NCBI RefSeq assembly: GCF_000485595.1
Contig: NW_014578072.1
Location: 42,337 to 89,008 of the forward strand
From: Priapulus caudatus
Taxonomy: Eukaryota > Priapulida > Priapulimorpha > Priapulimorphida > Priapulidae
Direction: 5' to 3'
Length of the DNA stretch: 46,672 bases
In this document: one piece after another, positions 1 through 46,672 of the stretch
Numbering within the stretch: position 1 is the stretch's first letter
Layout of the letters: the number at the start of each line of letters is the position of its first letter
Made by a program: the position numbers and the translations under genes
The notes under the pieces: generated by a model
Databases searched by the model: none
Seen by the model: only the letters and a program-made list of their open reading frames with translations
What the model was told of the DNA's origin: nothing

Positions 1-926
1 CAGAGTTAGTGAATTTAACTCAGAGTTAACCTTAACTCAGGGTTAAAGTTAATCCACGACTGTGGAACCGGGTCCAGGAATGTAACGAATACAATGTAAT
101 ACTGTTGTTATATTAGGTGCGTTCACACTGGTGTGAATTAGCGGGCTGCAAAACCCGGTTTTTGCAGCCCGCTCGAAAAACTGAGCTTTTTACAAGTGTG
201 AACGCAATTAGCTCACTAAATCGCGCTCGAAATAGTGCGCTCCAAAGACCACTTCAGACTGCGCTAATTTGGAATCAGCGCGCTTATTTGCACCGCGGCG
301 TGATATTTGCACCGCGGCGATTAGCGAGATATTCGCCTGTGTGAACAACGACACAATTAGCTCACTATTATCTCCGCTATTAGCGGGTGAGCAGCGCAGT
401 TTTTCTTGTGTGTGAACGCGCCTATTTACTGGTGCTGCTTGTGGTGTTTACCACCTGCCACGGTAACGGTCTGCGCCATATTGAGGAGTCTCTGTGTTGG
501 ATATTGAGGTTGGATATAGATAATATAATAATATGGTTATCTATATTATTTCTATGGGACGGTGGTGGTCTGACGTCACACTGACGTACACTGACGTCAC
601 GCAATCAGTCAGGTTCATGGAAACATATATCCACCAATATGGTGCCATAACTCTAATCATAAAACCCAGGGACGAAACTATTACAATATAATTATTTTAC
701 TATACTTGTTGGTCCTGCTTTGCTGGCATACACGTACCCTGGGTTTTCTATACTCACCCTAGTATGTTAGCAGATGATGTCCTTAGCCCAGTCTACAATT
801 GCCTATTTACAGTTTATCGTGTGATTATATAGGAAGTGTCCTGACATAGCTTACTTACCATGTCCATGTTGGTCTTGCATGAGCGCCACTGAAAACATCT
901 ACTCTGCATCGTCTGAATTGTTGCAG
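1..926. other. upstream flank, probably an intron of GTF3C3
   Basis: No exon was found here. The first recognisable GTF3C3 exon starts at 927 after a TTGCAG acceptor and already encodes the middle of the protein, so this stretch is most likely intron. It holds a small inverted-repeat transposon (116-422), a run of GTTAA-type short repeats at 1-55, and two TGACGTCA motifs (571-578, 592-599). Nothing else was recognised. Confidence 0.55.
116..422. mobile_element. MITE with TA target duplication
   Basis: The ends are near-perfect inverted repeats: GGTGCGTTCACAC on the left and GTGTGAACGCGCC on the right (one mismatch when folded). Both ends are flanked by TA (114-115 and 423-424), the target duplication typical of Tc1/mariner-type elements. 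The element is 307 bp with no coding capacity. Internally it repeats AATTAGCTCACTA-like and CCGCGGCG-like subterminal motifs. Non-autonomous DNA transposon; superfamily assignment is an inference from the TA duplication. Confidence 0.8.
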
Positions 927-3900
927 CTATCAAGGGCGAGCCCCAGAATCCAGGACTGTTGTGGGAACGATGCAAGTGCTATGAAGCCCTGCATGAACAA
1001 AAGAGAGCATTGGAAGGTTACCTTGTGATCCTGAATTTACTAGAGCCATCTGATGGAGATAAATTCATGCATCTATCCAAAGACATTGCAAGGGTATGTA
1101 GATTTCTATTTCTATTTAAAGACATTGTAAATGTCTAAGGACATTATTTGTATATACAAAACACATTTGAATTCTGTTCGTTTGGTTCTCTCATATGGTT
1201 TTTATATATTATATTGAATGTTCATGTTCCAAACTATATATTTACATTAATAAAAATTTAAAGTTATTTATACATTTTATATCACAGATGTAGATACATA
1301 TTTTACTAGTTATACACACTATTGGGTCATGTGAAATTTATTTGAATAAATTATAATATAAATGAGTCGCATATGATTTCATAACACTATCTAACCATGT
1401 CAGCTCAACCTACATGTAAAACTTGCTGTCTGGGTAAATGAGGGTGATTCACCTTGTTATCCATTGTAGGCATACGAGTGCACCCTGCCATGTGTAGTCA
1501 GTCGGGTTTCCTTTCTCAATTATTTAATTAAAATGAGTACTTTACGAAAATAATCCAACTGTTACTTTAAATATTGAAAGTGAGCAGAAATAAGTTGAAA
1601 CACTAACAAGCTATTGTATAAAATCTAATTGCAATAATGAACACTTACATAACAAGTCGGGTGTTGTGTGTACAAAAAATCTGTTTGCATGTAATTATCT
1701 ATATTTGTGTAAAAATTCACAGGTTCATTCACAGGTTTCACAGGTTCAAGATTTGTACATTTCACCTATCAACATATTAGCCAGCGAGCCGTGCAGCCGT
1801 GATTTGCACGGTCAGTTTTGAAACTGTACGGCCAAAAATGTGTAGCACGGCCTAAAATTTTGATCTAAAGCCGTGTACATTTGTAAAATTGCACTCCCAA
1901 ATAATTTTTTTGCGCTCCCACGATACTCATTCCTGGCTAATACCCTGTCACCTATTCTACTTTGTTCACAGATTCAGCATGAGAGTGGTGATGTTCTACT
2001 GGCAATCGCTACTATGGAAGCTGCCTTTCAGGCTCATCCACTTTCTATAACCTCTGAAGGTTAGCTTATCATCATTAGTTTTATCAATGGTTATTATTAA
2101 CTTTTGTTATCATGTATCCGTTTTTGATTGGTCAGTTTGTTCTGTACAATGTTTGGCTCTGTGATAATGCCGTGGTTTCCTTCAGTGTCTGTTGCTTTGT
2201 TTATTACTAAAAGAACAAAAGCTATGTCGTTTAGATTTGGGATATAGGTTCACACTGACGCACATTTTTACTGAGATGCGATGATTAATTATACCATAAA
2301 ATATCTGCTTTTTGGAAACGTCTTTTGCAAGGTGCTACTTCTAAAACCAAACTGACGTTAGATTAATTTGTGACCCTGCTGTTTTTGAACTGGGGACTTT
2401 CCTTCGTTTCATTTTGTTTTTCATTGTTTCACAATGATCTGGTTTGTGTGTCGGATGAGCGAATTGTTTCTTCTTCCCGGTGTAGATATAAATCTTGCTC
2501 TGGAGCTGTACATCTCTCAGAAGCAGTTTCACAGTTCCCTGGACCTCATCTGCCGACACTGCGGGGTGAAGATCTTGTATAAGGTGCATGACGAGAAAGC
2601 ACCAGCAACAGACAGGCAAGAGACTTGCTCACTAGGAACCTAACTCTAAGCTTGCTTTATGTACTTGTCATGATAATCGTTGATGCACACAATTGAACCT
2701 GCAGTGCTGCTCTCTATAGTGGCCATGACAGGGAATAAAGTTTTAAGTAAATTAATTATTACTAATAACACATTTTGTGTGTAACATTACTGACTCTCCC
2801 AGGGTACTGCCGGAACGCACCCTGGGTATGGTCCGCTATACCGGAACCTACCCTGGTAACTATCTGATATGGTTAGGGTTAGGGTTAGAGAGTAGGCATA
2901 GGCGACTCCCTAGACTCGTTAGTGGAGTAGGCGAGGTACGGTCCGGCATATTAGATAGTACCAGGGTACGTTCCGGTATACCGGACCGTATCTAGGGTAC
3001 GTTCCGGCAGTACCCTGGGGGACATAGACCCTGTCAGCATTACTGACATTATGTTAAATGATATGAATTAATTCATGATTTGAATGATTAATTAGTATTT
3101 GAATCATATGAATTAAATTTACCTTGGTTGTTGTGATTAACTTCAAAATCTTGCTCCATTGTCTTTTTAGATATAATATTCCTGATGCCTTGCCGATAGA
3201 CCTGAGGATTAAACTTGTTGTGTGCCTGATTCACCTCAGTTATAATATAGCGCAGGTTTGTCACTGTTTATCTTCATTTATGTCCATCTGTCACATGGAA
3301 TCTTAAATGTTTATAATTTAAATTGAGTATCATTAAAAACAGGAATCCACTGTCATCTTTTATTATTTTATTAATTATATGCTTTAATTCAATTTACATG
3401 TTGTGCATTTTGCAGATGATCGTTCAGCCATTATTCCAAGAATCGCCAGAAGATATGGGCGATCTGTGTCTTGATGTAGCAGAGGCTTACATGGAGGTCG
3501 GCTCATACCAGGATGCGTTACCCATCCTTTCCACTCTCGTCAACTCGCACAGCTACAATCTGGTAATTAATGTGTTGCCACGTAGCTTTTCTTAGAACTT
3601 CTCTCTGTAATAGAGCTAGAGATGCACACATTTGCAATGCAGAGTTACTGGCATTGGAAATGATTACACAAAGTGTGTCAATGCACATGGAAAATCTGCA
3701 TCGAGGAAATTTCGCGCACTAGTGCTTTCGCAATGCACAAGGTACGAATAATTTTATCACGAATTCCTACAGGCGGCTGTCTGGCTGCGTTACGGCGAGT
3801 GTCTGAATGCACTGGGGCAGATGCAGAATGCAGTGCAGGCCTACAGACAGGTAGTGGACCTAGCTCCCTCTCACATGTCTGCCAGAATGACACTGTCCTC

Positions 3901-6900
3901 CCTGCAGCAGCAGCTGGGAAGACACGACGAAGCTTTGCTGGCTCTCACACACGGTATGCTCCGAAATTCGTTGTGAATCTATCAAAGAGAATTATAGGTA
4001 GGCAGTAAAGTAATTCTGCAAGAGAGGATTATGGGTAGCTCATAATGAATCTACCAAACAGAATTATGGGTACCTGATAGGAAATCTACCAGACAGAGTT
4101 TTTGGGTGCTGATAATGAATCTATCAGACAGAATTATGGATACCTGATAATGGACCTACCAGGCGTGTGGGATGCTAATAATAAATCTACCAGCAAGGAC
4201 GTTTGGTGGGTGATTGCTCATAGACATTACGTCTGCCTGTAGTTGAGCATGATGCCAGCGGTGAGGCTGTGGCTCCAGACCTGGCTCTGCTGCTGCAACG
4301 CTGCAACCTGCTCTACTCTCAGGCCAAGTGGCAAGAGTTTGTTCGCTGCAGCAAACATGCGCTGTCCAGTCAGTTCAAGGACGTCGTCCGGCCATCATAT
4401 CTTGGCGGTAGGTAGTGAAATCACTAGTGCTGAGGAGACCATATGCTTTGTGACCTTTGTATTAACTTTTTTATGAAAATTATGCAGGTAATCAATCCCT
4501 ACAGTTAATTAAATAATAGTGCTCTATATCCAATGATCTTCCTATGCCAGTCTACGTACAGTATTGGTACATCTACAGAACTCATAGATCTGCATTATAA
4601 TGTTAAGCTGAGAGCCACATTTTAAATTACAGGTCATTTTACAGGCTACTAGACGTATTTACTGCTTCATATGATTTTGATGATGATAATATGACATGGC
4701 TCCAAATGGTTCTAATGGCATTTCTTGGTTTTGCTAGTGATCATTAAGAATAGGAGCTTAAGGCACAGAAAGGAAGCACTGCGATACTTAGGGTGCAACA
4801 TGGAGTCGACATCAGAAGGTACGCACAAGCAAAACAAATTTTTTACAATGACGGTGTTGTATTTCTAAAGTAAAGACGGAAGAGCTGACGTGTAATATAT
4901 ATAATCTGAACAAAAGATTTATTCCACCACCACAGTCCAGCCTGCCACGTTGTAGAAATGCCACTGGCTTCAGGAAGTACATGGCAGCACCTATTGGACC
5001 TGTAATGTCTCATGTTACAATTATCTCACAGACGGTCTTTGTTGTTTGTGTTGTATGCGCGTGAACAGTATTGTAATTGTATGAATTGTCTTGTCATTAC
5101 TTCAGTGTTATGTACCTACTATTACCTTACACTATTGGTGTAACAGTGCGGCGCGTAGTGCGGCGCGTAGTAGCTTTTTCAAGATATTGTGTTTTTAGCT
5201 GTAGTGATACTGTATGGTACAGGCTTGTGTGAATTTTACTATTACAGGCTTGTTCACTAATGAAAAGTCGGCCTCCCCTGACGACATGTGGGATTTGTAT
5301 TGCAGGGTGAGTGTATGCAGTGATGTGAAGAGATGTGGCAATTCTTCACATATACAAAACTCGTGTACTCTGCCCCATATAATTCTACTTCAATTTAGTT
5401 TGTAACTTGTTTAATCAATGATATTCCACCTTATAGCTTGACAAACATTATATACCTATAAACATTTATCACCTATTCCTCGTACCGCCTCTGTTAATTT
5501 CGTAACAATGAGTTATTTCTCATCTATTCACCCTGTCATTCTATTACTTTAGTTGGTGTAACAACGCTTGTTCTTCACCGGTTACAGGTCTGTCACAAGA
5601 TGCATGAATTGGGGAAACATGCAGAGCTGGAGACGTTTACTATTGCAGCTCTCACTTCATCACAGTTCATGAACGACCCAGACAAAGCCAAGGTGTGCAA
5701 TTCTCCTGTACGAGCTTCAGTGGCCTTCAGTAGATTGCTAATAGAGTGCTGGTTATGATTATTTATACGGTATTAGTAGTATTACAGTTGTTCTATATTT
5801 CAGGAGGCAGAGTTTATGTGCCTGATGGCATGTTATATGAACAAGAACTTTGAGTTTGCATATAATATCATCAAGGAAATCTGTGTCAAGGTATTGTTAG
5901 ATGTTTGGAATGTGCACATTTCTCACTTGTACTTGTACCTCAATATAGTCAGTGAAATACCTTTTTTTCTGTATTCACTTATAAATTATAATTGGACACA
6001 ACATCTTTTGTTATTTAAATGGTCGATTATATTTGCAATGGAATAGGTCTTTCCTCTCTAATTTCACTTTGTGCGAGAAACGCTTCTAATGTCAATGTGA
6101 ACATTGAAATGATTAGCTTTCATGTGATGTTCATACGAGAAAGTTCTCGTCATTCCTCACTCTCTGCCATTCCTTCTGTTGCGTTGTAGGAGATGAAGAA
6201 TAATTCTGCGTGGAACCTACTATGTCAGATCATCACCTGGTCGGACGACATTCGACACAACCGCTTCTGCATGCGTCTGCTTATGAAGCAACCCGACCAT
6301 CTGCCTCTAGAAATGCTCAATGGACACAACTCTGTTGTCGCAGGCAGCTATAAGCATTCGCTCGGTAGGTTGTCTATCTATAAGGAGCAATAATTGATAA
6401 GCAAGCCATATCGTCGGGTACGTGCCGTAGCAGCATGGTGTCAGTTGGCTTCGTGTGATTGCTAAGTAAGCTTTCTGTCGGAGGATTTGTCAGGTAGCAA
6501 TAGTGTCGGTTAGCTTCAGGCATTCACTAGGTAAGCCTTTCATAAAGGGTGTGCATCGCATAACAGCATATCACTCAGCTGTAAGCATTTACTGTTTAGG
6601 GCTTAATTACTTCAGGGGATGTGCTTGATGGAAAAAAACAATGTGGAATAGTTATACTTGAAGTGATTAGCATGATTAATTACAATGGAAAACCAAACTT
6701 TGAACATGTTGCAGGTGAGTATGTTGCTGCTTTTAGACAAGCTCCGAAGGACCCACTCATAAGTCTTTGCATTGGGCTCACGTTTTTCCATCTGGCTTCG
6801 CAGAAATTTTCCTCAAAGAGACATTCTCTCGTTGTTCAGGTTAGTGATGTGTCTGAGTGCGTGCTTGCGTGCGTTCATGCTTCTGAGCACACGTGTGTTG

Positions 6901-9551
6901 GGTGTTAATGTGATAGTGTAGCTTGGTAATCCTCATAAGTATGGTGATACTAGTTGCTAAATTTGAGAACGATCAGCTTGATTTTAGCACTTGCAGGTAA
7001 TAGTACTAAGTACGATTTATTACTTTCATTTGTAGTCTTATGATATTGTTTTAGAATTATGATTGCACAATTGTGGCTAAACTAATAAATAAATCGGGGA
7101 ATAAATAATATGTTCTCCATGGGTAATAATAAAACTTTAAAACCTTAACAAACAGTTATAATTCATGTGATATGTATCATAATGTCTTTCAATCCATATT
7201 TCTCCTACAGGGTTGTTCATTCTTGAATCAGTATGTCGAGCTACGGGGCGAGTGTCAGGAGACTTTCTACAATCTGGGTAGAGCCATGCACCAGCTCGGT
7301 ACTTGCATTATATGTATATCTATATGTAGTCTCAGCCCTCGACACTAACGGTTGTCCGATTGCCCGGGACAAGTGAAAGTCTATGTCGGACAAGTTATTC
7401 TCTTGCCTAGTTGCCCGATCGGACAACTGAAAAGTTCTAGTTATTTAATATTCCTAACATCCTCTGACCCAGGGCGCTATCGCACTACATTCTCACTTCA
7501 AACGTTTTAAAAGGTCCTTGAAAAAAGCAGCCCGCAAAGTTAAATCTTTCCCGCGCCTATGTATAGGCGCATAGGGCGGTGCCTATCTCCGTTTCCGTAA
7601 CCCTGAGGCCCTGCATGCAGCTGCTTTCACAGTAAATGCTACAGTAGGGGGTTAGTCCACTGGTAGCACTGCGAGTTAACTTGCCACACCGGGTGTCATT
7701 ACCGCAATTACATGTTAGATTTACATCTGATCACATGAGGTACTTAATTAATCCTCATTAGTCTCACGTGACGATGTAATAAGTAATAGTAATATGAAGT
7801 AATAGGTCTTCCATCGATACCTCGTGATGTTAGGGCAAGGCCCGCAACGTCATGCCGTAAAACAACTCCCTTTATGCAGAAACCAAATCGTCAGCGTATA
7901 TATGCGCCAGATCCTAATACTATACCAGGAGCGAGAAGGAAATATGATTTGATGAAATATAATATGATAAATAACATTATTCATATTATTTGCATTACAT
8001 ACCTGGCTCTTTCAAGCGTCCATAGCCACGTCTCTGGGAAGAAGGTTCTTATGTCAGGCGTAGATGGCGCTTCTTGTGGGTCTTCAATAAACTCGTCTTT
8101 GGTTGTGGTAAATGAGCTGGACGTGGTAAATGAGCTGGTCGTGGGAAATGCGGTGCCCGTCGCAAAAGTAGGTTGCGGTGCAAAGCTAGTACGTCTATTA
8201 GACTCGAATCCTCCAAAAGATGTCGCAGTTAGCTGAGGACCTACAGAACAAACAAATGGAAAAGTATATTCTGGATTAATTACAGCCTCAAACGTTATTG
8301 AAATGACTGATTTAATGATATTATCAAGTGAAATCTCATTTAAATGTTTCCGATATTTTCTCACAAACACTTCGTCACATGTTGTCTATATGCTATATAT
8401 ACCGAAACGACGTAGGTAGATAAAGCGTGGCTCAGGCTTGCACGGTCTCGCATCAACGTTCATGTCTGACATGACCAATAATCCCAGATCCTGTGTAACA
8501 AAAAAAAGCGAGAGTAAATAGCAGTGACAGAATGACCGTGAATATAAACATTATATCGAGCAAATAATGTTCATTTGACCCGAGTTACTTGAGCATTAAT
8601 GAAAGTAAAACAATGATAATTTATTAAGAAATGTAGCAAGCAAATATTTGCATATTTGTGTCATGAATTTGATGTTATTGCGCACAAAGTAGTATATTGG
8701 GATAAGTAAGGCTTTGGTTAGCAGTGCACGATACGTATTTTTTAACAAGGGATATTATTAGACATGTTTATGATCATAGATATAGTTATCAACATAAATA
8801 CAATAATTATAGCTGCAGAGAAGACAACACCAGCTGTTGATGTGGAGCACGAACCTGGAATGCCTGCCTTGAGTCCACATAATCAGTGAAAAATTCGGAC
8901 AAGTAAAAATTGCTTCTTGTTGCCCGACAGGACAACCAGATCTGAAAATAAGCGTCGAGGCCTGAGTCTATACTGGCTCATGCTGTTAGCTTGGTAGTAC
9001 AGATGTGCAAACAATACAGACTTGTGTTAGAGAAACCTAACCTATAGGCAGCTGCCACCTGAGATTTAGGCAGTGATCTAGCTACAACTGAACTAATCAT
9101 AGAAATTACATCTAACACATGACTGTAATATATGTATCTTTTTCTAGGTCTGTTATATGCAGCTGTTTACTATTATAAAAGAGCATTAGCAGTTGGGCCA
9201 GCCATCAAAGAAGACCATCACCAGGTAACTACACCATTCGATGAAATTATCATTTGATATACATATTATTTATGTATCATGAATTCATGGATCTATTCAT
9301 ATTGTGTGCGTGCGTGCGTGCGTGCGAGCGTGCGTGCGTACGTGCATGCGTTCGTGTGTGTACGTGTGTGTACAAATTATATTAGCTTTTACGAAATTAG
9401 TGGTGCTGCACCTGGCTAAAAATAATCATTGTTATTTCAGGAACTGTTTGACCTGAAACGAGAAACTGCATTCAATCTGTCACTTATATACCAGCACAGT
9501 GGCAATAATGATCTGGCAAGAATGGTCTTAAATGAACACTGCATCGTTTGA
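927..9551 (+). CDS. GTF3C3: General transcription factor 3C polypeptide 3 (TFIIIC102), 3' part, 16 exons
   Basis: TPR-repeat subunit of TFIIIC, the RNA polymerase III factor that binds the internal promoters of tRNA genes; nuclear. Exons: 927-1093, 1972-2059, 2486-2615, 3171-3255, 3416-3562, 3773-3953, 4243-4407, 4738-4818, 5248-5306, 5588-5692, 5804-5890, 6190-6364, 6715-6839, 7211-7298, 9148-9224, 9441-9551 (stop TGA at 9549). All phases join into about 622 codons with no internal stop. Family signatures recalled from the vertebrate protein are present: WERCKCYEAL and LNLLEPSDGDKFM (exon 1), PEDMGDLCLDVAEAYMEVG (exon 5), QVVDLAPSHMSARMTLSSLQ (exon 6), RHNRFCMRLLMKQP (exon 12), LCIGLTFFHLASQKF (exon 13), and the C-terminus ETAFNLSLIYQHSGN (exon 16). 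About 250 N-terminal residues lie before the window. Intron 3 uses a GC donor. Intron 14 hosts a transposon with A2M sequence. Confidence 0.95.
2616..3170 (+). other. GTF3C3 intron 3, GC-AG type
   Basis: Using the nearby GT (2584) would put exon 4 out of frame and straight into a stop. The phase is restored only if exon 3 runs to 2615 and splices at GCAAG. That gives ...ATD-RYNIPDALPIDLRIKL, matching the family's IPDGVPIDI region. The intron also contains a small transposon at 2795-3037. Confidence 0.75.
2795..3037. mobile_element. MITE with CCCAGGGTACTGCCGG ends and TTAGGG-like core
   Basis: Outer inverted repeats read CCCAGGGTACTGCCGGAACG at 2798 and its exact complement ending at 3018. 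Further palindromic GGTACGTTCCGGTATACCGG-type motifs lie inside. A direct repeat CATTACTGAC flanks the unit (2785-2794 and 3038-3047), a likely target duplication. The core has GGTTAGGGTTAGGGTTAG at about 2871-2888. A second copy lies at 45939-46229. No coding capacity. Confidence 0.75.
3970..4200. repeat. degenerate minisatellite in GTF3C3 intron 6
   Basis: About four to five imperfect units of roughly 45-60 bp, each with a GAATCTACCA(G/A)ACAGAATTATGGGT-like core followed by an ACCTGATAAT-like segment. It lies wholly in the intron. Confidence 0.65.
6330..6602 (+). repeat. tandem decayed copies of the exon 12 / 5' splice-site segment of GTF3C3
   Basis: The end of exon 12 (...GGCAGCTATAAGCATTCGCTCG followed by GTAGGT) is echoed downstream. 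AGCTTCAGGCATTCACTA precedes GTAAGCC at 6531, a looser copy precedes GTAAGC at 6466, and a third weaker copy (AGCTGTAAGCATTTACTG) ends near 6600. Spacing is about 65-70 bp between the last copies. Each of the first two copies keeps a strong donor-like GTAAG. Interpreted as tandem duplication of an exon-intron boundary followed by decay. Confidence 0.5.
8003..8240 (-). pseudogene. captured A2M bait-region exon (exon 19 homologue), open and spliceable
   Basis: The minus strand shows acceptor TTCTGTAG, an open 238-nt exon and donor GTATGT, the same phases as exon 19 of A2M-b. The conserved 3' part reads [17 protein letters not shown], the hallmark sequence after the A2M bait. The 5' part (PQLTATSFGGFESNRRTSF, then repeated SFTT-type units) is a bait sequence distinct from A2M-b and, at its start, also from A2M-a. 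No stop or frameshift is present, unlike the matching exon in A2M-a. On its own it has no promoter or start codon, so it is listed as a fragment. Confidence 0.85.
8403..8490 (-). pseudogene. captured A2M exon 18 homologue
   Basis: Acceptor GTTACACAG, then a frame reading [17 protein letters not shown] followed by KPEPRFIYLRRF and donor GTATAT: 88 nt, phase-compatible with the bait exon at 8003-8240. The cysteine-ended first half is conserved with A2M-b exon 18; the second half, the start of the bait, is unrelated. The A2M-a counterpart (17103-17190) has two one-base indels that this copy lacks. Confidence 0.8.
8855..8888 (-). pseudogene. captured 3' end of A2M exon 17
   Basis: Only the last 34 nt of exon 17 (encoding roughly [10 protein letters not shown]) with its GTTCGT donor are present. 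Homology to A2M-a stops at 8888 inside the exon, where the element's own sequence (GGACAAG...GACAACC) begins. A breakpoint inside an exon is expected for random capture of genomic DNA. Confidence 0.75.
9304..9372. repeat. (GTGC)n microsatellite
   Basis: Imperfect GTGC/GTGCGA repeats in GTF3C3 intron 15. The same motif recurs at 11383-11412, 32386-32470 and, as CACG, at 39509-39560. Confidence 0.9.
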
Positions 9552-9865
9552 CAATATTCAGATCATCAACAATCTCAGGTGTATGATGCAGGTGCCAATT
9601 ATGTCATCCTCTCACATTGTATCATATTGTGCTTTTTTCTTGTGAAATCATTTACTGTGATTTTGACTTAGAAAGTTAAAATCTGTGTGTTATCCAAAAT
9701 CAGTGTGTAAGAATAGCAGAGTAAACGTTGCATATATGATATGCATGTCTTATACATTTATACGAAATTGTTAGTCATTTCAAGTCAGAACACCAACACA
9801 TTTACTGTCTTACGTATTCATGATAAAATACAGTATTACAAGAATGACTAGCCATCAAGTTTTTT

Positions 9866-9871
9866 AATAAA
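9866..9871 (+). terminator. GTF3C3 polyadenylation signal
   Basis: AATAAA 315 bp after the stop codon. It is the first canonical hexamer downstream on the plus strand that I noticed. Confidence 0.5.
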
Positions 9872-9964
9872 AATATTTGTATACATATAATTACACGAGT
9901 ACGTGTCCGTAAAAATACATATATTGTACTGCATGCATAAGGGCAGTACACATTTAGATAATTG

Positions 9965-9970
9965 TTTATT
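9965..9970 (-). terminator. A2M-a polyadenylation signal
   Basis: TTTATT on the plus strand (AATAAA on minus), about 230 bp past the A2M-a stop. It faces the GTF3C3 signal about 95 bp away, so the two transcripts converge and may overlap. Confidence 0.45.
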
Positions 9971-10196
9971 AATAATTATTTCTTAAAACATTAATTTGTA
10001 ATGTGAAAACGATGAATAATAATATTAAGATGACGCATGTGTTTTGTGAATCTCTGTGAATACAGCTGATAAGGATATTAGCCAAAAAGCAGTCAGTGGT
10101 ACGATGTCTACTACGTCAAAGCTTTTCCCAAATAATTGTTAATATTCAAGTAAGTCGATAGCCATTCCTGCTGGTTGGAATTGCTCGCTCAGTTGC

Positions 10197-12924
10197 TTAC
10201 TTGCATTCTTCAATGCTGTACAGAGTAGAAGCTGTCTGTTCTGTAATGATAAATAAACGTGGTCAGGTTCTCTGACTGACACTGTTAAATTAAATGTTAA
10301 ACCTCTAACAGACCAGTATGTGAAAGTATAGTAGGTAGTGACTATGTGGCGCCACCTGTTGTATTTACCTGGCTCATAGTAGTCGTACACCTTCACAACA
10401 GCCGACTTCACATTTTCCACGTCTAGATATTTCTCCAGGTCAAAGGTCACGCAAACCTGCTCGCCTGGTTCGAACTGAAATACGGTTATTGGTCTGTAAG
10501 AATTTCTTCATGGGGATGCAAAAATACTGGTCTTTTGTACATACCTTATTTGACAGACTACACTACTAAATTACATTACTACATTATTGTTGTATTGTGT
10601 CAAATCAGGTTACCTTCGAAAGAAGAGATATATCAATAGTAAAATAAAACCTGAATGATCTCACGATATATTTTTTACCAGATGACGGAAGATTCTTACC
10701 TCGTTTACATAGATATCTACAGTCTTGCCTTCAATATCAAAACGCTTCAATTGTGAATTCTTACTGGGCTTCTCAAAAATCTATACAAAACCAAATTGGA
10801 AACTTTCAACAATAATACCATGGCTTATTAGTGTAAAGATGCCTGCGTGCTTGCACGTCTGGGTGGCGAGTAAAACTATTGTTACAACAAGTGAAAGAAA
10901 TGAACTCTTGACAATATAGGTACACAAACAATTTTTTTCACAGCTAGTTAAATTTAACTGTCGTTCTGTTACGCAGCAAATACTATATTTAATTAATAGT
11001 TTGTTACCTTATTTAATGATTCCTTCACTGGAGAGAATCCAGTCACCATATTTACACTGATTATCGCCATGTTTGATGATTCCTCCTCACCAGTGTACCT
11101 AAAACATAGAAAATATGTGTTTGTATAGTAGAGCAGTTGGTATTGCGCACTGTTTCATGAAATTGCCATGTGTTCACTCTGCAAGTAAGGCAACTGAACT
11201 AGGGTGGAATAAGTATAAACTGATTTAGTAAACCCAGTGTAATATCGGCACGCGTACTACGTTCTTCTGTTGCAAGGTTTTGGTTACGTAATTCATCACT
11301 AATGAGCTTATTTCTCCTATTTTTAACATAGAATGAACGACTTGGTAATAGGAGGAAGGAACGGGTATATATATATGTGTGCGTGTGCGTGCGTGCGTGC
11401 GTGCGTGCGTGCATGCTAGTGTTGTAGGCCTCGAGGCCGGTCTTGGCCTCGAGACCGTTTTCCTTGGTCTCAGTCTCGGTCTTGGCCTCGGAGTGCAATG
11501 ACTCGGACTCGGATTCGAGGACTCGGGTCGAGGCCGGCTCGAGGCCACTACATACATAGTACACAACTGTACATATTGTAACACGCAGTTTACAAGAATT
11601 TAAAACTAAAACTCCTAGGTTTTCTGACTCGGACTCGGGGGGTGCGGACTCGACTACAACACTGGTGCGTGTGTGCGTGCATGTGTATCGTGAGTAGGGA
11701 ATTAAAGTGGGACATCTATACGGCTGCATTAAACTATAGTCGCTTAGACGAGTACTGTCATGGCGGTTAGAGCGATGTGTACGTACGTTCCGCAGGCTGT
11801 CATCTGCCACGTCTTACAGTTGGTCGTCATGACGTTTGCTGTTGCGGAGAACACGGGGACTCTTCTCTGTTCTTCGTACAGGTTGTAGAAGACATTACCC
11901 TGCAATTAAAAAACTCAGGCTTGTACCGCTGTCCCGCTGTAATCTGTCCGTCACAAGTTGTTACGTTGGTTATGCATTCAGTCAGCACAACAGCGTTAGA
12001 ATGGCAAAAAAGTTACATCTTATATGGAAAAGAGCAGTGGCGTAAGGTTTCTGGTGTTAAAGCATGATGCACGATGACAGCAGAGCATCACTGCTACCAT
12101 TGAAAAGTCGGAGCCGTAACACGTACCCTCGTCGAGTTAGCTCACCTTAATAATAACACATCGTGACCCCGTCACTGTGACGTCTAGCACGCTGGGCACC
12201 GAGGGCACGTCGACCAGCTGCTGGACTAGGCTGTTGGTGCCAGATACGCTCACAGCAGCGTCAACGTCGTCACCGCTGACCGTAATGTCGCTGCTACTTT
12301 GCGAACCGAAAAACTTCATAGCGAACTGGGAGAGAGCCTGCAGAGCGATTACGGTGTCCTGCGGAGCAATAGTAGAAACAGAATTAGATGAAATGCTAAT
12401 TATCAATTAGCATTTACGATCCATGACAATGAGAGGTGATCCTTAATTGCATATATGAGTTTACGTTAATCTGTTTCAATCCACGAAATCTAAGGCTAGT
12501 TGTGCGGACCATGTCATGAGCTGCATTGCTGCCTGAACGTCGATAGCTCAAGTTGAGTACCTGTGTTGATGTGAAACCACCGCGTGAGTTTTGCTGCTGC
12601 GTCAACCACCTGACGATAGAGAGTGGCAGCGTCGAATCATCGCTTTCAATCAGCGTCAGTGTCAGCAGAGCATATGCTGTCATCTCAGTGTTTATCGACT
12701 TCTTCTCGGCCTGACGGTTCCATGGCAATCTGTGAATTCACAGACATTGATAGTAGGGGTAACTTACAAACGAGTATAGGAATCCCGAACACTAAAAATT
12801 ACCACTATACGACGACTATAAAACAATAAATTTTTCTACTTACGTAACGTCGACCGTTTCAGCTTCTGCTTTCTCCCAGTGTACAGTTTGTGCCGTCTCG
12901 TTTCGTACAGCCAGCTTCATTAAC
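10197..12924 (-). CDS. A2M-a exons 26-33: end of thioester domain, last CUB part and receptor-binding domain
   Basis: Exons, 5' to 3' on minus: 12844-12924, 12561-12729, 12146-12358, 11787-11899, 11008-11098, 10700-10780, 10369-10474, 10197-10240. Lengths 81, 169, 213, 113, 91, 81, 106 and 44 equal those of A2M-b exactly. Exon 27 carries the conserved [13 protein letters not shown]; exon 30 reads [20 protein letters not shown]; exon 32 ends with [10 protein letters not shown], all typical of the A2M C-terminal receptor-binding (MG8) region. The last exon encodes a short tail ending IEECK before TAA at 10197-10199. Confidence 0.9.
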
Positions 12925-15900
12925 CTATTGAAACATAATCAGTGATAAAGTTTACAGTGCTATGCGGCTCCTCTAATACAGATCTATTCATGTATAATTT
13001 TACAATGTATTCTTCGACTCTGGTAGCAACGTATTAAGAGGAAAGACAGTCGAATGTTCAACTCAGTGTTAAACTTCTGATGTCTCAAAACGATTCATTT
13101 ATATATAATATTCAATAACGTGAAAGACACCGCACTTATTGGCGATATAGTAGATAATTTCAGTTTTCATTAGTGCAGGTGAACTGATGTACCATCTAAG
13201 GTCGCATGTTTTTACCTATCCAAGTATTCCTGAGCTTTGTTCATATCACCGTAGCGGGCGTACGCGTAAGCCACCAGGGCCGTGGTGTAGGCGTCGTCGA
13301 AGGTTTCGCCTTCAATGCAGGAGAAGGCATCTGAGATGGCTCGCTCTGTATCAGCAACCTTGGACTCGATCAACGACGTCACAACGTAGGCTGTTAGCGT
13401 GTCGGCAGTTGGTCTTTGAATTACCAACGCCCTCCCTGCGAATATGAGGACATCGAACGATGCGTGTGTAATATCTAGCTGTCAAAAGGAAATTATAAAT
13501 CTTCATACAAAGATCGTAGCGTACCACCCTTGTGGCTCTCTTGTCTCATAGAGAGAAATGTATTTCTTGTCGCGTGTTCTTCTAGATGGCCGTCTTTGAG
13601 ACAAATGTTTATTTTCCCTTCCTCATTTCTGTCGGCTCTTTAGACCAAATCCGATGTATATCTACATGACTCATAGGACTAACTATTTATGGTATTTCAT
13701 CAGCTAGATGCCGGGCCTCGCAGAGCTACGTACGTTCATGTCCTTGTGGTGAGTCAACGTCCGAGCCGAGGAAGCAGCAATCTCTACGCTGGCTGGCTTG
13801 ATGATCCAATGCACATCATGTCGATCTCATTCCATTCAATGTAGATGAATGCGCTGCGCCTGCGCAAAGCAGCGTCACGACGAACGCTGTCAACCACATG
13901 CTGGCTTCTTTGTCGGCGGTTACGCGAACGCGCTATAGGCGGCGTCAGTGTGCTTAAACGTCAGCTCCCTCTGGTAGCCTGCAAGAGAAACACAGCTGTA
14001 TGAACGCGCTAGAGCCGTCTTGTGCTTAAACATCAGCTCCTTCTAGTAGCCTGTAGGTGAAACATAGATGTATGTACGGGTTATAGCCGTCGTCCGTGTG
14101 ATTAAATGTCGGCTTCTTCTAGTAGCCTTCATCGCCAGATTTGTAACAATTGTTTTACAGTCAAGTTGGCCAAATATACTAACGTTTTGTCGCAAGATAA
14201 ATCAGATAATACAAGAACTTGTACGTAACATTGGAAGCTCTGCTTTCCTCTATGGCTTACCGGATTTCATGAATCCCACAGCTTTCTCCTGGATTTCCGC
14301 GTCAGCTGATCGTGGTTGTGAGGTATTCCATGATGTAGATGTCAGGAGGCGAACGTTATCATGTTCTGCTCCCGCATCCGTACGGCATTTCAGCAGTCCG
14401 TCAAGATTATCTAAGGGAGCTCCCATGACGTCACCGATGATGGACACCCGTGCACGACCCGAATCTGTGGTGAGAAAATGTGTATGACGTCACTGCTATA
14501 GACAGATCATCGGTACAAAATCTCAGCTTGGCCTATGCACATTATCTAAAAACTAATATTGAATTCAGGAATTGAAATCGATAATGTCATTTTTGCTCGA
14601 TTTAAATATTGTTTTATAAATATATGAACTACCCGTATAATTATTTACCGGGTACTAGGTCTCGGATGGTAGCATTAGATCCATGACGTCGAGAGAAAGG
14701 TTCCCCGTCGTCCGGGCAGACGAACCAGTTAATGGAGTAGGACTTCTCTACGCCCTCCGCCTCCACCAGCAGTGGCTGCGTGATCGCATCGCGGACTCCT
14801 GTGACTGTGCTCATGACAGCACCGCTTGACAGATGGCGCTACCTGAGTCAGCCAGTCATGGCGTGTACCGTGATGTTGACGTCGCCTAGCTCTCGGGTTG
14901 AATCATGAACCTAACGCGAGACAGTATCGATTAAATACATGTTCAAAACTGTCTTGTCCTAGCTTACTCAAATTATCGGCGTTGATGTTTTAGTGTTATA
15001 TGATATTATTATAGTGGCATATTGGAATAGAATGTCAATGAATCACACGAATCACCACGAGGCAAAGATATTATCACATAAAAAACAAGGTCAGCGACGT
15101 ACATATATGGTTTACTGACATATATGTCGACAGTAATATTCGAATAGGCATGATAAATTGACGCACTAGTTGTGATAAACAACCAACACAATGAACTATT
15201 TATGATTGAGCTATATGGCTTATGATGAGTCCAAGATTATAAAGTTGCTACTAATAGTATATGTGCCATTTTCACGCATCTTACGCTGTGAGTGGCTGAT
15301 CTGCTTCCACATACACATATCTCAGCCTCGCTTCAATCAATGATGTCAACGCGACCGACGACCGATTCATCGAGAGTGAGCGAAATCTGAGCAGAAATAT
15401 TTAAACAACGTCATTAATCATGCGAGACTGGTTATCATTGCTTTAATTACTACAATGACTTGCCACGAATCATATTGTTATTACATCGCGCGAGCTTATC
15501 ATTGGCATGGGAATCTTGACATGCTTCTCATGCATTTACGTATACGGTGCAATGCTGACATTGCCCGATATCATTAATATTCACCACACTATAAGTGTAT
15601 ATCAGGAGTGAATAATAGAGATAGAGAAAGAGATCATCCTATTATTCACTCCTGGTTATATTTTTTCCTTACTATTATATACACTACGCTATACGGGCAG
15701 ATACTGACGTGGCATCGTCACAGGATGAGGGAGCGTATAGTAGCTGCAACTCTATACTCACCGCCAGACATTCGAGAGGTAGTTAAAGACGGACACGATG
15801 AGCGGCACCTTCTCCCGCGGATGACGAGTAGAGGCAGTGTGTAGGAGACGAAGACGGCTGGAAGGCGCGTAGAGAGAACTGGCGGGGAGATCCGAGTCCC

Positions 15901-17943
15901 GTCTCCTCACTCGTGCAGAGCCGCCCCACCCAGTCCGTGATCGTGTCCGGCACCTCGGTACGAACTAAGCAGCTCGCCGCTGTCACTGTCAGAGTAAAGC
16001 GTACGTAAAGTCAAGTAAGACCACATGACTGACTTCTCAACGGACAGTGAGCAACTAGGCATAGCAGATTGAGAAATCTTTTCACAATCATCATGTACAT
16101 CTTCACGTATTACACGGCTTAAAGACATAATCATGCTACTGCATGGGTACAGCATAAAGAATAGTATTGTTGCTTTAAGGAAGGTAATAAGGAAAATTAG
16201 ATGAGCGACCTTTACTCAACAAGCCAAATGACGTACGCGACACACCGGGTGTCATTAAGTTAAAGTTAAATCTTTCCCGCGCCTATGTATAGGCGCATAG
16301 GGCGGTGCCTATCTCCGTTTCCGTAACCCTGAGGCCCTGCATGCAGCTGCTTTCACAGTAAATGCTAGCAGTAGGGGGTTAGTCCACTGTAGCACTGCGA
16401 GTTAACTTGCCACACCGGGTTCACTACCGCAATTACATTGTTAGATTTACATCTGATCACATGAGGTACTTAATTATCCTCATTAGTCTCACGTGACGAT
16501 GTAATAAGTAATAGTAATATGAAGTAAGTAATAGGTCTTCCATCGATACCGTCGTGATGTTAGGGCAAGGCCCGCAACGTCATGCCGTAAACAACCCCTT
16601 TATGCAGAAACCAAATCGTCAGCGTATATTAGCGCAGATCCTAATACTATACCAGGAGCGAGAAGGAAATATGATTTGAATGAAATATAATATGATAAAT
16701 AACATTATTCATATTATTTGGCATTACATACCTGACTCTTTCAAGCGTCCATAGCCACGTCTCTGGGAAGAAGGTTCTTATGTCAGGCGTAGATGGCGCT
16801 TCTGTGGGTCTTCAATAAACTCGTCTGTGGTTGTGGGAAATGAGGTGGTCGTGCGAAATGCGGTGGCCGTCGTAAAGTAGGTTGCGGTGCAAAGCTAGTA
16901 CGTCTAATAGATCTCCCTAAAAGCTCTGGGCCAGGAGCTACAGAACACAAACAAATGGAAAGTAATATTCTGGATTAATTAACAGCCTCAACGTTATTGA
17001 AATGACTGATTTAATGATATTATCAAGTGAAATCTCATTTAAATGTTTCCGATATTTTCTCACAAACACTTCGTCCCATGTTGTCTTATATGCTATATAT
17101 ACCGAAACGACGTAGGTAGATAAAGCGTGGCTCAGGCTTGCACGGTCTCGGCATCAACGTTCATGTCTGACATGACCAATAATCCAGATCCTGTGTAACA
17201 AAAAAAAGAGAGTAAATAGCAGTGACAGAATGACCGTGAATATAAACATTATATCGAGCAAATAATGTTCATTTGACCCGGAGTTACTTGAGCATATAAT
17301 GAAAGTAAAATAATGATAATTTATTAAGAAATGTAGCAAGCAAAATATTTGCATATTTGTGTCATGAATTTGATGTTATTGCGGCACAAAGTAGTATATT
17401 GGGATAAGTAAGGCTTTGGTTAGCAGTGCACGATACGTATTTTTTAACAAGGGATATTATTAGACATGTTTATGATGCATAGATATAGTTATCAACATAA
17501 ATACAATAATTATAGCTGCAGAGAAGACAACACCAGCTGTTGATGTGGAGCACGAACCTGGAATGCCTGCCTTGAGTCCACATAATCAGTGTGCTTCCAT
17601 GTGTAACTGGCCGGGTAACGATGAAAAGGTGGGATGGTCGTGAAGTGCAGGCCTAGACCACCCGCAGATACTCGGGCAGGTATGGGCGGAACTGTAACAA
17701 CGCAGTAAAATCTATGATTTCCGATAGAGTTTACTATAGGACTAATACCAGAAATAGCAGACACTTATGAATTGGGTAATAAAACCACATCGCTAATTGC
17801 TGGCGTTTATGAGTACCACACCAATTCAATGTAATTGTTGCTACCTACACTATACTCAAGTACACAGTATGTGTACTCTCTCGTTCTCTCTTGCTCTCTC
17901 TCTCTCTCTCTATCTCTCTATTATCTCTCTCTCTATCTCTCTC

Positions 17944-17974
<31 letters not shown>

Positions 17975-17986
17975 TCTCTTCTCTCT

Positions 17987-18085
<99 letters not shown>

Positions 18086-21000
18086 TTCTTATTAAGTCCC
18101 ATGCCTATACGTCTTGACAAGACATAAACCATGAATGCCAGTGTATGAATGTCGGTGTACTATTACCTTGTATCGATCCAGGTTTACCATGTCTACTTGT
18201 GCAATAATCTTTGAAGCTGTAGCGTGTACGGTAATTTGGTATTCCATCTTTTAATTTTGCAAAAACCTGAAAAAAAGCCCGACGCAATTAAATATTTATA
18301 CTCAACTTTACTAGTTTTAATTATAGCTGTGATTATTTAGCACTATACCTGATCATATGAGACTCAACATTTAAGGATAAATACATCTCGCTTTTGAATC
18401 GTATTGTAATGTAATATCAATGCACTTGGGTGATTGTTTGTGACATTTGCTTGGAGACAGGGGGATTTGAAAATTATCAATAGATATAGGCACGTACGTA
18501 CTAACGCACTCATGTACGTACGCGCACACTCACGTAGTCAATCACTCACACACGCACGCATGCAAGCACGCACGCACGTACGCACACGCGCAAACACGCA
18601 ATCTAGCATGCAAACGTCCACGCTCGTATGCGCACAGACGCAGCACATTGTTTCTGCTTCGTAGACTTCTACTCATCCACACGTCGCCCCCTCTAGCGGT
18701 CTTACCGTAGCAGGTGTAATAGGGTTGCTGTCTGCCAGCAGTGTGACGCTCTTGTCGACAACACCAACGGCACAGAGGGAGCGTGGGCTGGCTCGTATCT
18801 GCAGCATAGCTTCTGAACCTGGTGTCTGCTCTCGCTCTGCGAAGCTGATCGACACCTGCACAAATAATCGTCATGACAACGTGCTGCACGTGGCGTACTG
18901 CTTGGACATCGCGATGCCCACGCGTGCGCATTAGCGTCACCTGGTGGAGAATTCAATCTAATGCTTCATAACGTATTGTGGAAATATTTCAACGAGTCAT
19001 ATTTTGCACGTGGATTATTTATTGATGATGCGCATCTGCCTACCTTGTTGCGGAGGCATTTCTCTACGTCTATTTCTCTGCTGTCGGCAATTATCTCCTT
19101 CGTGGCATCGTTGCCGCTGCCTTGGACTACGTGGAAGACGAGCAGTTTAATCTGTGGCGCCATCTCGTGAGTGACGTTGAACTCCAGATTGAAGCTTGCA
19201 ACGCCTCGGGATCCACCGAGTTGTCGCTGGGCCTTTTTCAGTAATACTGCCAAACAAACGACAGGTAGACCTAAGTGTCATTATTTTCCCCAACAATAAG
19301 TGACAAGTAATAACATGAGAACACGTGATATGACACAGTGACACGTACTGTACGCCAATCAATGAATATTACCAAACAAGTTCGATGCGCTTCCGTCATC
19401 TGCTGTTTCTGTCGAAGCATACTGCAATTCAGTAAGAGTTTGTTCCGTCGTTCCCACATCTATGATCTTGTTATTTGCGCCGACCTGCAGTTGGAGAATG
19501 AACATGTCAACAGGGTATGATAACCGTGCCATTTGGCGTATAATAAATTATGTTTCGAATGCGACTAATAGTTCTAGCTTGTGATAACCCTAACAAATGT
19601 TCTGATCGGTAAGGCTTGTGTGGATACCTTGTAGTAGAACTGACGTGTTCCGGGTTTATTGACCGTGTATGTGATCCTGACACTCCCTATCTCTCCGCAG
19701 CGCATCACACCCGTGGCCGCCTCAATCTGTAGGAACTGCTTTGACGTGGAGAACCATCCTCGCACCCTCTTGCTTGTTTGGACTCCACCAGCATCGACAG
19801 TCTTTGCCTGTTCGGAGTGAAACATGTTTAAGTTGACAACTTCGTGTGCACTTACATACACAAGTCGAGCCAAACAGGTAGCAAGAAATTATACTAGGAT
19901 GTACTATAGGCATCATTATTTACACATATATTACAAATCTATAATATAAGACACTCACCACAAGATAAATGCTTTCTATTTCCTTTCCGATTTCGATGGT
20001 AAATGTAGCGATTCCATTGGCAGCAGTGGGTGAGACTTGATTAGGCTGGTTACCACTTAGTTCAATTAGGATACCGGCAGCTGGTTTGCCATCAGGTTGC
20101 GTTGCCACTACCTGTAAGTTGTTGCGGAGGTTATTTCAAATTCCTCACGATATGAGTACGTGCGAACTGGGACAGTAAAAGATCTGCTATTACGCAAATA
20201 GATGTCCATAGGGTTTATATTGCGAGATTTTGCGACTATAGTATATTGTAATGGAAGAGAAGTGGCATTACCTCTGCAACGTAAGGTATCGAACCTCTGA
20301 AATAGTCTCTACCGCGAATTTGCAGGTTCAGTCGATCTAGGACCAGCGATGCGCTTTCCTCTCCAGTCAGAGTTACATCTGGAAAGATACAACATCAATT
20401 AATCAAAGCGAACATCAATCAAATCACTAAACAAGTCCTCGTAATGCATTTGTTTTATCATTTAGCTTTACATGACATTTGACATGTGAATAGACTACTA
20501 TGTGTGAGTGGCAGCAGGGACAAACCTGTGTCAAGCTCGGTAACGTTGGCGCTGAACGTCAGCTGTGCATTATACCAGCGTCCGGAGGAATACTCCCTGT
20601 CCTCGATGGGCAACTCTGATATGTCCACGTCAAATTCCCGGCATCCGTCTTGCAACTGAGAAGGAAATCCAAGCAAGCATTGAAATTCGATGCAAACAGG
20701 CTGCCAGTTGAGGTCCATAGACTCTGTTAGGCCGTGACAGCTTACATTATTACAATGAATATTATAAGATACTTAGATTTTATTTGTGTTGATATCTGAA
20801 ATTTGTATGTGTGTGTATGTATATACACAATAGTATTATTTCACTATCTTATTAGTATTATCACACGCGGCGATCAACGATATTACTTACATCGAGTGGA
20901 CGCGCATCTACGCATGGCGGTTCAACGCCACCAGTGCTGTAACTAAGTCGTTTCTCGTCAGGGCGTAGACAAACGCTCAAAACCGCTTCGCCTTCTACTG

Positions 21001-23264
21001 CTTTCCCATAGGTATACCTGAGGAGCACACCAAGTCAGCTAGTTAGTATCCAGTATGGCTCATGGTGTGTATTTCAAAACAACTTTGAATTAGTGATCAA
21101 AGTGAATATGTAGAAACCCTGATAATGTCATGAGCATAGCTTGCAGGAGTGAGAGCATGAGTCTACCTTGCACAGACGGTGGCGGACACCCGCGTCACTG
21201 TTCTCGGAATCTTCTTTGACGGGAATGCAACGGTGACATCGTACTTTGGGAGAACTGCATGGAAATGAGAAAATGTCGATTAGAAATGAACAAACAAACA
21301 TACAGATGGTTGACCGGTATATGCAAAGAGAAAAGGCAGATCATTAAAACGTCCTATTTGTGATAGTGTGATGGTTGTGGAATGACAACACAACAAGCGG
21401 TATATCTTTAATACAAATGAATGTATATTCGAAGCATCAACGTGGACAACATAACATGGATACTTGTGTGCATGCTGGCTAGCAGGCAACTTCTATAAAA
21501 CAAGAGAGCTTAGTTCGGCCGGGCCTCAGTTAGGTGGCGCCATCTGGCGAATACAAAAGAGCTCATTCGATGACTGTGACACTATTGGCAAGAGAAAGCA
21601 CAAGAGCTAACTCACCATATTCTAACACCTTGAATTGCTTCTTCGTCACACCATCCTCGCTGGTGACTACGATCTCCCAGGTTCCTAGCGGTGGTTCTTT
21701 CGATAGATCCAAATCTAGAGTGGCGATACCTACAACGATGGACAACACGCAGGGTTTATACGAGAACATCATGTTGACTCATAGCTTCCTAGCCTCGCTT
21801 ATCCTACTATCAGTATATACATGTGTCATACAGAATATTTATTATAAAGAAACTCTTTGGATGAAATTGTCTTTATAGTTGTAGTCGAGTCAATTCATAT
21901 TTTTCATAAATCATATATATACCTCCATCTGTCACGACGTCAAGCCACTGCGCAATTCGAGTGCCAGAAGGGTTATTGATCCATACCTTGCTTATCTGTC
22001 AAAACAATTACAATGATCGTGATGTAGGCCCTACACTTTATCATGGACTGATATCGGACGACATACATTTTTTTACAAAGATCGCACGAATGAAGTATTA
22101 ATTACATCAAGTAAAAATAATATTTAAAAAAAAGAACATTATTTACTCCCGGTAACAATGATTAACCATTGCAAACGTTTATTAGTATAAATATACTTAC
22201 CGGTTCAGTTATGGGCTTCAACTCAGATGATAGACGCAGAATGCGGAATTGCACTGAAATGTAGAATTGGTAACTCTATCAACGTTGTCACATTCTTTCG
22301 TTACCTTTTGAATGACGTTTGGTGACGTCAATAAATCGTGATTAGGAATGTCTGAACGTTTTACCCTAATCCTTCGTCATCAGCACGTGACCATAGTAAA
22401 ACCAATATGTAATTGCATGTATTTTCTTAAATTCAGGATGCATCGCCCGTAAACATACGCTGGTGTTTGCCATACACGTTGCATTAGTCATAGCGAGATA
22501 AACAGCTAGGCTTTTTCTTACCTTTTTGACCAGGTTTGTACACAGGCTTGTCTGGTTCGATGAATGTTACAGGTTTAACGAATGGTCGCCTCAGGAATAC
22601 TTGCTTCTGGTCGGCAACGTGGAAGTACGTCGTTTCATCTGCTCTGAACAGCAGGTAAGCAGTAGTCTCGCTCGTGTCAGGGATGGACAGATCGGCGCAC
22701 AGACTGGCACCTGTTAAATACCAGAGATTATACTTAGCTTATATCAGATGTATAAACCGTACATTAATTATCGTGGGTTGTCATCTTAATTTTGAAACTC
22801 GAATGTTATCGTGCCAGAATTCATGCTAATGTATTTTAACTAGCGTTATACATATGCCATCGCGATTTCTAGCTAGGTTACTTTTAACTTGCATACTTTG
22901 CGTACTTAATCATTTTTTAATTTTCTTACGTTAAAACCGACATGGGAACAGCTAGATACAATAATGTAAACCAACAAGAGTAGGCCTACTCTTGTTGGTT
23001 TACATTATTGTATCTAGGGAACAGCGTGCGGACAGAAGATTAATAAGTTGGCAGCCACGCATCTGTTTAGATGACTTGCCATTCACATCCTGATTGTACA
23101 GGTGCGTCGATGCGATGACGTCTGGTACTGTGACGTCATTCGTGCGCTTCAGTAGGATGCTGATGTTGACGGGAGGCAACTGGAAGTCGGCCTTGATAAA
23201 GTCCATGCATATCTGCTCCGCCTGTCCGATGCTCATGTACTGTGGCGCCACCAGGATGAAGTTA
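10197..23264 (-). CDS. alpha-2-macroglobulin family protein, copy a (exons 2-33; exon 1 absent, middle damaged)
   Basis: Paralogue of the complete plus-strand gene at 25536-40205. Thirty-two exons match it one-for-one in order and splice position. Exons 2-16 and 26-33 are clean and almost always equal in length to the other copy. Exons 17-25 lie in an indel-rich stretch and cannot be read through as given. The signal-peptide exon is missing: just upstream of exon 2 the sequence switches to a displaced copy of exons 20-22. As written it is a 5'-truncated, probably non-expressed copy, but the damage may be assembly error, so I do not call it a firm pseudogene. Tail-to-tail with GTF3C3, head-to-head with A2M-b. 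Confidence 0.85.
11418..11663. mobile_element. MITE in A2M-a intron 29
   Basis: Inverted ends AGTGTTGTAG (11418) and CTACAACACT (ending 11663). The interior is rich in GACTCGGACTCG and GGCCTCGAGGCC motifs. It is inserted in a GTGC microsatellite. The matching intron of A2M-b (38792-39216) shares the flanking intron sequence (TGACAGTACTCGTCTAAGC...) but lacks the element, so the insertion is younger than the duplication, or one allele was hit. Confidence 0.7.
13216..17691 (-). pseudogene. A2M-a exons 17-25: bait, MG7/CUB and thioester region with many one-base indels
   Basis: Exon spans by homology, 5' to 3': 17558-17691 (exon 17, phase intact), 17103-17190, 16732-16937 (bait), 15762-15985, 15286-15386, 14649-14910, 14261-14464 (thioester), 13734-13978, 13216-13435. 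Lengths differ from A2M-b by -5 to +6 for exons 20-25 (224 against 229, 204 against 207, 245 against 239, 220 against 215), and frames break repeatedly. In the thioester motif two single bases are missing within about 20 nt (14366-14390), so GCGEQ cannot be read. The splice sites themselves are mostly intact. The pattern of isolated one-base indels with few substitutions suggests raw-read error rather than decay, but both remain possible. Confidence 0.7.
13978..14150 (-). repeat. two decayed tandem copies of the exon 24 acceptor segment
   Basis: Upstream of the real exon 24 start (13978) the acceptor plus exon-start segment recurs at about 14050 and 14126, spacing 72 and 76 bp. A2M-b has three such copies at 36245-36475. 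Confidence 0.75.
17873..18088. repeat. (CT)n microsatellite in A2M-a intron 16
   Basis: About 215 bp of TC/CT repeats with scattered interruptions. Open frames across it are artefacts of the repeat. Confidence 0.95.
18167..23264 (-). CDS. A2M-a exons 2-16: macroglobulin domains MG1 to MG6
   Basis: Exons, 5' to 3': 23080-23264, 22522-22710, 22201-22253, 21923-21995, 21616-21729, 21167-21254, 20891-21017, 20526-20700, 20272-20378, 19959-20111, 19628-19807, 19373-19484, 19044-19246, 18706-18855, 18167-18266. Sequence begins [20 protein letters not shown], the A2M MG1 pattern. Exon 12 is one codon shorter and exon 14 two codons longer than in A2M-b, both in frame. Intron 2 starts with GC (23078-23079 on plus), whereas A2M-b has GT there. 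No start codon is available because exon 1 is replaced by displaced exon 20-22 sequence. Confidence 0.9.
22952..23016. mobile_element. perfect palindrome flanked by an 8-bp direct repeat
   Basis: The sequence CTAGATACAATAATG... reads into its exact complement about 22984/22985, with 33-base arms and no spacer. It is flanked by GGGAACAG on both sides (22944-22951 and 23017-23024), as expected for an 8-bp target duplication. It lies in intron 2 of A2M-a and is absent from A2M-b intron 2. Either a tiny fold-back transposon or an artefact of a strand-switching read join. Confidence 0.6.
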
Positions 23265-23286
23265 CTGCGAGAAGTAATGACAATTA

Positions 23287-24622
23287 TTCTCTACGCCCTC
23301 CGCCTCCACCAGCAGTGGCTGCGTGATCGCATCGCGGACTCCTGTGACTGTGCTCATGACGGCACCGGCTCGACAGATGGCGCTACCTGAGTCAGCAGTC
23401 ATGGCGTGTACAGTGATGTTGACGTCGCCTAGCTCTCGGGGTTGAATCATGAACCTAACGCGAGACAGTATCGATTAAATACATGCTCAAATCTGTCATG
23501 TCCTTGACTCAAATTATCGCGTTGATGTTTTAGTGTTATATGATATTATTATAGTGGCATGTTGGAATAGAATGTCAATGAATCACACGAATCAACCACG
23601 AGGCAAAGATATTATCACATAAAAAACGGGTCACGACGTACATATATGGTTTACTGACATATATATATGTCGACAGTAATATTCGAATAGCATGATAATT
23701 GACGCACTAGTTGTGATAAACAACCAACACAATGAACTATTTATGATTGAGCTATATGGCTTATGTGAGTCCAAGATTATAAAGTTCTACTAATATTATA
23801 TATGCCATTTTCACGCATCTTACCTGTGAGTGGCTGATCTGCTTCCACATACACATATCTCAGCCTCGCTTCCGTCAATGATGTCAAACGCGACCGATTC
23901 ATCGAGAGTGAGCGAAATCTGAGCGGAAATATTTAAACGACGTCATAATCATGCGAGACTGGTTATCAATTGCTTTAATTACTACAGTGACTTGCCACGA
24001 ATCAATATTGTTAATTACATCCCAGGCTTATCATTGGCACGGGAATTTATTTTATAATAAATTTTCATACACCACGATTTCTTGACATATGCTCTCATAC
24101 ATTTACGTATACGGTGCAATGCTGACATTGCCCGATATATGAATATTCACCACACTATATAGTTATATCAAGAGTGAATAATAGTGAGATAGAGAAAGAG
24201 ATAATCTTTATTATTCACTCCTGGTTATATTTTTCCTTACTATTATATACACTACGCTATACGGGCAGACTGACGTGCATGTCACGGGATGAGGGAGCGT
24301 ATAGTAGCTACAACTCTATACTCACCGCCAGACATTCGGAGAGATAGTTAAAGACGGACACGATGAGCGGCACCTTCTCCCCGCGAATGACAGAGTAAGG
24401 CAGTGTGTAGGAGACGAAGAACGGCTGGAAGGCGCGCAGAGAGAACGGCGGGGAGATGCCGAGTCCCGTCTCCTCACTCGTGCAGAAGCCGCCTCCCACC
24501 CAGTCCGTGATCGTGTCCGGCACCTCGGTACGAACTAGCAGCTCGCCGCTGTCACTGTCAGAGTAAAGCGTACGTAAAGTCAAGTAAGACCACATGACTG
24601 ACTTCTCAACGGACAGTGAGCA
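23287..24622 (-). pseudogene. displaced duplicate of A2M exons 20, 21 and part of 22
   Basis: Exon 20 homologue 24326-24554 (229 nt, intact, [17 protein letters not shown]...), exon 21 homologue 23824-23918 (95 nt, intact, GTAAG donor), exon 22 homologue 23287-23454, cut inside the codons for EAEGVE and fused to about 20 bp preceding A2M-a exon 2. The introns match A2M-b (34572-34978, 35074-35452) better than A2M-a: for example they share an ATTTATTATAAAATAAATT-type segment missing at about 15.5 kb. Homology to the other copies ends near 24622. It cannot function in this order. Confidence 0.8.
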
Positions 24623-25380
24623 ATCCAGGCACACAATCGTGACTAAAAGTAGCCAGAGTTCTAGGAACGCCGATGCGCGTCTGTCTACATAGCCGTGACC
24701 AGGAAACAGACGATTAATGATCGACGCGCATTAGTTCTTTCCGTTTCTCGTTTATCTAAAGCGATTCGTGATCCAATTTCTTAACAAAATTTGCGTTCGC
24801 TTATTTTCTCTGTTGACGGGTTCCTAGTTGTTTTGTGTTCGCATGCGTTCACCGCATAGACGACATAACAATAACTGCACGGCTTGGTTCGGCTGCAAGT
24901 TCTCTCGTTAATATCCGGGACCTGTAAACTGCCAACGCTGTTTATACAGGGCCGTACGCTGAGAAAATTCCCAGGGGTGCAGTGGCGGATCCAGGATTTC
25001 AAGGAGGGCGTGAGAAACAGGTGGGGGTCTGGAGGTTTTCTTCCACAGAAAATGTTGACAATGTATATCGCAGGAGATGGTATTTGAGGCACGTTTGAGT
25101 TCATGCACAGCCTTCATTCTGACTACAACAATTCTCTTTTAGTAGAATAATTTTTTTTTTAATTTTGCTTTAAAATTTAGGGCTGCCCCCTTGCCCCCTC
25201 CCCCCGCAGGCTACGGCCCTCATATAAGAGACATGCTGCCATCTGCTATCTCACCTGAAGTGACAGCCAAGGAAATGACTACGACGTAGAGAGAGCATAC
25301 ATCACGCACAGTGAAAGCGGCAGTGACTGAATATATACAAAAAATACAGAAATTACTTGCAGAACCGGATCTTGGATCGA
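24623..25380. other. intergenic region between the A2M copies
   Basis: No exon recognised. A minus-strand hydrophobic stretch (LELWLLLVTIV) next to the displaced exon 20 has no upstream ATG in frame before a stop and is not taken as a signal peptide. The region contains the small transposon at 24947-25221. Confidence 0.6.
24947..25221. mobile_element. MITE with AGGGCCGTA ends
   Basis: Left CAGGGCCGTAC and right CTACGGCCCTC are inverted repeats. The interior has a TGGCGGATCCAGGATTTCAA segment and a C-rich CCCCCTTGCCCCC stretch, both common in non-autonomous hAT-type elements. It lies about 165 bp upstream of the A2M-b TATA box. No clear target duplication seen. Confidence 0.55.
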
Positions 25381-25386
25381 CAGGCT

Positions 25387-25423
25387 CTATATATATGACC
25401 TGTCGACGCCTGCTGCCTCAGTC
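25387..25423 (+). promoter_or_regulatory. core promoter of A2M-b (TATA box and initiator)
   Basis: CTATATATATGA at 25387-25398 is followed by a CCTCAGTC initiator-like motif at 25416-25423, with the A about 32 bp after the TATA start. This leaves a 5' UTR of about 115 bp before ATG 25536. No comparable start region was found for A2M-a. Confidence 0.6.
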
Positions 25424-25535
25424 GACGTGATCGCGAAGAGCAGTAGACCATTGCAGCATCACAGAACAGCAAACACAGAAGAGAGCAGCCCGCACAGATA
25501 TAGTAGGAGAGAAGTATATCTATATACATATAATA

Positions 25536-25669
25536 ATGCGCGGGTGTTTAGCTAGGGCGATGGCCCTTGCGGCATTAGTGGCTTGGGTCGGTGCAGAGCT
25601 TAATGACTACAGACCGGCCATCTCTATGTGTCAGCCGTCATCGTCCGACCCTAGGAAGGAGGTGTTGTG
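25536..25669 (+). CDS. A2M-b exon 1: signal peptide
   Basis: [20 protein letters not shown] is a good secretion signal, probably cut before ELNDYRP. A second ATG at codon 9 would also leave a hydrophobic core. The exon ends in phase 2 at a GTGAGT donor and joins exon 2 as ...KEVLC-NFILVAP. No homologue of this exon exists in A2M-a within the window. Confidence 0.85.
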
Positions 25670-28600
25670 GTGAGTTAGCATGGGCAGGGTGGGTGCAGTA
25701 AACAGAATGTGGAGAGCGCGAGCGGATCTTATCATATGGGAAACATTAATGCGCTCATTCTCTTCACATAATAGTTCTCGAATTTGATCTTGCGTACAAA
25801 ATACAAACTGTAGCTGGAATTTATCTAGATGCATTTGTCCCGGGAAATCCACCAGAAACTATGATATACCGTGCCACATTCCTTCTGCCACGAGGGTCAA
25901 CATTCCGTGTGACGTATAATTTCTGCGAAAATAGGCACGGTCGGTATAGTCGGTGCACGCGTGCCAATATGCCACGGTGCCACTACCCAATATGTCGATA
26001 AAAGAGCGCGCTCTTTTATCGACATATTGGGTAGTCCGTAAACTGACCACTGACCGTGGTTTCTTCTCGCAGTAACTTCATCCTGGTGGCGCCACAGTAC
26101 ATGAGCATCGGACAGGCGGAGCAGATATGTATGGACTTCATCAAGGCCGACTTCCAGTTGCCTCCCGTCAACATCAGCATCCTATTGAAGCGCACGAATG
26201 ACGTCACAGTACCAGATGTCATCGCATCGACGCACCTGTACAATCAGGATGTGAATGGTAATTAAGTCATCTAAACAGACGCGTGGCTGCCAACTATTAA
26301 TGTTCTCTCCGCACGCTGTTTATTTGTCGGTTAGAATATAGGAAACTAGAGCACTCGGAGAGCACAGACCTCCGCCAAGGCAGCTGAATTCTCTCAATGT
26401 GAAATTTTTTATTAATTAATTAAGTGGAAAAATTAATTAATTAATTAAATAATTAATTGGATCCGGATTAGTGCGAGCGTGAAGGTGGGGGAAGACTGTG
26501 GTTGCCCCTTAGCCTGTGGTTGCGTGTTTGTAAGTCTATAGCCAGCGCACCTAGCGGAAGTGAACTGAAACGTGCATGTTAACAAACCCACAAACCCACA
26601 TCCACACAAACCAACACTCAAACACACGCCGGTGAAAACATAACCCTCGCCAAGCCCCTGGCGGAGATAAATATAAACAACTAGAAATAAGGAAATTCAA
26701 GACTGCCTATAATTAGCATCATCTTATTATTATAAATAATGCATATACTTAGGTTGGTACATCGATTGGAAAAATCTAACAACATTTACAGTTGATGTTC
26801 ATGTTTCACTGGTGCACATAGAAATTAGGAAGGCATGTAATTTACGCTATCTAAACAGTGAAATCAACGCATGTTAGCATAAAACCTGTGATTGCAGAAC
26901 CCCAACGGCGCAAAATGCAGAAGTCAGCCCACGAGTTATACATCTGATATAAGCTAATTAAGTAATCTCTGATATTTTACAGGCGCCAGTCTGTGCGCCG
27001 ATCTGTCCATCCCTGACACGAGCGAGACTACTGCTTACCTGCTGTTCAGAGCAGACGAAATGACGTACTTCCACGTGGCCGACCAGAAGCAAGTATTCCT
27101 GAGGCGACCATTCGTTAAACCGGTAACATTCATCGAACCAGACAAGCCTGTCTACAAACCGGGTCAAAAAGGTAAGAAAGAGCCTAGCTGTTTATCTCGC
27201 TATGACCAATGCAGCGTGTATGGCAAACACCAGCGTATGTTCACGGACGATGAATCCAGCATTTCAGAAAATACACGCGATTACATATTGGTTTCACTAA
27301 GGTCACGTGCTGATGACGAAAGATCGATGTAATAAAGTGATTAAAGTGATCAACCTTTCTTAATAACGATCTACGTCTGCCGTCACCAAACGTAATTCTA
27401 TAGGAAATACTGAAGAGAAACAAATCGACAGCAATAATAGAAACATACATTATTATTTTCAGTGCAATTCCGTATTCTCAGCTTATCATCTGACTTGAAG
27501 CCCATAAGTGAACCGGTAAGCAATTGTCCTAGAGCATGCCTTAAATGGTGAATCAGTGTAATTAAACGTCGTTTGATGCAACCTTTGTAAAAATGTGCAC
27601 TGCTCGATATCACCCAATAATATTGCTTTGTTTGTTCGCCGTTAAACTTATTAGTATTTAAACGCGCCACAGTTGTTGAGGTGGCTGCTGTCGTCGTCAT
27701 TGTCGCCCATGAGTGTACTAGTGTGGACGAGTATGCGAATTCACGGCTTATTGTTCTAATGTTTACACATGACTGCATGTTTTGACAGATAAGCAAGGTA
27801 TGGATCAAGAACCCTTCTGGCACGCGAATTGCACAGTGGCTTGACGTCGTAACAGATGGAGGTATATATGATTTATAAAACAGACAGCTAACTCTACTTA
27901 AAACAATAAAGACAATACTTTCCGTGAATTTCCTCAAAGTAAATAATTCGTTGTAAACCATATTGCGTTTAGAAACTGATGATAGCAGAAGTATGGACTG
28001 CTAGGAGGCTGTGAATGCGAATTCTGCTTTTGTATTAACAGCTGTTGTCTATCATTGTAGGCATGACCAGTCTAGATTTGGATCTATCGAAAGAGCCGCC
28101 GCTAGGAACCTGGGAGATCGTAGTCACCACCGAGGATGGTGTGACGAAGAAGAAATTCCAGGTGTTAGAATATGGTGAGTAGGTTATGCTAATAACAATA
28201 GGGAAATTCAATTACGTGGTTTTTTCGCTTTGCAAATACCGTTCGACCATCCGTACGTTTGTTTGTTCATTTCTAATCGACATTTTTTTATTTCCATGCA
28301 GTTCTCCCAAAGTACGATGTCACCGTTGCATTCCCGTCAAAGAAGATTCCGAGAACAGTGACGCGGGTGTCCGCCACCGTCTGTGCAAGGTATAAACTCA
28401 TGCTCTCACTCCTGCAAGCTATGCGCATGACATTATCAGGGTTACAAAATGTTCACTTTGATCACTAATTCAAAGTTGTATGGAAATACACACCATGAGA
28501 CGTACTGGATACTAACTAGCTGACTTGGTGTGCTCCTCAGGTATACCTATGGGAAAGCAGTAGAAGGCGAAGCGGTTCTGAGCGTTTGTCTACGCCCTGA

Positions 28601-31600
28601 CGACAAACAACTTGGTTACAGCACCGGTGGCGTTGAACCGCCATGCGTAGATGCGCGTCCACTCGACGTAAGTAATATCGTTGATCGCAGCGTGTGATGA
28701 TAATACTAATAAGATAGTGAAATAATACTATTGTGTATATACATACACACACATACAAATTTCAGATATCTACACAAATAAAATCTGAATATCTTATAAT
28801 ATTCATTGTAATAATGTAAGCGGTCACGGCCTAACAGAGTCTATGAACCTGAACTCACAGAAGGTTTGCGTCGAATTTCAATGCTTGCTTGGATTTCCTT
28901 CTCAGTTGCAAGACGGATGCCGGGAATTTGACGTGGACATATCAGAGTTGCCCATCGAGGACAGGGAGTATTCCTCCGGACGCTGGTATAATGCACAGCT
29001 GACGTTCAGCGCCAACGTTACCGAGCTTGACACAGGTTTGTCCCTGCTGCCACTCACACACAGTAGTCTATTCACATGTCAAATGTTATGTGTAAAGCTA
29101 AATAATAAAGCAGATGGTTTACGAGGTCGTGTTTATGGCATGGTAAATAATTGATGTTGTATCTCTCCAGATGTAACTCTGACTGGAGAGGAAAGCGCAT
29201 CGCTGGTCGTAGATCGACTGAACCTGCAAATTCGCGGTAGAGACTATTTCAGAGGATCGATACCTTACGTTGCAGAGGTAATGCCACTTCTCTTCCATTA
29301 CAATATACTCATCGCAATATCTCGCAATATAAAACGTACGCATTTTTTATTTGCCTAATATCAGTGTGCAATATTGCATTTCATTTTGACATTTTACCAT
29401 TCCTGCACACTCGTCACCATCTTGTCAGGAATTTGAAATAACCTCCGCAACAACTTACAGGTAGTGGCAACTCGAGCTGATGGCAAACCAGCTGCAGGTA
29501 TCCGAATTGAACTAAGCGGTAATCAGCATAAGCATGTGTCGCTCACTGCTGCCAACGGAATCGCCACCTTTACTGTCGAAATCGGAAAAGAACTAGAAAG
29601 CATTTATCTTGCGGTGAGTGACTTTTCTTATTGACACGAATGATATTTATAACATGTCGCGGTTACATAACTTCTTGTTATGTCGTAACGCTTCATGTAT
29701 GTGAGTGCACACGCATGTGTCAGCATAAACATTCTTCACTCTGAACAGGCAAGAACTCTCGATAAAATACAAGCATTCCAAACAACCAAGAGGGTGCAAG
29801 GATGGTTCTCCACGTCAGAGCAGTTCCTACAGATTGAGGCGGCCACGGCTGTGATGCGCTGCGGAGAGATGGGGAGTGTCAGGATCACATACACGGTCAA
29901 CAAACCCGGAACACGTCAGTTCTACTACAAGGTATCCACACAAGCCTTAACAATCAGAGCATTTGTTAGGGTTATCACAAGCTAGAACTATTAGTCGCAT
30001 TCGAAACATAATCTATTATACGCCAAACGGCCCGGTTATCATACCCTGGTGACATGTTCATTCTCCAACTGCAGGTCGGCGCAAATAACAAAATCATAGA
30101 TGTGGGAACGACAGAACAAACTCTTACTGCATTGCAGTATGCGTCAACGCAAGCAGCAGATGACAGAAAAACATCGAACTTGTTTGGTAATATTCATTGA
30201 TTGGCGTACAGTGTCACTGTGTCATATCACGTGTTCTAATGTTATTACTTGTCACTTATTGTTGGGGAAAATAATGACACTTTGGTCTTTCTGTCGTTCG
30301 TTTGGCAGTATTACTGAAAAACGCCCAGATCGGTGAATCCCGAGGCGTTGCAAGCTTCAATCTGGAGTTCAACGTCACTCACGAGATGGCGCCACAGATT
30401 AAACTGCTCGTCTTCCACGTAGTCCAAGGCAGCGGCAACGATGCCACGAAGGAGATAATTGCCGACAGCAGAGAAATAGACGTAGAGAAATGCCTCCGCA
30501 ACAAGGTAGGCAGATGCGCATCTCCAATAAATAATCCACGTGCTAAATATGACTCGTTGAAATATTTCCACAATACGTTATGAAGCATTAGATTGAATTC
30601 TCCACCAGGCGACGTTAATGCGCACGCGTGGGCATCACGATGTCCCAGCAGTACGCCACGTGCAGCACGTTGTCATGACGATTATTTGTGCAGGTGTCGA
30701 TCAGCTTCGCAGAGCGAGAGCAGACTCCAGGTTCGGAAGCTACGCTGCAGATACGAGCCAGCCCACGCTCCCTCTGTGCCGTCGGTGTCGTCGACAAGAG
30801 CGTTACACTGCTGGCAGACAGCAACCCTATTACACCAGCTACGGTAAGACCGCCAGAGGTGGCAACGTGTGGATGAGTAGAAGTCTACGAAGCAGAAACA
30901 ACGTGCTGCGTCCATACGTGTATATGCGCGCGCGTGCGTGCTTGTGTACGTGTGGTTATTTTTTTACTTACGAGCCGATATCTCAGAGGGGTGAGAAATG
31001 AGACGAAGGTGCTGAATTTTTAAACTGACATTCATGCTCGACCGTCATATTTTCTTCATTTTGTCCATTGCACCCCATGCGTTGGCTATCCTTATGAATG
31101 TCCAACTCTGTACTTTCCAGATAATCACCCACATATTTAAAACTCTGTACCATCCCTACTTCATCCCCTTTCACCAGTTTAGTGTCAGAGATATCCTCCT
31201 GGTTGAACGCCATGAATTTAGTTTTTCTTGCATTGAGACGGATCCCTACTACAGCAGAAGACTCCTACAATCAGTGAAGAAGTTCGTGAGCCTCTTGTAT
31301 TTCATTTAGTATAATAAATAAAACTTGATATAGCAAATGCACGTTCACTTACCCTGCTTTTCAGGTATTCGCAAAACTGAAAGAGGGCATTCAATCTTAC
31401 AATACCTACTATAGCTTCGAGGAATACTGCACAAGTAAGCACGGAGAACCGGGACCGGTAAAACGTAAGTTCTTGTATTTTTGATATCTCTAAATTCTTA
31501 TCTCTTAGGACTAGGTGTCTGCTAGTAAGAGACTAGAGGCATATTCTCTCTCCCCCCCTCTCTCTCTCTCTCTCTCTCCCTCTCTCTTGCGTGCGTTTGT

Positions 31601-31605
31601 GTGTG

Positions 31606-31682
<77 letters not shown>

Positions 31683-32309
31683 CTGCGTACGTGCGTGCGC
31701 CAACCTGCCTTTGCACTTGAGCTTACATGCGCAATATGTAACAAACTTGTCGCTCTGCCAATAGCTTTTCTGGCGCATGCAATCCAAAGCTATCCGGTGA
31801 CAAGTGTTACGCTTGTGTGATGCGTTTATAATTCATTACCTTCCTCATCGATACGGATTTTCTCATCTATTATTTCGTAGCAGTTCGCTATGTGTGTATT
31901 GTGTTAATATTGCTATTGTGAGCACGTGTTACACGGTGCTACATCTCTCATCCGCACCACTTATCATTTGCTTCTCGTCCCACACCCCTCCCCCCCCGTA
32001 GCCCTGCCAATAACTACACTTGTTTTTAAACTCGTTCATTTGTTAAGAATATTTTTTCTCTGCTATTAAAATTAACGCTTAGTTCGTTTTCTCTGGCTGT
32101 AATGAGTTTGAAGGCTCGCTCGTATCGCAACTATACTAATTACCAGAGTAATTAGATGGACTGTGAACGCTTGTTCGCGCACATTGTAATTAAACTTATT
32201 CAACAATTACTACGTCTGGTCTCTTCTTTAGTCTCAAGCCAATGGATGTTGCTGATGATGGAACGATATGCCACACACACACGCTCACACGCACACACAC
32301 ACACACGCT

Positions 32310-32375
<66 letters not shown>

Positions 32376-32387
32376 NNNNNNNNNNCG

Positions 32388-32420
<33 letters not shown>

Positions 32421-35400
32421 GTGCGTGTGTGCGTGCACGTGTGTGCGTGCGTGCGTGTGTGCGTGTGTGTGCGTGTATGGGTGGTGTGACCGGGTGCGCA
32501 CGAATTCATTTAAACGAGAGATGATTTGAGTTAAGGTATTCGTGTAAATAGATACGAGTAGTTGTTGCAAAACATTACGTTTGGGTGGTGTCCGTATGCT
32601 ATTTGGTAGGTGACACACTATTACTCTGATATAACAGGCCCTAGCTCACGGCCATCGACCGAACTAACTACCGAAGATTACTATGGTCGCAGAATCAGAT
32701 ACACATGGAAGCACACCGATTATGTTGACTCAAGGCAGGCGTTCCTGGTTCGTACTTTACAGTAACAGCTGGTGTTACCTTAGCTACAGCTTTATGCAGT
32801 ACTTTTATGTGGGATATCTTTATCTCTATATAATTATAATCATACTTAAAATTGCGCATTAGAATGTTTAGGCATTCACACTAATAACCCAAAGAAAGAT
32901 TATCCTAATGTACTACAGCAGTCTATACATATATTATGTGGTTAGCTTATACAATATAAGTCAATAGCGTAAATATGTACCTAACATAAGTTGGGTGCTT
33001 TTTATACGTACTTACACGTAATAATATGTGTGTTTACAGACAAATGTTTATCAACTTGTAAACGCAACAAGGTTATTTTCAATGATTATTACCTGAATGA
33101 TATGAAGACGTATACTATTGTTCTACATCACCGTTATATGTCGGTGTTTACGGTCAATCTGCTATTATACAGGATCTGGGATTAATGGTAATGTCGGATA
33201 TGAACGTTGATGCGAGACCGTGCAATTCCGAGCAGCAGACATATTACGAATACAATTTCTTTGATAACCGTAAGTTTTCCATCCAAAGTACTCTTCTATA
33301 CGATGTTTACGTTCGGAAAATCATCGGACGCAATTATAACGTCTCAATCTTTATATGCCACAAAGCGCGTTATGTCCATGCACACAACTGTCATAAACAT
33401 TTTATTATAAATATTGTTGTGTAGATGCCAATGATTAAAGACATATCTTAAATATCCTTTATTAGGCCGTGGTGTAGAAGACTTTACTACCTCCGCGGCG
33501 GCGACATTTACTCTTTCTACTTCGGATCCACCTGCAACTACGTCAGCTATTACTGGCGCAGATGACGACTCGGATGACAATGATGTCGAGCCCCAAGAAA
33601 CGCCATCTACGCCCGATATAAGAACCTTTTTCCCAGAGACGTGGCTATGGACGCTTGAAAAAGTCAAGTATGTAATGCAAATAATATGAATAATGTTTGG
33701 CTAGTGCGGTGGCATAGGATCTCATGCCGACTGTGTCGATCGTGCTTCTGCATAAGACGAGTTGTGTTATAGTGTGAGGTTGTGAGCCTTACCACTTCCT
33801 CTTGACATAGCGATGGAAGACCTATTTCTACACCCAGCGCTGTGTGTAACAAATGATAAAGTACCTCAAATGATCATGAGTAAATCTAAGGCTAAACTGT
33901 TATAATGGTGTCCGCGTGCTCATATACGTAATGTCGGCTTGACGAGTTAAGTTCACTCATTCGTTGTCGAGAAACATCTTCACATTGAAGACGATAGTAA
34001 CGTTCTTTCACTTTGGCCATCACTGCTAAAGTCGATAGACTAAGTACGGTCACAAATATACGCGGCCGGGTGTTGCGTATTATGTGAATATACGTTTTTT
34101 ATACTCAGAAATTCCGTGCGAAATTCCGTAAATCAATGACAGTATTCTATATCAAGAGACTTGAAGTATGATTATGTCGCAAAGACGAGTGAAATGTAAA
34201 GAGATAAACGGTAGCTGAAAATAATATCTTAACGCTACTAAGCCTAGTTGCTCACTTTCCGTTGAGAGGTCAGTCGTGACGTCACGTCTTACTTCACTTT
34301 ACGTACGCTTCACTTTGACTTACGTTGACTTTACTCTGACAGTGACAGCGGCGAGCTGCTAGTTCGTACCGAGGTGCCGGACACGATCACGGACTGGGTG
34401 GGAGGCGGCTTCTGCACGAGTGAGGAGACGGGACTCGGCATCTCCCCGCCGCTCTCTCTGCGCGCCTTCCAACCGTTCTTCGTCTCTTACACACTGCCTT
34501 ACTCCGTCATCCGCGGGGAGAAGGTGCCGCTCATCGTGTCCGTCTTTAACTACCTCTCCGAATGTCTGGCGGTGAGTATAGAGTTGTAGCTACTATACGC
34601 TCCCTCAGACCGTGACATGCACGTCAGTCTGCCCGTATAGCGTAGTGTATATAATAGTAAGGAAAAATATAACCAGGAGTGAATAATAGAGATGATCTCT
34701 TTCTCTATCTCAATATATATTCACTCTTGATATAACTATATAGTGTGGTGAATATTAATATATCGGGCAATGTCAGCATTGCACCGTATACGTAAATGCT
34801 TGAGAGCATGTCAAGAAATCGTGGTGTATAAAAATTTATTATAAAATAAATTCCCGTGCCAATGATAAGCCCGGGATGTAATTAACAATATTGATTCGTG
34901 CAAGTCATTGTAGTAATTAAAGCAATTGATAACCAGTCTCGCATGATTAATGACGTCGGTTTAAATATTTCCGCTCAGATTTCGCTCACTCTCGATGAAT
35001 CGGTCGCGTTTGACATCATTGACGGAAGCGAGGCTGAGATATGTGTATGTGGAAGCAGATCATCCACTCACAGGTTAGATGCGTGAAAATGGCATATATA
35101 GTATTAGTATAACTTTATAATCTTGGACTCACATAAGCCATATAGCTCAATAATAAATAGTTTATTGTGTTGGTTGTTTATCACAACTAGTGCGTCAATT
35201 ATCATGCTATTCGAATATTACTGTCGATATATATATATATATATGTCATTAAATAATATATGTACGTCGTGACCCGTTTTTTATGTGATAATATCTTTGC
35301 CTCGTGGTTGATTCGTGTGATTCATTGACATTCTATTCCAACATGCCACTATAATAATATCATATAACACTAAAACATCAACGCGATAATTTGAGTCAAG

Positions 35401-38400
35401 CTAGGACAAGACAGTTTTGAGCATGTATTTAATCGATACTGTCTCGCGTTAGGTTCATGATTCAACCCCGAGAGCTAGGCGACGTCAACATCACTGTACA
35501 CGCCATGACTGCTGACTCAGGCAGCGCCATCTGTCGAGCCGGTGCCGTCATGAGCACAGTCACAGGAGTCCGCGATGCGATCACGCAGCCACTGCTGGTG
35601 GAGGCGGAGGGCGTAGAGAAGTCCTACTCCATTAACTGGTTCGTCTGCCCGGACGACGGGGAACCTTTCTCTGACGTCATGGACCTAATGCTACCCTCCG
35701 AGAACCTAGTACCCGGTAAATAAATATACGGGTAGTTAATATATTTATAAAATAATATTTAAATCCGAACAAAAATGACATTATCGATTTAAATTCCTGA
35801 ATTTCAATATTAGTTTTTAGATAATGTGCATAGGCCAAGCTGAGATTTTGTACCGATGATCTGTCTATAGCACTGCAGTGACGTCATACACATTTTCTCA
35901 CCACAGATTCGGGTCGTGCACGGGTGTCCATCATCGGTGACGTTATGGGAGCTCCCTTAGATAATCTTGACGGACTGCTGAAGATGCCGTACGGATGCGG
36001 GGAGCAGAACATGATAACGTTCGCTCCTGACATCTACATCATGGAATACCTCACAACCACCGATCAGCTGACGCCGGAAATCCAGGGGAAAGCTGTGGGA
36101 TTCATGAAGTCCGGTAAGCCACAGAGGAAAGCAGAGCTTCCAATCGTTACGTACAAGTTCTTGTATTATCTGATTTATCTTGCGACAAAACGTTAGTATC
36201 TTTGGCCAACTTGACTGTAAAATCATTGTTACAAATCTGGCGATGCAGGCTACTAGAAGAAACCGACATTTAATCACACGGACGACGGCTATAACCCGTA
36301 CATACAGTATGTTTCACCTACAGGCTACTAGAAGGAGCTGATGTTTAATCACACGGACGACGGCTATAACCCGTACATACAGCTATGTTTCACCTACAGG
36401 CTACTAGAAGGAGCTGATGTTTAAGCAGACGGACGACGGCTCTAGCGCGTTCATACAGCTGTGTTTCTCTTGCAGGCTACCAGAGGGAGCTGACGTTTAA
36501 GCACACTGACGCCGCCTATAGCGCGTTCGGTAACCGCGACAAGGAAGGCAGCATGTGGTTGACAGCGTTCGTCGTGCGCTGCTTTGCGCAGGCGCAGCCA
36601 TTCATCTACATTGATGGGAATGAGATCGACATGAGTGTGCGTTGGATCATCAAGCAGCAGCGTAGAGATGGCTGCTTCCCTCGGCTCGGCACGTTGCACC
36701 ACAAGGACATGAACGTACGTACCTCTGCGAGGGCCATCTAGTGATGAAATGAGCATAAATAGTTAGTCCCTACGAGGTTCATGTAGAGATAGATGGGGTT
36801 TGGAGTCTAAAGAGCCGACAGAAATGAGGAAGGGGAAAATAAACATTTGGTCTCAAAGACGGCCATCTAGAAGAGACACGCGACAAGAAATACATTTCTC
36901 TCTATGAGACCAAGAGAGCGCAAGGTGGTACGATCTTTGTATCAAGATTTATAATTTCTTTTGACACTATATTACACACGCATCGTGATGTCCTCATATT
37001 CGCAGGGAGGCGTTGGTAATTCAAAGACCAACGCAACGCTAACAGCCTACGTTGTGACGTCGTTGATCGAGTCCAAGGTTGCTGATACAGAGCGAGCCAT
37101 CTCAGATGCCTTCTCCTGCATTGAAGGCGAAACCTTCGACGACGCCTACACCACGGCCCTGGTGGCCTACGCGTACGCCCGCTACGGTGATATGAACAAA
37201 GCTCAGGAATACTTGGATAGGTAAAAACACACGACCTTAGATGGTACATCAGTTCACCTGAACTAATGAAAACTAAAATTATCTACTATCACCAATAAGT
37301 GCGGTGTCTTTCGCCTTATTGGAGATTATATGGAGTTATCAGCCGTTTAACACTAACGGAGTTGAACATTCGGCTGCCTTTCCTCTTACTACGGTGCTAC
37401 GAGTCGGAGAATACATTGTAAAATTATACCTGAATAGATATGTATCCGAGGAGCCGCATAGTACTGTAAACTTCATCACCGATTATGTTTCAATAGGTTA
37501 ATGAAGCTGGCTGTACGAAACGAGACGGCACAAACTGTAAACTGGGAGAAAGCCGAAGCAGAAACAGTCGACGTTACGTAAGTACCAAAATTTTTGTTTT
37601 ATAGTCGTGGTATAGTGATAATTTTTAGTGTTCGGAATTCCTATACTCGTTTGTAAGTTACCCCTACTATCAATGTCCGTGAATTCACAGGTTGCCATGG
37701 AACCGTCAGGCTGAGAAAAAGTCGATAAACACTGAGATGACAGCATATGCTCTGCTGACGCTGACGCTGATTGAAAGCGATGATTCGACGCTGCCTCTCT
37801 CTATCGTCAGGTGGTTGACGCAGCAGCAAAACTCACGCGGTGGTTTCTCATCAACACAGGTACTCAACTTGAGCTATCGACGTTCAAGCAGCAATGCAGC
37901 TCATGACATGGTCCGCACAACTAGCCTTAGATTTCGTGGATTGAAACAGATTAACGTAAACTCATATATGCAATTAAGGATCACCTCTCATTGTCATGGA
38001 TCGTAAATGCTAATTGATAATTAGCATTTCATCTAATTCTGTTTCTACTATTGCTCCGCAGGACACCGTAATCGCTCTGCAGGCTCTCTCCCAGTTCGCT
38101 ATGAAGTTTTTCGGTTCGCAAAGTAGCAGCGACATTACGGTCAGCGGTGACGACGTTGACGCTGCTCTGAGCGTGTCTGGCACCAACAGCCTTGTCCAGC
38201 AGCTGGTCGACGTGCCCTCGGTGCCCAGCGTGCTAGACGTCACAGTGACGGGGACACGATGTGTCATTATTAAGGTGAGCTAACTCGACGAGAGTACGTG
38301 TTACGGCTCTGACTTTTAAATGGTAGCAGTGATGCTCTGCTGTCATCATATATATAGTGTCGCACATTTATTCACGTTGCATGAGTTGCAGCTAAAATTG

Positions 38401-39510
38401 CACCTAAAGTAGTTTTTGCCATCCGGCTAGTGTAATAGAGACGTTCGACTAATTATTAAACTAAAAAAATAATTTATTGTTGTATAACACTAGCTTGTCT
38501 AGCCATGCTTTAATACCAGAGACCTTACGCCACTGCTCTTATTTTCCATATAAGATGAAACTTTTTACTATTCTAACGCTGCATGTCGTGCTGACTGAAT
38601 GCATAACCAACGTAACAACTTGTGACGGACAGATTACAGCGGGACAGCAGTACAAGCCTGAGGTTTTTTTGATTACAGGGTAATGTCTTCTACAACTTGT
38701 ACGAAGAACAGAGAAGAGTCCCCGTGTTCTCCGCAACAGCCAACGTCACGACGACCAACTGTAAGACGTGGCAGATGACAGCCTGCGGAACGTACGTACA
38801 CATCTCTCTAACTGCCATGACAGTACTCGTCTAAGCCATTATAGTTTAATGCAGTTATATCGATGTCCCACTTCAATTCTATGTTAAGGACAGGCGTTTC
38901 TGTTCGTTGGTAATTTCTAGTTCCACTATAATATTTCAAAAGGTTCACTTCAAGTTAATAATTTCTATGAACTGTTATAAACACTGTAGAATTCAACACG
39001 AACCAGCTGCATAAAACTAATTTGCCCGACATTCAATATAAACTGCATGATTAATAACCGCAGCGAACACGGCAATTTAAACAGCATTTAATTAATACAC
39101 TTTAGCGTTGTTACATGGGTAGTAGTCGCACCCAATATTAAAATAATGTGGCTATGCCTTGCGCTACAACAGTCGAATGTGTCGTTAACCGTATACGTAT
39201 CTTTGGAATATTTTAGGTACGCTGATAAGGAGGAATCATCAAACATGGCAATCATTAGTGTAAATATGGTCACCGGGTTTTCGCCTGTGAAATCTTCGCT
39301 AAATAAGGTAACGTTTAATTTAACGTTGATTATTTGAATTATAATTTAATGAGTTTTTAATAAGTTTTCACGCATTTCCGAGACGATTTCAAAGATGCCA
39401 GAAGCATCACAATTTTTTGGTATAACATACCTATAGTGGTTTTATTAATTCCTCTGCACTAGAGAGTTTTAATCACTGCTTAGGTAGGTACACACACACA
39501 TAAACACACA

Positions 39511-39558
<48 letters not shown>

Positions 39559-40205
39559 CATACACACACGCGCGCGCGTAGGCGTATGTGAGTACGCGTA
39601 CCCGTTGGTTTATATTTCATTTGGTTTTGTGCAGATTTTTGAGAAGCCCATTAAGAATTCACAATTGAAACGTTTCGACATTGAAGGCAAGACTGTAGAT
39701 ATCTATGTAAATAAGGTAAGCGTATGCCTAACCAGTGGCGTGTTAATCAAGTAATTTTAAAAGGAAGTTCTCGACCGAATGTCGCATTATAAAATAATGT
39801 AACGTAATAACTATACAATAACTTTTTCGGTCATAATGACGCCATTGCAGACAACCAAGATCATGTTTTACTCGAATCTTCATATTTCAGTTTGAGCCAG
39901 GCGAGCAGGTTTGCGTGACCTTTGACCTGGAGAAATATCTAGACGTGGAAAATGTGAAGCCGGCTGTTGTGAAGGTGTACGACTACTATGAGCCAGGTAA
40001 ATACAACAGGTGGCGCCACATAGAGTCACTACCTACGCACATAGCCGTCTGCTCTCAGCTATATAGAAATAATTTTCTCTCGTGGGATACAGCTCTGCCA
40101 GGGTGTGAGAATTTGCATGGTATCAGTCAAATAATCTTGTCGTACATATTTATATTTACAGAAGAGGTAGCTTCCACTTCATACAGTATCGACGAATGCA
40201 AGTAA
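25536..40205 (+). CDS. alpha-2-macroglobulin family protein, copy b (complete, 33 exons)
   Basis: Secreted thioester-containing protease trap of the A2M family. Thirty-three exons join in phase from ATG 25536 to TAA 40203-40205, giving about 1,564 residues; vertebrate A2M has about 1,470, and the extra length is spread over several domains. Order: signal peptide, MG1-MG6, bait region, MG7, CUB, thioester domain, receptor-binding domain. The thioester motif GCGEQ is intact (residues 1075-1079). A histidine stands where complement C3 has its catalytic His. The whole gene is open, so expression is likely. Exons are described in the block entries below. It is head-to-head with a damaged paralogue and convergent with the ZP gene. 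CD109, insect TEP or C3 are less likely because of the A2M-type bait exit FFPETWLW and receptor-binding end VKVYDYYEP. Confidence 0.95.
25983..26034. repeat. perfect 52-bp palindrome in A2M-b intron 1
   Basis: CTACCCAATATGTCGATAAA... folds exactly about 26008/26009 (centre GAGCGCGCTC), 26-base arms, no spacer, 38 bp before exon 2. Unlike the palindrome at 22952, no flanking direct repeat is visible. Confidence 0.8.
26073..28667 (+). CDS. A2M-b exons 2-8: MG1 to MG3
   Basis: Exons: 26073-26257, 26983-27171, 27463-27515, 27789-27861, 28061-28174, 28302-28389, 28541-28667. Characteristic stretches are [18 protein letters not shown] (MG1), [13 protein letters not shown] (the MG2 start, as in A2M 'TDKPIYKPGQ'), [12 protein letters not shown] and [14 protein letters not shown] (MG3 start; compare A2M 'VLPKFEV'). 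All phases join. Confidence 0.93.
26342..26690. repeat. dispersed repeat in A2M-b intron 2
   Basis: It starts GAAACTAGAGCACTCGGAGA...CCTCCGCCAAGG and ends with CCCTGGCGGAGATAAA...AACTAGAAA, so the ends are partly complementary (CTCCGCCA/TGGCGGAG). It contains a TTAATTAATTAA stretch and ACAAACCCACAAACCCAC repeats. The corresponding A2M-a intron lacks it. Family not certain. Confidence 0.5.
28861..31464 (+). CDS. A2M-b exons 9-16: MG4 to MG6
   Basis: Exons: 28861-29035, 29171-29277, 29461-29613, 29749-29931, 30075-30186, 30309-30505, 30694-30843, 31365-31464. Exon 15 holds [18 protein letters not shown], matching the conserved A2M 'SLCALRAVDQSVLLM' motif before the bait. Exon 9 could alternatively start at the internal CTTCTCAG, but the 28861 start is shared with A2M-a and keeps the phase. 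Confidence 0.92.
30983..31260 (-). pseudogene. fragment of a non-LTR retrotransposon reverse transcriptase
   Basis: Minus-strand translation reads [13 protein letters not shown], then [20 protein letters not shown], the pattern seen in non-LTR reverse transcriptases (LNxxKTxxM...FxYLGxxxxxxxDI). A frameshift follows (the usual RIANAW-type motif is broken). It sits in A2M-b intron 15. Old, partial copy. Confidence 0.7.
31545..31690. repeat. (TC)n and (GT)n microsatellites in A2M-b intron 16
   Basis: TC run at 31545-31587, then a long GT run to about 31680 and a GTGC end. Confidence 0.95.
32273..32485. repeat. (CA)n / (CGTG)n microsatellite with a 10-base N gap
   Basis: CA repeats up to 32375, unknown bases 32376-32385, then CGTG repeats. 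The gap lies in A2M-b intron 16, so intron length is uncertain but no exon is affected as far as can be seen. Confidence 0.95.
32638..33667 (+). CDS. A2M-b exons 17-19: variable region including the bait
   Basis: Exons 32638-32747, 33173-33269, 33466-33667. The bait runs from after VDARPC (exon 18) to before [14 protein letters not shown] (exon 19); a protease cut here triggers trapping. It contains [17 protein letters not shown], then a Thr/Ser/Ala-rich and a strongly acidic stretch ([13 protein letters not shown]), with very few Lys/Arg. The A2M-a and transposon copies share the borders ([17 protein letters not shown]; [11 protein letters not shown]) but not this interior. The first half of exon 17 ([18 protein letters not shown]) is also unlike A2M-a (PPIPARVSAGGLGLHF), while the second half [15 protein letters not shown] is the same. 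Confidence 0.93.
34343..35715 (+). CDS. A2M-b exons 20-22: MG7 and start of CUB
   Basis: Exons 34343-34571, 34979-35073, 35453-35715. Contains [20 protein letters not shown] and [20 protein letters not shown], the most conserved A2M stretch after the bait, and [16 protein letters not shown] before the thioester domain. These three exons exist three times in the window (also 14649-15985 and 23287-24554). Confidence 0.95.
35907..36113 (+). CDS. A2M-b exon 23: thioester site
   Basis: Encodes [18 protein letters not shown], identical in core to the A2M family motif. Cys and Gln of GCGEQ (35993-36007) form the internal thioester that bonds covalently to trapped protease. The matching A2M-a sequence is missing two bases here. 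Confidence 0.95.
36245..36475 (+). repeat. three decayed tandem copies of the exon 24 acceptor and exon start
   Basis: Copies begin after AG at 36249, 36324 and 36400, with the real exon at 36476: spacing 75, 76 and 76 bp. Each keeps an acceptor-like (C/G)(A)CAG followed by GCTACTAGAAG... Compared with the real GCTACCAGAGGGAGCTGACG, C-to-T and G-to-A changes have made an in-frame TAG at the third codon. A2M-a carries two such copies. Confidence 0.8.
36476..38274 (+). CDS. A2M-b exons 24-28: thioester domain
   Basis: Exons 36476-36714, 37006-37220, 37497-37577, 37691-37859, 38062-38274. [20 protein letters not shown] and [24 protein letters not shown] are family hallmarks of this alpha-alpha barrel. 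Exon 24 ends [10 protein letters not shown] and exon 25 starts GGVGN. The second His (residue about 1190) is five residues before GG, as is the catalytic His in complement C3 (HQEMIGG); human A2M has Asn here. Confidence 0.92.
38679..40205 (+). CDS. A2M-b exons 29-33: receptor-binding domain and C-terminus
   Basis: Exons 38679-38791, 39217-39307, 39635-39715, 39891-39996, 40162-40205. [19 protein letters not shown] and [12 protein letters not shown] match the A2M receptor-binding domain. The short last exon ends SIDECK. In vertebrates this domain binds LRP1 after trapping; whether that holds here is unknown. Confidence 0.92.
39495..39580. repeat. (CACG)n microsatellite in A2M-b intron 30
   Basis: ACAC then about thirteen GCAC units, ending ACACGCGCGCGC. 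Confidence 0.95.
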
Positions 40206-41804
40206 GCAACTTCGCAAGTAATATAGCAACCACCGAAAGAGAATGGCGGCAAACATATATCTACACGAATGATTGCGCGACATCAAATTTAATTTGGTAT
40301 TGCATATAATCATTTGCCGCACGTCATTAAAAGTACTAACCACAACTATACTGCTCACGATTAACAAATTCTACATCTTGTAAAATACGGATTATAACCC
40401 TAACAAAAACGCAAACGCGTGTACACACACGTAAGCACCCATGTACGCGTGTAGACGGATACATCGCTATTTCTATAGGGTAGCCTTTATATTTTTATTG
40501 TAAGACACAGCACGCATATAACATATGATTTTATAGAAATATTCGGTTTACCTTTGTATCGTAAAATTGTTCAATGTAGTAAATAAAACGATATTTTTTA
40601 ATTATTAAAAAAAAAAATTATTATTCATATTGTTTGTTATAATATATATTATTCGTATTATGCGATTGGACACTGTCGTGTTATAATAGGGCAATGCCGA
40701 CAATCCGGCCATATTTCTTATGTAGTTTCACGTGGGACGTGGCGCATAAACTTAGCTACGCAATTGAATCTTATTTTCTTATGTAATTATAAGTCTTTAT
40801 GTAAATGTATATTATTTTTCTATGTAAGATTTATTCACTACGCTGACTATAAAAACAGCGACATGTCTATTATACGTATATCATTATGCTTTCCGGACAA
40901 TATATTGGCTTCTACATGACGCAATTGTGGGATCTTCGTACATTTTAAGAAGAGTCACTGACAGTTCCCAGGCAGAAATTAATGAAATCGCTATCAGCAA
41001 ATATAATCCGACTTTTCGTCCGATACAATCCATTTTGGAAAACATTTCCCGGTTATTTCCGTATGGGACGGAACTATATTTAAAATAAGACTAGTTCGAT
41101 GTGTATCCCATACCGTATGAGCCGAATCCTTAAATAAGCCACCTTATACATGCGACTCCATTCATTCGTTGAGATTCTTACATAATTATATATAAAAAAT
41201 ACTCATATTTCGCAAATATACTACACAATTTATTTCGCACCAACTAACGAACATACGTACAGGCGGAGTTTGCGATATAAATAATAAATAAACGAACTTC
41301 AACACGTATAACGAACAGTTGCTTTTTTAAAAGGCAAACATGAAATATAATTAACAAAGAAAATTCACTGCTTTCTATGCAATGCGCCATCCTAATCCGT
41401 CACGTATATGTTCCCGCCCACCCCACCCGTTACCATACCATTTTTACCAGCCCTTTAACCGGCAGCTTATTAGGACGAGTATGTGTTTAGAAATAAATAG
41501 AAAACTGACAAAGACATTATGTAGATGAACTGCAATAAGCTTGGCCTGTGCAAATAGCCAAATACCAGTATGGGGCGAATTATTTTCCATGTGATATGTG
41601 ATTTTCGGAGTTGAATAATTATAGAGCTTCTTTGAGCCCATCGAAATTCGTAGACGCTATTTCGTGAATTGGATAAAATAAGCACTCATAACTAAAGGTC
41701 GTGAATTCACTTTACGTGATCTACAAAAATCGTGATTTAACGGTTTTGATATTTGATTGTTCGATTGTGCCTATATTGACTATGTGCACAGTGCTGCACT
41801 CATT
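40206..41804. other. intergenic region between convergent A2M-b and ZP genes
   Basis: AT-rich. AATAAA at 40582-40587 is a plausible A2M-b polyadenylation signal. No exon or recognisable element seen in the remaining 1.2 kb. Confidence 0.6.
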
Positions 41805-42273
41805 TTAATAATGGCCAGGCGACGGACTTCTAGCTGAAAGATTTATCCTGCTGCCTGAGTAAATAGAGCTTTCATGCACGTCATCGATATCCTTGCGCTG
41901 GTGGCGGCTCCTGTGGTAGAATAGTGCGGATAGCGTCATGAATAGAAGAAGCAGCAGACCTAGAGTTACTACAGCGATGATAAGATAGGCTGGCGACAGG
42001 CAGCTTTTCATCTCTACGGCACCGGATTCCGCCAGTCTGTCTTGAAACGAACTCGCCAGAGAGTTTGGTGCGCTGTCCGGTTTAGCATCTGCAATGTGAA
42101 TATGCAAGCAAATTAGATCAACGTTTAGATATGTTGTTATATGATATATATATTATATATATATATATATAACCACGTACGTACACACACACTGCCGCAC
42201 GGAGGTATACTCAGGAACGAAAGCACGCGCGCTCGCACACACACGATACATCCGTGTGATATCTGTATCTATA

Positions 42274-42348
<75 letters not shown>

Positions 42349-44392
42349 ACCAGTCATATGCAACATTTTCGGCTCGCACCACACCTACGTTCAAAGTATA
42401 TCTATATTTCGAATATTATTATTATAAGGAATCTTATTACGTATGTGAGCGATTACCCAGTGGACAGTCCACTCATACTTATTAACACGAAAGGTCGATG
42501 AAATCATGTTGAATAGGAAGTGCGCGGTATTACTTACTTGGTTCAGGTGGCACAACGACAGTAATTGTGTTATAAAGCTCCACTGTCATGTCTTTATCAT
42601 TTGCAGGATTAGCAGTTACATCGGCTTCATTTTCTGCTTGCCTCCTCCGGCGCTTTCCGGCAAAACCGCTGCCTGGAATATTGCTGCAAGCCGGCTAGAA
42701 ATATAATAAACACGTAGTGATGATCAGAATCTACGTGCAGATAATCAGTTTCAATATGATTACATAAATGAAGCGCATGCACGCATGCGTATATTAATAT
42801 TATACATATTAGTTAAGGCGTTCATAATGCAATTGATAATGGCTGAAATGTGATTAAGACCCACGTGCGCATTTTGACGCCATATTGTGATCACATATCT
42901 CAGTCACATTCTCTGTGTTAACCATTACGGTTTAAAAAGAATGGAAAAGTTCTTCCACGACATTCATATAATAAAAGCCGCTTTAGAATACCTTTACAGG
43001 TAAAACCATACTAGAAATCCATACATCGGTTATATACACCCTAGTATACCACCTGGTCAAAGTAGCATCAGTAGTGAATGCTGCCCTACCTTTGTGCATT
43101 CACCGAAGCATACGTGGCATTTGCATTCAAAATACACATTCGCTTGATCGGGAAACTTGAAAACCTGTTAAAGTAACAACAACAGATCTGACATTCAACG
43201 CCGCACAAACGCTAATTTTCGCTCGCATCTGTCACGAGCATGTACACTGATGCTACAGCATCCATGGGCTTGAGCCATTAGATACACGGTTTAGATTCAA
43301 CACATAGGTTCATACAGTTGCCCCGCTTCAGCTTATCGTAACTAGGTTAAGTAAAGCGAAATGCCGCACGAAATTCATTACCAAATCAATTCAAATTAAG
43401 CTTCTAAACGTTCACCTCTCAATTTCTAATCTAGCAACCACCGATCGAACTAGAGGAGCTGCTCTGTCTGTATGCGCTTTGGCTCTAGCCTACACTAATT
43501 AGCGTAACCCTAATTATATCGGAAATGTATCAACCCCTTCTACATCATAGCATCTTTGAGCTTTTCGGAGGCCGTACACCATTGGCTCTCAAAATATTTT
43601 TACATGAAGTGTTTCTCGCACCCAGTGTCAAAAACAACTACTCAAGATCGTAGAATGTACTAAGACGTCGCAACCTGCAGGTTAAGAATTTGTCGATTCA
43701 GACTGTCGCAAATCGCCCTCCCCCAATTATCGCTCTTTCTCTCAAAGCGGAGTTCAATTCGTGCCTCACCTTGAAGTGCGAATAAGCGAGCCTGCTTCCG
43801 CGGATCAGGCTGTTGTCATCGTAACGCGTCAGGCCGATGAGCTTGCGATGCGCTGGACAGCCGTCATCGTCGAGTAGCGTGATGACACCTGTGCTAGTGC
43901 CATCGTGAACCCTGCACTCCGACACGAAGATGCCGTAACGTCCATCACCTGATGACGAGCAAGCCGATTGAAACCCCCTACCTATCACCGACCGTGCTTT
44001 CGTTTCATGTTGTTAGACATGTTGTTTATCCGTGGCAGTGCGTCATAATCGCGTTAAACGCGTTGCGATAAACAAATAACGGATGCTACGACCGGCATGC
44101 TATTAACGTTTTCCCGTGAGATTTCCATGGAGCCAGTTAACTTATAAATATCAAAATTAATATAATTAATATATCATAAGTAAATGATTATAATAAATAA
44201 TAAATAATATAGCGAACGCCTAAACAGAAAATTGAATGACGCTACGACCAACTTACTATTAGCTTTTCCCCGTGTGATATTCCTGGACCCAGTTAACTTA
44301 TAAATATGAATAAATAAATATTTAGAATAAATAATAAATAATATAGCGAACTCCTGAAAAAAAAATTGTATATGTGCGCTCGTGTGTATGGG

Positions 44393-44438
<46 letters not shown>

Positions 44439-45796
44439 TGTGCGTGTGCGTGTGCGTGTGCGTGTGCGTGTGCGTGTGCGTGTGCGTGTGCGTGTGTGCG
44501 TGTGCGTGTGTATGTATTTGCGTGCACGCGTGTGTGCGTGCGTGCGTGCGCGCATGTGTGTGTGTGCGTGTGCGTGTGTGCGTGTGTGCGTGCGAGCGTG
44601 CTCGCATGTGTGTGCGCATACCCTGCGTTTCAAACACCATCGTTGCGATGTCGCCCAGGAATAGCAGCGTCGTTGGCTGCGCAAGAGGATCTTGGCCCTG
44701 CACGATCTTCATCGAACAAGATGGAGCCTCGCTCGTTACAGTGACAACACCGCGCGTCGTCAACATTCTAAAAAATCAAAGTGCAAATAAAATTCGGGTA
44801 CTATTGTGAATGACGCGTGCCCTGTCGTGGCGAACACTGCGCGGCCAGAATATCACGAGAAAAACAATTGTGCAGCAAGAGGATGACATTAGAAAAGTGG
44901 AGCAAAAACGGGTTTAACAAACACGAAATAAAAAAAACGGGCGTACGCGCTTCGTACGTATTAAAGCTGGGTACGTATTTAAGCTGGGTTTACACTATCA
45001 ACTTTGTGTTGGCGAATTGGCGAATTGGACCAACTTCCCAACTATACAACCGACAATCGGCAGTGTAAACGCAAAGGTTGAGCGACCAACCGATCGATAG
45101 CAACTAGTTGGGAGATTAGAACATGTTCTATATTCGCCAACTCGAAGTTGGCGAATTGGAAAGCTGGTCCAAATCGCCAATTCGCCAACATAAATTCGGT
45201 AGTGTAAACCCAGCTTTAGCATACTCACGGTACTGTGAAGCCCCAGTCGAATCGCTGCACGGAATCCCCGCCGAACTGACAGGACACAGAGTAGGAGGCG
45301 TCCATCATGCCTAGCAGCCCCCACTCGGCTTCGTTCATTATGATGACGGTGTTGTTGTAAAACGATCTAGATGTTCCTGGCTGTAACGAACAAGCGTCGA
45401 TGCCTATACTTCCGCATCGTACTCCGAAGATGGCAATACCGAACAAGCTCCGATGCCTATACCTCCGCATCATATACTTCGAAGATATATCGTTATTTCA
45501 GTTATGGCCTCGCTCGTCTCACTTGCATCGATGCTATGCTACGAAACCTCTCTGATTTATTGCGTTACTGACGATTCCACGTATATTATGCAGATTTCGT
45601 TTTCTCACCCCGCTCTTTACTGTCCCGCAGCCGTCCAGGGGAAGGACTAGCTCCAGCAGCGGAGATCCCGTTCCCAATGCTCGGCAGCCGCGTGTCTCGT
45701 AAAATCCTTTTGCGTAGAGATATCCGTTGAACGCACGCGTGAACTTGGCACTGACGACGAGTTGGTTGGTATCGGCATTGCATCGCAGTTTGAGAT
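41805..45796 (-). CDS. ZP-domain transmembrane protein, 3' part (7 exons)
   Basis: Exons, 5' to 3' on minus: 45609-45796, 45229-45380, 44622-44767, 43770-43948, 43090-43164, 42538-42694, 41805-42088. They join in phase to about 394 codons. The ZP module is complete or nearly so: LRCNADTNQLVVSAKF, FNGYLYAKGFY, LDGCGTVKSG, SFYNNTVIIM, ASYSVSCQF, CSMKIVQG, YGIFVSECRVHDG, LLDDDGCP and HFKFPDQANVYFECKCHVC. After it come a furin site (KRRRR, exon 6), one transmembrane helix (YLIIAVVTLGLLLLLFMTL) and a short cytoplasmic tail ending SPGHY. Such proteins polymerise into extracellular matrix or apical cuticle-like coats after furin cleavage. Upstream exons with signal peptide are outside the window. 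Specific orthologue not recognised. Confidence 0.9.
42136..42350. repeat. (TA)n, (CA)n and (CT)n microsatellites in ZP intron 6
   Basis: ATATAT runs at about 42140-42171 and 42317-42348, with a CT run at 42277-42316 between; low complexity only. Confidence 0.9.
42538..42694 (-). CDS. ZP gene exon 6: consensus furin cleavage site
   Basis: Reads PACSNIPGSGFAGKRRRRQA. The run KRRRR follows directly after the last ZP cysteines, the standard place for the cleavage that releases ZP proteins for polymerisation. The following VTVELYNTITVVVPPEP-like segment links to the membrane helix. Confidence 0.85.
44395..44612. repeat. (GT)n/(GTGC)n microsatellite in ZP intron 3
   Basis: A GT run, then GTGCGT hexamers, then mixed GTGC. 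It ends 10 bases short of the exon 3 donor (44622 is the last exon base). Confidence 0.95.
44982..45215. mobile_element. MITE with TTA duplication, Harbinger-like
   Basis: Ends AGCTGGGTTTACACTA and its complement (TAGTGTAAACCCAGCT) with TTA on both sides (44979-44981, 45216-45218). Interior palindromic TTGGCGAATTGG and CCAACTTC motifs. It lies in ZP intron 2 only about 10 bp inside the 5' splice site. Confidence 0.8.
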
Positions 45797-45938
45797 CTAT
45801 GCGAAAGAAGTGATAAGTCGCCGTACGTTCTCACGTCCTGGTCAAACCGATATAGGGTTCACACACCGCTGCGCATACGCGCGGCATATCAGCGTGGTTA
45901 GGCGCAATACGCACTTACAGCTCCCTTACGCTCATAAG

Positions 45939-46229
45939 GTCTATGTCCCCCAGGGTACTGCCGGAACGTACCCTGGGTACGGTCCGGTATACCGGAACGT
46001 ACCCTGGTCACTATTTGATATGGTTAGGGTTAGGATTAGGGTTAGGGTTAGGGTTAGGATTAGGGTTAGGGTTCGGGTTCGGCTTAGGGAGTAGGCGTAG
46101 GCGATTCCCTAGACTCGTTAGTGGAGTAGGCGAGGAACGGTTCGGCATATTAGATAGTACCAGGGTACGTTCCGGTATACTGGATCGTACCCAGGGTACG
46201 GTCCGGCAGTACCCCGGGGGACATAGACC
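45939..46229. mobile_element. second copy of the CCCAGGGTACTGCCGG MITE, with longer TTAGGG-like array
   Basis: Ends GGTCTATGTCCCCCAGGG and its near complement. Same internal order as 2795-3037. The core has about eight TTAGGG/TTAGGA/TTCGGG units (46023-46087) against about three in the other copy. Confidence 0.8.
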
Positions 46230-46339
46230 ATCTCAGCCTCACTTACAGCTAAGTGGGTATAACACGATACGCACTACACATAGGTGACAGGTACAATGTG
46301 GTACGTCCCGCGTAAAAGTAACTGTTAATATGTTGGGAT

Positions 46340-46596
46340 ACTTTATGCGTACATGCGCTACATTTTATAGAGTTACAGCACCATAGAGATACGGTGCTAT
46401 AAATGATGCATGCTATACGGCCACAAGCCTATAGACAATGCACTCTACAGACCTGCTGTACTATATATAGAGGATACCTGCTATAGACCTGCAGTTCTAC
46501 AGAGAATGCACGCTATAGAGTTACAGCGCTATAGGGGATGCATGCTGTAGAGTTTCTGTGTTATGTGAGTATAAAAACTCCATTCAAGAGATATGA

Positions 46597-46672
<76 letters not shown>
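46340..46672. repeat. degenerate short tandem repeats and (AACT)n microsatellite
   Basis: 46340-46560 has repeated GCTATAGA.TTACAGCGCTATA and GATGCATGCTATA-like units of about 40 bp. From 46597 to the window end it is pure TAAC. No gene seen. Confidence 0.8.

Follow-up and report, generated by a model that had tools for sequence, protein, structure and literature searches.

How did a piece of genomic A2M come to lie between transposon ends in an intron of another gene, GTF3C3, and could it serve the neighboring A2M genes as a donor of bait sequence? The window (the whole stretch analyzed, 46,672 nucleotides of Priapulus caudatus, C1012:42337-89008 of a 385-Mb genome assembly) carries GTF3C3 on the plus strand, where four joined exons match General transcription factor 3C polypeptide 3 (PDB 8clk_D, E 2.3e-46). 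Behind it, two A2M genes are arranged head to head, A2M-1 on the minus strand at about 10-23 kb and A2M-2 on the plus strand at about 26-40 kb; both are assigned from their mutual similarity and from Pfam TED_complement and A2M_BRD matches in each. These matches bear out the gene names given in the first-pass annotation. Pfam was run on 10 frames, five of which had no match, including that of the A2M piece within the transposon (hereafter, the cassette). DNA searches were run against the same genome and score the best candidates only, so that copy numbers are lower bounds.

The gene pair has further peculiarities. A second copy of the internal A2M block 14744-16061 is present at 23287-24631, adjoining the 5' part of A2M-1, and is somewhat nearer A2M-2 (96%) than A2M-1 (93-94%, indel-rich). 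Four tandem copies of a 76-bp unit, seemingly with a TED-domain exon and splice signals, occupy 36233-36535 in A2M-2, and about two copies of this TED-exon-like unit are found at 13926-14128 in A2M-1. Near both window ends (2795-3048 and 45938-46247), and also in the family copy L033, there is a dispersed repeat marked by GGTTAGGGTTAG-like and CCCTGGGTACGGTCCGGTATACC motifs.

The element at 7333-8964 sits in a GTF3C3 intron. It is bounded by the inverted-repeat ends CAGCCCTCGAC and GTCGAGGCCTG, with AGTCT on either side; both the terminal inverted repeats and the 5-bp direct repeat had been pointed out before and are present in the sequence as described. The features of the locus and of its donor are as follows.

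7328..7332, no strand: target-site duplication AGTCT, left copy, 5 bp (sequence).
7333..7535, plus: left 203 bp of the putative hAT element, with the terminal inverted repeat CAGCCCTCGACACTAA... (repeat family; 86% to the L059 left end).
7536..8888, minus: putatively captured A2M genomic segment, a copy of 16262-17591, in place of the family's usual middle (alignment, genome search).
7536..7701, minus: SINE-like repeat (7536-7684) and inner target duplication (7685-7701), apparently captured with the A2M intron (repeat alignment).
8003..8240, minus: putative bait exon, 238 nt, open, with a conserved 13-residue end (splice sites by eye; bait identity from position).
8403..8490, minus: preceding exon, 88 nt, open, phase-compatible (splice sites by eye).
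8826..8888, minus: partial exon, cut by the right junction (match to A2M-2 32776-32714).
8889..8964, plus: right 76 bp of the putative hAT element, ending ...GTCGAGGCCTG (repeat family; 96% to the L059 right end).
8965..8969, no strand: target-site duplication AGTCT, right copy, 5 bp (sequence).
16262..17591, minus: donor segment in A2M-1, mostly within a stretch rich in 1-bp indels, about 13.5-17.48 kb (alignment).
16241..16426, minus: SINE-like insertion in an A2M-1 intron, flanked by both of its target duplications, 16241-16257 and 16411-16426, the latter differing at two positions (repeat alignment).

The ends belong to a repeat family. The left end (query 7324-7535) has at least 41 genome matches including the window (best 40 of 190 candidates scored), and the 16-base terminal pattern has 126 exact genome matches, as against none for a reversed-pattern control. 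The 35 stretches fetched cover 37 of the 40 left-end matches outside the window; 17 of the 35 hold both ends within 3 kb, and 10 of these two-ended copies are 1.0-1.1 kb long. Of the 17, 11 have target duplications of exactly 5 bp (one of them, L022, counted by an extrapolated end), two have duplications of 6 bp, one has a duplication that is ambiguous within a TA repeat, and three have none; 5-bp duplications are also found in L059 (CCATG), C1066 (CCTAT) and C991 (TGTAC). Compared with an ordinary copy, L025, 14 of the 17 are free of unmatched stretches longer than 30 bp under one or more of the ways in which their ends can be read, among them L022, which has a large deletion. The search of the genome for the end segments, with and without A2M cargo, that had been proposed as a check thus yields a family whose other copies have other middles, and the A2M piece was not found in any other fetched family copy.

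Pieces unmatched in L025 occur in L014, L024 and L038, and in C991 (about 430 bp), which is outside the 17. The interiors of L014 and L024 were considered as gene captures and rejected: by eye, that of L014 resembles another inserted element, that of L024 holds an inverted repeat, and neither is an evident capture. At C1066:9225-19727 (L016 and L060), a 10.5-kb stretch lies between family ends in opposite orientation with a matching 5-bp duplication, CCTAT, and its first 237 bp match the family.

The genome contains at least 144 hAT matches (best 150 of 275 candidates scored), some of which, e.g., at C409 and C620, are within a few kb of end matches. One long relative, L059 (C284:183255-186853, 3,599 bp), has a pair of terminal patterns enclosing a hAT match within a CCATG target duplication, and its ends resemble those of the window element (left, 86% over 208 columns; right, 96% over 75 bp). 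Its 502-aa frame has a Pfam match to Dimer_Tnp_hAT (E 6e-6; 26.4 bits, the cut-off being 21.4) and matched no solved structure. The hAT match of L015 was also considered as an autonomous partner and rejected, as no matching ends surround it. Because L059 combines similar ends with a hAT transposase domain, 7333-8964 is best classified, on sequence grounds, as a non-autonomous hAT element. The name hAT5 has been given to hAT families whose target duplications are 5 bp long (Kapitonov and Jurka, 2007, as cited in the available part of PMC12730594). The window family would be hAT5-like: it shares with that group the transposase domain of its long relative and mostly 5-bp duplications, and it differs in that its placement is by duplication length and a modest Pfam match.

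The cargo, 7536-8888, aligns with A2M-1 16262-17591 over its full length in direct orientation (94.2% over 1,373 columns), in agreement with the borders first proposed. Its 1,353 bp are genomic A2M, comprising two complete exons, part of a third, introns and most of a SINE-like repeat. Homology had been said to start and stop inside introns or exons, and this is the case: the left break is in the tail of the SINE-like repeat within an A2M intron, and the right break is inside an exon, the third exon being cut at 8888. About 2 bp are shared at the left junction (relative to the closest copies), and at the right junction none, with one extra A. When the genome was searched with 7750-8888 (4 of 4 candidates scored), the matches were the cassette, A2M-1, and fragments of A2M-2 and of a further A2M relative on C681; full-length cargo is found in the cassette and A2M-1 only. 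Besides these two full ones, at least 40 genome matches were found to the first 154 bp of the cargo (best 40 of 205 candidates scored). These were considered as many cassette copies, a reading that was rejected, since they represent the dispersed SINE-like repeat, which is read as a SINE by eye from a variable far end and a tRNA-like promoter motif in eight aligned copies; an Rfam search of 16200-16500 found nothing. In A2M-1 this repeat is flanked by its 17-bp duplication on both sides, whereas the element has only the inner copy (7685-7701). Hence A2M was the source of the copied sequence and the element its recipient.

The donor lies 8.7 kb from the element in the same orientation; the probability of a random landing within 9 kb is about 5e-5. 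The quality of the donor sequence bears on every comparison with it. Between 13.5 and 16.0 kb, the ratio of 1-bp indels to substitutions in A2M-1 is 0.4-1.6 per 500-bp bin against A2M-2, which beyond 16 kb is too divergent for judging this ratio; over the indel-rich stretch the ratio is 0.6-1.6 against a third copy and 0.6-5 against the cassette. Elsewhere in A2M-1 it is 0-0.04 (12.0-13.0 and 18.5-21.4 kb), the 13.0-kb bin having 0.20; values are 0-0.08 at 21.6-22.8 kb and 0-0.27 at 23.3-24.6 kb. The last 1-bp indel of the donor against the cassette is at 17477, and 1-bp indels make up 26 of the 49 difference events between the two. At two indel differences inside the SINE-like repeat, all eight other aligned copies agree with the cassette. 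The excess in the indel ratio and the agreement of these eight copies with the cassette suggest that the A2M-1 frameshifts in about 13.5-17.48 kb are probably assembly errors of the donor. The stretch 13500-17480, with its many 1-bp indels, resembles unpolished or gap-filled assembly, and the thioester exon (14250-14489) has a frameshift in A2M-1 and is intact in A2M-2.

Two complete, open and phase-compatible exons had been ascribed to the cargo, and on the minus strand 8403-8490 and 8003-8240 are indeed open and join in phase, with splice sites located by eye. A conserved stretch of 16 residues, leading into the next A2M domain, follows the bait in A2M-2 as well as in the cassette, and A2M-1 has it in a frame other than that of its bait. 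The segment just before the shared stretch of 13 residues we take to be the bait, the part that proteases are thought to bite, and exon 8003-8240 would by its place be the A2M bait exon. At E <= 0.01, Pfam found no family for the cassette frame 7981-8385 or for the matching A2M-2 frame 33435-33689, and the bait-exon frame, searched against proteins, yielded five candidates, none at E <= 0.1.

Differences between donor and copy are concentrated in this exon. Its 238 bp account for 10 substitutions and 8 indels, of which 3 are 1 bp long, and the 1,115 bp outside it for 5 substitutions and 26 indels, of which 23 are 1 bp long. The contrast in substitutions, 10 of 201 aligned exon sites against 5 of 1,104 outside (p 9e-6), is robust to five alignment-cost sets (p between 4e-7 and 2e-5). 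Since exon and flanks lie in the same poor donor stretch, sequencing error is not by itself a sufficient explanation of this difference. Codons could be read by eye for seven exon substitutions, all of which change the amino acid; three others are unreadable. A2M-1 and A2M-2 have other baits, and the cassette's version is missing from every further A2M locus found in the assembly. In view of the substitution contrast, the cassette preserves a bait version absent from every assembled A2M gene found.

Taken together, we hold with a probability of roughly 0.87 that 7333-8964 is a hAT element with captured A2M-1 DNA; where the replacement took place is outside this figure. Against it count the three two-ended copies of 17 without a duplication, the two with 6 bp, and the poor assembly of the donor stretch. 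A host-gene fragment lies between the family's terminal inverted repeats and is flanked by a target duplication, and the family's middle appears to have been replaced by genomic A2M in a Pack-TYPE-like manner. The first-pass annotation had suggested Pack-type capture by a terminal-inverted-repeat transposon, which the family ends with other middles support; its further description of the cassette as mobile is not sustained, as the only copy of the cargo found lies next to its donor. Neither an empty site nor a second allele was found at the locus in the assembly, where one haplotype was recovered.

With a single copy of the cargo found and the donor at a distance of 8.7 kb, repair synthesis acting locally is the favored route of capture. 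A non-autonomous hAT element of a family mostly with 5-bp duplications would have inserted into the GTF3C3 intron; a break or excision gap in the resident element would then have been repaired by synthesis, with a template switch to A2M-1. Most of the middle (about 700-800 bp in ordinary copies) would thereby have been exchanged for 1,353 bp of A2M, leaving the ends intact. Such in-place synthesis with A2M-1 as template is the simplest reading and the one that we lean toward, on evidence from one assembly and one haplotype, in which it is indistinguishable from capture at another place and a subsequent local hop. The capture would be recent.

The intact ends and clean AGTCT duplication would fit such a hop, in which capture took place elsewhere, or between two neighboring elements as in the Pack-CACTA model of tandem insertion and re-mobilization, before insertion into GTF3C3; this course shares the hAT capture itself. 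A two-element capture model of this kind, and insertions of maize hAT Pack elements that are local and mostly in the same orientation, are described in the available part of PMC8903248. At our locus, however, no second element end was found in the window or in the five neighboring stretches fetched (C1012:1-22336 being outside that set), so that the two-element model leaves no trace there. A trace of tandem-insertion capture was sought at the donor and not found, and the only possible remnants are weak 33-50-bp matches to the family middle near the locus, those in the window falling within simple repeats. As there is also no further copy of the cargo (4 of 4 candidates scored), the hop is a possible course that we regard as doubtful. 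Much less probable is that the assembly joined reads from another A2M-1 allele into an ordinary transposon copy. The error-rich donor stretch, and a bait found at no other A2M locus, would be expected of such an artifact, whereas the junctions share no more than about 2 bp, not enough overlap for reads to be misjoined, the cassette looks clean, being supported at two indels by eight other repeat copies, and the ends and target duplication are perfect. The junction structure in particular makes misassembly of the cassette unlikely.

Capture by the hAT element leaves the origin of the bait difference to be considered. The cassette may have kept an older or alternative bait while that of A2M-1 changed fast under protease selection, an addition compatible with the capture that we judge evenly poised. 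The excess of exon substitutions, all readable ones altering the amino acid, speaks for it, and bait divergence is stated for vertebrates and invertebrates in the available part of PMC6650032. Seven of seven non-synonymous changes are not significant by themselves, however, with three substitutions unreadable; the donor stretch has probable sequencing errors, its bait being open only across frame breaks; and an allelic difference predating capture fits equally well. Change in A2M-1 after capture and capture of another allele fit alike.

The first-pass annotation had also seen in the cassette a silent bait donor, from which gene conversion would move the bait exon into A2M-1 and diversify the protease trap. 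The substrate is workable: an open, divergent bait exon lies in direct orientation between near-identical flanks of 467 bp and 648 bp, and flanks of about 0.5 kb on either side would permit conversion. There is, however, no sign of transfer into an expressed gene: A2M-1, A2M-2 and the other A2M loci found in the assembly lack the cassette's bait, and conversion would homogenize the exon, yet the exon is the most divergent part. Position also opposes the proposal, the cassette being antisense within GTF3C3 and downstream of A2M-1. We therefore consider a silent donor highly improbable, and no more credence is due to a genomic bait reservoir in which conversion swaps bait exons and the bait now seen in A2M-1 arose by such a swap; the assembly showed no converted A2M copy. 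With exons oriented opposite to GTF3C3 and located past the 3' end of A2M-1, the cassette would not be expected to join either transcript by simple splicing. The cassette is most likely a passenger, apparently without function.

To our knowledge, gene capture by cut-and-paste transposons has been described mainly in plants, and animal Pack-hATs are little described in the open-license literature. This locus offers a clean-looking animal case in which donor, direction, family and a transposase-bearing relative all come from one genome. The captured copy keeps a bait exon beside introns that act as a clock, and might thus provide a gauge of the rate of bait change in a protease trap.

The closest known systems are Pack-TYPE transposons, especially maize Pack-hAT, which in the available part of PMC8903248 are likewise non-autonomous elements with intact terminal inverted repeats and a host-gene middle. 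Relative to that account, the window element differs in being in an animal genome, in its 5-bp rather than the usual 8-bp duplication, in its one copy found, in its donor 8.7 kb away and in having no donor-site remnants found. A2M bait splice variants of a tick, according to a title cited in PMC2685406, resemble the present case in that there is more than one bait version per genome; in the tick, one gene provides them by splicing, whereas the cassette is placed behind A2M-1, inside another gene.
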